Source: Tetrapyrgos nigripes (lineage: Eukaryota > Basidiomycota > Agaricomycetes > Agaricales > Campanellaceae). From it: a stretch of 64,000 nt of DNA. A program made the position numbers and the translations under genes. Under the pieces are notes generated by a model. It saw only the letters and a program-made list of their open reading frames with translations. It was not told the DNA's origin and did no database searches. The stretch covers positions 62,001 through 126,000 of the forward strand of contig JAACJM010000195.1 in assembly GCA_013368315.1 (NCBI GenBank), in the 5' to 3' direction. Of the stretch, positions 1-64,000 are shown in pieces (the first letter of the stretch is position 1; each line of letters starts with the position of its first letter).

Positions 1-60
1 GTTCCATATGGCTCTACTGTTGGATGACGACCTTCTACTCCAAAAGCTGGTAACGCAGCC

Positions 61-3000
61 ATGCATACCAACACTGTACAGGAACTTGCACTGGAACCCC
101 CTACATATGATAATAGTATGATGAATAATATACCTTCTTCCCAGAATGAATTGCTAAGCAAGATGAATGCTGCTTCTAAACATAAGAAGAAAAAGAAGTC
201 GAAAAGTAAGCAAGGCTCTAGTCCAGGAAGTAACCCAGAACATGCCACCAATGCAGAGGGAGACCCATCTCAGGACGGGCAACAGAGTGTACCTGAGGAA
301 CAAGGAAATGCCAAACCTGATGATGTGGGACAGGAACATGAGAGTGATGAAAACAATGGAAATTTCAAATATATCTGAACATGTACTCAGATGACACTAC
401 ATACTCCAAGTACTACATGAAATTGACTTGAGTAATCATAGCACTATGGACACACTGCTACAGAACATTGAAACTACTGACGATGGTACTATGATGTATG
501 CTCTGGATAATCCTACTTATCAATCCATTATTTGACTCATTGAACAAAATGATATTGACCAAGTACATCGAGAACACCATATACCATTCTCACAGGAAGA
601 TACGAGATGAAACAACATGATGTATAACCACTCAGTACAGAATCATAGAGGTTGTGGTGGTTTCCTTAGAAGACCACCTTGTACTATGGGGACAAGAAAT
701 GCCCATGCTCAGGATAATCCAGATCCCAATCCCTCATCATCTGGCTATGCAGATAGTAATTCCAGCAAGCATCAACACCAAGACCAGAATAACAACTGCT
801 CAGGACCACCGGCTAGTGATCCGCCTAGTGATGACAGGAATGATGGAGACGATGAATTGGATAGTGAGTCATCCAATGGAGATGAAGTACAACCTGGCCC
901 ACAAACAACCCCTGAAAATAACAAACCACCAAAAGCTGGGGTGTTCAATCAGACTTGTTACTCATCCTTTGACCCTACCTTTGATGAAAAGAAGGTATTC
1001 ACTTATGATCCTACTCCCTGCACTGAGGAAGAAGTACTCCATGCAGTGTTTCGACAATTTGAAGATCTGATTTGTTTCCACCTTCACGGCTACCCTATGA
1101 ACAGGAATAATAATGTACAGAAAATGATCATTTCTTCAATTCCAAAACCAGACATCTATTATGGTGATGCTGATTTTACCATATTTGATTCTTGGTTACA
1201 AGGACTCATATGATGGCTGAATATTGCTGATCTGTGTGGACCTGATGTGAGATGGAGTAAGCACAAAGAGACATGGGTGCTTACATCTGTCGATATCCAG
1301 CGTACCAATACACTCACTGTCTTTTTACGTGGTACAGCTAGACAATGGCAGGTGGATATAATATTTCCAGTGACCCTCACTTCACTGTCTTTCGCTTTTG
1401 ACACCCAATGTCACTCAGGACAATGCCCTCTGCTCTTGAAAATATCTCAGGAAAACAGAATGTCCTTTGGGATTTTTCCTGACACTTCTCAACTTCCACC
1501 CACTTCTGCACCATTTGAAATTTTCATAAAGGGACTGGATAAAAGGGAGGGTGTACCCACAAACGTGCCCACAAATAATCATTGTCTTCCATACAATTCT
1601 TAGCCTACTACAGGAAATCTACTGTACTCTACCTACCCCATGAATAACAATATCAATGTACCAGAATCAAATGTGACACCACCAGCCTCGTGGTCCAATA
1701 GCTGGCTTGCAAACCTTAAACTCTATCTCCTTACCCATGTTCATGGAAATGGATCACAATGTCATAGCACCCTCACACACAGCATGATTGACTTTGCCAA
1801 AGAGGATCCTTCCTTCAAAAAGGCTCAGGATGAGCTCATCAGATTTATCCAGAAACAACTCGAGGACAATATCTGCCACGAGTATGGGAAGGAGACTAAA
1901 TTTTTACGCCACAAACTGGACACTATGACAGAACGAGCATGTAAACTTCGATCCGAACTGGAAAGTCTTCAACCTTTACTGGAAATCTTCATTCTCCATC
2001 TAATACTTGACACTCTACCACTCATCCTTGGCAGAAGTGGCCATGGGAAAATGACCATATGGACCAGGAGGTTCAGAACCCTTGTCTTTTGAAGAAGATT
2101 GAACAGGAAGCCATGGTCACCACACTTGAACGAGTATTGGATCCCTTTCCATTCCCTTCCTATGAGCTCACTACACTCAAGCAGTGCTCATTTCAGATCC
2201 GGATTTGAACTCAAGGACACTGACCTTGTCTTTGATGTGTCTAATGGTCTTCTCATCACTCCATCCGACATACAAAAGGCCATTGATGCCAAGACCATTC
2301 CACACATATGCATCACTCCTTACCTTGGTTTTAAGGATGGAGCACAGACTATACCTCATACACAGGAGGAACTTGATTGCCTCATAAACGAAGCACATTG
2401 TCCCAGAAATTACTTAGCACTAAACAACCTTCGTGAAGTGTATGCCATAGCATATCTGCTCAATCATGCTGCAGAATGATACCAGATGCAGACTCCTCTT
2501 GTTGATGTGGAAAAGGACATCCTTTGTCAAAACTTACCCCCATCCTGGGCTAATTGGACTCTCCTCCTTCATGGGAACCCCTACCAAACTGCTCAGGATT
2601 CATTGGGACATTGGGACGCTGATACCATCGAAATTCCTAGTATTCCTCAGTTGCTGATGCACTCTGGGTGTCATGGATCTTTATACACTATGACAACAAG
2701 AGCCAAAGTGGAATTATCCTTTCTGATGATGGCTACGTTTATCTGGACTCTGTTTGCACCTGAAGAGTTATGACCAAGATGGCTCCAGATGTTCCTGCGC
2801 TGCTTCATAGGTACAGATGGAGATTCATTGATCTTATATCAAAAATCTTCTACTACCGATATATGGTCATCCAGGGTACCATCATCATCACTTCAATCAT
2901 CGAATTTCACCGTGTTTCTGATACAGACATTACAGACATACTATCTCTGGCGAAACATTTCAGGAAATGCAGATTTACACCCAAATTCATTGGTCGTATG

Positions 3001-3511
3001 TATCGCTTTGTGATGCAGTATTGTCTCGATGTCCAGGACTTACCCAATTCCATCATTCACTCCAATGGTCATATTCATTTTGCCAGAACCTATCGTTTCA
3101 GTCATTGGATCTCCATCTACTATCCTATCTCCTTAGCCAACCAACAGACCATCTTCAAGATGCCAGCTCATTGGAAATTATCCCAGATTTGAGAGTACCA
3201 ATGTCAGGTTGTACGCGAGATGACTCAAGGAGGGGCCCCTATCAAACCAGACTACCAGATTCCTCACAATATCACACAGACAGACAGACCTGGAGCATTT
3301 GATGCCACAGCAGACGTGTCTATGAAACTTGCAGTCTACTGTCAAAGATCTGGAATGCAAATCCACTACACCTGTACTTGAAAGCTCGGCCCCTCTACCA
3401 TCCACTGCCTCATCCTCTACCCCACCGACATCCTCTATCTCTAACAACCAAACATCTGGCACCAATGGAATGGATAACAATGCAGAAATGAAGACCATCA
3501 ATCAATCCTAA
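61..3511 (+). pseudogene. Decayed Gag-like ORF of an LTR retroelement
   Basis: A long reading frame, mostly in one frame, runs up to about 20 nt upstream of the polypurine stretch that precedes the LTR. It starts with a Lys-rich then Asp/Glu/Gln-rich low-complexity region. Around 1080-1340 it has a stretch resembling Gag of Ty3/gypsy-type elements (KPDIYYGDADFTIFDSWLQG, then a WLNIADLCGP-like block and a TARQW block). In-frame stops at 532-534, 608-610, 1211-1213 and 1601-1603 read as former Arg or Gln codons. A frameshift lies near 2040-2210 and others after 2770. I see no protease, reverse transcriptase, RNase H or integrase before the LTR, so this may be a Gag-only (non-autonomous) element, or pol may be lost. 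The 5' end lies at or beyond the window edge. The family assignment rests on a short motif only. Confidence 0.55.
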
Positions 3512-3593
3512 ACTATCCACCAAACTCACCATTCATTATACTTTCAACTCCCGTTCTTATTCCTTTAATTTTATCTTACCTATACGTCGATTT

Positions 3594-3605
3594 AGTGGGG
3601 GAGGG
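3594..3605 (+). promoter_or_regulatory. Polypurine tract before the 3' LTR
   Basis: A purine-rich stretch (AGTGGGGGAGGG, with one T) lies directly before TGTAAGG. This is the position and composition expected of the plus-strand primer of an LTR retroelement. It supports the LTR start at 3606. Confidence 0.55.
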
Positions 3606-3784
3606 TGTAAGGTGCTGTCTAGACCTCTTCCCTTATTAGTATCTTGATCCCACAAAATATCTTACATACTTATACTCATCGCAAGCTACCTCATCATAGA
3701 CTATTGTTGGCCTACCCCCTTAGTGGTGAATATAAACCCTGATATAGTTTACTTGAGGCCTGATACTGGCAAGAGACCCTTACA
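3606..3784 (+). repeat. Probable 3' LTR (179 bp)
   Basis: The segment begins TGTAAGG and ends CCTTACA, a 7-bp inverted terminal repeat with the canonical TG...CA ends. It follows a polypurine tract and contains a TATAAA-like box near 3731-3736. A different coding remnant on the minus strand begins immediately after 3784, so the right boundary is also marked by the interrupted sequence. The matching 5' LTR is not in the window, so target-site duplication and LTR identity cannot be checked. Confidence 0.6.
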
Positions 3785-4390
3785 CATGTACCGCTTGCTT
3801 CAGATACACAAGTAACTCATCGATGGTGTTACACCTCAGACCAACAGCCTCCAGGTCCTTTGGAAATTCCTGATTACTGTATGCTGGTAATGCCTTGACA
3901 AATTGACACATGCACTCAAAATGAGCTTGGCATTTCTTTTGATTTTCCAAGTCCTGGGGCTATGCCAATGAATAGTACTCAAATAGGAGTCATGTATGGT
4001 AATTAATGTGTACCGTTAGCTGCAACTCTGGATGCTGCCTCTGGGTGATATGCCTTGGCACCCCTCTGTGATGACCCTGAACAGAGAATGTCTTTTAACT
4101 TTGATGAATTAGTAGAGAAATAAGATGTGCACTCCTCAACTCCTAGTAGATGAATATTTGCGATTTTTGTTGCTTTGTCCAATTTCAGGGTGTTGGAGTG
4201 ACTTCTCAGATCCTGCATATTGAGATCCAGTAAGTGTTGGAATTCTATATAATTAGCCACATATGCACCACTCACTTTCCACTTTACTCCATACTTACAT
4301 AGCTACTGATCTCAGGCATTACATTGTAGTATCCACTTAGCACCACTTTGCTCTATTTACAGATTTGCTCAGCCACAGTAGTACATAGTA
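3785..4390 (-). pseudogene. Decayed reading frame interrupted by the LTR element
   Basis: Reading the minus strand from about 4390 down to 3785 gives a protein-like sequence with pieces such as YVANYIEFQHLLDL, LENQKKCQAHFECMCQFVKA and LEAVGLRCNTIDELLVYL. It is broken by several stops and one frameshift near 4000. The stops are TGA, TAG and TAA in places where Arg or Gln would fit, that is, C-to-T changes. It stops abruptly at the LTR end, so the retroelement appears to have inserted into it and the rest should lie left of the window. I do not recognise the family. It could be part of another transposon. Confidence 0.4.
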
Positions 4391-5075
4391 TAAAAGCTTG
4401 TAAAAGTAGATACAACATCATGCGATTGCAGCAAGTAACTCATTCAAAGCTGCAAGTGCAATACAATCTATCAACTCCATTATGTGGTCTGTAATTCTAC
4501 TATGAATTACTTAACTGTAATTCCTACAGTAAGATCCTGCTCAAGACTACTCCATATAGATAAGGACCTTACAATTGTTCTGTGACCTTGGTACTGGCTA
4601 TTATATACATGAGATGCTGAGCTAGTTTGAGCTGAAGTATGTTCATGATGTTTTAATATGGAGGCCTGGGCTGGAGTACTACCTAGCTAACTCAACAGAA
4701 AGGTGTAAGGAAACATTGAGAACAACGAGGGATGCCTATAGCAGCAAAATGACTTGTGTCCCAAATGTGCCACCACGTCTCGGATACTAGTTCTCATTCA
4801 TTCTACCACATCATGATCAGACAAGGGATTAGAGATTACTAGAATAGACAAAGGAAAGTGATTGATTGATTGCAAAGTTTGAGTACAGTACAGTAAACAT
4901 GTTGTTACACTTACAGTGGTCAGCATTGAAGCACGAAGAAAGGAAAAGAAAGAAGTAGTATACATAGTATGTGTACGTAAGTACATAAATAACAATACAG
5001 AATCAAAAACAAACACGAGAATGAACATGAGTGAGTATGAGTATGAGTACAAGTTGAAGTACAACAGGTAACAAG
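4391..5075. other. No gene seen
   Basis: AT-rich sequence with simple-sequence character (GAATGAACATGAGTGAGTATGAG-like runs near 5010-5060). Open frames here are low-complexity and I do not support any of them. Confidence 0.5.
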
Positions 5076-5204
5076 TAGTGTAGATGAAAAGAAATGAAGA
5101 TACAGAAGAACTTGAGGGAGAAAGAGATAAAGCCAAAAGTTAAGGCTTTTCTCCAATTGGAGATGTAGACTCCTACTTCTCTCACTCCTTCTATTTCTTT
5201 CATG
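5076..5204. repeat. Direct repeat, copy 1: duplicated 3' end of the DUF6699-like gene
   Basis: About 129 bp nearly identical to 5600-5729. On the minus strand it encodes the same C-terminal residues as the DUF6699-like gene (KEIEGVREVGVYISNW...). This copy keeps a Trp codon where copy 2 has TGA. The two copies would be adjacent if the small hAT element between them were removed. Confidence 0.8.
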
Positions 5205-5215
5205 GAACTGTAGTG

Positions 5216-5596
5216 CAGTGTTCTCCTTAAGGCATAAGGCCTTAAAACTTTTAAGCCTTAATCCCCTTAAATGTAAGGCTTAAAAGATCCATTGGGTGTC
5301 TTTAAGGGCTTAAAAGCGAACCAAAAACCCTCGGCTAAGTGCTGGGTAGGAGGAAGAGGTAGCTTATCAACCTTAGAGGAGGTGAAGGAGGCAGAGAAGC
5401 TAGCTTTGCATCAGTATGCTTTGAGTGCTTTTGCTGCTTGCATACCTCCATGTCGATTGTGAGTGCCTGTGTCTCCTCCCTGTCATCCATCAAGGACCTC
5501 TTAAGCCTTAGAAAAAGCCCTTAAATTTAAGGGTTCAAGGCCATTAAGGCTTAAAGATTCTCAAGACCCCAGTTAAGGCCTTAAAAGCGAACACTG
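5216..5596. mobile_element. 381-bp hAT-type MITE with perfect 8-bp target duplication
   Basis: The element starts CAGTGTTC and ends GAACACTG. It is flanked on both sides by CTGTAGTG (5208-5215 and 5597-5604), a perfect 8-bp duplication as expected for hAT transposition. Beyond the 8-bp ends the inverted repeat continues imperfectly, with palindromic TTAAGGCCTTAA-like subterminal repeats at both sides. It has no coding capacity, so a transposase must act in trans. It landed exactly in the junction between the two 130-bp direct repeats. A related right end is seen at 58423. Confidence 0.9.
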
Positions 5597-5599
5597 CTG

Positions 5600-5729
5600 T
5601 AGTGTAGATGAAAAGAAATGAAGATACAGAAGAACTCGAGGGAGAAAAGAAATAAAGCCAAAAGTTAAGGCTTTTCTTCAATTGGAGATGTAGACTCCTA
5701 CTTCTCTCATTCCTTCTATTTCTTTCATG
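5600..5729. repeat. Direct repeat, copy 2
   Basis: This 130-bp copy matches 5076-5204 and is continuous with the DUF6699-like pseudogene on its right, so it is the original location. On the minus strand it holds the gene's last codons and 3' flank. Confidence 0.8.
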
Positions 5730-6991
5730 CCACCCCAACAACCTTCACCACTTAATAAATCAACCTGATGCATTCCCTCACCTAAGACACCACCTGGTAC
5801 ACCTGGAGAACAAGAACAATTAAACTGATAGGCACGGGCAGTGACTTGTTTCCTCTCAGAAGTTAAAATCCCAAACACAGATTGGGAAGTATGAGAGTAC
5901 AAAGCTTGAGAAAGAGATTCGACAACATCTCCACAAGTAACACCCACATCAAGGTTAGATGCATTGATAGTAACTGTAAATGGAAGATGTGCAGCTAAAC
6001 AACTAGATGGAATAAGTATAAGTGAAGTCACCTGGCAAGGAAACGTAGCTGGATCCGTTCGACCTCAAGACCAAGAAACATGATGTGGGTCATCAGAGTG
6101 TTGACACATTGCGCCATTTAAGATATGGCTTTGTCTTGTCAGTTTCAAGTTCAGATGGTGGAGCGAGGAGGGGGTTGAGGATGTGTAAGACACTGAGGAT
6201 GGAGAGTTGGAGGGGGGTTAATACTGGGCTGTAGCCAGACCTGGGGGTGAAAGAGGGGAGACAATCACCTGTTGAGCCAGTGAGGCAGGAGGATGGGTGG
6301 AGGGAGTAGAGGGTTTCAAGGTGAAGGGATCAGGGGCGGCAGGGGCCATGCCACCTCCCATGCTGGGCATTCCTCCTCCCATACCTGGCATCCCATGACC
6401 CATACCCATACATCCAGGCATGTCTCCCATACCCATACCACCCATGCCTCCCCCCATTCTTCCAGTCATCCCATGCCACCCATATTGTCTCCCATAATTC
6501 CAGCCCAGCTCCCATATACAGTGTCCTTATACCCATACCACCACCCATACCACCCATTCCCAACATAGGCACTTGAAACGGCATCATCCCAGCCTGCCAG
6601 GGTATCCACCTCCCATCCAACCACCTGTCCCACCACCCATTCCTCCTCCTCTTCCAGCAGGCAACAAAGTACTACCCACAAACAGTGTAGGCACAAATTT
6701 GGGGTATCCTCCCATAAACTCTACATTGACATTAGATGGTAAAGGCGTCCCCCCACCTCCAGGTGTAACGCCAGGAGGAACATGACTCCTGGTCTCAGGG
6801 GGTATAAAATGATTGGATGGTGCCCACTGATTGGATGGATGATAGCCTTGAGGGGGTAAAGAGGATCCATGACTGACCCAGGGCGAAGCGTACGTGGAAT
6901 GAGAGCGAGACTGAGAGCGGCCGTGGGCATGTGAGCTGTCAGAGGTAGCTGGAGTCATTAGTGGGGGGATAAATAGCAGGGTGTCTGCCAT
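5678..6991 (-). pseudogene. DUF6699-like gene, broken (copy A)
   Basis: The start is ATG at 6989-6991 (MADTLLFIPPLMTP...). The N-terminal part is Pro/Ser/His-rich and carries a conserved patch (NVEFMGGYPKFVPTLF). A Gly/Met-rich stretch follows (6330-6560). The C-terminal part (about 5680-6050) has the pattern I associate with the fungal DUF6699 family: LPFTVTINASNLDVGVTCGD, ALTRAY-like (TARAYQF) and a closing VYIS. A lost base near 6585 shifts the frame (GYPGRLG then stop); the other copy keeps the open version there. There are further shifts in the Gly/Met tract and a TGA near 6066. Function of the family is not known to me. The same gene order, HET then this gene on the minus strand, is repeated at 10.9-20.1 kb. 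Confidence 0.7.
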
Positions 6992-7078
6992 TTTGGGGGG
7001 GAGGGGGGAACGACAAGGAAAGAGAGAGCATCAACACGCAGGGAATGCGTCATCAAATAAATATATATTGCCAGAAAT

Positions 7079-8447
7079 TTATCCCTTCCAGTACATGCGC
7101 AATGAGTACTCCCCCAGCTGCAGATTCTTAGTCCTCTTAATCTCAGCAGTCACCAAATACCCAGGGTAGTCTGGAAGCTTGGTCTCCGCAACCCCTTTGC
7201 CCTTCAATCGCTTCCCAGCCCTTGAGATAAGATTTCCAAACATATTCAGAAGTTTCGTGAAAGGGAGGCTTTTGTACAACAATATCAGTCCAAACCGAAG
7301 ATCCTTGGAGCCCAAATGTGACATGAATTATATATGACTGGCTGGACCATGAATCAAGCCATCGGTATGTAAGTAGGCAGAACATAGGATGACTGCATTC
7401 CTTCAGATCATCGGGATGTTGTCGGAAGACGGTAGCATAGGCCATATCTTAAGTAATCCTACCAAAGGGATCAGGTGGAAAGATCCCTTGGAACTCAAGA
7501 CACTGTGCGTTCAACATGGGATCAACTATTACACCCAACTCAGGGAGTCACAATGGACCAGTCCAGAAGCAAATTTCTGGGTCATCTTTTGCAAGATAAC
7601 CAATGTCTATCTTCTCCTGCGAATCTCCTCTCCTCTCAGACATAATCATTATGTAGTTTCCGCTGTCCAGTTTCCCTAGAAGCATATCCCCTGCAATGGA
7701 ACCTATGATCTAATTGTCACCAATTGACAGGGAAGGCCAGCGATATCTACAGTCAATGTGGAAAGAATCTCCAGTCTTCTGGGACTGGTACCAAATTGCC
7801 TCATGAGTTGTTCTCAAAGCCAGAGATACTGTATGTTCATCAATGCTAGAGATCCCGCTTAGTCCCCGAGGGTGATCAAAGAAGTCTGAAGCTGATCAAA
7901 GAAGTTCAATTTCATACTGCAATTTCCACCAGGATGTATCTCAGACCCTGTGACCTGTGATGAGATGCTCTGTGACGGTGAGCTCCCGAATGTCATCCAT
8001 TGGCGGTGGTGAGCTCATCAAGAATACTTCGTCTGGATAACACCGTGCGTATTGATGTCCACTCGTCTTTTGGAGATAAACAGTCAAGTGGCTACCGCCT
8101 CTCGTGGAATGGCAGAGTAGGTGTGCAAGGAAGATGGGTTCATGAAAGTGCTTGGAACTGGAAGGGATGTGAATGAAAGGGAGATGGATATGCAGGCCTT
8201 TGTTATTGAAGGAATAGGATGATTTGTTGCTGATGAGTTCCACATTTGAAGCCTGCACGTCGCCTTACATCCTAAATTCATAGGGTGATCGAGCTAGCAA
8301 ACCCCTTGTCTTGGTGTTCCTGGCTGGGTGATCGATCTGCCACTCCTTTGTGGGCGGTACCACAACCCAAGCAAAGATGCTGCGATCATCGGAAATCCTG
8401 ATAATCTCCTGCTGTAGCTGCATAAAGGCTTTGACCCCACCTGCCAA
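7079..8447 (-). pseudogene. Truncated HET-domain gene (copy A)
   Basis: The minus strand is closely similar over its length to the 3' two thirds of the intact HET gene at 18040-20091 (for example SDDRSIFAWVVVPPTKE, ARSPYEFRM, VFRQHPDD, SSVWTDIVVQ, NLQLGEYSL). Small insertions and deletions break it into short frames. The similarity stops at about 8440, within the codons for KAFM...GGV, so the whole N-terminal HET domain is missing. The sequence then switches to an unrelated gene tail also found at 24.0 kb. It is therefore a truncated duplicate, not a working gene. Confidence 0.9.
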
Positions 8448-8653
8448 AACATGTTTGTTCTCTTATCCGTCGTGCTTTAACATATCTTCCCCCCATTCCG
8501 AGTATTGGAGATGCAGTGAGGAGTGTCATGGATGGACTCAACCGGATGACGGTGAGCCAAGACAGTGTGGAAGTGGAGAGGGATGAGTGGAAGATTTGGG
8601 GGGGGAGTTGCTTTGTGTCTTTGGTGGGACCTTTGCAGATGAGACGAAGCTAA
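8448..8653 (+). pseudogene. Unrecognised gene tail, copy 1
   Basis: The segment matches 24007-24224. Read in frame it gives the end of a protein: SIGDAVRSVMDGLNRMTVS, then VEVERDEWKIWG, then a stop. The preceding hydrophobic stretch, open in copy 2, is frameshifted here (CTTTAACATA). It is fused directly to the truncated HET relic, so the junction at about 8440-8450 is a rearrangement breakpoint. I do not recognise the family; one membrane segment followed by a 50-residue soluble tail is all that can be said. Confidence 0.6.
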
Positions 8654-8784
8654 CGCCCCCCACAAAGCTACTAACCTAACAACAACAACAAGGAACAACA
8701 AGGTTTTTTCATACTGTCCCAGATCCCACAACCCCCTCTCTCCACTCTCAAAATCCAACGCAAAATACCCACTGTCACCCTTTG

Positions 8785-9410
8785 ATGCCACCTGGGTCAA
8801 CGACTTCTACTGCAATGGCGGTGAGTGCGGATACGACGATGACGGTGTTGGATAAGTCTGTGCCGGCGTTGCCGTCTACTCCAAGTCCAATTATGAGTGC
8901 GTTCAAGGGGAGGAGAGGGGGTGATGTAACAGGTGGACGTGAGTGTTCTTTTTCGTTGTTTTTTGTTTTTCTGTGGTGTTTTTTGTTACCCCACCCAACT
9001 TTTTCCGTCTTCACCTACTGCTGAAACCTATCAATAATCTGGTATCCCCATCTTCTCTTTCTTCCTCTCCACGTCTTTTATTGCATTTAATCAAAGTAAC
9101 GGACTACTGACGTTCTCTTCCTTCTTCCCCCTTCCTCTCCTTCTCGTATTCCCATCCCCACTACTGGCCTCGCCGTGTCCAACGTATACAATATCAGCTG
9201 TGACTATGTTGTCGATTCCAACCCCCCCCTCCCCACCCTCCCTTCCCATCTTTCTCTTCTCTCCTCCCTGCCAAACCAAATCATCATCCCCCCTCCATCC
9301 ATACTCGCAAACGTGTTTGGTTCTTGAATTTGGTTTCAGGTTTTGTTTCTCGTCTCGGTCTCTTACACAGGCCCCCTCGATGCCGTCTTCCTATCCAGCA
9401 TTGGAGTTGG
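8785..9410 (+). CDS. Possible short gene or gene fragment, unrecognised
   Basis: From ATG at 8785 an open stretch of about 51 codons (MPPGSTTSTAMAVSADT...; Thr/Ser/Pro-rich, then FKGRRGGDVTGG) ends at a plausible donor, GTGAGTG, at 8939. A later open stretch (about 9165-9310; VSNVYNISCDYVVDSNPPLP) and a short piece after an acceptor near 9370 (PLDAVFLSSIGV) read like exons. I cannot join them with confidence, and no family is recognised. It may be another pseudogene fragment like its neighbours. Confidence 0.25.
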
Positions 9411-9419
9411 TGAGGAATG

Positions 9420-10319
9420 GTAATGGGAGGGAGAAGGCGGGTCGCTATGGTAGGCCTCATAGCACATTGCATTATTACAATCACGAACACGAATTCTTTT
9501 GGATATCTTGTTTGTGTCACTGTGTTGGTTAGTCTCAGTGTGGAGAAGGGGAGCCCCGAACACTCGTGGGCACGTTGAACCAACCGACTGGGGAATGAGT
9601 CTAGTGACGAAGGCATACTATTGGTTGAAAAACGACATATGTACACATAAGTACTTGATAGAAATAAGAAAAAGTAGACGAAAAGTACCCGAGCCTTATT
9701 CATAGGCAAGTTTCTCATACTAAAATTATTTTCACAAAAGGTAAACTTGCATGGGCTGCTCAACCCTTGCGAGTAAAATGATAAAAAGTATATGAAGAAG
9801 AACAGGGAAAAGAAAGAAGGAAGAAGGAAGGGGAAATAGACACTAGGCGCAGAACTCTGGACACCGGATACTGGACACTGGGGACTGGATAATATTATGG
9901 TCAATGGTCATGCCTTCATCTTCGCGTGGGGAGAAAAGAATGGAGAAACAGAAATAAAACGAAAACGAAAACGAGAATGAGAATGAGGAGAACAAGGAAG
10001 AGCCAACGCCAAACCCGGCGTAAAGAAAGGAGAAAAATAAAGGAAAGAGAGAAGGAAAGAGAAGGGTAGTGTAACCCCCACCCGCCTTCCAAAGCATCCA
10101 AAAGAAAAAGAAAATGACGGAAAAGGGAAATGACGGGGAACGAGACGCAAAGTAGAAAAGAAACAGACCCGTTAGCACCTCCTTTGTAGTTGAGAGTAGC
10201 GTGTAGTAGACGGCGGGTAGGTAGTCTCCATCACGAAGGAGAAGAAATAGCCATCGCTGAGATGGCATTGTATGTATTGTATGTGTTGAAGATAACATCT
10301 ATATTGGAAGGAAAGACGC
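9420..10319. other. No gene supported; strand-biased low-complexity DNA
   Basis: Between 9780 and 10150 the plus strand is strongly purine-rich (GAAAAG, GAAAACGA repeats). This creates long Phe/Ser-rich open frames on the minus strand that are compositional artefacts. I see no recognisable protein, RNA gene or transposon end. Confidence 0.5.
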
Positions 10320-10916
10320 CTAATTAACATTGTACCCGACGAGACTCCTCCTTCCAATGATTTCACCAATATAGAGTAACGCAACGTCAACACGACGACT
10401 CGGATGTAGTAATAGTATTAAAACAAACCTTAAAAATCCCATATGCCTCCATTGCATACACGCCAATTCTAGCAATGTCCCCGCTCCTGACAGCTCCAAA
10501 CCAAAAGTCCCTATTGATGGCTCTAGCCTACATGGTCTCATACGCAGAACGAACGGTCACTACAAGGAAGGGGAGAGGTTTTCGGTAGATGTATTTGCAG
10601 ATCCCCCAGAAGACGGAGAGGTTGTACGTGATAGGTTGGGGGTAGGCTGGAACAAATGAGATGGGTTAGACGCATTGTTATGGAGGGAGGTAAAAGGAAG
10701 ACATGAAAGAAAAGAGAGTCAGAAAGACATGAAGGGAGACACGTACAGCAAAGCATGGACCCAACCCTCTCCAAGAGGCCCAGCAACCTTTTTAGCACCC
10801 TCTAAAACCCTTCCAGCAGTTTGTTGGGCACTAGCCAACGTTTCTTGTTCCTTTTTTTGAGCGGCTTCGACTTGGGCGTTGGACACGCACTTCTGCGAGG
10901 AACCCAACACCGTCAT
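10320..10916 (-). pseudogene. ATP20: Mitochondrial ATP synthase subunit g, broken copy
   Basis: Minus-strand exons carry the pattern of fungal F1Fo-ATP synthase subunit g: AQKKEQETLASAQQTAGRVL, KKVAGPLGE, then after an intron PITYNLSVFWGICKYIY and RSAYETM, then ARIGVYAMEAYGIFK, and finally IGEIIGRRSLVGYN. The protein normally sits in the membrane part of the complex and helps form dimers. This copy is dead: a lost base after GPLGE puts RVGSML in another frame, the Trp after YETM is TAG (10528-10530), and the acceptor before the last exon lacks AG. The mitochondrial leader is missing; just upstream (about 10925) the sequence becomes the DUF6699-like gene copy B. Introns are retained, so this is a DNA-level duplicate and not a retrocopy. 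Confidence 0.85.
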
Positions 10917-10925
10917 TGGTGATAC

Positions 10926-11368
10926 TGACTAGCTTGACCACTGTAGTCAACGAATGCCGATGTCAGCGCCAAGTTCGTTGGACGACCCAATGACAACCCC
11001 AACGACACCACCCATTCCCATCCCAGGTGCCATTCCAGGTGTAGACCAGGGGAACGACATAGCACTTGAAAAGGCGTCATCCCACTGCCCAGGGTATCCA
11101 CCTCCCATCCCACCACCTCCAGCAGGCAACGACGTACTACCCGCAAACAGTGTAGGCGCAAATTTGAGGTATCCTCCCATAAACTCTACATTGACATTGA
11201 CATTAGACCTCCAGGTGTAACACCAGGAGGAACATGATCCCTCGCCTCAGGGGGGGGGGGGGGGTACAAAACTGGGTTGAGCTGGCATGGGACTGGATGG
11301 TGCCCACTGATTGGATGGATGATAGGCTTGAGGGGGTAGAGAAGATGCGGGACCGACCCAAGGTGAAG
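10926..11368 (-). pseudogene. DUF6699-like gene copy B, body (left of the hAT insertion)
   Basis: Homologous to the N-terminal half of copy A (YHPSNQWAPS, HVPPGVTPGG, a FMGGYLKFAPTLFAGSTSLP patch, YPGQWDDAFSSAM). It is cut at 11368/11376 by the hAT element; its first exon continues at 17844-17942. The DUF6699 domain itself is absent: sequence changes to the ATP synthase g relic near 10925. Near 11255 there is a run of 14 G on the plus strand. Confidence 0.75.
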
Positions 11369-11607
11369 TGTGCGTGTAGGGCTCGGAACCGTCCGTATAC
11401 GGTCACGGTCGTAATCTTTACGGTCGTAAAATGTACGGGAGTGCCGTACCCGTACCGTAAAGCCCAGTCTGGAAATCTGTACGGTACGGTAACGGGTCAA
11501 ATACGGACGTATACGGCTTTACGGTCTCTGAGATTGCATAAAGAAAATTTCTATCTACAGGAAGGGATCTGCGCAAAAATAGAAATTGGGTAAATAAAAT
11601 TAAAACC

Positions 11608-14600
11608 TCAATCATCTCCAAGGATCTCAACGATTGCAATCCGTGCCATGCGAAGCTGTGCTTTAACAACCATTAAGGCCTGTATGGTCTCAGCTTTCAA
11701 GCTAGCACGACGGAGAGAGACTGTATCTCTTCCACCAGAGAAAACACGCTCAACGGCCACTGCAGAACCTGATGCGTAGAAGGTGAAGTTAGCTGCAAAC
11801 ACTCATGAGTGAAGATTTGCCACCTACCTGGGATACAGAGGATGTCCCGAGCAAAACGATACAGCGAAGGAAACTGGTCACATCGTGCATGCCACCACTC
11901 AAGAGGATCAGTCGTCATTTTTACACGGCGAGAAGCAGTACTCCGAAAATATTCATCTAGCTCAGCCTGCAGTGAAGATGGGCCAACACTCGGCTGTTCG
12001 TAGCGGGATAGGAAGTCGATCTTGACAGGAGAATCATCAAATGCTGTAGATGGCGTAGTTGTTGCTGCGGTCGCATTAGAATCATCAGAAGACTCGGCAG
12101 GTTGATACTTTGTGAGAAAATGGATTTCGAAATTGGTTTTTGCAGCATTGATGTCAGCAAGAAGATCGGGTTCCTTCTTGAAATCAGCGACGAGAGCATC
12201 ATATGAGATACGGGGATCCAGCACTGAGTAACATTATTAGCAGATCATTATGAATACAAGAGGTATAAAAACTTACAAGCAGCCCAAGTATAATATGGCG
12301 ATTGATCAAACTTATAATAATAATCACTGAGTTTCGTGTGAGCATCGAAGAGACCACGTCGAAGAGATTGATCGGTGGAATGGGGTAGTTGTGCAAGGAT
12401 TGAGCGCACGTTGTCCTGAAGACCGCGAAAAGTAGCAAGAGTTTTTGAGAGCATCGGCCGCTTTGTGGTAGACATTTCAGTTGTAGCAGCACGAAAGGTT
12501 TTCAACCAGTCTGATGCCAGCTTCAAAGTTTTCCACTCATGCTCCTCAAGCTCAAATTTGCGAAGTTCACGATCTCTAGCACAGTAGGAGTTGATTGCAG
12601 CTTTGTAATGCAAGGCTCGGCCTGAATGAAATGAGAATCACAACTTCAATTATTGACTGATAGAAAAAGAAGTTCAAACTCACGAAGCATCTGATGGGTT
12701 GAAGACCATCGAGTTTTGACATCAAGGATAAGCATAAGTGCGACTTCAGAACGATTTTCATTGGCTGAATTTGCCATCAAAACTTCCTTCAGCCAAGTTT
12801 TTCGGCGTTGGGGGCTGCTTCGGACATGTCGGATGATTTTGCGAAGCTAAAAATGAAAGGAACATTCAGTGCTTTCAAGTAAAAATAAGAAGAAAAAACT
12901 GCACCTTTCCAACTGCTGATTTCATAGCGACATTATCTGGCTCATTATCAATGCCATCCTCAAGTGAAACAGCTTCATCATCAAATTCTCGCCCAACTGG
13001 AGCAATTGCAGAATCCTGATAAGACTCCTGTCCTGAGTGTGTGCTAACAGCACCGATAGCTTCAAGAAGCTATCCAGCTGATCATCAGACAGGGTCAAAA
13101 TCTCAACTGAAGGACAAATCACCTTCAGTGCAGCAAGATGTATTGTGTGAGGTAAACAGCGAAGCCGAGCATCCTTCGCAGAAAAAAGAATGCCATTCTC
13201 TGTACACATCTGACCAAAATTCTCCACCAGAGTATCATTGTTGGTCGCATTATCCATCATGAATGCAATCACCTAACAAAGCAGTAATGAAGCAAGGAAA
13301 AATTGAGCCACATAGACTTTAACCATGAACCTCAGAGTACTTACACGAGCAGTAATTCCAAATTTCTCAAGTGTGTCCCACACAGCTTCAGCCATGTTCG
13401 CACCTGAGTGCTCACCAACAAGCTCTCTAAAATCAATTAAGACCTCAACTTTTGTAGCATTTGCATCAGAGAAAAATTGAATTAAGAAAGCTAGATTCAT
13501 ACCGAGTTTTCCCTTGTTGTCAACATAATGAGCGATGATAGCCATAAATGCATAGCCATTGCTCGAAGTCCATGCATCTAAAGATATAGCAAACTTGGAT
13601 TCGACCTCCTGTTAGACAATTAACATTGCTATGAGTGTGAAAAGTGAAAGGGCAATACGAACACTAAAAAGACTGCGATATTGGTCTACTACACTCTCAT
13701 GCATCTTCATAATCCGAGACCGAATGGTTTTAGAACATGGAATGTTAAGAGTGCGACCATGATGAGTGTATTGCAATAATGCTTGAAACTCGGGATCCTC
13801 GACAGTAGAGAAGGGTTGATCACAGGCAGCAATCCACTTGACGAGAAGTTCTTCAAACTTCGCTTGATCCCAAGGTTCCTATTAGTATAAAGCAGAGTTA
13901 ATTCTAATACTAAATTTTACACGGTACACCTTGCCTGTTGCGCAGCTGCTTGTTTTGCAAACATGTCCTGGATATTGTGTGATAGAGTCTCTAGCCGATT
14001 TAGATAGTCCTTTGCAGCATCTGGACTAAGAGGCTTCTTGTTGCGAGCAATGTCGATCTCTTCTTGAGTCGGGGCTTCCTTCCGTCTATGAAGGACCTCA
14101 TACATGCGATAATGTGCTAGGAAGTGACGCTTAAGATGCCCTGTCAAACCTCGAAGGGAATAAGCAAGGATAACATCAGCAAAACTACAAGTGGACTTTT
14201 CGGTACTTCTGAGAGTTTTTTGTCACTTTTTGTCACTTTTGTCACTCTTCGTCACTTTTTCTCGTGAGGACTTTTTCTGGACTTTTTTTTGGGAGTACTT
14301 TTTAGGACTTTTACTTATTATGGGACTTTTTTCTACTTATGTTAGTTGCAAGAACTTTTGGTTGTACTTTTTTTGACTTTTGGCTGAGGGGTTACAACTG
14401 TACGAGATCAGCTTCCCCAGTGCAGTCTTCCACCTGCCGCTCCAGGTGCTTCGAGTTCGTACGTTACAACGAACCTGAGGTGCAGAACTCCGCAAATCGT
14501 CAAGCCTGAAGTCATATTTGCATATAGAGGGGAACATGAAGCTGGTCATAGTGACGGGGTCGGAAAGGGAGTTGGGGGGACGGCTTGGATATAAGTATAG

Positions 14601-16222
14601 GTAACGGTAACAACGAACCTCGGTCCTCTGCAGAAATTTTCGTCGACGCAGTTTGAAACTCCGCCACCCACCTATACAGTTGCGATCACATGCAGTTTGT
14701 TTTGTTAACCCTTCCCTCCACGTCGTTCGTCTCTCCGAATTCTCCCTAGCATTTTCTTTCGCGTCTGCCGGTCCTTGGTATGCCTATCTTCGTCTTCTGG
14801 GTTACTGATCATGACAAACACTGACTGCTTACTTTTAAGCTGCACTCTGGAGTATCGGAGAAGGTTTTGGGAGTAGCCCCGCAATTTGAAGGTAGTCGTG
14901 ACAGGCTTGGTCGTTGCTTCGGGACTCCAGGTGCGTTCTTAGTGTCTCTTCAAAACTCGGCTTGACCTAACTACATAACCCAGAATATTTCGTCACCCAG
15001 GTGTCTGTTGAAGATATTGTTTCCCTCTGTACGTTCATGCCTTCTCAAGTGCTACCTTAATACTGACTCTGTTCTTACAGATATGTGAGCCGGCTTCATA
15101 TTAGTCTGACCAGTCTTCACGCTGTGGGATTTTTATGTATCTTACTTAGTACTAGTAGCATAGTCTGCTCTGCCTGTATGTATCTACATATGTATAGATG
15201 CATTTTTCAGCTACTTCTACTGAGGTAAGAGAGCAACTTTTCGCAGTCTTACTGACGTCTTTTCAGTACTTTTTGGTGTGGACTTTTTGTGGACTTTTGA
15301 GGACTTCTTGAGGACTTCCATAAGCGATTGGACTTGCCTTTTAAAAGTCATTTGGGTAGTCCCAAAAGTACCAAAAAAGTCAGAAAAAGTCATGAAAAGA
15401 ACGAAAAAGTTGACTTGTATTTTTGCTGATGAATGATATGAAAATTGCTATCACTCACTGTTCAAATTCCCCCGCATCGCCTTTGTGATCTTATAAACCT
15501 TTTGATTGCCGTGCCAACACTTATAATACTTGGTACCTGGTTCGGTAGTGCCATCAGCATCAGTTGGTACTTCCTCATAGAATAGATATATCGGGTGTTG
15601 ACGACGAGTCTACATATGTGTCAGTGAGCCAATTGTTTCAGAATATAGTGGCTTACTTCTCTTGATGAGCGAGATGATTGATTTTTGGCAGTTTGTGTTG
15701 AATCTGAGTCAGTCTTGAATTTTTCACAGTTAGTAACATGCAAGGAAGAGAGTAGGAAATACTTACAACACTTGTGGATGATTCCATTCGTACACCTGCA
15801 TTCTGGCGGCGACGTTTGGCAGGAGCAGAATCTTTGCCTTTATCTCGAGTTTTGCGCTTTTGACCTGCATTTGGCACGGTTTTTGAGGGAAGTATATCGG
15901 CCAGCTAAGCATGAGAGATGATAACCTTGTGTAAAATGAATAAGATAATGATGAAATTATGTGCTCACCTCTTCATTTGAGATATCTGTATCAAAGCCCC
16001 AGTCATCATCATCTAACTCTGTCTCACCATTGAAATCTTCATCTTCACTGTCGGAAACCTCCATAAGGTCAGGAAGATAATTGGCATTACCAGTGCATCA
16101 TTTAGGGGGAGGCCTTGCATTCTTGCTACGGCTGGGACCAGTGCGTTTCTTTGGCATGTTACCATCATCATTAAGTCCAATCTCGTGAATAGCCTGTGCC
16201 ATTTGACTGCTAGTCCCAACAC
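11608..16222 (-). CDS. hAT transposase (many exons)
   Basis: The transposase binds its element ends and cuts and pastes them. Exons in order: an acidic, disordered N-terminus (15960-16220); a BED-like finger region (HPIYLFYEEVP, KYYKCWHGNQKVYKITKAMR, 15455-15620) continuing after a disrupted intron as LTGHLKRHFLAHYRMYEVL; the catalytic core with DAWTSSNGYAFMAIIAHYV, MMDNATNND and RCLPHTIHLAAL; KTRWSSTHQMLR; and the C-terminal dimerisation region SAVAVERVFSGGRDTVSLRR, ending at 11608. The exons after the finger look open. A TGA at 16098-16100 (after ARPPPK) would stop translation if the start lies upstream, and I cannot fix the start. A 1.3-kb insertion sits in the intron between the two finger halves. 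The copy may be inactive. Confidence 0.8.
14174..15431. mobile_element. 1.26-kb TIR element inside a hAT transposase intron
   Basis: The ends are inverted: CATCAGCAAAACTACAAGT at 14174 and, read from the other strand, CATCAGCAAAAATACAAGT at 15431. Arrays of GGACTTTT/GTCACTTTT motifs lie on both sides as subterminal repeats. It has no convincing coding capacity. If it is removed, the host intron becomes about 51 nt with normal GTGAGT and AG borders, which is the usual size here. I could not identify a clear target-site duplication, so the exact ends may be a few bases off. Confidence 0.7.
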
Positions 16223-17843
16223 GTTGCGAATGACCTTATAGTTAAAATCAGAATATGCTAGTATTAACTGAAGCTGAAAACTTACGGGATGGTCCAGCTT
16301 GGGGTTCTGAGGTTGTTATAGCAGGATCTGATTCTTCGTTACCTATCAAATAGATTAAACAGATTATAAGAGGATACAAAAGAACAATCACAAGCTGATG
16401 AACTCACTGGTACCTCCAAAAACATGTACACACATCTGAACACTAGATAACTGACAAACACCTTGCTGAATAAGAGGAATATTCAATGCAAGTTTGCGTC
16501 AAGACGAAATAAGACGAAGGGATGATCTCATATTGGAATGTTTTGGTGCCAGTCCATGGGCCCAAAGGAAATGGTAAACATCCCGTGGTGTTGTGGATTC
16601 ATCAATGACTATCAGATCATAAGAAATACTAATACAGAAGCACTGTTGAGCAGACTTACTCATTGGTATAGAACGCGCGTGAGGTCCAAAAATAAATACT
16701 GGAAACATGAAAGGATGATTGACTTTGACACTCATGCAGCGTTTCCAGCGCCGTGTTGACATGAATGTCCAATGCGATCGATGGCGATGTATTTTTGTTG
16801 TATAGTTTGTGATGAGCCGTGTATAGTGAGGCCAGTACTTGAAATGACCAGTGACTAACTCAAATAAGTAAATACTGTGCGGAAAATCATAGAAAAGACT
16901 CACCGAGTAGAACCGAAAAAATTGTCAAAAAAATTGTCAAAAGGAACAAAAAATATGCACATGAGTAGCTAAGAGTAAAAGTATCACTTCCGAAACAGGA
17001 TGTCAAAGATTTTGGGAAATACGAAGCGAGCGAAAGAAGTGCCAAGGTTGGGAGGAACGCCACAGCATGGATAGCAAACCAGCTGGTTGACTGAGAAAGG
17101 ACCGAGAGAGTATGAGGCTTCTTGAGAGTGCCACGAGTGAGCCTTTTGGTTAAAAGAGTGCCACTGAAGGACACAGGTGCAGAGCTCGAAGACTCTGCCA
17201 TCTGGGGTGCTGCTTTCTTCTCGTTGATCCTAGAGGCTCTTAAACATTTTTCGTCAGTATTGTGCCCCTATAAATCTAACATGAAACAGTTCTACTCACA
17301 TGGAAGTGAGGAGAAAGCCCGTTGATTCTGAATATGTGAGAGGAATTTTTGTCACTTCAATCCAGTCCATACCTGGTCTGGAAATAAAACCGTGTTCGGA
17401 GGGTAAAAGATGACAGCGAGAACGAGCTAAAGTCATGGAGCAACTCGGGAAACCTTGGGTACTCCCAGGGCCAAGGTACAAGCACGTAGTAGTGTGGTCT
17501 TGAGCCACAATCCTTATTGAGTTGGGGGAAGGGTTGTATCGAAGAAGAAAATCCATTACAGGGCCTGATGACTACAATAGAGAGGAATACACAAATATCG
17601 TCCCCTGGAATGTTGCCTACCTCTTGGAACTTCATGGTGGCGTAGAGCGAAGGTTTGATGACATAGCAAACATCCGTAAATACGACCGTGCCGGCCGTAT
17701 ATGCACGGTCAGATACGGTTCTGTCCGTGCCGTGACCGTACCGTCTGTGGCAACCTCTCACAAGGAACGGTACGGTCAAAATCCCGTATGACGGTACCCG
17801 TAAACCGTGAAGTACGGTCCCGGTTCCGAGCCCTATGTGCGTG

Positions 17844-17942
17844 GAATGAGAGCGAGAGTGAGAGTGGCCGTGGCCGTGGGACTCCGTCGTCGGAGGGAGC
17901 TGGAGTCATTAATGGGGGGATAAATAGCGGGGTGTCTGCCAT
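17844..17942 (-). pseudogene. DUF6699-like gene copy B, first exon (right of the hAT insertion)
   Basis: ATG at 17940-17942 begins MADTPLFIPPLMTPAPSD, matching copy A. After about 35 codons the frame is interrupted by the hAT end. A shift relative to copy A was present even before the insertion. Confidence 0.7.
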
Positions 17943-18039
17943 TTTTGGGGGGAGGGGGGAACGACGACAAAAGAGAGAGCGTCAACACATGGGGATTGCG
18001 TCATCAGAATGAATATATATTGCCAGAAATTTATACAGT

Positions 18040-20091
18040 CTAGTAGCTATAGTACTTCGTGTGCAGATGCAATGAGTAATCCCCCAGCTGCAGATTTTTA
18101 GTCCTCTTAATCTCAGCAGTCATAAGCCCGGCCTCCGCAAATCCTTCGCCCTTCAATCGCTTCCCAGCCCTTGACCCAGAGTCGAGATAGGATTTCCAAA
18201 CCCATTCAGAAGTTTCGTGAGAGAAAAGCTCTTGTACAACAATATCAGTCCAAACCGAAGATCTTTGGAGCCCAAATGCGACGTGAATTATATATGAATG
18301 GGACAGTGAATAATCCCATCGGTATGTAAGTAGGCGGAACGTAGGATGACTGCATTCCTTCGGATCATCAGGATGTGGTCGGAAGACGGTAGCATAAGCC
18401 ATATCTTGAGTAATCCTAGCAAAGGGATCAGGTGGAAAGATCCCTTGGAACTCGAGAGGAAGATCGTAGTGGTGTGTGCTCAACGTGGGATGAACTATTA
18501 CGCCCAAATCAGGGAGTCGCAATGGACCAGTCCAGAGGCGAATTTCTGGGTCATCTTTTGCAAGATAACCAACGTCTATCTTCTTCGAAAAATCTCCTCT
18601 CCTCTCAGACGTAATCATTATGTAGTTTCCGCTTTTCAGTTCCTCTAGATATGTATCCCTTGGAATAGAACCTCCGATCCAACTGTGACCAATTGACAGG
18701 GAAGGCCGGTCATTTTCACAGTCGATGCGGAAAGAATCTCCAGTCTTCTGAGACAAGTACTGAACAAACCGAAGTTCCGAAGGTAGAGATACTGTATGTT
18801 CGTCGATGCGAGAGATCTTCAGTCCCGAACTAGAGATTGGTCCCTGAGGTTGTAGATGAAGGAAGTCCCAAGCTGATCGAAGAAGTTCAATTTCGTACTG
18901 CGATGTCCACCTGGATGTATTCGAGGCTCGGACCCTGCGCCCTGTGACGAGATGCTCTGTGACAGTGAGCTCCCGAACGTCATCCATTGGTGGCGGCGAG
19001 CTCGTCAAGAATATCTCGTCTGGATAACACCGTACGTACTGATGTCCACTCGTCTTTCGGAGATAAACGGTCAAGTGGCTACCGCCTCTCGTGGACTGGC
19101 AGAGTAAGTGTGCAAGGAAGATGGGTTCACCAAAGTGCTCGGAACTGGAAGGGATGGGATTGAAAGGAAGATGAATATGTAGGCCGTTGTTATTGAAGGA
19201 ATAGGATGATTTGTTGCCTATGAGTTCCACATTCGAAGCCTGCACGTCGCCTGACATCCTAAATTCATAGGGTGATCGAGCTAGCAAACCCCTTGTCTCG
19301 GTGTTCCTGGCCAGGCGATCGATCTCCCACGGCTTCAGCTCCTTCGTGGGCGGTACCGCAACCCAAGCAAAGATGCTCCGATCATCGGAAATCCTGATAA
19401 TCTCCTGCTGTAGCCGCATGAACGCTTTGACCCCACCCTCCCCATAGATCGGCGACATACTGACACCAAAAACCCCCAACAAACAATATGCTTGGTCCTC
19501 CGGCCTCGTAGTCTCTCGAAACGCTGCCCATGACATCCTCTGAGCGACACTGTATTCGTCAATAATTCGTCCCTTGAACACATCCACTGGGATGCCAGTA
19601 ACCGCCGACACTACATCCTGCAAGCTCCATCTGGTCCCAATCCTTTGCCAGTTCTTATCCAAAAATACAACATATTCAGGAGCGAGCAACTCCTGAAGCG
19701 TCCAACCCCTCTTGAACCATCTACTGCCTCTGAAGTTGGATTTTTCATTTCCAGGATGATACTCTCCAGAGACGTCGGATAGGTAGACGTAACACATTGC
19801 TGCGTCCTCGTAATACTGGTACATTGAGTTGAGCGCTTCGGAGAGCTCGGCACTGCTTTCCTTGTTGATACAACATGAATCGATCCAGATCCAATCGAAA
19901 TGATAGCGACGAGCACGGCCACAAGCGTTCTCGACTTTACGCCAGCCGGCTTTGGATCGGGCGATGTCGAGGTTCTGGATATCCTGAAAGCTAACCTCGT
20001 CCTGCTCCCAAGTGTGCGAGAGGATCACATAGCGTGGAATATCGGTGAAGAACTGCTTGACTGTCAAGTCTTTCGTATGTAAGAGACGCAT
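18040..20091 (-). CDS. HET-domain (vegetative incompatibility-type) protein, 683 aa
   Basis: A single-exon open frame starts MRLLHTKDL, a common start of HET proteins in mushrooms. The HET domain covers about residues 10-180: YVILSHTW (21-28), WIWIDSCCINKE (67-78) and RWFKRGWTLQELLAPE (124-139). AYCLLGVFGVSMSPIYGEGG and SIFAWVAVPP follow, which extend the homologous region of HET-E-like proteins. No NACHT or WD40 repeats are present. In filamentous fungi HET domains act in non-self recognition and trigger cell death; whether this one does is inference. A truncated copy lies at 7079-8447. The partner gene downstream on the same strand is split by a hAT element, but this gene itself is open. 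Confidence 0.9.
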   Translation of the reverse strand: MRLLHTKDLTVKQFFTDIPRYVILSHTWEQDEVSFQDIQNLDIARSKAGWRKVENACGRARRYHFDWIWIDSCCINKESSAELSEALNSMYQYYEDAAMCYVYLSDVSGEYHPGNEKSNFRGSRWFKRGWTLQELLAPEYVVFLDKNWQRIGTRWSLQDVVSAVTGIPVDVFKGRIIDEYSVAQRMSWAAFRETTRPEDQAYCLLGVFGVSMSPIYGEGGVKAFMRLQQEIIRISDDRSIFAWVAVPPTKELKPWEIDRLARNTETRGLLARSPYEFRMSGDVQASNVELIGNKSSYSFNNNGLHIHLPFNPIPSSSEHFGEPIFLAHLLCQSTRGGSHLTVYLRKTSGHQYVRCYPDEIFLTSSPPPMDDVRELTVTEHLVTGRRVRASNTSRWTSQYEIELLRSAWDFLHLQPQGPISSSGLKISRIDEHTVSLPSELRFVQYLSQKTGDSFRIDCENDRPSLSIGHSWIGGSIPRDTYLEELKSGNYIMITSERRGDFSKKIDVGYLAKDDPEIRLWTGPLRLPDLGVIVHPTLSTHHYDLPLEFQGIFPPDPFARITQDMAYATVFRPHPDDPKECSHPTFRLLTYRWDYSLSHSYIIHVAFGLQRSSVWTDIVVQELFSHETSEWVWKSYLDSGSRAGKRLKGEGFAEAGLMTAEIKRTKNLQLGDYSLHLHTKYYSY

Positions 20092-20116
20092 AACGGAGGA
20101 AGTATCGAGAGTCGAC

Positions 20117-20175
20117 CTGAAAAACGAAGGGTTAAAAGAAATCCCGAGGAAAGAGTATCTCGTACGAGTACTTAC
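20117..20175 (-). other. Probable 5'UTR intron of the HET gene
   Basis: On the minus strand GTAAGT starts at 20175 and a pyrimidine-rich TTTTTCAG ends at 20117, giving a 59-nt intron 25 nt before the start codon. Size and splice sites match other introns here. Confidence 0.5.
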
Positions 20176-20233
20176 TAAAGTGAGGGTTCAGGACAATCTG
20201 TTGAGAAAACTCAGTTGAACCACAGCTTAGGCC

Positions 20234-20239
20234 TTTATA
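20234..20239 (-). promoter_or_regulatory. Candidate TATA box of the HET gene
   Basis: TATAAA on the minus strand about 145 bp upstream of the start codon, before the predicted 5'UTR intron. The position fits a transcription start near 20205. It is a short motif, supported only by position. Confidence 0.4.
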
Positions 20240-20601
20240 CACTGCTTATAGACGCTGCACGATCACCAGAGCTGTCTGCATAACTACAGCTGATTTTAGA
20301 ACGAACTGTGATATTGATTACACGCCTTTAGTACAACGGTTCTAACAGCTTTTCATGATCAGTCACTACACGTTCTTCGTCAAAAATACAATCCTGCATT
20401 TGCCCTCGGCCAGCTACAGTAGCTCGGGTGAGGTATGTCTTCCAGCGTCACCCATGCTGGTACATCATCACCCCAGATCCTCATAACAATCCCCATTCCT
20501 CCCAATCATAATCCATGACCGTAGATGCTCCTCCACGCGACCATTTCCACCCTATCTCTTCTTTACTTAACCCCCTTAAGGCTTATACCCACTTACGACC
20601 T

Positions 20602-20647
20602 CAAGAATTCTTTCAGCGCCACTTCAAGAATTCTTTCAACGCCACTT
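20602..20647. repeat. Two 23-bp tandem repeats
   Basis: CAAGAATTCTTTCAGCGCCA-type unit repeated twice head to tail with one mismatch (20602-20624, 20625-20647). No gene is associated with it. Confidence 0.8.
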
Positions 20648-20900
20648 CCCGAAAAACGAAATTCCAGTGCCCTCGATCAGTCTGGCCCGATGACAGCTGT
20701 AAAGACGTGCTCATGGTGTTGTAAATGTAATTTCGCCAAGACAAGCTGGATACAGCCCCTCGACGTATAGGGGGGATTTTACCTAATTACTGAGTATAAA
20801 TACGGTAGTTACATATGCTGTATCTTTACTTGTTTACCTCTGGTACCAATACGACGTCAAACGCTCGTTTCTCTTGCTTTTCGCGCCACAGCGTATTTCA

Positions 20901-21052
20901 ACGCATGGCTGAGGCAAGGCAAGTCCATGCGGAAGGTGGGAGGATGCACGTTTTGAAGGTATATTTTTGACCCGGTGAATGTATCGTTGAGACTCATTGC
21001 TGAGGCAAGGCTAGAGCATGCGGAAGGAGGGAGGATCCATGTTTTGAGGGTC
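20901..21052. repeat. 91-bp-period tandem duplication
   Basis: Two related copies (about 20901-20961 and 20992-21052) share GCTGAGGCAAGG and CATGCGGAAGG motifs. A minus-strand open frame of 108 codons (20857-21183) spans them and therefore repeats itself internally, but I see nothing else to support it as a gene. Confidence 0.6.
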
Positions 21053-21189
21053 CCCCTATTCTCGTAGAGAGAGACGAACTGGGAGGTGTCTGTCTGGGGC
21101 AAAGGACTGCCGGCCTTGTAATAGGGGTATAAGTTCAATGCCGGCACTGAAAGAGACGTTGAGGATGATGGATAGGTATACAAAAAGCG

Positions 21190-24006
21190 TCAAGAACTAC
21201 TTGGAAGGATTGTTATGATCCTTAGAAGTAACGAAAATTCATTTGAGACACCCGGATGACCCAGACGAGTAGCGCCCAGCGTTCTTTCATAGATCTTGCT
21301 TCAATTGTGTCACACTGAGGCTTGAAATTTCTGAAAACTTGAAAGTTTACCGGTATCACTTGAGGATTACGTCCAGCGGCAGAATTCTGAGCAAGCAAAG
21401 ATGTTGAGTGGCATATGCCGAGTGGGCTGAGGCAGCCAGAAGAAGGGAACGACGGGGGCAAAGCTGGTAGGCACAATAAAGTGCCGCAAACAACTCCTGC
21501 CAATCAGAAGGGCTTGGAACGAACCTATTGACTACAATAGTTTTGATTAGGGTGAGAGGGGGGCCTAACACTCAGGCCCAGGTGGCAGGCGCTGGGCAGC
21601 TCCTCACTGGCAAAGGCGATAACTTCCGAAGTAGCGGGCTATGCCACGTGCATGGCAGGCATGTGATCGCCAAATTTGGAACTCACCACGAGCTTGGCCT
21701 CCATTACCTGGCTTTCTCGACGTCGCCCAAAGCCATTCAAAATTTGATCAGCTTGTACACACGTCTGGTCACTTTCCTCGGTGTACTACCTTCACTTTGA
21801 TGCCGAGGTCAGTTATCTCATACTTTTTATTTGACAATAACTAACGATTTGTTCTTTTTTCGCGTTTTATGTCTTCTTTTTGTTCTACATATCTAGACAC
21901 TGAAGCAACCTCCCTACCATCCATACCCACCTCAAGACTTGCGAACGTTGACCGTAAACTCTCCGAATCGCTCTTTTGCTTGCCAACCCCATCTACGCAC
22001 AAATTCATTGAATACATCCAATGACCTAGACACGCTGACCCCTCACCCGTTCGCTCTCGTACCGTCGGTACCAGCTCATACAGTGTCGGAGTTGATTGAG
22101 GACCCACAAGAGTCTGGACAGTTCCAAAGCTGGTTCGGAGAGAGCAAAAAGCCGCAGAAAGGGCAGCAGCAGACGACGAGAATGACTCAAAATGCTTTTC
22201 CTCTTCTCTAAAACCCACACTTTCTTACGTGCCCACCACTTCTTCCGTCCAACTCTCAACCCTATGCCCTTCTCCACCTTCACCAAAGAAATCACGCTCG
22301 CGAAAAGGGTTTTCTCCGAATTGCAGCCCAAGCCAAACCAACCCAACAACTCGGAGCACCTGTTGACGAGGGGAATGATCAAAGGACAGGTTTGGGTGGG
22401 TGTAAAGAAGATGATTGGGACTGGGGACGATAATGTCAAGACATTTTCGTTGGTTTTTGGACATAGAGGTGATGGTGAAGAAGGACATGATGACGAGGGA
22501 GAACGTAGTGGTGATAGTGGTAGTGGGTATGAGAGATGATACTTCAGGTACGTTTCTGTTCATCTTTTTGCGGTTTAGTGTCGGTTTTGTTCTTTCGAGT
22601 TTGCCCCTTCGTTCCCTTTTTTCCTCAATATCATTTAATGATACCTGCGACGACAAATACATAATAATCACTTCTTTTCTCCCTTTTCGTTCAGATGCGT
22701 CGCCCAACCCACACTCTCCCACATATGCATACTCCCTACGCCCCCTTACGTCCCCGCCCAACGCTCCCTACTCAATTCCTTTGCCTACACTCAGGTCAAT
22801 GGATGTCTTCACTCGTTTCCCATGTTGCCCGCTCTAGCATCGACAAAACCTTCTCCCTTGCCCTGGAGAATTGCAGGGTTGATCAGGTACCGTTGCTGGG
22901 GATAGGCATTTCTTCCGCTCCTACTTCAGCATCTGGACGTTTCGAGATACGGGTCAGGTTCAGGCAACAACGAGGCAACGATCAAGTCTCTTCACCTTCG
23001 CCTTCGGACAACACACACAGCGTCGATGTGCAAATATTTACTTCAAGGCTTCAGGCTCCGACACAGGACAATCTTTATGCTCTTCTATGTATCTCTGGAT
23101 TCACCATTCCTCATAATCGTCAATGTCATTGTCAAATCCCGACGTTTTGACTGTCACACTTGTCACACCAGTCACACATACAAAATCCGAACACCCAAAC
23201 GACCTCAACATTGTAGCATGCCAACACATTGTGCACTCCTCACCAAACTCACGGTGGCGATTGATGGGTACTACTTATACCCTGGATGGAGCCAGATGGC
23301 CTCGAAGCTGCTGGTTCTGGAAATATTTCGATGGTTTGGTTTTTGGATGACAAAACCTACGATGGCAGCTAGCGCACTCGGTCCATCTGCGTTCGCTTTG
23401 AGGCTTTCGGTGAAGCATCCTACATGATATATCTTGCTTTGTCTGGAGTTTGGTGAGTCTGGTTATCCTCGTTGTGGAGATATCTTCCTGCTGATTATAT
23501 TGTCAATAGTCGTTAATCTCAAAGACTCCGTTATGGCACTTTGTTTCCCTAGCACATATTTAGAACAGACTTGGGCAGAACGGGCTGTGGCATGGAAAGA
23601 TTTGAAGGATGCTGGGTAGTCTCTGGGACTGGCAGTCTGGGAACCGGTAGAGTAGTGTTGCAATTATCTTCATTGTTTTCCTTGGTTTTTTGGACACTCG
23701 TGCAAGGGAATCGTAAGACAGACGTGATTGTGAGCAAAATTGTAATTGAAATGAATTGCGTAGACTATATGGAAGGCACGCCTGACTTTGCGAGCTTGAG
23801 TGTCCAAACGACATTGCCTTGGAAGAAAGCTGAATGATGGTGTGTCCCGCCGACGTCGTTTTGGGAGTCATTGATACTAGGCTAACGAAGACACGACTTC
23901 AAGGTGCTGAATGGACCTAGTATGGATAGCGGTGATCCAGGGGAGTCTGTTGATGGGTGGTGGTGACCCTTTCCCATCACACACCGTGACACCGAACCGT
24001 TCCTCC
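21190..24006 (+). other. Degenerate coding-like region, unrecognised
   Basis: Several plus-strand stretches look like eroded exons: one near 22435-22535 (SRHFRWFLDIEVMVKK) ending in a GTACGT donor; one near 22800-22990 (SIDKTFSLALENCRVDQVPL, GRFEIRVRFRQQ) with a Ser/Pro-rich tail; and one near 23270-23450 broken by TGA and TAG (VWFLDDKTYDGS, SICVRFEAFGEASYMIYLAL). They precede the gene tail at 24007-24224 on the same strand and could be upstream exons of that gene. I could not assign a family or join them. Confidence 0.3.
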
Positions 24007-24224
24007 GCCAAAACACGTTTGTTCTCTTATCCGTCGTACTTTTAACGTATATTCTCCCCATTTCGAGTATTGGAAATACAGTGAGGAGTATCATGGATGG
24101 ACTCAACCGGATGATGGTGACCAAAGACGGTGTGGAAGTGGAGAGGGACGAGTGGAAGATTTGGGGGGAGAAGTTGCTTTGTGTCTTTGGTGGGTCCTTT
24201 GCAGACGAGACGAGACGAAGCTAA
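24007..24224 (+). pseudogene. Unrecognised gene tail, copy 2 (open version)
   Basis: An open C-terminal exon: a hydrophobic segment (TFVLLSVVLLTYILPI) predicted to span a membrane, then SIGNTVRSIMDGLNRMMVTK, VEVERDEWKIWGEKLLCVFG and a stop at 24222-24224. The homologous copy at 8448-8653 is frameshifted. The sequence is clearly protein-coding in origin because the two copies differ mainly at synonymous or conservative sites. I do not recognise the protein. Confidence 0.5.
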
Positions 24225-27200
24225 CACCCCCCACTATCCCGTCGTACAATACCCCCGAGCGCTTCTCCCCCCAACTCCACCACTGCCGGCATCGCCTTCA
24301 CCATGTCTAACACGAAGAGACCGTTTACACTTACTTTGCACTTACTCCAACGACAACCCCAACAAAGAACAAGGTCTTTTCATACTCTCCCAGAATATGC
24401 TAGTGCAGGCCGCTGTATACAGCGGCAGGTACGAGTCCTCATCCTCTTGCACAAAATCAATTGAACGATCGACTCTGAAGAGATCCTAGGCTCTGGTCAC
24501 TCGACGGAGAATTTGCAGAGAAGGTATTTGGTGCCAAGTCTGCCGTGTTAACAAAATAAGATATGTTTTCCCAGGATGCGATAAGTGCGACCATTTGACC
24601 TCACAATAAGACTCGTCCTATAAATAGGACTCGTAATCTATGCTTGTAAATCGTGGACAAAATTATCTCCCGAACTTTCCTCTGATTTTTACCCTTTTCG
24701 CACTTCCCCAGGCCGTTTTCTCCTGCCGAACTTCTCTTCAAGCCAATCGAACATTTGTTGCAGGATCGCACTTCTCTCCGATAATTCCCACGAACACTTT
24801 GAGCGTGACGCGTGACATCTCTCCTCTCCCCAAATCTAGCTCACCGAACACTTCTAGTAAATACTTCTCGTCGCGCGAACACTTCTCGTCGTCGAACAAA
24901 CACTCTAAGCGTGACGTGACATCTCTCCTCATTCCCTTTTGATCCAGATTTCCGCTGCACACTTCCTTGGCAAGGGAACACAGAAACATATAGGCATGAA
25001 ACACCACATCTACTACAGACCTATATGTACCTAAAGGGCCCCACGTCCATACCATTGTCCCCTTCCGAAGTATATCTGTCATCCCCGCATACATATATGA
25101 TTTCCAGAATCGCGTATGGGTTCTGAGACCGTAAGCTGCGAAGTTTGTGCCTCCTTATCGAACATTCGAGACAGTACATATATGCTGACAACTATACAGT
25201 GTACACGGCCTAATGAGCTGAGATACATATATCAGCATGCCTGCAGACCAACGCCTGCCAACCCCGGATGGTCTCGCGACCTCAAGACTATATATCAAGC
25301 GCGGGGTCTTATGTCCGGAATGAGATCCCATCAAATAGCTCCACCTGATCTCCCGCCCCATCGGGATCCCATTTTGATTAATCGCCCGCTGCCCAATAGG
25401 AGGAGTCATGCCGAGACGTGCCGCTTCCAGGTGGTGGAATGGCCTGGCCATATACCTACATCGCCGGCGTGTCACCAGCCTGGCCCCAGTCCATGAATAT
25501 ACGGATGTGGGTCCTGGCTTTTGTCCACTGATATACAGATATTGGTACACCATCGCCTTGTTGGGCATCGACATAGGCAGTCGATAGACATTCCCCAGTC
25601 AAGCCATTTTGGCGATATTCGTTGCAGGTCGCGGGTTGCCTCAACGACCGCCACTGTATTTGCCAAGTATTTGCATAACCACAGTAGTAGAGTCAATGTG
25701 CAGTAGTATCAGCTAACAGTGAAACGCCACACCGTCACCTTCGGAGATGCGAGGGTGATGCTGGCGCATCATGCAAAACGAACTAACTTCAAATGACCTG
25801 TGGTGTAATCATTCTCATCAGTATTGTCTCCAGATTAGATTGAGAAAGGGACTTGAAAAAATCCTTGAAGATATGGATTTTATGATGCAATTTGAGCATA
25901 TAGTCTGACTCCCTGATCGCAATGGACACTTCAGTTCAGACAGGCGTTCCATACCGCATCTAGACTGAGTTTGGTTTCTCTGACTCGTTCACAGTTTCCG
26001 GTGTTACTAAACAAGGAGATCCTCTATCACTGAATGATTTCCTACGTGATGATCTGGGTCGACTGTGTATCTGCTCGTCGATCACACTGAATGCAGGGTG
26101 TCCGGAGACTCAGGAAGCCGATTCAGTACCCGAGTCGCTGCAGTACGAGTCAGCCCTGAAGTAAAAACTGAGAATATGTCGAGAATATGCGAAACTCATA
26201 ACCCAACGTTCGGTCTTGACTCGGTCAACTGACAGTCCTGTAAGCACACTCTTAAATGACTGACACTAGCGTTACAGGTCTGCCCATTAAAATACAACAG
26301 CGCGCTCTTCCATCCTATGTAATAGGTGTCAGAGTTCAACGATTTGACTTTCGATTCACTTTTTCAGAATTGGACCAGAATCGAAGAGTCGAAGGGTGAA
26401 TTGGCTCTGGCGTCAATTCTTTCTATATCTACACAACGCGACTCTCTTGTTCACCCTGAGCGGTGGAGTAGGCCGAGGGCTGGCTATCGCTACGCCAGAG
26501 CCAAACGCAGTGGATTGAAGTCAAGAACTAACTATGGCGTACACGCTGGCAGTATCCTACGCGATCACGTGTCACTACAGGACCTACGCCGCCCCGAAAC
26601 CCCTACTCCAGCGGTCTCCCGATCTCCCATCTTTCTGGTGCATCGCTATGTCGGAATTGACTTCTGTCCGTTTCCCAGTCTATTTCAATCCCACTACAAA
26701 CGGGTTATGGAAAGCGAGTCAAGCTCGAGTTTCAACCATCGCCTATTTGGAATTGAATCCCACATTGGGAAGAAAAGAATTTCTCCCTGATGTGACATGT
26801 CGGTATTGTGCTGTCATCTCATCCACGGCTGCGAAACTTAGTTATAGTTGACAAGCGAGGCGGCCGTTGTCTCGCTCCGGCTTCCTAGCAGCCGGGAAGG
26901 CGGCAGAGGAAGAGGGTGCAGGCAAGCAGCAGCAAATAATCGGTCCAAAAAAGACAATGTTAAGTAGTTCAAGAATTTGACACTTGTCAGAAATCCCTGC
27001 ACCTCCTGTCCAATTGGTATTCTTGCTCAGGCTACTATGCTTGTCCTCTCACTCCGTCAAAGCAGTCTTATTCACTGAACTTGGTGTGCTCCCTACTAAT
27101 TTCCCTGCCATCCCATAAATACGTGAGACTTGCAGTTGCGTTGGAAGCCAACATTACCATGGCTCGAGATGTGTTGGGTTCGTGACTTCTGTACCATTCT

Positions 27201-27291
27201 GGGTAAATTTCCTGAGCCAATAGTAACACTTCCACAAAAAGTTTGCTAGCCTGCCACTCTGAACAGGATATCACAGGCTTGATCTCGAATA
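24225..27291. other. About 3 kb without a supported gene
   Basis: It contains short repeated motifs near 24790-24940 (two versions of AGCGTGACGTGACATCTCTC-like sequence). An open minus-strand stretch at 25155-25644 (GDGVPISVYQWTKARTHIRI) is interrupted. A 154-codon plus-strand frame at 26326-26790 overlaps another open frame and resembles no family I know. None is supported. Confidence 0.45.
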
Positions 27292-28175
27292 TTACAAAGA
27301 TGACGGATATACAATCAAATATTCGAGTCTATCTACTCCATAACCGCAGTAGATGATAAAACCCTGTGTATTTCCGAGCGCTGGTCTCGAGATCACGTAC
27401 CAGGACAATTCATGACATCGAGACTCACTTTTCCATTTGCTTCTTTGGTTTCGGGTGAAACTCCAGCGTACAACGGTGTAAGAGCTCCCGTGGGTGCAGG
27501 CGAAAAGAGCCATCCCTACCAATCGTAGTTAGTTTCAAGCATAATAGACCTGATAGACCGCTAGACATACGAAGAACACGGTGAACACCATAAATACACC
27601 AGGAGTAGTACGTTGAAGGTCAGTTTTGAGATTCCCTGGATTTAGGCTGTGTGAACAAATTCCTTGATCGCCAAAGCGGCGCGCGAATTCGTTGGACAGA
27701 GCCATGTTGGCCTTCACGAGAAAGCAAATCAGTGTTAAGCTCGGCTTCACGACGAAGAGAACGTAATAACTTGCTTTGCATGTACAATTTCCCGGATCCC
27801 ATTTTCTTTCTTGCTGGTCCATCACGCAGAGTATTGAAGTTGATCGTATCAACGAACAACTGAGCAGAAGAAGAGGTATGTATAATCCTGGAAAAACGAC
27901 GCGCCCTTGATCAAACAGGGTTGAAGTAGAAGACGGATGAGTAGAAAGTGGCCAATGATATTGGTCCCGAATTGCAGGTCGAAACGGACGTCGGAGAGGA
28001 AAATCAAGGAAACGAAAAGTAAAGACATAGATGTCGACAATGAAGAGGGCAGCCCGAGAAGAGAGCTGGGTAATGTCATGGGTAATGGGATTTCCTGAAC
28101 TCGAGGCATTACTTTTTGGACTCTCCAGACTTTGCGCAGTCATTGTACTCAAAGACTGTTGGAAGCTGCTTGCAG
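27292..28175 (-). pseudogene. Short-chain dehydrogenase/reductase, broken copy
   Basis: Minus-strand pieces match classical fungal short-chain dehydrogenases in the right order: FDLQFGTNIIGHFLLIRLLL (substrate-domain helix region), KLYMQSKL (a degenerate form of the catalytic YxxxK region, usually YGQSKLAN), [26 protein letters not shown], and GALTPLYAGVSPETKEANGK near 27430-27490. These enzymes are NAD(P)-dependent oxidoreductases. The copy is dead: the pieces lie in different frames, the acceptor before the last piece is mutated, the Tyr-x-x-x-Lys motif context is altered, and the Rossmann nucleotide-binding N-terminus is not found. A fragment of the same gene lies at 60270-60430. Confidence 0.85.
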
Positions 28176-29225
28176 GCTCTCAGCGTTGGCGGTGTCGAAA
28201 TGAAGGTTGCAATGTGAACCATACAAGTATCTGTTGAATGGAGACGGAATCGTTGGTACTGCACTGAATCATAGCATTGTATTAGCACTTGCCACTGCTT
28301 CGCATGGCAAATTACGAGGCCCGTTTAAGTAAAACGGTTTCGTATGCTGCTGAGCAAAAAATTCTTTTAATTAGTCAGAGCCTAATACTGTACCATTTTA
28401 ATGTAACGGCGCCTTTAAATGACCTTGGATTAGAGGTATCCATAGTGATTCAGAGTCTCAGAGAGCGGCTCTTGATGACTTTCGACGGCTGTTGAGGGAA
28501 GGTAAACGCGTCTGAAGCATCGTGCTGGTTGGTGGGCCTGGTGCATCGACAGCGACGGAGGGAAGGCAGGAATGACGTGTCAGTTGAGCGTCAGCTGAAA
28601 TGGCAGTGTTCGGGCACTTCGGAGCGCTGAGGTGGCGTGTAAAAGTTAGAACCCGTGAGAAAGTTTGGTACTCAATTGGGGGTTCGACATAAGTTAAAAC
28701 TCGGCCTAAAGGGCCTCGTAATGAGTACCTGCCAGAGGAAAGTCCTAACGACGTACTCGTCTCTAGGTAATAAGTAATCGTCAGTTTGACGCAAATAAGA
28801 CACTACGCAGTGTTCCTGACTCGAAGCTGGACTTGGAGATCATGCAGGACGAGAACGCGAATATATGTATTTGTGTATCCAAGTCTCTAGAGATCAAGAT
28901 CTGAAAGGCACTGACAGTCAGAGGAGCGCCTCATCACATTTTGAAGAAAATCACACCTAATCTGCATCCTGGCCAGTCCCTAAAAACACCCAGCCCTGCC
29001 ATTCTCAATCTCTGCTATGGTTTCCGTACGAGACGCTGGACTCAAATTAAGGCTCCAATCTGTTAAATACTGTTACACCTTGGAGCATAACTTAATAGGT
29101 AACAAGTATTAACATGTTATAACTTGTTATAACTAGTTATTAACTGGTTTTATATGGGTCCTCTTTTTCAACTCAAATTTCCATCTCATGATGGATTTCA
29201 AAGAGCCCATTTCTCAAATAAATTG
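28176..29225. other. No gene seen
   Basis: Non-coding sequence with an AACTTGTTATAACTAG-type run of GTTATAACTTGTTA repeats near 29105-29150. Nothing else is identifiable. Confidence 0.5.
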
Positions 29226-29570
29226 TAGGGCTCGGCACCGTTACGGGTACTGTCGTATGAGTGAAGAGCAGGGCTACTCAAACAGCACAGAGAAGGCATG
29301 GGAGTACCCGTAATAGTCCATGCTGTATACAGCTGATACGGTCGTAATACGGTTGCTTTTAATACACCTGTAAATAACACGTCCGCCGAAAAATAAACTC
29401 ATACATCTTACCCAAATTTTACTTGCACATGAAATATTTACGGACGGGATATGACCCATTCCCATACTGTGCCCTGGTGAAAGTTGTACGACACGGGTAC
29501 GGAAGTTCTATTGAATTTACGACCCATAAGGAGTACGGTCATACCATATACGGTATGGCACCATGTCCCA
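29226..29570. mobile_element. 345-bp hAT-type MITE relic
   Basis: The left end TAGGGCTCGGCACCG differs at one position from the 15-bp terminal repeat of the full hAT element at 11377. The right end (GGCACCATGTCCCA) is a decayed inverse. The flanks are ATAAATTG (29218-29225) and ATAAATTC (29571-29578), a 7-of-8 target duplication. Internal TACGGT-type repeats also match the large element. It is probably a non-autonomous derivative of the same family. Confidence 0.7.
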
Positions 29571-29578
29571 ATAAATTC

Positions 29579-30149
29579 TTCATTTACACACTCATCATGC
29601 TCATGCTCAGGCCACTGTGATGCTCAGGTGCGCAGGGGTTGGTGTGGCTCAAAAGAGAGTATTAGTAAACTTTCTCAAACCAGCCAAAGACCAGGCCCTG
29701 ATAGTGAAGTATACTCATAGTTGGGTAATTGGTACGAGGAAAATGTGGGCCACCGCTGTGCGTGGCATGAGAACGAGGCTCAGATTTAGTGATTGGTGAT
29801 GGCGGGAAGGGCCATTCAATCAGGAGGTAAAGCTATTAAGCACAGCCACATGTGGCAGCGTCAGATTACGAGGCCGAAGAATGAGGCTGAGTTCTTAACA
29901 CTCAGTTTCTACTTGTGGCTATACGAGTTGTTCCCGGTTTTTTCCGTGCCATTCTTTCCGATTTGTCCCTCATCATATCCGCCACGTTTATGTATATCCG
30001 CTCCATTGTCTAACACTCTAACGGCGATCGATCCCGCAATATGCTCAGTTTAGAGACCGCTCTGACAATGTTTTTAATATGTGAAGAGGAGCGGATAGGA
30101 ATGAGAGGATTAGTACGCAGAACGGAAACGAAGACGTAGCGTAAACACA
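29579..30149. other. No gene seen
   Basis: Short overlapping open frames only. The left part of the DHHC relic may extend a little into this segment, but I cannot recognise it. Confidence 0.45.
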
Positions 30150-30950
30150 GAAACACACCTCACTTCTCAACCCCAATGCCTCAAAAAACAGAGGGTAGCC
30201 TAGGAAAACGAACAGGGCTGTTGATAGCCTGAGGTAGGCCAAAAAGGACAGTTTGGTTAGTTTGGTTAGAAGAGGCAAAGGGGAGGGAAAAAGGACAAAC
30301 AAAAACACAATAAAATGTCTTATGTTGTATATCCCGACGCATTGGTTTATCCCTACAAAGATGACAGAATCGGCAAAAGAGAGCTGGAAAGAGGATGACC
30401 TTGCACTATCAAAGCGTGTCAGCGTTAGAAATAAACAAAGAAAAGAGGAACGCTCACTGGACAATGATGATCATATTTCAGCATGCAACGTTTACATATC
30501 CTACAATGATGCGCTCTCTCTCCGTTGGGAGAAGAGACAGAACCGTTGTCAGGCCCAAACTCTACAGGTCGTCGAGGGGGAACACTCACCTCTGGCCTCA
30601 TCGCTGTACACTTTTACACTTTGTCATATCCGCCTTGGTTATATTCCATTCATCTACTTCTGCTTCCTCTAAAGACCCTTCCTCCGCGTCGACGGTCTCT
30701 AACGGTCTATACCCATCCACAGCTCTAGATTTTGCGTTCTTTGGTCTAGCTCAAGTCCAACTGTGAGGAAACGCCGTAGCCCGTTGTATAGGCTTCGCAT
30801 CCATGAAACCAGGCGGAGTCGTGCAAACCAGATAGTAGTGTGTAAATAAGTTAAGGGTGATGAGAATACAGATGGGTCCAGTGAGGAGTTTGTACGGGAG
30901 GGTTGGGTAGATGATATCAACTTCAAAGCAACTAGAGTCAGAACCTCTGC
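30150..30950 (-). pseudogene. DHHC-type palmitoyltransferase, broken copy
   Basis: Minus-strand exons read as a membrane-bound S-acyltransferase. A transmembrane stretch YKLLTGPICILITLNLFTHY is followed by CTTPPGF, then NAKSRAVDGYRPLETVDAEE, then the zinc-finger core [18 protein letters not shown] (DHHC at about 30458-30475), then GINQCVGIYNIRHF, then LGYPLFFEALGLRSE. DHHC enzymes attach palmitate to cysteines of membrane proteins. This copy cannot work: a TGA follows AFPHSWT, and a lost A in the Cys-rich motif (near 30607) shifts the frame before the DHHC exon. Introns are still visible. Both protein ends are missing. It lies immediately 3' of an unrelated open gene, so the junction near 30960 is probably a breakpoint. 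Confidence 0.85.
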
Positions 30951-30974
30951 TGGTAAGATAGTAGAAGTACTCAC

Positions 30975-31972
30975 ATCCGTGATAGGGACATTTGGATAAT
31001 GATCTTGGGAGTAATACAGCCGGTGTCCATCGAAAGCTCGAAACATCACAGGCTCAGCCGCAGGATATTGGGAGTAATAGGGACAGAGTGGGTTGTAACA
31101 TTGCAGCGCCCAACACCAAATCAGTGAATACTCAACAGGGTCGGACCATAGTTCCCTTGCATCCACAGCAAAGGGATCAGTCAGAGCATTTTGCTCATCC
31201 CAGACAATGGAGCAGAAACCAGAACCACCTGAGAATGCCCTCGGAATAGCAGGACAGTTCAAACAACGAACACTGTCCATAGAGTTGTCCGAAACAGCAG
31301 TAAAGTCCAGTTCTACAACGTCCTCAATGGCGTGCATAATGTTACTGGACGCATCAATGCAACGAACGAACGCACACTGATCGTCGAAGTCGTTGGAATA
31401 AAACACAACCCAGGCCGAACAAGAAAAGAACGTGGAGTGAAGAGTCGAGGTTTGCAAGAGCAGAAAATGATACATGCTTTTCTGTCCTTCACGGATAGCG
31501 TATATGGCGAGGGTCTTCTTTAACTGACTGCGTGTTGTACCAAACCACACAGTGTCGCAAACCATCTCCAACCCGTTAATTGGCCCATTGTCCATGAATT
31601 GGTACCTGCAACATATGTCAGCAATACCAAAGGATCGCTGAAAGAGACATACCCCTTTGGAGTGAAATATTCTCGCCAACAAGGGACATGTGTCGCATGA
31701 ATGGCCACATCAATGACTTCCAAACGCTTTGGAGAATAATGCATCCCAGCCACAACAGCAGCCGACTTGAATATTATCGCGTCCGTGTCAGCCATGAGTT
31801 GTATGAGGCAGTCTACGTCACCGTCTATTAGACCGAGAACCCCTCGGCAACGTCGTGCCTGTTCACGAGTCTTTCCGTAATCAGAAGCACCAGGATAATC
31901 CCACATTGTCGGGGAGTTTTGCGACAAGACAGACATTTGAAGAAAGCTCAGAAAAACTACAATTTGCGACAT
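30975..31972 (-). CDS. Unrecognised two-exon protein, possibly secreted
   Basis: ATG at 31972 starts MSQIVVFLSFLQMSVLSQNS, which could be a short signal peptide. Exon 1 (31653-31972) is joined across a GTATGT...TTGCAG intron to exon 2 (from 31605) in phase (TPKG-YQFMDNGP). Exon 2 is open to 30975, where GTGAGT could be a donor; without splicing it stays open to 30699 and would overlap the DHHC relic in another frame. The Cys- and aromatic-rich sequence (WALQCYNPLCPYYSQYP) matches no family I know. The true 3' end is uncertain and may be chimeric with the neighbouring relic. Confidence 0.45.
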
Positions 31973-33825
31973 TAAATATGGACACATGTACTCCTATAGT
32001 GAGACACCTAGAGAACCAATATGACCGAGATAAACAGGCACTGCCCTAAAAGTTCCCAAAGATCGATCGTGCAATAAGGCTCATGCACCTGTATGATCCC
32101 AAAAACTATTTCTATCGCAACATCATCAGTGTAGATACTACAGTTCCAAACATAAATAAAATTTTAAAAAAAATTGCCCCCAAAAAAATGAGAAAAAGAG
32201 TGCATACCTATTCATCATTGGAACGCAACCCCTTGACGTAACGCCAATAGCATCTCCTAAGATTGGTCGCCCCAGCCATGAAGTCATCGACGGCAATGGC
32301 GTCCTTGAGCCGGATGTGGCCCAACGTCACTCTCGATTGTATTCATTTATTCCTGCCCTATTGTTGCACAATGAGTAGAAATACGCGAGTTATGTTGTCG
32401 AGACGTAGTGAAAGATGAAGCGTAATGAAAACTCGTTCTCGAGCAAATATACCACTTGCTAGGCTTCCGAATAATGGCCTTATTGAGTATACAACAAGCT
32501 TGGAGTTGATGTTTAAAATCAGGCTAAAAAGCAAGAAATAAAATTGACGCGTACTTTAACATTTTGTCTTTGCATTGTCTCTTCTATACTATTATTCCTA
32601 TACTGTTTCCAGTCAATAGTTCCTTTCCTCTTTCGGTCCATTGCATTCTCCCATCCCTCATATTTCTTCCTGAATTCCAACGTATGACTTCGCGTGGTTT
32701 TGAGGAGAGAGGGTAATATGAGCGGGTGGGATTATCATTGCCGTCAAAATATCTGGGACTGTGAAGAGATTTGGAAGAGCAAGCTTTATCGTAGATTAGA
32801 ACGGGGTTGTTTATATATGTAGAAGTAAATGTAAGCTCACACAAAAATTTCAGTAAGCCTGAACAAGAACCCGAGAACTGGACAAGCATCTGGCATAGAT
32901 CCCTGCAATGAGACCAAAGAATCAAAAGCGAGAGAAAGGACAAAAGTAATGCCGTGATGGTAGTGGGAGTATACTGCAGGGCTGATGTTGACAGTGAGGA
33001 ACTCCTTAATCATAAGAAAGAACTTGGATATCTCAAGATGGAAACGTGAAAAAGGTGGGGAATAGTCTGAGAAGAGAAATGGACGTCACCATTGTGTTTA
33101 TCATCCTTTCCATCATCGTCTTACAGCCCTCGCTATTTCTGTCTCTAACCACAATCTATTCGCTTTCTGCCTACTCCCTAGCATCTTCAAGTGGCATGGA
33201 CGTAGTCATGGAGAAAGTTGGATTTTGAAAGAGATACGAGTAGAGCGATTAGGAAATAGTTCAGATGGATATAGTTGAAGCTGGTTTGGTTCCAAACATA
33301 AAGAGGTATCCCTAAAGGGACAGACGACGGAGCAAAACAGACTCGGAGAGCTCATAGTTGTGTAGAGCGAGTGGAGAGGAGCATTGGTGGTGGTTGAAGC
33401 GTTCAGGCACAGGGTTAACGTTGGGGTTAGGGTTCTGACGGCCGTGTCTCAAGCTTCAAGAATCAAGCTCAAGGCCTCAATGTTCAACACTTTTGCCTCA
33501 GGTCGCACTCACTCCTACAGCATCTTAATACTACTTCTCAACTTTCTGGACTCGACAATCTCTTGTTTCAAAAACCCCTTCGGAACTTTTGGCTATGATG
33601 TTATTATCTTCTGTGAGAAATTTGGGATTGCGGCCAGCGATGTTGGTAGCAGTAAACAGAATTGTAAAAGTATAATCTCTCACACTTTGTTACTGTAAGA
33701 CGGCTTGAGGAAAAGGAGAGGAAGACAAGACATTTTTTAGGAGACGTTAGCGTAGATAGAATTTCTGAGGTTATGTCTACATGCATTGGATATGTAAAGT
33801 TATAGTAACGTTTTACACTGATATA
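31973..33825. other. No gene supported
   Basis: A short segment at 32215-32400 is open in more than one frame on both strands and could be an exon, but it has no recognisable partner. One GGGTTAGGGTT near 33424 is only about one and a half telomere-type units. Confidence 0.45.
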
Positions 33826-34524
33826 TTAATCAAAAACGTCTTCGTACCAAGGTTGACCAGAACTGTAAACTCTGATTTCATCGACAAGCAGAACAGTCAC
33901 CTAAGATAATTTTTAGCTCCCAACAGAATATCAATGAATTATAGTACAACACTCACTGCGTCTTCCTTTAATTCCTCAAGTTCAACTTTGCCAACAACAA
34001 AAATCGTTGCGTTTCTAGTGACCGCACGGAAACCGATATTCCATCTCTCATACACTGGTTGAACATGTCTGATGTCTACATCTGGCGGAATGGCAGGAAT
34101 ATTGATACTAGGCTCGACATAAATCTAGAACAAATCAAGCATACAAATAAGAAGAAAGAACGAAATGCTTACCATTGTATCACGTTGAACTTTGAGTGTG
34201 ACCAGTGGATGTTCTAAGTTGCTACAGGCTTCCCACATATTGTGATAATTGCTCTACTCAACAATCATAGTTCGTTAATCATTATGTATAAAATTATTAA
34301 AGATGAAATTTATACGTACCCTTGTTCTGAAATCTTCGGTGGCAGCGTTGAAAGCTTCGAGCTGGGATGGACTGGGAAATACTACCAAATCTGCAGTATC
34401 ACCTATAGCCTGTAACCAAAGATATCAACGTAGCCACAGAGAGTAAACACACAGTTTATACCTGACCAGGACCTCGAGAGATCATACGCGCAATGGTACA
34501 TCGCAGAAAGAATTCTTCAGGCAT
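33826..34524 (-). CDS. Conserved mushroom-type hypothetical protein
   Basis: Five to six short exons. ATG at 34524 begins MPEEFFLRCTIARMISRGPG; the first exon is exactly 21 codons to a GTATAA donor at 34461. Later exons give IGDTADLVVFPSPSQLEAFN, SNYHNMWEACSNLEHPLVTL, then VDIRHVQPVYERWNIGFRAV and VELEELKEDAVTVLLVDEIR, ending YEDVFD and a stop at 33826-33828. Splice sites are normal and I saw no in-frame stop. I recall families of this look in many mushroom genomes but know no function for them. It lies 58 bp downstream of the interrupted gene on the same strand. An upstream exon beyond the ATG is possible (FHVLYFFHPSP is open before it). Confidence 0.55.
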
Positions 34525-34582
34525 TGGAGAAGGATGGAAGAAGTACAGTACATGAAACTAATTTATACTGATTATAACAGTT

Positions 34583-35401
34583 TCAATCATCCAATGTCAT
34601 TTCCTCGATGCGTCTCCTGACATGCCTCTCCAATACATTAACATGACTCCCTTCGGTGGCGCTATCGTAATTCGATTCGGATGAACTCTCGTCATCATCA
34701 TCCGAATGATCATAGCCTACTTTGCGTTTAGTTCCATTCAAAACCCCTTTATAAGCACTTAATGATCGTTCCGCCACGTCCTTTTCCTCAATTGCAAACT
34801 GGAGGAAAGCATGAGTAAAAATGAAGTGAAAAGATAATTTGAAACGCGCCTGTCTATGTCTCATATCCAAAAGTGTTAACGATCTCAATATACCAATCAG
34901 TTTTGTCTTCTGGCCTCCTGCCTGAGGGATCATAGCGATTGAAGCCTGGACTTCAACAATATCTCCAGTTCGGAAAGCAACAGGATCGGTGGGCTTCATC
35001 CTGGAAATGTATTAGTACTAGAACTGGTATATTCCACATTGCCAAACGTACCTGCCCTCTGGTCTCGAAGAGCTGGGAACATGCTGGTAAAATTTAACAA
35101 CATTTTCCTCACAATGGATATAATCCTCGTTTGTTAGTCCAGCGAGGATTCCGTTCGGATCTTCCTGAGCGTTGAAAGGTAGTGCTTCTGCTTGTAATGC
35201 ATGTCTGCGTGGAGTAAAATACCTGGAACCGAAATGTCAGCGATCACTATGCATACATCATGAATGTTTTCTTGCCGATTGCTAAAATTTAGAGCAATGT
35301 CACCTTGATAACTGGAGAGAAGACCGTTTCCATCAAGTTTCCCCTCTGGAACACGCCTTTCACACATATAATATACCAATTTGATTGATTCTGCGGTTGC
35401 A
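34583..35401 (-). pseudogene. Interrupted conserved hypothetical gene, 3' half
   Basis: Exons on the minus strand from the transposon border give AESIKLVYYMCERRVPEGKL, then HALQAEALPFNAQEDPNGIL, LTNEDYIHCEENVVKFYQHV, then FRTGDIVEVQASIAMI and LRSLTLLDMRHRQ, ending with an acidic Ser-rich tail (SDDDDESSSESNYDS) and a stop at 34583. Phrases such as FRxGDIVEVQ are typical of a repeated mushroom family without known function. The frame joins exactly to the 5' half at 41871-42560 once the element and one 7-bp duplication are removed. Apart from the insertion I see no damage, so the insertion looks recent. Confidence 0.7.
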
Positions 35402-35471
35402 TAGCGTCGGCGGGAAACGCAAGCTTACATCCTGGACTCGCGTGTCACACGTCCGGTAACCTCGGTCCAGA
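35402..35471 (+). repeat. Left terminal inverted repeat of the kinase-carrying element
   Basis: About 70 bp, pairing with 41793-41870. The outer 25 bp are perfect, then blocks ATCCTGGACTCGCG and CCGGTAAC are conserved, separated by a diverged 10-bp spacer. Conserved blocks with a variable spacer suggest two protein-binding sites. Confidence 0.9.
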
Positions 35472-35749
35472 TGTCAATCAAGCCCCTATTCTTGTATGTA
35501 GTATGTATCCTATATATCATACCGACTCAACATAGTTAAGCATCTCCTACATAGGGAGTAGTTTGTGCAGCCTTCTGAGCTTAAGAGTTCATAGAGATTC
35601 CTTGACGCAGGGAGCTTGTGTGTGTGATATTGATATACATTGCCGCATGGTGAAAGCATGTTGGGTGGTTGATCAGATCTTATGCTGCATGCACGCATGG
35701 CAGGAGCATATAAGTAACGACGTTAAAGCTTTAAAAGCGCCTGTTTGCA

Positions 35750-36184
35750 ATGGCAACACCCACTGTGTGCTACTCAGCTGAAGTACCCGGTGATGTCGGA
35801 TGTGGGCAGAACTTTCCGCGAAAAATGACTTCCGGTCTCTGTGACCGATGCACATTGTGGAATATGTTGAAGGACAAGTCTGATGGGTTTGAGACTTTGT
35901 CGGTAAGCCTACAGACCACTTTATATCTTGAAAAGTTGTTCAGTGTTATAACGACGATATAGGGATATAATCAATGCATAGATTGTGGTGCTGTAGAAAT
36001 GGCAATGCAAAACAGTGACGGATGGCGATGTTCTGAGTGCATGGAAGGTGAGTTGGATTATGCATTCATACTCTCAGAAGCTATATATGCTAACAAGTAT
36101 TCAGAGCTGAGGGCGGCCAAAGTCCTACGCATTGCGAATGAAGTCAGGAGTGGCGCATGGGAAGCGCGCATGAGACGAAATTAA
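35750..36184 (+). CDS. Small Cys-rich (zinc-ribbon-like) protein, 105 aa, related to the kinase N-terminus
   Basis: Three exons (35750-35902, 35963-36047, 36105-36184) with standard splice sites encode MATPTVCYSAEVPGDVGCGQ... The first module has Cys18, Cys31 and Cys34 in FPRKMTSGLCDRC. The kinase 2 kb away has Cys20, Cys33 and Cys36 in FPNKKSPGLCVRC, the same spacing. The second module CIDC-x14-CSEC corresponds to the kinase's CTGC-x11-CGMC. The protein ends after a short basic helix (IANEVRSGAWEARMRR), so it is the Cys-rich part without a kinase. It converges tail to tail with the kinase gene, 125 bp apart. Metal binding is inferred from Cys spacing. It may compete with the kinase for partners, but that is speculation. 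Confidence 0.75.
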
Positions 36185-36309
36185 ATAAAGAACTGATTAT
36201 TATAGAAAAATCTCGAACATTGGGACTATAGATATCAATGGTTGAATACATACGATCAAAAAGGATAGATAAATGCTTATGGTAGGAGAAGATTCGGAAG
36301 ATATATGTC

Positions 36310-38770
36310 TCAAGCTTCATCTTCATTCTCACTTTCCCCACTCTGAGTGGCACAACGCCGACTACGCTTGGTCCGCTGGCTCGTGGTAGGCTTACTGCGA
36401 TGTTTTTCCTTCTCGATCATCAATTCCTTCATACCAATCTCAGTGCAGATGCGGTTGTCAGTGTGGTTTTTGATGAACTCTTCGAGTCCTTCGTAGCCAT
36501 GATCGCCGGGACCGCTGTCACTATGGAACCAGGTCAGAAGAAAGAAAAATAAATTACGCATTGACGAGTTAGTGATCACTTACCCTTCTCTTGTGTGTGT
36601 CATAGCATCAAACAGCACTTGACCATGTTCAGTAGGAGATCCTTCAAAATTTTAATGAATTCTATAGATCAGAGACACAAACATGGAAATAAGATACCTT
36701 GCAAGTCAACGAAGACCATTTTTCCATGACTCCAGAAAAGGGAAAAGTGTGCGAACGCAGCCATTGTCATGAAAGGGAGTGTGTTGCGTTTTACTTGTGT
36801 CATTGTGCCTGAGTACTTCGTGACCTCAGTAGTACGGCGAGGCTCAATGAGCCAAATTACTCGGAGCGGTTCCAGATCAGCTGATTCTGGTTCATACATT
36901 TCTTGCATATAGCGATCAGCAGTGACACCAGACAAAGTAGAGGGTGTATCCTTTTCGACGATCTCTTCAGCAAGATAAGCATCGGTGAAAGAAAAGTCTA
37001 AAAATAAGGTGAGCTATCACTCTGAGAGACGATGAAGAATGATACTTACCTTTACAGTAATCAACTCCATCCTGTTCACAGACTTGCTTGAAGATGTCCC
37101 AGAAGAATTTACCCCGATGAAGGATGCGAAGTTCTGATTCAAGCGCCCAGCTATCATAGTGCATATTGTATGGGTTACTCATTCGTTTGAATACCATCTG
37201 TTCAGAAACCCTGATGAGGCCCTTTGGAAGTGATAAGCTTCGTAACCCAAATGAATGAAGTATATCAATACTCACTGGAAAGACAGTCTTTGTCAAGCCT
37301 GAGCCAATCGAAGCATCAGACACCACTGCCTCTACTACCTCACCTCCGTCCCAATCGACATCAATTTCACCTTCCTCCTGCTCCTGAATCTGAGCAATAC
37401 GAAGTTTCATAGTGGTGGATGAAGGGAAGCGTGTACAGCTCTTGATTTTCAAAACTGCACTGCCCTTTTTTCCATAACTCGATACGAGTGGTGCTACATG
37501 ATAGTTAGCTAAATCCAAATCCCAATGTTGTAAGACTTACCGTTGCGTTTGGATGGCATTGAACCAGCCTCACTGTCATCAAGACGTCTTTTGGCTCGTG
37601 CAGAACCACCCAGAGCTTGAGGAAGCTCCACTCCGAGCCGGGTCTCCATCTTGATTAGAACATGATATGAGTTTCATAGATAATTGGAAATTTCGATTTT
37701 CATACCTTTGGCGCATCTACAATAAGCCAAAGATGTATATGTTGACCATTTGTTTGACGGGGACTCGGATTTTTCTTGGTTTGATCAGCGAGTGAGACAA
37801 GATTCTTCAGAGGAAAGCCGTCCATGGCAAGATGAACGTCATAAAGATTGCCAACAGTACCATGCTCGGTGTTTCCAATCAGGGCAACATTCTGAGGCCA
37901 ACGCAAATTGACTTCATCGCTACATGCAAAGTCGGATATCCATGTAATGAGTGAAGAATGTGTGCTAAAGATAGAATGATACGTACTATTGCATACTTCC
38001 GGGAGCTGAGTTACGCCATTGTGCATTGAAGCGATCGACAAAAATCTTTTTGACATCTAATAACAAAATGAGGATATTCACACTGAAGTAGAGAGATCAA
38101 TCATACCTGAGACTGAGTCATTAGCATCAAAAGTCATGATATCATTAGGGAAGGTGACCAGAGGCTTCTCGGGTGTGGCTAAACGTGCGTGAATGAGGAT
38201 AGTACGGCCACTGCCAGATTGTCCAGCCCGGAAAGCAGACATCTCAGAGGCCGGAGACAAGGCTGCTGGAGTGGAGATGGCATTCATCTGGGCTTGTTTC
38301 TGTTTTGCTGCTTGCATCGAGGCAGTAAAATTGGTCGACATACTATTTGCGGCAGCATTTGACATTGTACCTGACTGAGATATGGTAGGTGTTGGGATGG
38401 GAAGCGGAGTGGGAGCTAGAGATATGCAGTTGAAAGAAAAGTCTTCAACGTAGAAAAAATCAATCGTACCTGCAAGCTGTTTGCACATTCCACACAGTGG
38501 TTCACGTAGATTGCGACCAATCTGGCCACAACCAGTACATTGTGCTATTTCCTAAAAAAAATCCTATTATGTCAATACTGATCATGGTAATGGGATGATG
38601 AGAATATGTACCTTGGCCTCCTGTGCTTTCACCGGGTCATCGGTAGACTTAGCAATGAGCTCACATCGGACACAAAGCCCAGGTGACTTCTTGTTAGGAA
38701 AGAAACCAGAGCAACCATCGCCAGGACTAGAACCTTGACAAGAGGCGCATGGATTCTCAGAAGCAGACAT
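36310..38770 (-). CDS. Alpha-type (atypical) protein kinase with N-terminal Cys-rich module, 651 aa
   Basis: Ten exons with consistent phases (38612-38770, 38470-38551, 38107-38415, 37987-38056, 37706-37919, 37541-37649, 37050-37493, 36698-36997, 36584-36641, 36310-36520) give 651 codons. Residues 1-80 hold two Cys-rich modules (CASC..C..CVRC; CTGCG..CGMC). A Ser/Gln/Ala-rich linker follows, then a conserved middle domain (NVALIGNTEHGTVGNLYDVH). The alpha-kinase domain covers about 366-600: Lys418 in VFKRMSN as candidate ATP-binding lysine, WLIEPRR, KYSGT, AAFAHFSLFWSHGKMVFVDL with the candidate catalytic Asp, and the Gly-rich GDSGPGDHGYEG (about 582-593). The tail is basic (TSQRTKRSRRC) and may be a nuclear signal. 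Alpha-kinases phosphorylate Ser/Thr and are strongly expanded in mushrooms. Here the gene lies wholly inside a transposon. I see no disabling change. Confidence 0.9.
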
Positions 38771-39280
38771 GAAAGCGATAATGGACGAGATTGGATGGGT
38801 AGCAGAAAGCTGATCTTGGAAGGCCTTATATATCGTAAAATCACAGGAAAAAAAAAGGAAAAAAAGCAAGGAAAGAAACGGCCGCTGAAGCACCTATGGG
38901 ACCGCTGTGCGGGCTTGCCAAACTAGTGTTGTCGAATTTGAGTCTGTAAGCGTAAAATACGAACCTGTAGACTGCCCTGAGTCTGCCGAACCTTGAGCCC
39001 AAGCGGTGAATATATTTCTGAATTTTCAACGTCTACGGCCGTTGAATCTTACGTTGAGCTCAGTCCAACTCGCAAGGGTAGCAGGAGTCAGAGCAAACTG
39101 GGAAGTACGTTGAAGGTATTTTGAAGCAATACTGAATGGAGTTTAAAAGCTCCGATCGAATTTTAAACGGCGACTGTGGCGTTACTGCGGGCACATGGTT
39201 TCTGCAAGCTTAAAAGCAAGCCTTCACATTTGTGCTCACCAGTCTTTCTTCGTCAATCACCAGGGAGAGCTCCATATGCT

Positions 39281-40918
39281 ATGGCTTCGAATCCAAGTGG
39301 AAAAAATCAGCACAATAACGGACCCCGTCAGTATCCATCTATAGAGATTGATACCATTCTGATTCTCTCCCTCTTAGGCCCTCCCGATGAACAGCTTCGA
39401 AATGAGCTCATGAGTCTTGCAGTACATGAAGGCCTCAAATATTCGGAAATACGTGCAGCTTTGGCCAAGAAGTTCAACTACCACATCGGGTATGTATACA
39501 TAATTTCTCCTTGGAATTACACCTTTCTAATGTTCAATTCAGAGACCGTACCCTTTCAAACTTGCTCTGGAGACTTGATATCCCGACGACAAGACGTAAC
39601 GGAAAGAAGCTTTCCGAGGGTCTCAAGACATTCTTGGTTGTTGACAAACTTGAAGGTGACCCATATCATCGGCGCAGCGCAGTATCCATACAATCCTCCT
39701 TACGACAAGAGATGACACCTATCCCTAGGTAAGCCTCGTGCTCTAGCTCTGATTTTATTTATAGAGAAATCTCATCTTCTCTTGCTATGCGCTAGGGATA
39801 CTGTTCGACGCATTCAGAAAGAAAATGAAGATCCAGTTTATCGACTTCTCCGAGCTCCTTCTGGCCAGAAATTCAAAATACCTCGTCGTCCACTTTTAGT
39901 CATAGGCCCTTATCAGCAAATCCATAGCGATGGCCATGAAAAGCTGTCCGCTTCGGGGCTGGATATGGGCGGAGTTGGCATACCTATATACGGATTTCGG
40001 CAACATGTCGGTCACATTCCGATGCTTGTAGTAGTGCCTGATGCACGGCAAGCAGACATTATTGGCCATCTCCATTTGGACTTGATTGAGAGTTGTGGCT
40101 ACAGTACGTTTCTATCTGTTGACTTGATATTTGCCTCAATGATTGCTGATAACGATGGTAGATATTCCTGTACAAATTACAGTGGACAAAGGTTCAGAGA
40201 CTGGAGAGATGTATGCTCAGCAAGTCGCACTCCGGTGAGTATGAAATTTGATTCATCGTGTTTGCTTTCATTCTCAAATACTGTCAGCGAGGCTTTCAAT
40301 CGAGAAGAATTCCAAGATCTTCACGAGTGGCCGGCCTTTGTCGCTGTTCCCAGTACCCGCAACATTGTGGTGGAAGTAATGTGGTATTGGTTCCGACGCT
40401 TTAACGGGAGAGATCTCCGTGAAATTCTGTGTGAAGGGAAGTCAAACGGATATTTTCATGCACACAAGCAGGATCACATGTAAGTCAAAAATTTCACCTT
40501 GCTTCGTCTACGCATGCCTGACTAGAATGATAGTGATTTATTTCATTGGCTATTCTCCAAGATTGTCCAGGGCTGCTTGGACGCTTTTTGCATTTACTGG
40601 AATGCGCATCGGGTTAGGAAGCAGGTCAATTCATCTTTCCCATCTGGCACTACTCCTAACCAGGTGATGCGCTGTCCTGAGCAATATGGATTGAGAGACT
40701 GCAGGATACCAGTTCATCCTAAATCTGTCAATGCGTTGCGGAGCCGGTTGCCTCCGAGAGATGAGCTGTTGCGATGGGCCAGCAATGAATTTGAGGCAAG
40801 GGTCAGAAGGGCTTATCAGGAGATTGGGACTCCTGACCTCTCTGCTGGAATGAAGTCTGCTCTTCAAGGATGGGAGATTTTCAGGCAGTTGTCTGTCAAG
40901 TTGGATGCCTCCCAGTAG
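39281..40918 (+). CDS. DDE integrase-like protein (candidate transposase), 450 aa
   Basis: Six exons (39281-39489, 39543-39728, 39796-40103, 40162-40234, 40288-40479, 40534-40918) give 451 codons in phase. ATG at 39281 (MASNPSGKNQ) is the first in frame. The N-terminus looks like a helix-turn-helix (LMSLAVHEGLKYSEIRAALA), followed by a second DNA-binding-like segment (LSNLLWRLDIPTTRRNGKKL). The integrase-like core has Asp177 in QIHSDGHEKLS, GVGIPIYGFRQH, Asp243 in TVDKGSETGEM and Glu288 in NIVVEVMWYWFRR, spacing compatible with a DDE triad. The C-terminal part has LFHWLFSKIVQGCLDAF and YWNAHRVRKQ. It resembles the putative integrase-core family common in mushroom genomes. Being the only recombinase inside the element, it probably mobilises it. 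Upstream of ATG the frame is open but has no other ATG. Confidence 0.88.
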
Positions 40919-41792
40919 CTATCCATTGATTCTCGTATTTATTTAAGTTGTAAGGATCTTTGAATGAAGAGTCCATGTTTATTATGTATATCATATCTGA
41001 GAGATCATATATCCATTCAAGAATCTCCAGAGATTTCGCAAAATTCGTGGTTAAAGCTTGAACTTGCGAGGTCTCAGATCAGCATAATTACTACATGACC
41101 CCTGAATATTGTCTTTTCCTGGGCTGCACAAAAATGTATATGTATCTAACCCTGCCGAACATCGTAGACACGGCAGTATCTTCCCTGATCACATCGTCAA
41201 GTGACAATAGATAATACTTATAGATACACAATGTGATAGAATTGAGGGCCATTGCGCGTACTTACCATAGGCAGACGCGTTTTGGACGCTTGTCATGAAT
41301 TGTTGATAGAACGAGCGATATCGGTGTCGTATAGAGCGCGCAGATAAGTTGCCGCCTTCACGGTGTGTGATCCACAAAGATTCCAAGCGTTGAAATGATC
41401 TCCCCCGGTGCTGATGGTACTTATCGTCAAGGGAGTCATCACGCCAAGTCGTTTGTGGCTGTACTCGTATATCCGTTTTTGGAACCTCCGGCTTTCCGAG
41501 CGCGTTCTACTCTCCATCCACAGTCCTGCCACTTTCTTTATATGCATCCAAATCATCGAAATTCTTAGCCCAGCCAGTATCCCTTTCCATCCCGGATATT
41601 TCTCGAAAATTTAATATAATTATTAATTATAATATCCCAATTTATTTAATAATTTTCTGAGGTTAGTAATCGCCGGTACGTACAACATCTGAGTTTACAA
41701 CATACTGCATGAGTATCCTCCTCGTACGAGACAGCTCTGTATGTTAGATACATACTACATAAGTACATGAATAGGGGCATGATTCCTATCAT

Positions 41793-41870
41793 GGACCGAG
41801 TTGGGGCCGAAGTTACCGGATTTGATGGGCGCGAGTCCAGGATCCAAGCTTGCGTTTCCCGCCGACGCTA
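41793..41870 (-). repeat. Right terminal inverted repeat of the kinase-carrying element
   Basis: Reverse complement of the left end; outer 25 bp identical. It is 8-10 bp longer in the inner part (extra TCGGCCCCAAC-like sequence before TCGGTCC). Confidence 0.9.
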
Positions 41871-42560
41871 GGTTGCAGCAAATGTTGAACTTCCAAGACC
41901 AGTGATTTGGATTTCTTGACGCAAAAAACTCGCCACCTTACGTCTTTGATTATCGCTGCAATCACATTTAGATATCAGAGAATATGTATATGATAAGCCA
42001 AACTTCTCACTTACGGCAAGGAAAGAACGGGAGGTATACGTTTGTCTGAAAGTATACCCTGCATTGTGAAAACAATCTCCTTGAAGGATCCGTTGGTTTG
42101 CCTGCTCAATCGGGGAAGTGAAGGAACACCATATGTAGGAACGGACAAAGCGCTCGTCCAATTCGGTGTCTACAAACGCAAGAGGTAAGATGTAGATATC
42201 ACAGGTTCATATTATCCAAATAGTCATGCTCACCTCAGTCAATCCAACCGGATTCAACCCACCATTACGAGCTTTCTCACGATGACAGGTCCACTGCTCG
42301 AGGTCTTTCTCTGGATAACACGTTAAATACATTCTCAAGCGTAACAACATTAGCACTCACTCGCAGCTTCCACTGGGTAATATTCGTTCATCCTTACCAA
42401 GTAGAAATGAATGATAGTGAGGATGTTTGAAGAATATACTCAGGATACTTGAACTTAAATAGTAAAGTTGCAATATACCAAATCACAGTGAAACATCAAT
42501 TCGAAACCAGTTGGAATCCCTACATGTAAGATCAATAGAATATAGCTCAGCGAACCTGTG
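41871..42560 (-). pseudogene. Interrupted conserved hypothetical gene, 5' half
   Basis: Minus-strand exons, each with normal splice sites, include RFAELYSIDLTCRDSNWFRI (about 42490-42555), DLEQWTCHREKARNGGLNPV, LDERFVRSYIWCSFTSPIEQ, LQGDCFHNAGYTF and VASFLRQEIQITGLGSSTFA, then run into the transposon border at 41871. The start of the gene is not resolved; more exons may lie up to the second element at 42957. The insertion places a stop within a few codons of the transposon end. Confidence 0.65.
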
Positions 42561-42956
42561 AATGAGATCATTGACAATGAGTTACATGCATACCATCCTT
42601 TGTCAAGTTTTACCCAAATTCAAGTCTGTCATCTCTAAGCGGATGGAGCATATTATCGTTCCTGATAGACCTTCTCTGCCAGTTTATTTCAGTTGTGATC
42701 CACACATAAGATCGACCACCTCCGCAGCCAGATCATGTCAAATAAAGGCACATCCTCTTACATCCGCGATCTCTTACTCGCTCCCAATGTTTGCATCTTT
42801 CACTTGCAAACTTACTGTCTTATTCGCAGCCTGTTAATCAACAGTTCCATAATATGTTCTGTATCACTCAAACAAGATCCATTTCGCTCAGTGATAATCT
42901 AGACCAATGATCTAATGAACTAATTTCTCCGCATACAGATTATGTCAATCGTTATC

Positions 42957-44311
42957 CCCAGTGAAAAGTCGGTTTCCCTAGAGCGAACCAGAGCGAATGT
43001 GCACCCGCAAATGATTGGGGAAAAAAGAGTCAGAAAGAGTCCGAGCGAACTAGGCTATACATATGCTAGGTATTGCACTAGATAACTACTAGATAACTGC
43101 TAAAGTATGGCTAATTCTCCTTACTTTGTTGTCAAAGCAACTAGTTCCTATGAAGTTAGGCTAAGTTAGCCAGGTAACTTCACTCTACTTGTCCAACTTA
43201 TCATTATGTATCCTACATACTGCGTAGTACAATGTTATCTACACTGTACAAAGGCATAGCTTCGTTTTGTCAACAACTTCAGCAGGTCCCGAGCATCTTA
43301 GAAACACTCGACATCATTCAAGGACTTCACGCCTTTCTCTTCCTTCTACCATCACCATTTCCAGTTGACTTCTTCTCTTTCACGTTCGACGCGCAATCCG
43401 CCTGGCCAACGCCGTTACCTTCAAAGCCTTACGCGTCTCTGATGTGAACGAGGGATGGAATTGGTTGTACAAGTGGGTTTTGTTGTCCGGTGAGTCCTCC
43501 GTTGGTCGCGCTACCATCTTTCTTTAACCCGCCTTTTCCATCAGGTGTGTGCTAGTGGGTATTTGTATTCTGGGTACGTCTCAGACACATTCCTGTACGC
43601 TGCCCGCTAACTCCCTGGCCAACGTTGTTGTGATCTGCAAAGGCGTTTTCTCATCGTTCAGTGAGTCTTCCGTGTCGCGTTATCTTCTTTCTCTAACCCG
43701 CCTTTTGCATTAGGCGAATTTGTATGGATATCTGGGCTCCCGGTGCGTCTTGGATGCGCCACCACGTCGTTGCAGTACTGATGGACTTCTTGTGCAGCTA
43801 TTTTCCACTTCGCAATTGTCCACATCGGTACGTTCTCTTCTGGAAATTCTGCATGATGCCTTTCCTGACACAGAACCTATGTACACAGACTTTTTCAGGC
43901 ATTTTTGGAGAGGACATCAGTGTAGAAGGGATTATGGCAATGGATGCAGGAGAGTGCATTTTATTACAGTGTATTTCTACTATGTATGTATGCCATGTAC
44001 TGTACCAAATCGTACCGTAGCAAATCACAATGAACATTTCCTTCACAATTTATCAGAACCAGAGTGAGCCAGAGAGAACCAGAGCGAGCGCACCAATTAG
44101 TGTGCACCCTATTCAAACCAAACGGACGAGAGCGAATGAGAGCAAATATACTCAAAATCTTCCAAAAAATACTCGCTCAGACTCAGTTTGACTCAATGCA
44201 GATAATGAGCGGTGCACAATTTTGTAACGAGAGCGAACACAGGCGAGTCAGACTGAGTGTCTTTTGGACATTCGCTGGGGTTCGCTCTGGGCCCATTGAC
44301 TTTTCACTGGG
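42957..44311. mobile_element. 1,355-bp non-coding TIR element with 7-bp target duplication
   Basis: The ends are CCCAGTGAAAAGTC and its inverse. Inward, AGAGCGAACC(A/C)AGCGAATG blocks are conserved on both sides, and extra copies of GAGAGCGAA lie within 250 bp of the right end. CGTTATC flanks both ends (42950-42956, 44312-44318). Open frames inside (43232-43447, 43720-44067) are short and unconvincing. It is a non-autonomous element whose ends do not match those of the kinase-carrying element. It lies upstream of the interrupted gene and could affect its promoter. Confidence 0.8.
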
Positions 44312-44318
44312 CGTTATC

Positions 44319-44821
44319 TTGGAAATTAAGTATATGATACATGTGATTCGATGATACTATGCCCCTGTCTCAAAGTCTAGGTTCCGCATACATTTTGAAT
44401 TTGGATGAAACTTCTGATTACTATGCTATTTGGGACTCATGTACAATTTGTAGAACATGATTCATGCGTCCGCATACTCCTACCTCCGTAATAGCTTCCT
44501 GTCCCAATTTTTCATATTGCGAGTTTCATGTAAAGTTTGACATGATCCGACTTAACTTGTATCTTTTGGTGTTTACTTGAAGCAAGTTTCCAGAAGCAAT
44601 TTTCCACAGTCTCATACTTCCGAGGTGTCTTATTGATTTGTCTGATACAGCTTCATTGAAACATCTGAGTTCTCATACTTCTGCGATTTGTTATGTGTTA
44701 CTCATAACCTTTTACTTCAAGTTTCAAGTAAAGTTTCGTATGATCCGCTTAATATCTATATCTATCGAATTTTCTACCGCTCCTGCCCCATCTAGTCAAC
44801 TCACCTTTCGACTGTTCAAGA
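44319..44821. other. Upstream region of the next gene, no other feature seen
   Basis: AT-rich, pyrimidine-rich towards 44760-44820, as expected of a fungal promoter and 5'UTR. It contains two similar CATACTTC-containing stretches (about 44600-44635 and 44660-44690). Confidence 0.4.
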
Positions 44822-47537
44822 ATGCCACCAAAAACTTCCAAGTAGATCATCCTTTCTCTTCATGATGTTATACTCTTCTAATCGTCACACAGAAACCCAC
44901 CTCAAGCATACATCGACGACGAGGCAGAGGAAGAGCAAAGTGGGGCTTCAGGGACTGAATCTGAACAGGAACTTAGCGATTATTCTCTAAAGTAACCTTT
45001 ATTTTCGTCAAGCTCTACTTCAGTATTAACCTGTTTCAGACATAGGAATAAAAACTCGTCAGCGCACAGCCAGTACGTCTCTACAGAATCTTTTACATTC
45101 ATTTATGCTAACTGATCATTGATAGATCTGAAGAGTCTTCCTATTCAGAACCTGAGCAAGTGTCCTCTGTTGCTGGTGACGAAGAGTAGGAAGTTATCTC
45201 ATCTTTCGGGACTTTTTTCTTACGAATACCTTTAGGCCAGTTGATAAAGAGTATCAGCCGGAGTCAGATAAACTCGTGGTCGACCAGTAACTTTTTTTTT
45301 TTTCCGTTGTCTTTCATCTCTAATGGTGATGTTTGTGATACAAGGAGACGTTCAAAGAGAACCAAACCAAACGTTAAAGAATCTCTAAGTACTCCAAAAA
45401 GCTCAGCTAAGTGAGTATTATAACTTTTTCGCTCCTTACACTCCTTTAAATTGACAATACCAGGGTTATGGGAAAGTCGCCATGGAAAGGATATGTCATC
45501 GTCACCGATGATGACGATCCACCAGAGCCTTCTTTTGCAGAGCGCGGCAAAAGGTGAATCTTCTGTGTTTCTGAGCAGTTCGTTGCATTATTAGCTGACT
45601 TGTTTCTTGCAGAAAAGGCAAATCTGTTGAGAAAAGGTCAGACTTGACGACAGAGATGGAATTTGGACAGATCAATACGTCGAATAAGTGAGTAAATCCA
45701 ATCTAATGTATCTACGACTCTAATTCAGCTATTTATAGACCATCTAAAAAGTCACCAAAGTCGTCAGCAGATTTGCAGGAAGCCGACAAGAACGATACTA
45801 TGGTGTCCCCCAAACAGTAAATCTCAACTTAATTATTTTCTTGTTTCGATTCTCATTACTCCATCACCCGTTTAGTGTCAAAAAATCTGCTTCAGCAAAG
45901 AAACATGGACGGTACGGGTTTTCCTTTCAATCTTTTCAAAACATGATTGGCTGAACTTAACATTATCCTTAGTGATCTTGACGATGAGGAATTTATTGAG
46001 ACGCCGAAGAAGAAAAAATCTTCGGGAAAGAAACATGGACGGTATGGCTTTTGCTTCCAATATTCTCAAAACATGATTGGCTGAACTTGACATTATCCTT
46101 AGTGATCTTGACGATGAGGAATTTATTGAGACGCCGGAGAAGAAAAAATCTTCGGGAAAGAAACATGGACGGTATGGCTTTTGCTTTCAATATTCTCAAA
46201 ACATGATTGGCTGAGCTTAACATTATTATTAGTGATCTTGACGACGAGGAACTTATTGAGGCGCCAAAGAAGAAAAATCAACGGTGAGTTCGTATACCGT
46301 TCCTGTCTTGTTTTTGGTATACATATAATTGTTGTGACAGGTTTGCCACGTCTTCGACCGAGAGCAAAGGGAAAGGAAAAGCTGACCCAACCCGAGATGG
46401 AAATTCAAGCGAGCCAGCTGAGCCAATCTCCGGTTGGAGCTTGCGGAAAAAATATCAAGATCCATTTCTCCATTCAAAATACGACATGTATTCCAACCGT
46501 CCGAATTTGCCGTAAGAAATGGCGATGCTAACGTTCTTTACTAGTTACGCTGTTTTTCGGTCGTATAACGGAGCCTCCGATGATCTCAAAGTTGTGAAAT
46601 TTTCTAACATGCAAGCTGAGGCCCCGAAGTCTTTCACCAAAGAAATTCAAAAGTGAGTGCTTCGGATTTTAAATTCATAGTAAAAAGTAACATGAAAGTA
46701 ACACAATCACAGGTTAACGGCAACAGCTCTTCTTTTTGAATGATATCGACAAATTGTAAACCCTGCCAGAGTTGACCCGAGTGTTCTCAAATCCGAAGGA
46801 TTAGGTCCTGGCAAAGTTGGAGCAAAACTGGTCATCTCCCCTTCGCAGCCAGGAGCAGCTACAACTGCTGCAGTGTTACTCACCACAGGCGTTGTCATAT
46901 CTTCCCATGTCTTAAAGCCGGAGAAGGTTTCTACAAGCAAGAAAATTGAGCTGCTGATGTTTGATCAGGAACATCAATCAACTTCTAGTTTGATTTGTTA
47001 TTTGTTTTCCAGAGCTGGGTTCGTACATAATGGCTATCGAAATGGGATAGTCAGTATTTCGACGATGCCGGAACGCTTCAGGATGTCAGATAGTAAGCAT
47101 CAACAAATACATATTACTTGGTATTAACAATCAGATTAGACTCTAGCGCTGGAGCATCTGAAGGAGACTGGGGAGTGTCGCAACAGTCAATGTCCAACCC
47201 TCAACTATCAGTCACTAATCATTATTCCAGAGCAACTGACTATAGTAAGCAGCTTGAAACCTTTATCTTCGATAATACAGAAATTTACTTTTTACTAGTT
47301 CCCGTATTTGATGGTCGTCCAGGAAGACCTAATCATGCTAAAGGATTCCGATTCACGAAGAAGGATTGGGATACAATTTCCACCCGACCTTTATACACGA
47401 AGGAGATACCGGCTGATAGCATATGTTCAGTGGGATACACAACTGGCTATTATGTCGGTTCAGGTCAAGATACGCTTGCTTTCAACCTCAAGTTTATCAT
47501 ACTGTTGACTGATCCGATTAAACGAACCAAGAAATAG
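44822..47537 (+). CDS. Multi-exon conserved hypothetical protein with a triplicated Lys-rich exon
   Basis: ATG at 44822 (MPPKTSK) opens about 15 short exons. The N-terminal half is acidic and Lys/Ser-rich (ESEQELSDYSLK, SEESSYSEPEQVSSVAGDEE, RRSKRTKPNVKESLSTPKSS, GYVIVTDDDDPPEPSFAERG), probably disordered and nuclear. A repeated exon follows. The C-terminal half is folded-looking (LKSEGLGPGKVGAKLVISPS, FDGRPGRPNHAKGFRFTKKD, TKEIPADSICSVGYTTGYYV) and ends at 47537. I know similar C-terminal sequences in mushroom proteins of unknown function. A TGA at 46741-46743 in LLFE-stop-YRQIV replaces what was probably CGA (Arg), so the full product may not be made. Some exon borders near 46500 are uncertain. 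Confidence 0.55.
45876..46290 (+). repeat. 130-bp tandem repeat comprising exon plus intron
   Basis: The unit is a 69-nt exon followed by a 61-nt intron. Exon copies start at 45973, 46103 and 46233, exactly 130 bp apart; a partial older copy ends at 45911. The exon is 23 codons in the same phase at both ends (DLDDEEFIETPKKKKSSGKK..), so each added unit extends the protein without shifting the frame. The last exon is shortened to 51 nt (17 codons). Introns have GT...TTAG borders; the copies differ by only a few bases. Confidence 0.92.
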
Positions 47538-48528
47538 TCGGTTTTGAATAGGCATGGTCAACAAGAAGTTATAACTGAGTCTGTACTTTTACTCTAACCT
47601 TATTATCTTTTGTCTGTTGATCTTTTGCTGTATGTACGATATATATTCAAGAAGTCCAATGAAAATAATGTGTACTATATAACATTTTCTTTCGATCTTT
47701 CAGTGTATGTACGATATGTATTCAAGAAGTCTAATAATAATAATGTGTACTATAGAAAGTGAGTGTTACTCTTTCAGAGGCGCAGTCATCCCTATTGTAG
47801 TCTATCGAAATAGCTCTATACCCGAAACCCGATTTCCCAAAAGCTCACAGTCACCCTCTGCACTGTCTTCATTCCAACGCCTACCCTCTTTACCACTTCG
47901 GGCATAGGAACTGAAACTAATTCAGGCACTGCAAGTGGGTGAACGACGACGCTTGCACGGAATGGTCAGTAGAAGTTAGTGTGCAGGTTTGGTGCAGGTG
48001 TTTCTCTCTGGTGAACTATTAGTGGACTTGTGAAGAAAAACTTTCCAGTACTCACATACCCTCTCAATTTCCAACCCACAGCTTATATCCCCAGATCCAG
48101 AGCAGCGTTCAGTATGAGGTTCCTTTTCCCTTGTTAGAACTAGACCAGTGTCCGCCACAGCCGCAGCAACACAAACCCTAACCCCAACAACATCAATCCA
48201 TCATCATTCGCGACAACGACAACGACTTCCTCCCCTTCATCTTTATACCCCCACCGCAGCAGCATACACGAAGATGTTCTGCAAAAACAAGTCATTGGAC
48301 GCTTCAAGACACTAGAACAATGGGGGGACCGTATACCAACTACATTTTTGTCAGCGGCTCTGGGTAAATACATCTGAGAGGGGCATCGCGCGGCGGCTTT
48401 TTCCCTTTCTTTCATCCAACGGCTGTAGCCTCAGAGCCTGTTATTGGGACTGCTTGAGGAACGAGCTTACGTCCATCACTACATTTGGATTGCTGAGAGT
48501 TCAGTATTTCTGTTTGGTGGTTTTATGC
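47538..48528. other. Intergenic region with a 75-bp tandem duplication
   Basis: At 47631-47755 a TATGTACGATATATATTCAA-containing segment is repeated with a 75-bp period (second copy at 47706). The rest, up to the Helitron frame, holds no supported gene. If this region contains the Helitron left end, I could not identify it. Confidence 0.5.
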
Positions 48529-48828
48529 TGAGTCCATCGTACTAGTGTGGCTTTCTCAAATTGCGTCCGTGGCTATGATCCGAGTCACGACTCACTCTCG
48601 CGGCTTTTTTGCCGATTTCGTGTTTCATCAAGTGTAGGGGTTGCCGTGAGGCTCGCGGCTCATTTCGTCTCTCCTTTCATACCATCATGTACCCTCTTAA
48701 CAGTGTTTTGTGCTACATTGCTTGCACTACTCTTGACTGCTCTTGGCTATGGCAACCTCTTTCGTAGTTCTGTTGACTATGATCGTTACTCTGGCTCGAA
48801 TCTTTCTGCTATACAATTTCTATATAAC

Positions 48829-49101
48829 GGCTCAACGCCGTTTGGCCCAATGCCATCTAAATATAGCGGCTCAATGCCGTTTGGCCCAATGCCATCTAAA
48901 GATAGCAGCTCAACGCCGTTTGACCCAGTGCCATTCAAAGATAACAGCTCAACGCTGTATGACCCTGCGTCATTCCAATACAACGGCTCAATGCCGTACG
49001 GCCTAATGCCATACCAGTATTACGACTCAACATTGTATGGCTCAACGTCACTCGATTATAATAGTTCAAAGCTATCCCACCCATTCAACTTACAGAATGA
49101 C
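48829..49101 (+). repeat. 39-bp coding minisatellite, 6-7 units
   Basis: Thirteen-residue units of the type GSTPFGPMPSKYS follow one another in frame (GSMPFGPMPSKDS, SSTPFDPVPFKDN, SSTLYDPASFQYN ...) and degenerate towards the right. The first in-frame ATG of the Helitron gene lies in unit 1. Variable numbers of units would change protein length but not frame. Confidence 0.85.
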
Positions 49102-52100
49102 TGTAGCTTGATTTCGTCTCGCAAAGCTAATGTCTTAATCTCTTCCTATGTTTATCATTCCACCTTTAGAGTGAGAATGCACTTCATAGCATCTGGTGAT
49201 CTGGTATTCTTTTTTAGATTTGTTGTCAATCAACCTTTGCGACATACTATTATTGATCAAGTACTTGGCCATGTAAAGCATTTTATGATCTTTGTTCAGC
49301 GTTCATATACTGCCTATGGGCTTGTTGATGATACTTTTTATTCGATTACTCCTGATAATAGTGTGTTGGCATGTTTCCGACAGAGTGTTGCAGCGACATC
49401 TCGATTGACGCACTTGTTTCTATTAAGATCACTATTTTATCGGCATGACTTTTTGGCTAGACTCAAATCAATCAGCGCTTGTACAACATCTTGTCTGCTC
49501 GGACAATATTGGGAAGATTTGACCTTCAATTTCATTGGTTACCGTTTACTTTCAAATTCTACTAACCTTTGCTCACCTTGGCAATTTCAAGCTTCATGTA
49601 ACATTGATATGTGTTTACAATCACGCGCTATACTGTGTAAATATGCCATTATATCTCTAGCTAATATTGCTCACTATCATTCTCTCCTTCACTTACTTGA
49701 TTTTCTGGTACATTTACGTCCTGAATTAACAGTTAGTCAAAGTGAAAGTGAAAAATCTTACCATCATTCTCTCCTGGGTGGTGGCAAAGGGGCAGCACCT
49801 ACATGTTTATTTTCAGATCTGGAAAGATATTTACTTTTTCCTTGCAGTATAAATAATCCAGGTTCTACAATGTATCGATTTCACAGTTTTTCTGAATCTG
49901 TCTCAAGTTCAGCAGCCAATCCTTTACTATTATATGCATTTGTACCACCAACTAAATTGTGTCAGTCTCTGACTTTTAGATCATTACGACAGTTAGCTAG
50001 ATTTCATAATGTTCAATTTTCAAACACTGTGAAGTCTCAAGTTCAAGGCTTATTAAGTGATCATGTATGTGACTCAGAATGCACAAGCCCTGTTGCCATA
50101 TTTGAACCTATTGACCCTGTTCAAGTCAAACCTCTTGCTTCATTTCCTCCTTTGCCTCCTTCAGAAAATCTAATGAAAAAAATTATACATGACTGGTGTG
50201 CTGATTTTTCTAGATCAGCAGTGGAAGAAGGTGGATGTGCAGTATGTGGTCAGCTTAAGCTGATGTCTACGCTGCTGCCAATTAAGCAAGTAAAAAAGCT
50301 ACTCAATGTCCTTAGAGTTACTGGTGTCACCCGGAAAGAGCGACAAACCAGTTCTGATGAGATAACTGGTGTATCTGGGGCTGTTATAGATGACTCATGT
50401 TCCAGAGTGTGTACTGATTGTAGAGTCTCTCTAAGAGATGGAAAAATTCTGAGAATTTCCTTGGCAAATGGATTCTGGCTTGGAAATATTCCACCTCAGT
50501 TACAGTGCTTAAATTTTGTTGAGAAATTACTTGTTCAAAAGGTACGGACCAATTGTTGTTTTGTACGTGTGTCTTCAGGTATGAGAAAGATGATTTCTCA
50601 TGTCATAGCCTTTGACTCACCAGTTATGAAAGTTTATGATGTTCTGCCTCCACCACCAGAAGATCTTGACGAAGTTTTGGCAATAATGTTTACTGGACCT
50701 TGCAAACCTACAGAAAAAGACTATAAACGAACTCCAATGCTTGTTAGACGTAAACAAGTGTTTGAAGCTTTAACTTGGCTTCGATTGAACCATCCTGCAT
50801 ATGAAGATGTAAAAATCTCGATGGACAATCTCAATAAGTATCCTGAGGATACACCACCAGTCACTGTAGCGTTTAAAGAGATGCAGTCAGAAGGTAACAG
50901 AATACCTGAAGCTACAAGTATTCATGACAATGAATTAGAAACTGGAACTGAGCTAGGCAGCGTTCCATTTGTAGTGCATGGGATCACAGGTGAACAGCTG
51001 CAGAATACTTCTGTGGAGCTCCAGAAAGCTAAGGCTTTAGCTTATTTAAAATCACAAGGTAAGTTTCTTGCTGTTGGACATAGTGAGAAAAGCTCTACTA
51101 TGTTCAACAATCCCCTGTTGTATCCCTCCATTTTCCCCTGGCTTTTCCCTTATGGCATGGGTAGTATTGGCATGACCACACTTAAATCATTTTCTGAAAA
51201 AAGTCACAAAAAATACTTTATGAACTATCATGATCAGAGATTCCAGAGTGATCCATTGTTTAGCTTTGTAGCTTTTAGCCATGAACAAGTCAAAAAGACT
51301 ACAAGTAATGGCTTTGCACTCACACAAAAAGAAAGCTTCTCTGCAATTGCAGATCGTATTTTAAACTTGAATCCACATGTATTGAACACTTTGATAGACA
51401 AACTGAGCAAAGGTGGAATAGTACGGCCTGAGACAGAAGAAGAGAAATTGTGCTATGAGGTTATTCAAGATCTGGACCACGTAGGTGGTACAGTTAAAGG
51501 ATCTATGTCCAGTAAAAAATTCTTGCGAACTGAGCTCTGGTCTCTAATCTCATACCTTGGGGCACCATCTTGGTATATTACTTTTGCACCATCTGACCTA
51601 ACTCATCCTTTGTGTTTGTATTATGCTATCTCTGATGAGACTTTTGACCTGAATCTTAATCTTCCTAATGATGAAAGAACTAGGAAAATTATTAATAATC
51701 CTGTTGCTGGTGCCAAGTTCTTTGATTTTATGGTTCAGATGTTTATCAAGCATATATTAGGAGTTGACACTGACCATGATGGTGTTTTTGGAAAAACTTC
51801 GGGCTATTTTGGCACCATTGAACAGCAAGGAAGATTGACTCTCCATCTTCATATGCTTCTCTGGATTGCAAACAGCCTGTCTCCACAACAGATAAGAGAT
51901 GCTATATTAAAAAATGAAAATGATTTCCAAAGAAGAATAGTTGAGTACTTAGGATCTGTTCATTGTGGAGATTTCATGACTGGCACTCAGGAAGAAGTTG
52001 AACAAAATCTTCAAACTGCCTCAGGAAATGAAGATTATGTTAATCCCTTGTACTCTTTGCCTCAGTGTCCTCCAATAGAGTGTTTATGTACCAGCACTGA

Positions 52101-55100
52101 AAACTGTGAGCCATGTCAGGCCTGGACTGCCAAATATCAGCAAGAAGTGGACGATATTCTAAGCCGAACTCATATACACAAATGCAAATCTACCTTAACC
52201 AAGCAAGGAACAAGAAAGGTAGGCAAAGATTACCTAGGTTGTCTTGACAATAAATTTGGCACTTGCAAAGCCAGGTTTCCACGAGAAACATTTCCAACAA
52301 CGCAGGTTGATACTGAGACTGGTGCCCTGAGAATGAAAAAGACAGAAGCTTGGATTAACACCTATAACCAAACAGTCACATATCTACTCAGATGTAACTC
52401 AGATGTCTCTTCATTGCTATCAGGCACAGCAATCAAGGCTGTTGTCTTATATGTGACTGAGTATATTACAAAATGGAATCTGAACACTCATGTGATTTTT
52501 GAAGTTATTCGTACAATTCTACAAAGGAATGCTGAGATGCTGACTGGTACTTTACCTCGCCATGAAAAGGCAAGAAAAATTATTACACAAATTGTCAACT
52601 TATTGACAGTCAAGATGGAGCTAGGGGCACCAATGATTGCTTTGTATCTTCTAGATAAACCAGATCATTACACAAGTCATGAGTTCAAATCATTTTACTG
52701 GAAAGACTTTGTCAGTGAAGCTCGTAGATTTTGGCAGGAACCAGATCAGCTGCAGGTTGAAAATAAAAATCATGAAAAAGTAGTTGTGATCCAACATAAT
52801 GGTAAGTTAGTAGGCTTTTCCTCAGTTTTTGATTATATATACCGTCCAGAAGCTTTAAGCGAGATGACATTATATGAATGGGTATGCCAATGTGAACGTG
52901 TCAAACTGGCAGCAAATAAAAGAGATGTCAATGACCCTGATGATGAGATCTCAGAACGCTATGATAGTAGTAGTGAAGACTCATCTTTCTCTGATGAAGA
53001 AGATACATATAGACCTCAAAATACATTGAAAAAAAGTTTGGCAAATAAACCTTTGACAAAGAACGTGCTGCCAAAGAAAGGACATCCTTTTGTGCATGAA
53101 CATCCCTTAGCTAGCACCCATTACTTGCGCATTCATGATAAGAGAAATATTGTACCTAATTTCATAGGACCTTCACTACCGAGAAGGAATAAGGGTGACA
53201 GGGAATACTACTGTTCAGTCATGTTGACATTTTTCAAACCGTGGAGAACTGGAAAAGATCTCAAGGAGAAAAAGGAGACTTGGGATAGTGCATTCCTTGA
53301 CTATCAATTTTCTGCTCAACAAAAATTCTTGATGGATAATTTTGAACTTCGATTTGAATGTTTAGATTCGAGAGATGACTACCATACACAGAGAAAGGCA
53401 CAGAGTCTAGGAATTGATCCTTCAAAGCTTGAGCCTGACTTTGATGATGGAATTCATTTTGATCCATTTAAATGTTCAGATGACAGTCTAGGTGTTCGGG
53501 AACGACGCAGGCAGTTAGACATGCAAGAGATGACAGATTTACTGGCCAATACGGGATGGACAAATGCAAAGTGTGATTTGAAAAGCCATATACCAGCTTC
53601 TTTTGATTATCCTTCAATGAGTCCAGCTGCATGGAGGTTGGAAATTGCAAAAATGAAGTCAAATGTGATAACAAATAAACTGAAGGAAAACAAAGACCAG
53701 CAATACAACTTTCCTAATAAATATCCTGACCAGGTAGAAGTCCTTGATCAACATATGCTTGAAGAGAAACTTCGAAGCAATCAGACTCAAAAACTTATAG
53801 ATGATTTATGTCTTGAATTTAGTTTGAATCTAGAGCAAGAACGGGCGTTTCGTATTGTTGCAAACCATGCAGTTAGTTCTATTTCAGACCAGTTAAAGAT
53901 GTATATAGGTGGCATGGCAGGTACTGGTAAAAGTCAAGTGCTGAAAACTCTGAGAGAATTTTTCAAGAGAAGGCTTCAGAGCCAACGCATGATAGTAGTT
54001 GCACCAACTGGCACAGCAGCTGCTTTGCTTCAAGGTTCCACTTATCACTCTGTGTTTGGTATTAATTCATCAGAGGAAGGCGAGTTTTGGAAGATGTCTG
54101 CATCACAGATTTGTTCCAGACTTAGTGGAGTAGATTATGTATTTTTAGATGAAGTTTCAATGCTTTCTTGTAAAGACATGTATAAAATCAGTGCTAAAAT
54201 TGCTTCTGCCTTGAATCGCCCTCTGCTTCCATTTGGTGGCATGAACATGATATTTGCTGGTGATTTTGCTCAATTGCCTCCAGCTATGGGTGGTGAAAAT
54301 GTATCACTGTATAGCCATACCATAGGAACCAGTTCATCAGACCAACATGCTAGTATTGGGAAATATTTATGGCATCAAATCAACACTGTAGTGCTCCTGA
54401 GAAAAAACTGTCGGCAGACCGGAAGTTCTATCAGAGATGTAAAATTTCGTCAAGCTTTAGAAAATATGAGATATAAACAGTGCACTGCAGAGGATATTAC
54501 TTTGTTGCGGTCTTTGATCTCAGATCCTTCCAATGAATCTCGTTCTATTGATAACCCTCGTTTCTGGAACACTTCAATTATTTTGACTTACAATAAACAT
54601 AAAGACGTAGCTAATGAACTAGGAACTAAACGGTTTGCAGCAGAGACTGGTCAAATGCTTGCACACTTTTTCTCTGAAGATGAGGAAGTTGTTTTTGATG
54701 AACTTCCCTCAAAAACTCATGATCGAAAACGTAAACGGAGAAAGGCTACAAAGCACAAAATCAATGATGAAGTACAGCAGCAGCTCTGGAAACAGTCACC
54801 TTCTACCAACAATATGCAGATTCCTGCAACTCTATCTTTATGCAAAGGACTACCTGTAATGATCCGCTTCAATGGCGCAACTGAGCTCTGTATAACCAAG
54901 GGTCAAGAAGGCACTGTTCATGGCTGGCAAGCTGGTAAAGGAAGGCATGGTCAACTAGTTCTCAAAGTGCTATATGTTAAATTGGAAAAGCCCTCAACAG
55001 ATGTCCAGTTCAAAGACCTTCCTCTCAATGTTGTTCCTATTACCCCAAATACAAGGCGTATTAACTGTAAACTACCTGATGACCGAATCATTCAGATCTC

Positions 55101-56490
55101 CCGGACTCAGGTAGAAGTTCTGCCTAACTTTGCAATGACTGATTTTGCCTCCCAAGGAAAAACACGAGACCCTAACGTAGTAGATATATATAACAGTCGT
55201 GATTTCCGAGCCATTTATACTGCGTTATCAAGAAGTTCCAGTGCAGATGGCACCATAATTCTACAAGGTTTTAATGTTAATCATATTACTGGTGGTGTGA
55301 AGGATAAAGGTGGATATCGTCAGGAACTGAGGGAGTTGGAAATTCTAAATGATATCACTAAGTTGCGCGAAAATCGCAAATTACCACCTTCAATTATTGG
55401 AGACCTCAGAGGATCATTGATACAACAATATAGGTCACACTTTGGTAAGAGCCATACACCTGATGAGCTTCATGAGAGTCTAGTATGGGACACAAATGAG
55501 AAGTTTGAATCCACATTACACAAGGATATTTCATGGAAAATCCTAGAAAAAGAAAATACACCACCAGTGAAGAAGAAGACCTTAGGAAACTTTGTTCCTA
55601 TTGAGAACCCTAGTCTACATTCAAGTCCTACTCCTTCAGAAGAAACTATTCATCCAACATCACATAACTCTGACAGACTTATTGTAACTTGTGATTATCC
55701 AACTTTGAAATGGTCTGCAAACAGTTGTGCATATGACTCTGCTCTCATGCTTCTTTATGATTTGTTCAGAACAGAAAGAGCAGCTTTTCTTGCTGAAAGT
55801 GATAATTTCTCCTCAATTTTAATGAATGAGCTTTCAGCCACGTTCCAGTCAAACTCATCAAACTACGCTGATATCAGAGATCAAATACGAAGAGAGCTTT
55901 CTATTCTTGATCCTGATGCTTTTCCTGCTGGGGCCTATGCAGACACAAGTGATGTCTTGCATGAGTTGATGCGTTCAGTCAGTCCCACCACTAAGAGAAC
56001 AGTTGTCTGCTATAACAGCCACTTCTCACTTCGAGAGAGGACACAACACAATCTTCTGTTGACTCGGTCAACTGGTAGTTATCAGTCAACTCAAGATTGT
56101 GTGTCTCATTTTGTGGAACCTTGGGCTGATCAATGTCCCTCTTGCCACTCAGACATGCTTCGAAAATACACATTCCAAAGATTCCCCAAATTTTTCCTAA
56201 TGTCAATACCTTACGAGTGCGATATGGAGATTCAGAATATCATACATGTGCCTCAAGGAGCTGAGTCAAGACAGTATCACATAAATGGAATTATTTATTT
56301 TGGAAATGATCACTTTATCACTAGAATGTTTGATGGTGCCAATGAATGGGTCTACGACGGCATTGGAACTGGTATACCGACAAAATTATCTCCAGATTTC
56401 CAAGCTCACAGCAACGCTCTAGAATTCTTTGCGCATAAGAAGGCTGTAGTGGTCCTTTATGTCTGTAGTGAAAATGAGAATATAGTTTAA
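48850..56490 (+). CDS. Helitron Rep-helicase with C-terminal cysteine-protease-like domain
   Basis: One uninterrupted exon-like frame, open from 48532; the first ATG is at 48850. Numbering from 48547, it has a Cys-rich/DUF6570-like region at 560-780 (GCAVCGQ, VCTDCRVSL, ANGFWLGNIPPQLQ, LPPPPEDLDEVL). A Helitron-like N domain follows, with the HUH rolling-circle nuclease: His1100 and His1102 in LHLHMLLW, and the YVTEYITK motif with Tyr1302, Tyr1306 and Lys1309. The Pif1-type helicase has Walker A GMAGTGKSQ (Lys1795), Walker B VFLDEVSML (Asp1868), GDFAQLPPA, and a late DFASQGKTRDP. At 2380-2647 a further domain has Cys2394 (ANSCAYDSAL), CPSC (2530-2533), His2589 (GNDHFITR) and Asp2604 (WVYDG), a Cys-His-Asp order like ubiquitin-specific proteases. 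The nuclease nicks and the helicase unwinds during rolling-circle transposition. No stop or shift was seen, so it may be active. Confidence 0.9.
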   Translation: MPSKYSGSMPFGPMPSKDSSSTPFDPVPFKDNSSTLYDPASFQYNGSMPYGLMPYQYYDSTLYGSTSLDYNSSKLSHPFNLQNDCSLISSRKANVLISSYVYHSTFRVRMHFIASGDLVFFFRFVVNQPLRHTIIDQVLGHVKHFMIFVQRSYTAYGLVDDTFYSITPDNSVLACFRQSVAATSRLTHLFLLRSLFYRHDFLARLKSISACTTSCLLGQYWEDLTFNFIGYRLLSNSTNLCSPWQFQASCNIDMCLQSRAILCKYAIISLANIAHYHSLLHLLDFLVHLRPELTVSQSESEKSYHHSLLGGGKGAAPTCLFSDLERYLLFPCSINNPGSTMYRFHSFSESVSSSAANPLLLYAFVPPTKLCQSLTFRSLRQLARFHNVQFSNTVKSQVQGLLSDHVCDSECTSPVAIFEPIDPVQVKPLASFPPLPPSENLMKKIIHDWCADFSRSAVEEGGCAVCGQLKLMSTLLPIKQVKKLLNVLRVTGVTRKERQTSSDEITGVSGAVIDDSCSRVCTDCRVSLRDGKILRISLANGFWLGNIPPQLQCLNFVEKLLVQKVRTNCCFVRVSSGMRKMISHVIAFDSPVMKVYDVLPPPPEDLDEVLAIMFTGPCKPTEKDYKRTPMLVRRKQVFEALTWLRLNHPAYEDVKISMDNLNKYPEDTPPVTVAFKEMQSEGNRIPEATSIHDNELETGTELGSVPFVVHGITGEQLQNTSVELQKAKALAYLKSQGKFLAVGHSEKSSTMFNNPLLYPSIFPWLFPYGMGSIGMTTLKSFSEKSHKKYFMNYHDQRFQSDPLFSFVAFSHEQVKKTTSNGFALTQKESFSAIADRILNLNPHVLNTLIDKLSKGGIVRPETEEEKLCYEVIQDLDHVGGTVKGSMSSKKFLRTELWSLISYLGAPSWYITFAPSDLTHPLCLYYAISDETFDLNLNLPNDERTRKIINNPVAGAKFFDFMVQMFIKHILGVDTDHDGVFGKTSGYFGTIEQQGRLTLHLHMLLWIANSLSPQQIRDAILKNENDFQRRIVEYLGSVHCGDFMTGTQEEVEQNLQTASGNEDYVNPLYSLPQCPPIECLCTSTENCEPCQAWTAKYQQEVDDILSRTHIHKCKSTLTKQGTRKVGKDYLGCLDNKFGTCKARFPRETFPTTQVDTETGALRMKKTEAWINTYNQTVTYLLRCNSDVSSLLSGTAIKAVVLYVTEYITKWNLNTHVIFEVIRTILQRNAEMLTGTLPRHEKARKIITQIVNLLTVKMELGAPMIALYLLDKPDHYTSHEFKSFYWKDFVSEARRFWQEPDQLQVENKNHEKVVVIQHNGKLVGFSSVFDYIYRPEALSEMTLYEWVCQCERVKLAANKRDVNDPDDEISERYDSSSEDSSFSDEEDTYRPQNTLKKSLANKPLTKNVLPKKGHPFVHEHPLASTHYLRIHDKRNIVPNFIGPSLPRRNKGDREYYCSVMLTFFKPWRTGKDLKEKKETWDSAFLDYQFSAQQKFLMDNFELRFECLDSRDDYHTQRKAQSLGIDPSKLEPDFDDGIHFDPFKCSDDSLGVRERRRQLDMQEMTDLLANTGWTNAKCDLKSHIPASFDYPSMSPAAWRLEIAKMKSNVITNKLKENKDQQYNFPNKYPDQVEVLDQHMLEEKLRSNQTQKLIDDLCLEFSLNLEQERAFRIVANHAVSSISDQLKMYIGGMAGTGKSQVLKTLREFFKRRLQSQRMIVVAPTGTAAALLQGSTYHSVFGINSSEEGEFWKMSASQICSRLSGVDYVFLDEVSMLSCKDMYKISAKIASALNRPLLPFGGMNMIFAGDFAQLPPAMGGENVSLYSHTIGTSSSDQHASIGKYLWHQINTVVLLRKNCRQTGSSIRDVKFRQALENMRYKQCTAEDITLLRSLISDPSNESRSIDNPRFWNTSIILTYNKHKDVANELGTKRFAAETGQMLAHFFSEDEEVVFDELPSKTHDRKRKRRKATKHKINDEVQQQLWKQSPSTNNMQIPATLSLCKGLPVMIRFNGATELCITKGQEGTVHGWQAGKGRHGQLVLKVLYVKLEKPSTDVQFKDLPLNVVPITPNTRRINCKLPDDRIIQISRTQVEVLPNFAMTDFASQGKTRDPNVVDIYNSRDFRAIYTALSRSSSADGTIILQGFNVNHITGGVKDKGGYRQELRELEILNDITKLRENRKLPPSIIGDLRGSLIQQYRSHFGKSHTPDELHESLVWDTNEKFESTLHKDISWKILEKENTPPVKKKTLGNFVPIENPSLHSSPTPSEETIHPTSHNSDRLIVTCDYPTLKWSANSCAYDSALMLLYDLFRTERAAFLAESDNFSSILMNELSATFQSNSSNYADIRDQIRRELSILDPDAFPAGAYADTSDVLHELMRSVSPTTKRTVVCYNSHFSLRERTQHNLLLTRSTGSYQSTQDCVSHFVEPWADQCPSCHSDMLRKYTFQRFPKFFLMSIPYECDMEIQNIIHVPQGAESRQYHINGIIYFGNDHFITRMFDGANEWVYDGIGTGIPTKLSPDFQAHSNALEFFAHKKAVVVLYVCSENENIV

Positions 56491-56509
56491 TTTTTATTGA
56501 ATAATTAAC

Positions 56510-56532
56510 CGAGGCTGAACCCTGCGGCCTCG
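56510..56532 (+). other. Hairpin just after the Helitron gene
   Basis: CGAGGC, an 11-nt loop and GCCTCG lie 20 bp after the stop codon. Helitrons end with a short hairpin a few bases before CTRR, but no CTRR follows at the right distance here, so this could instead be part of the transcript end. I do not claim it as the Helitron terminus. Confidence 0.35.
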
Positions 56533-56977
56533 TACTCGCCATGCGGAGCGTTGGCCCACACCCCTTTCATTGAACCAATGAAATATACTCTTCGCTCATT
56601 CCAAGTAGCACCGCCAAACCCAGGAGTAGTTGAACCATTTGTCCACAACCATCAGACCGTTTAATATCAGTGACTCTCGACAACACAACAACGTCAAACG
56701 CGTAGAATTTTTTCCTTCCGAGCCCAACCTGCGCTTTCTTTATCATAAGAGCCTGAGATTTTTGAACAGCGACAGCTTACGAGTCGTAAAGGTATTTGTA
56801 ACCGGCTGCATGGTTGGCCCTTCAAGTCAAAAACATGCTTATACACAGCAATGGGAACGATAGATACGCCTTCAGGAAAGCCCTCATGGGGTATGGATCG
56901 CCGAGCGTAGGTCCTGCCACGCGTAAGTACGTCGGGATCTCGACGAGGACAGCAACCTGAGCAAGGGGAAGATCTGA

Positions 56978-57250
56978 TCAGGCACAACCATTGGCTTCCA
57001 GACGACGTGACATGTCGACGACAGTCTCAATAGTGCCATTCACAAGACCTGTAGAAAACAAAAAGTGAGCCATAGAAAACGTGAATGCAGAAAGCTTTCG
57101 GGTCACCATAACTTTTGTGCCTTTCACCAGAACAAGTTCCAGTTCAAGACTACTTACAGTCTTCTGGAGACGCTTTGTGAGCACCTCGGTCATCATTCTT
57201 GAAGACCATCCGAACACAGCGTTGATCTAAAGTTGATAGGGGTTGGAAAA
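56978..57250 (-). pseudogene. Remnant of a Pif1-like DNA helicase (C-terminal piece)
   Basis: The minus strand reads LELELVLVKGTKVMVTRKL, then across an apparent short intron GLVNGTIETVVDM. This is the (K/R)G..VM(L/I/V)..N....GLVNGT.G.V block near the end of Pif1/RecD-like helicases. The neighbouring frame shifts, and no Walker motifs are found upstream. It is not the end of the intact Helitron helicase, which reads differently. Confidence 0.5.
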
Positions 57251-58315
57251 AAGACTTTAGGGCCTGACGAGAGGACTGACAAACTGCCAAGATAACTCGT
57301 CGCAAAGATCGTGGTGAGCTGAGAAATGTTGGCATACATAATCGAACGACTCAGGTCGTGGTGAAAATACAGACAGCATGATTAAGCATCAGAAAAGTCT
57401 TGTTGTTGTTGAGAGAGGTTAGACTTGTAACGTGTTTGAAACAGATCATTTCTCTCAGCTGTTGACTGAAAGACGTAAACTTCGTGAAATTGAATGTTTC
57501 CAGCAGTGCAAGTAACGTTAATCTTTGGTTAATCTTCCCGGTTTCATCACGACAATCAGCTTCTGTCACTTCATGACCGGTTGTTTTCTTGGAGGGTGGA
57601 TTGGAACCTGAAAAGTTGAAGGACGTGTTTTTCACTCACCAGTCGCCTGTGCAGGATTAAGCCCTGGCACACCATGGACAGTCCGCTGTTCGCGACACAG
57701 TGGCACATCACAGCTTGTCGTGAGCTTGGGTACAAGCTGTGAGTTGGCATTTCTTTCTGGAGACGAACGGGAAGATAATGCTTATATCGTTTAACCTTTC
57801 CACAATTTCGGGACTTCTTCTGATACCTATGGGCGGCGGCTACTAGGATCGTTTCCGACATCGTTCTCCGAGACAAAGTTGCTCTTGGACTTGAAATTAC
57901 GGCAACATGGACATTGTCTGGGCAGTTTTCGACATACGCGGCATTTGTCGTGTTCCGAGTCGCCCTCGCGGAAGAAACTTAGGCCTGTGACAGTCCCTTC
58001 TGTATATCGAAGAGTTGATCTAAAGCGGAGCTTTTCTCACTGGGTCGAGGAAGTTGGAATCCATGTCAAACAGCTGCCGGCCGGTAGTTCATCGTGGTTA
58101 CCTCGTTCCCTAGCATTATTATTCGGTGGGCATCCAAAACAGAGCGCTAACATGACTCTGCATGGTTATATTGAGCACCGATGCACTCAGCAACAGGCTG
58201 GAGTGAGGAGGCCTTACATATGAAACTATTGGCACAGGAGGAGGACCAGATACCAGATGATAGAGAGTTTGAAGGCTCTGGTGATGAGTACGGCAGGTAA
58301 TTACAATTTTTTATC
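57251..58315. other. Short open frames of unclear origin
   Basis: Minus-strand frames at 57351-57635 and 57571-57876 are separated by plausible splice sites and might be upstream exons of the helicase remnant, but carry no motif I recognise. The plus-strand frame at 57879-58223 is unsupported. Confidence 0.35.
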
Positions 58316-58423
58316 CTAAGGCCTTAAGTACCTTTAAGTATGTACTTAACTTAAGCCCTCACTTAAGCCTTTAAGCCATAACCTCCAAAGGTACCCTTAA
58401 TTAAGCCCTTACGGCGAACACTG
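58316..58423. mobile_element. Right end of a hAT MITE related to the 5216-5596 element
   Basis: TTAAGCC/AAGGCCTTAAG repeats followed by GGCGAACACTG closely match the right side of the MITE at 5216-5596. No left end (CAGTGTTC) was found upstream, so it is a fragment or its other end has decayed. Confidence 0.55.
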
Positions 58424-58713
58424 TCTAAGCATTCTGTACAATAGATGCGGTGAGTCTGGCCTTGAATGGTGTTGTTATTTTTGGGAAGCGAACGCTGACA
58501 GGAGTGACAGCGAGCGCGTTCGCGAAGGGTGAGTATTACGGCTGGCATTTTCACAATGTAGACGAAGCCGTGGTTGCAGGTCAAGAAGTAAAATGAAGAC
58601 GCGTCCTCCAACTCCTTCAGGAAAGAGATGTACAGCTTCGGACAGTCAAAGTCAACTACTTTTCCCGACCCTTTTCCTTGGTCTCCAGAGTACACGGAAT
58701 CAAAAGATCTCAT
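58424..58713 (-). CDS. Small frame with two Cys pairs, unrecognised
   Basis: Minus-strand open frame from ATG at 58713, MRSFDSVYSGDQGKG..., then FLTCNHGFVYIVKMPAVILT and RARCHSCQRSLP...RIYCTECLDS. The CHSC...CTEC pair suggests a zinc ribbon. The frame continues into the MITE fragment, so its natural end is lost. It may be a gene fragment captured or truncated by the MITE. Confidence 0.35.
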
Positions 58714-58999
58714 GGAAAGGATGTTCCAGTAATATTTTGAAGTAAATCTATTGAGCCATTCCCAAGCTACATGCCATTTTAGGTAGTGTGAACCCCTAAA
58801 ATTTGGCCAAACATGAAAAAAGTTTCTAAAATCCCAGAAAAATGCAGAATCGACTCCTTTTGTTAAACCGGTTATGATTCTGTAAAAAGATTGAAAATAC
58901 TATGAGCAGATGTTCCGGAAAGAAATCGGTAATAGTGCCACCGCACCACCTACATGATACATTGATCAAGCTAGCGATATCTTTCTTTCTCCCCCGAAC

Positions 59000-59242
59000 A
59001 TGTCTGGAGGTCGTCCTCGAAAAGGGGCTCGAGGTGGCCGTAATATATCAGGACTTTGAAACCAAAGAGCATCGAATACTGTGCCCAAACCTGTACCCTC
59101 AAGCAGTGCAGCAGACAGTCACCCTCAGCCCGGAAGTTCTCGTATAAATGTTCTCTTCAGTACAAGGATCGATTGGGCTGCAGAAGATGCCATTGATTCA
59201 GAGAATGAGTCGGATATTGACGAAGAGGCAGAGTTAGTTTGA
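59000..59242 (+). pseudogene. N-terminal fragment of a transposon-type ORF
   Basis: ATG at 59000 gives MSGGRPRKGARGGRNISGL, then TGA at 59057-59059, then NQRASNTVPKPVPSSSAADS and an acidic stretch ESDIDEEAEL to a stop. A basic GRPRK start followed by GL(R)NQ and an acidic patch is the usual beginning of some fungal DDE transposase ORFs. With TGA read as former CGA (Arg) the phrase is normal. Nothing of a catalytic domain follows. Confidence 0.4.
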
Positions 59243-60269
59243 ATAGGAAATGGTTGGATGGGTGCCCCACTGATACTATCTGTCACTCTATCAACCGCTC
59301 ATTTCGCTTTATGAGCGCGTATCACAAAGGGCTGATGGGAAAAGTGGCAGAATGGGTGGTCAGGAAGCAGAAGCAAAGTGCAATGATGCACCTGGAGTCA
59401 ACTCTAGATTGATAGATCTGTCCTTACATACAAGATTTTCCATCCAAAACCCCAAAAGGGGTACACTTCGTTTCTGAAAAGGTCCAAAAATTTGGTCAAA
59501 CGGAATTTCTCGTGGGAAAAATCTGGAAAAATCGTTTTTCGACGTCTTTTGATGCGCTGAGTATGATTCTGATATTATTTGGGGGCTAAAAACTCAGGTT
59601 CGGCTCAGATAAAATGGGAGGATTTCGACTGTCCGAAGCTGTAGTAGTCCGGTATGGAGGAGTCGGAGGTTGGAGTGCCGCTGCTGAGCCAGGGTCGAAT
59701 TCGGAGACATCGGAAAGGGTGCCTCTAGGATGACGTATGTTGCAAGAGAGATTTGGCAAACGAGACCACTGGCACTGAAGATAGCACCAAATAAGCATGA
59801 ATAACTGTCAAAGAGAAGACTCGAAGGCATACTCGTCATTTTGAGATCTTCTTGTAAACCATCGACAGTTGGACGGAATGAAACATCGGTGAGAACCGTA
59901 TATGGGCACTTTGAGGCGCAAGACGGAAAAGCAAAATAATTAGACGTAGTTCCATGCGAGTCCTTGACCTGAAAAGCACCGAGGGTTGAGAAGGATACCC
60001 GTACCAGACGTTCCACCATCCCGGATCCTCCCGTATCCTTGCCAGCCTCTCAAAGCCTACAATCCCGTCATACTAGCTCTTGACTACGCACTTCTGTACC
60101 GAATGCAGATCTCTAATCCATTCTCGCACTGTAGCTTTTTGCGACAGAAACCGTGTCCTCTTGAGACTTGCCAGCTCCTCATACGACCAAACCATCCCCA
60201 AGCCAAAAGATTTGTCCGAGATCCAGTTCCGTACTTTGATGATAGCATTTCTTGCAGGAGCCGGAAGAG
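59243..60269. other. No gene seen
   Basis: Non-coding or decayed sequence. The overlapping open frames at 59586-60019 (-) and 59986-60324 (+) have no recognisable features. Confidence 0.45.
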
Positions 60270-60430
60270 GAGGAGAGGAAAATCAAGGAAGCGAAGAGTA
60301 AAGACGTCGACAATGAAGAGATGAAAGCCGGGTAATGGGATTTCCGGAACCCGAGGCGTTACTTTTTGAAGTCCCTCCAAATTTTGCGCTCTCATCGTAT
60401 TCAAAGGCTGCTGGAAGCTGCTCAACGTCA
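60270..60430 (-). pseudogene. Fragment duplicated from the short-chain dehydrogenase relic
   Basis: About 160 bp similar to 28010-28165 (VFTLRFLDFP against VFTFRFLDFP; the same GGGATTTCC.GAAC.CGAGGC segment). It lies just 3' of the hydrolase gene and is too short to be functional. It shows that the two ends of the window exchanged or share duplicated DNA. Confidence 0.65.
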
Positions 60431-60550
60431 TGTATATCAATGGAATTTCTAGGATTTCTGGTGAGGCTACTTTTGCGATCCTAATCTACAACAAGTACTA
60501 TCGAGGGGTACCATACTCTCTAACGGCACTCGAAGTCATAGAACACCTCA

Positions 60551-61888
60551 TCACGCATCCGACCCCAAACCCTCAATCCACTGGAGCAGATCACTATTGA
60601 TCTCATCTGGGAAAGCCATCTGAACCCAATGTCCAGAATTATACTCGCGGATAGTCACCGTGCTATTGCTCGACACAAGAGCTCCAGCCACAAAGATTGG
60701 GGCAACTGAAATGTAATCTCGCAAGGCAGCACCAAAGAAAACTGGACGATGAATGAGTGCGTTTTCTGGCGAAATACCTACGAAAAAGTTTTCCATCATT
60801 TTCATTAGAACCCACTTAGGAATGGGTGAAAATTTCATACCTTGATCGTCCTCCCCTTCGAGGGTACCACGCACAATCTTGTACCAATTGAGAGGAGCGG
60901 CTAAGCCCCCTTGGCGGATGGCTTCAATCTGAATGGCTCGTTCCTAGAAGTGACCGTTACTTCTAGCAAGTAGAGTGATTACATTGAAAAATCTCTGGAC
61001 TCACCTCAGGTGTCACATAGTCTACTGGCGCAATCCTAGTGTCGTTAGTAATAAACGCCTCTAATGCTCCTAATGGAGACCAGTCTGTAATCGTCCTGGT
61101 GGTGTCATTTGGGTATAGTATGTCCCAAAGGGAATCCAAATGGTTCAGGATGGTTTGGTCTGCACCTTCAGAGGAGAAGAAATCCCAGTATCCAAGGTTC
61201 TTATAGCCGAGTACTGCTTCACTCTAAACAACGTTTCAATGCAACATATTAAGAAACTGGAGGTCACTGGGAGTGGCATTATTGCTTACCAGGTTGAGTC
61301 TCTCTTCGTAGGGCGTTGCGAAGAAAGTGGGAGGCACATATCCCACAGCCAGAAATCCGTACGAAAGGAATCGCTCCGGGAAATAGTGCGCGAGACGACT
61401 GGCAGTCTTTGAGCCCCTGTCGACACAAGAGCAACCCAACAATCATCAATTATGAGCTCAAACAATGCTTTTGGCAAGACAACTTACCAATCATGGGCAA
61501 CCACAACTGCCTGGTCAATGCTCTCAGAGTCCAAAATATCAACGATGTCTCTTGTAACGAGACTGGAAACATAAAGCTGAGGGTCCAAAGGCTTCGAGGT
61601 GCCGCCGTAGCCTAACAAATCCGGGACGAGGAGACCGTATCCTTTTTCTTGGAAAAAGGCTACCTGGTGACGCCAGTCATACGAAGTGGAAGGGAAGCCA
61701 TGGAGAAACAGAAGAGTGGGTTTTCCAGTATCAGCAGGGACTGCATAGTAATGGTAATTTAGGCCTCTAGAGACATTGAGGTCCTTGAACAGAGAGGAGT
61801 TGAACGGCGCAGGGGCGTCGACTTGAGAGAGCGAGGATGCACCCGCTGTCAAGGCGAGGAGTAAAGAGGATAAGACCTGGAAGAGCAT
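60551..61888 (-). CDS. Secreted alpha/beta-hydrolase, epoxide-hydrolase type, 358 aa
   Basis: Five exons with consistent phases (61488-61888, 61290-61416, 61005-61223, 60841-60943, 60551-60777) total 1,077 nt. The start MLFQVLSSLLLALTAGASSL is a clear signal peptide. Domain features: HGFPST (63-68) forming the oxyanion-hole loop; VVVAHDWG with candidate nucleophile Asp133, as in epoxide hydrolases, which form an ester intermediate on Asp; a lid region (YFPERFLSYGFLAVGYVPPT); and GHWVQM with candidate catalytic His333. Length is normal for the family. All splice sites are canonical and no defect was seen, which makes this the cleanest ordinary gene of the window. Substrate unknown; extracellular enzymes of this type may act on epoxides or lipids. 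A fluoroacetate-dehalogenase-like activity is an alternative. Confidence 0.9.
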
Positions 61889-64000
61889 ACTCCAGGATGT
61901 AGGTGTCGTATGATGATTTTGAGACTCACCTTTTATACTACGCTAGGTCTGGACTATACGACGACCACAATTCGATTACAATCAATTGCTGAGGCTTTTG
62001 CTCTGTCATCCACAACAAAGCCTCGTATTATCAAGCAGCGAAGTGGAAAACCCCACAATTCAATGTCTAGCGCGCCATTCCGGTCATACATGAGCTGATG
62101 CTTGGCACCAAGAGCCGCTATATCATCCATAACGAAGATTGGTATTATAATCAGCACAATTAGTGAACGAGCCCAACGATTTCGGATCAATTCCCTAAAA
62201 GACTTAGCGCATCCTCCACGTCGTACGTGGTCTGATAGTGATATGCTTTTAGAGTCAGTCAGGCCAATGGAGGTCTATGTTTTTTCAATCCTCAAACACG
62301 AAAAAATGCCTAACGGATGGCAAACCTGGCTTCTCGAGGAGCGGCATCGAAAGGCAAATGCAGACGACGGTTGACAAAGGCTTGATATGCCGTCAAGCGT
62401 ATGCTGGGCCTATAGTAAAAAAAGGTAGACCTGGGCCAAGACAAGCAAAGGGCTTCGTAATATGTTTGTATCACGATTGGGAGTGATTGGCACAGCTATC
62501 GTTATTTAAGTCGTGAACCTCGGTCCTCAGTAATTTGCGGGTAATAGGATCCAATACAAGATGGCTTGGAATCTAGAACATAGAGGTCGGTCAGACTATG
62601 CTTGTCCATGCAAGAGCGAGCTCAAGGACACACAGTAATACATATCCTTCCGGCACCCTTCTCCAAAATCCCAGGTTCTTCTTGAAGGGTCCTCCATCTA
62701 ACGGCAATTTGACGTCGAGACCTCCGGAAGACCGCTGCGGTCCAATATTGAATGCGCAGACTACTTCCCAAGTATACATCCACGTACAACAAGCATGTTG
62801 GAGGATAGGAAGGTCGGATGTAGAGTTGAACAGAGTTGGTGGGACGAAAGTGCAAGGAGAAAGAAGCGTGAGATATGTACGGCGCAGGCTTCCATTCACG
62901 GGCGGCGACGCGATCCAAGAAAGAAAGAGAAGCTGTCATCGGGTGAAGTAGAAAGGAACCATCTATAAGCGTCTGTCATTGAGCAACGATGGTCCGCCTA
63001 GGCTTGCGCGATGGAGAAGTGAAGGCTCTCAAGAAGGTTGCCAACAAGTCTCACCGGGCTCGACGTGACAGGACGTTTGGCATGACGGTGCGACGATGAA
63101 CGAAAACACGAAGTGGAGATATGGAGACGATGAGTTGAAAAGCGCTGGATGGTATTGCAAAGCAATTCGGTTCGAGGAGCAGGTTTCCATGGCCATCGCG
63201 CGAGCATTAGGGATCTAGATGTAAAAGATACGGCCCTGATACTATTATCAACAGCGACGTCAAATACGCACCGGTACCACCATGCTTGCATTAGCATGAG
63301 TCTACTATTAGCTTCAGCAGGTCTCGGCATCTCACTTTGGGTTCTTGAATAGGATGGCATGAGGACCAGCCTAGAGTTGCGACATAAATCCTCATAAACC
63401 TGGGGCAAATTATCACTGACAGAACATGCCAAGCCCAATGCAACTCTGTTGTTGACGATCGGTAAATCCACTGAGCCAACGCCTAACGAGCACTGGCAGG
63501 TAAAGTCGCCTGTAGAAAGTTGTCGAGTAATAGACGAGGCGAGATGACAGAGAGTTTGGCACGGCGTAGTGCCATGAGACTGGCGTCCAACCTGGATTTT
63601 TTGCGATGCAAAACAGCGAGGGATCTACCTGATAAAAGTAAGATCGTGATATACAGCAAGAATCAGCTCAGTGACGAACCCGTCAAACGTATTCTTCTTG
63701 CTCACTTCGTCTCCCTGGGTCCCATTACCTCGCGCAGCCGAAAGCATGCTTTGAGACGAAGCATTCTCTCCCCCGCTTCAATATCTCCTTACTATACCAA
63801 CAGACTAATCCAGGAGACAGCACCTTGTCTTTAGCACCAGTCCAGTCCTTCTGCGCACTTGAGTCCATAGGTAGCCAACGAGATGCGAGAGAAGAAAGCA
63901 GAAAGCTCTTCATTCCTGCTGGGGATGTCTAGCATGCCGATATAAGAAGGCGGGAGTCTAGATGACGAAAGTTACGACCGTGATAATATAGACAAGCAAA
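61889..64000. other. No gene supported to the window end
   Basis: The first 100 bp are the hydrolase promoter. Longer open frames (62598-62951, 62622-62939, 62998-63471, 63520-63834) overlap on opposite strands and carry no motif I recognise. I see no transposon ends. Confidence 0.45.

Follow-up and report, generated by a model that had tools for sequence, protein, structure and literature searches.

Alpha-kinases of mushrooms and rusts are usually counted among host genes. An extract of PMC4469406 describes a high expansion of the family in rusts and its absence from Microbotryomycetes, and in the accessible part of PMC5295586 it is listed in a table of wheat-rust domains. The locus studied here, in the genome of the mushroom Tetrapyrgos nigripes, raises the question whether such kinases may belong to transposons, and whether they are passengers or parts of them. 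The initial annotation had described a DNA transposon carrying an alpha-kinase and a Cys-rich protein as cargo. The features of this unit are as follows (positions refer to the window, i.e. the whole stretch of 64,000 nucleotides that was analysed).

35395..35401, no strand: left target-site duplication, GGTTGCA, present as a single copy at the empty site on contig C83
35402..35468, forward strand: left terminal inverted repeat, starting with TAGCGTCGGCGGGAAACGCAAGCTT, with weaker inner blocks to 35516 (inverted-repeat comparison)
35750..36184, forward strand: Cys-rich gene, 105 aa, 3 exons, 35750-35902, 35963-36047 and 36105-36184 (hand model; profile comparison and intron phases)
36310..38770, reverse strand: alpha-kinase gene, 11 exons, 633 aa, with an N-terminal Cys module in exons 1-2 and the kinase domain at residues 392-589 (hand model; PF02816; eEF2K and MHCK A matches)
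39281..40918, forward strand: DDE integrase-type transposase gene, 433 aa, 7 exons, 39281-39326, 39378-39489, 39543-39728, 39796-40103, 40162-40234, 40288-40479 and 40534-40918, with D160, D226 and E271 (hand model; domain search, homologue alignment and homologue fold)
41804..41870, reverse strand: right terminal inverted repeat, with weaker inner blocks from 41740 (inverted-repeat comparison)
41871..41877, no strand: right target-site duplication, GGTTGCA, present as a single copy at the empty site on contig C83

The unit at 35402-41870 is a 6,469-bp DNA transposon with inverted ends. Its outermost 25 bases are identical between both ends, and the terminal inverted repeats (67 nt, 84% complementary) are extended inwards by the weaker blocks. 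Contig C83 of the same assembly carries one GGTTGCA and lacks the insert, while its flanks match those of the window unit at 99.5% over 800 bp on the left and 99.7% over 1000 bp on the right. The unit was inserted as one piece, with a 7-bp duplication, at a site that C83 shows unoccupied, and it is a recently moved DNA transposon. The inverted ends, the 25 perfect outer bases and the perfect 7-bp duplication that had been claimed are thus confirmed by the sequence and by an empty site, which a search in other strains had been suggested to find and which lies within the same assembly. That unrelated host genes were flanked by fortuitous inverted repeats is ruled out by this site; nothing was found in favour of such a chance arrangement, and the second full copy and the diverged units with the same genes described below make its probability negligible.

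The second full copy, on C477, is 99.6% identical and lies at another site with its own 7-bp duplication, CATAATC; one stop is present in its kinase model and one in its transposase model. C434 and C281 share this site and were not counted separately. Among 12 insertions with recognisable paired ends, a perfect 7-bp duplication was found for 10, a 6-bp duplication for one and none for one. This count excluded C345, which has a 191-nt outer repeat starting with TATGATTAC, and end matches on C522, C519, C419 and C11 are outside the set. Further paired copies with duplications exist, and the ends are not always separated from the integrase and kinase genes, as the C477 copy illustrates. Units without a kinase, for which a check had been proposed, exist too: the deletion derivatives on C119, C122, C49, C37 and C35 have lost the kinase and contain a transposase remnant only, yet they still spread. 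A match near 113 kb on C31 (L022) repeats C35, with one end seen. Four diverged units, C345, C170, C91 and C41, represent two further lineages and contain the three genes of the window unit in unchanged order. In 8 of their 12 splice models the number of introns equals that of the window copy, and in each unit two or more genes are interrupted by stops or frameshifts. The outer ends of C345 differ and its duplication is absent; C170 has the ends of the family and likewise no duplication. For C41 the chosen pair includes a right end already found independently, other repeat pairs, some of them higher-scoring, adjoining the self-complementary CCATGG and TCCATGGA.

The gene models of the window copy were assembled by hand from splice sites, and the splice aligner found no stop and no frameshift in the three genes. 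All three models are therefore intact in a copy whose site is occupied in one contig and empty in another of the same assembly. The integrase-like, alpha-kinase and Cys-rich genes of the initial annotation are thus retained, except that the kinase has 633 rather than 651 residues; retention of one of two 54-nt introns would fit the 18 extra residues. With an E-value of 3.4e-24 and 86.4 bits, against a curated cut-off of 21.3, the predicted kinase is assigned to the alpha-kinase family PF02816. It aligns to the kinase domains of eEF2K and MHCK A around DLQG, D..HT and G.G..G, eEF2 kinase chains being its best solved relatives. In contrast to both proteins it has an N-terminal Cys module and a linker, and where eEF2K has the H.CNRIC stretch the window copy reads HTDNRIC, with Asp for Cys. 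When 7,997 pre-filtered candidates were scored against the kinase, only two proteins were returned, both from T. nigripes, and a search with the Cys protein returned none, so that neither was traced outside this genome in these searches.

Which enzyme moves the unit? The window transposase matches the integrase domain rva_4 (PF24764) with E = 0.0074 only, below the cut-off of that profile. At least 72 homologues, among them proteins of Dendrothele, Marasmius and Mycena, were found by protein search (7,998 candidates scored), and 40 of the 44 that were aligned match PF24764 at E <= 0.001. The second aspartate and the glutamate of the DDE triad are invariant in 44/44 of them, and D160, D226 and E271 of the window protein align with conserved columns. 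Residues 1-157 contain no cysteine, so the HHCC motif is absent upstream of the core. Retroviral integrases, TnsB, IstA and a Tn7 transpososome chain make up the ten best solved matches to the predicted fold of a homologue (mean pLDDT 88.5), though only at E >= 0.0064. When viral contigs were scanned with the transposase alignment, 83 pattern matches and no relatives were obtained. By its family, its intact DDE residues and its linkage, the integrase-like protein is the candidate enzyme for moving the unit.

The unit appears to fit the IS3EU transposons by its TA..TA ends (TAGCG...CGCTA), its integrase-type DDE enzyme and its gene layout. IS3EU elements encode integrase-like DDE transposases akin to IS3/IS481-type enzymes. 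As far as an extract of PMC10045372 goes, all complete IS3EU families have TA..TA termini, and IS3EU and GingerRoot elements share with the unit the integrase-like DDE core and the absence of an HHCC motif upstream. The word "kinase" is absent from the main text of that paper. In the literature searched, in which few subscription journals were covered, an alpha-kinase is tied to a fungal transposon in PMC12730594 only (Kojima 2025). The accessible part of this work describes TET+ IS3EU transposons, from rust fungi and one Tuber indicum family, which resemble the unit in having terminal inverted repeats, TA..TA ends, and a DDE transposase and an alpha-kinase in opposite orientations. The unit is therefore not wholly new, although the initial annotation knew of no described element like it. 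What does distinguish it from these elements, as they are described there, is the 7-bp duplication (6 bp in TET+ IS3EU), TAGCG..CGCTA ends instead of the TAYGG..CCRTA of the rust families, an additional Cys gene, and a distance of only 510 bp between the start codons of kinase (38770) and transposase (39281), where TET+ IS3EU have a TET/JBP gene.

The 7-bp duplications in 10/12 insertions, where the IS3EU ones are "usually 6 bp" according to the same extract of PMC10045372, together with the TA(G/C)C(G/A)TCGGCGGGA-type ends, unlike those of the rust families, and a transposase under the PF24764 cut-off, could mean that the unit belongs to a separate superfamily. We consider this improbable given the TA..TA termini, the kinase layout common to the unit and TET+ IS3EU, and the PF24764 matches of the homologues; moreover, the extract indicates that the 6-bp length is not absolute and that duplication length varies in groups related to IS3EU. 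The termini of C91, C41, C27 and C170 read TACC...GGTA. The same genome also contains TATGG-ended units (L021 on C31, C160 and C243) in which, as in the window unit, a transposase and an alpha-kinase face in opposite directions. Their 6-bp duplications are CCACAC (L021) and CGCAAC (C160), the C243 match spanning 4 bp only. Their transposases are only distantly related to that of the window unit but still alignable with it, in a tree of mushroom homologues and own-genome units shown without support values, and this too speaks against a separate superfamily. With the window Cys protein as query, no free Cys gene was found in these three units. More distant transposases occur in stretches of 5-6 kb each from C98, C128 and C197, where three kinase queries gave no match; 7.5 kb of C370 contain a transposase fragment and no kinase match.

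Is the kinase then a passenger? Gene capture by transposons is known, and the kinase-less derivatives show that spread continues with a transposase remnant. The kinase and the Cys gene could accordingly be host genes captured recently by one copy. However, the same trio in the same order is found in diverged lineages. Between lineages, dN is 0.13-0.18 for the transposase, 0.22-0.30 for the kinase and 0.17-0.36 for the Cys gene, and dS is 1.1-4.5 or beyond estimation, synonymous sites being near saturation. These are NG86 values, YN00 giving none for most between-lineage pairs, calculated after trimming codons where local identity was below 30%; on L019 and L020, and in part on L021/L023, the splice alignments of the kinase enter other sequence and were left out. 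Many of these pairs are saturated in dS or allow no estimate of it, which makes the omega values rough. Among the close copies C170, C91 and C41, transposase and kinase have omega values of 0.47-0.91, as in dead copies, and give no sign of selection. Judged from these alignments, kinase, Cys gene and transposase have stayed together over three element lineages with their proteins constrained. Since this holds with dS near saturation, the kinase and the Cys gene look like conserved parts; the unit does carry both, but "cargo" undersells them. Recent capture is also opposed by the kinase pairing in the TATGG-ended units and in the TET+ IS3EU families of the PMC12730594 extract, and we regard it as quite unlikely. 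The 6,469-bp unit is very probably an IS3EU-type transposon, autonomous by its look, with kinase and Cys gene as conserved components.

The Cys gene is, on comparison of the predicted proteins, a paralogue of kinase exons 1-2, i.e. a small spare copy of the cysteine-rich head of the kinase. The profile score between them is 41.75, against a maximum of 11.0 over 100 column shuffles, and introns of phases 0 and 1 lie at matching places in both genes, clearly so only in the window copy and part of the diverged copies. This kinship was missed by the initial annotation.

We propose that the N-terminal helical region of the 433-aa protein would bind the inverted ends, while D160, D226 and E271 would cut and join DNA. 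The alpha-kinase may be an accessory enzyme of the element. It would phosphorylate the transposase, or else a host factor that restricts the element through silencing, repair or translation. The free Cys protein, which comes from the N-terminal module of the kinase, might compete for or share the partner of this module, and could thereby tune the kinase or the transposition complex. These specific roles for the kinase and the Cys protein are tentative, and we hold them to be possible rather than probable. A different role could be thought of, in which the kinase arrests growth or translation and the Cys protein restrains it, giving an addiction-like hold on the host: the best solved relatives are eEF2 kinases, and the neighbouring gene encodes a small protein derived from the kinase head. 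Deletion derivatives whose Cys genes are broken persist, as does an empty haplotype-like contig, which makes this hold very doubtful. If many alpha-kinases of mushrooms and rusts ride on a transposon lineage, a conserved protein kinase within a DNA transposon of eukaryotes would give a testable case of phosphorylation-based control of the element's own movement or of the host. With its near-identical copies and an empty site, this lineage is a practical system for such tests.

There is perhaps an even chance that mushroom, and possibly rust, alpha-kinases are largely components of IS3EU-type elements. The kinase would then be a long-standing selected accessory and its expansion a matter of element copy number, with one lineage having gained a free regulator from the kinase head and shifted to 7-bp target cuts. 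If many kinases ride on transposons, kinase counts in such genomes reflect transposon load and need re-reading. The suggested link between transposition and abundant alpha-kinases is supported within T. nigripes, where 26 of 38 alpha-kinase hits are located within, or at most 12 kb from, IS3EU-type transposons, and much of the set of this species appears to be due to transposons like the window unit.

The kinase of the window lies in a DNA transposon of 6,469 bp, together with two other genes:

35402-41870, transposon unit, defined by its inverted ends and target duplication
plus strand, Cys-rich protein gene, 105 aa, hand-built model
36310-38770, minus strand, alpha-kinase gene, 633 aa, hand-built model
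plus strand, gene of an integrase-type protein (the transposase), 433 aa, hand-built model

The terminal inverted repeat is 67 nt long with 84% complementarity, the outermost 25 bases being identical, and inner, weaker repeat blocks stretch the inverted ends to about 115 nt. GGTTGCA flanks the unit on either side. The splice aligner found no stop and no frameshift in the three gene models. The kinase matches the Pfam alpha-kinase domain with E = 3.4e-24, and the integrase-type protein matches rva_4 (PF24764) with E 0.0074, which is suggestive only in the window copy.

The whole assembly (98.46 Mb, 587 contigs) was surveyed for copies and domains. On contig C83, the counterpart of the unit's left flank (99.5% identical, 800 bp compared) is followed by a single GGTTGCA and then by a right flank 99.7% identical to that of the window (1000 bp compared). 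C83 is the empty site of the window insertion, most simply on the other haplotype, and the unit went in as a single piece. On C156, a less similar version of this region (left flank 88%, right flank 81%), the two flanks adjoin as well. The initial annotation had described an inserted transposon with inverted ends and a 7-bp duplication, which the empty site bears out, and had proposed a search for other paired copies. These exist: a perfect 7-bp duplication is present in 10 of the 12 fetched insertions whose two ends could be paired (window, C477, C154/C58, C91, C41, C27, C119, C122, C49 and C35), the exceptions being C37 (6 bp) and C170 (none). The C477 insertion is a second full copy, 99.6% identical to the window unit across 6,470 bp and flanked by CATAATC. 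Its site is also seen on C434 (left flank) and C281 (right flank), whose copies have in common an 89-bp deletion and a kinase broken at one shared position; at this break C434 carries an insert bounded by a 5-bp repeat of element sequence. C154 and C58 hold two pieces of another, internally deleted insertion, with GGCGTTG at both ends.

The Cys gene, kinase and transposase keep the same order and orientations in four diverged units (C345, C170, C91 and C41). Intron numbers for kinase, transposase and Cys gene are 10, 6 and 2 in C345 and C170, as in the window, 12, 4 and 2 in C91, where the unit is interrupted by about 8 kb, and 8, 6 and 1 in C41; eight of the 12 splice models match the window's number. 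Stops or frameshifts hit at least two genes in every diverged unit. Comparisons between the three lineages (window; C345; C170/C91/C41) put dN at 0.13-0.18 in the transposase, 0.22-0.30 in the kinase and 0.17-0.36 in the Cys gene; dS is 1.1-4.5 where it could be estimated, which excludes 5 of the 7 transposase pairs and 3 of the 7 kinase pairs. Among C170, C91 and C41, transposase and kinase have dN/dS ratios of 0.47-0.91, and the short Cys gene 0.7-2.2. Constraint while spreading and decay once inserted is the pattern expected of an element's own genes and, judged from these sequence comparisons, all three belong to the element. The kinase and Cys gene are thus in the transposon as first proposed, but the same genes, order and constrained dN in diverged units speak against mere cargo. 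The Cys gene is broken in all five non-autonomous deletion derivatives examined. Such a family (fetched stretches L024, L025, L026, L027 and L037+L038) shares the ends of the window unit and retains a broken Cys gene plus a short tail of the transposase. Its members on C122 and C49 are about 1.75 kb long, and the one on C35 is split by an insert whose ends carry 371-bp repeats.

All 44 aligned transposase homologues have the second aspartate and the glutamate, at least 90% keep the first aspartate, and 40 match PF24764 at E <= 0.001. The Dendrothele homologue P0001 was modelled with AlphaFold2 as a stand-in for the spliced window transposase (mean pLDDT 88.5). Compared with solved structures, this model gave no match at E 0.001 (best E 0.0064); the top ten comprise retroviral integrases, TnsB, IstA and one chain from the Tn7 transpososome.

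Two further unit types, with TATGG ends, carry transposase and kinase in opposite orientation. One lies on C31 (L021; duplication CCACAC). The other, of 7.0 kb, lies on C160 (L041+L030; duplication CGCAAC) and C243 (L040+L029; only 4 bp of the duplication match), these two copies being 99.7% identical. Transposase and kinase matches scoring as in the C160/C243 pair recur on C20, C58 and C154, with very similar ones on C163, so that a matching pair is found in six places overall; C401 has the transposase match and no kinase among the matches listed. The C345 unit (L014, 1432-8562) has the three genes inside different outer ends, a 191-nt inverted repeat starting TATGATTAC, and no duplication. 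Internal sequence of the C243 unit is about 75% similar to this repeat; an exchange of ends or a nested insertion is possible.

The whole genome has 38 alpha-kinase matches. Counting one position per cluster, an IS3EU-type transposase match lies within 12 kb of 24 of them and within 8 kb of 23, versus about 1.3 and 0.9 expected from density, counts that are inflated by duplicated haplotypes, at least for C434 and C477. The C434 kinase is counted via another transposase, its own being 12-14 kb away on the far side of the insert. A further two kinases (C27:445921 and C154:182577) sit inside units known by their ends, which brings the total to 26 of 38. The remaining 12 are not accounted for by these counts, the surroundings of one having been fetched. 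Among the PF24764 matches listed, 72 positions add just two linked kinases at 8 kb, so the linkage is with particular transposase groups. The PF24764 search gave at least 168 rva_4 integrase matches in the genome; of the matches listed, few lie close to an alpha-kinase match, and integrase-type genes without a kinase neighbour therefore seem common.

The initial annotation knew of no described element with such content. Kojima 2025 (PMC12730594) states that in all TET+ IS3EU families the transposase and alpha-kinase genes are oppositely oriented, with a TET/JBP gene lying between the two, so the kinase-transposase pairing was already in print. The same paper gives 6-bp duplications and TAYGG..CCRTA ends for the TET+ IS3EU families of rusts, whereas the window duplication has 7 bp, and mentions one such family in Tuber indicum. 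In PMC10045372, TA..TA termini are given for every complete IS3EU family, and 6 bp as the usual length of the duplication. Set against these descriptions, we class the window unit as a probable kinase-bearing IS3EU with a 7-bp duplication. In the literature searched, we found neither the 7-bp group nor a kinase-derived Cys gene described, and no account of a genome-wide linkage of alpha-kinases with transposons. The alpha-kinase family is highly expanded in rusts (PMC4469406), and the same transposon cause would fit there.

The Cys protein resembles the head of the kinase. Read from sequence, its cysteine spacing is 12-2-21-2-14-2, versus 12-2-21-2-11-2 in the module from kinase exons 1-2, and a profile comparison of the two scored 41.75 (E 8.5e-8, probability 92%); 100 column shuffles gave a mean of 2.4 and a maximum of 11.0, and the reversed profile 3.3. 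In the window copy, intron 1 (phase 0) follows residue 51 in the Cys gene and 53 in the kinase, and intron 2 (phase 1) residues 79 and 80. Phases in the Cys gene are 0 and 1 in C170 and C91, 0 in C41 (single intron) and 1 and 2 in C345, where the model starts out of frame. The first two kinase introns have phases 0 and 1 in C477 and C345 and 2 and 1 in C170; they were not resolved in the C41 splice model. These likenesses indicate that the Cys gene derives from exons 1-2 of the kinase. Since the L021 kinase also begins with a similar module, the free copy is probably the derived one. The window kinase reads HTDNRIC, versus H.CNRIC in C170, C91 and eEF2K, so that Asp replaces one presumed zinc ligand.

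From its family and residues, the DDE enzyme would cut and join the element's DNA. We favour a kinase that could phosphorylate the transposase or a host factor restraining the element; the Cys protein and the kinase head may have a partner in common. The window and C477 copies differ by 20 transitions, 18 of them at a CpG present in one copy or the other, whereas CpG holds 18% of the element's C and G bases. Compared with the window, CpG accounts for 25 of 28 transitions in C434, 11 of 13 in C154 and only 3 of 7 in C281. This excess suggests cytosine methylation; in the flanks, too, 4 of 5 transitions are at CpG, so the element is not alone in showing it.
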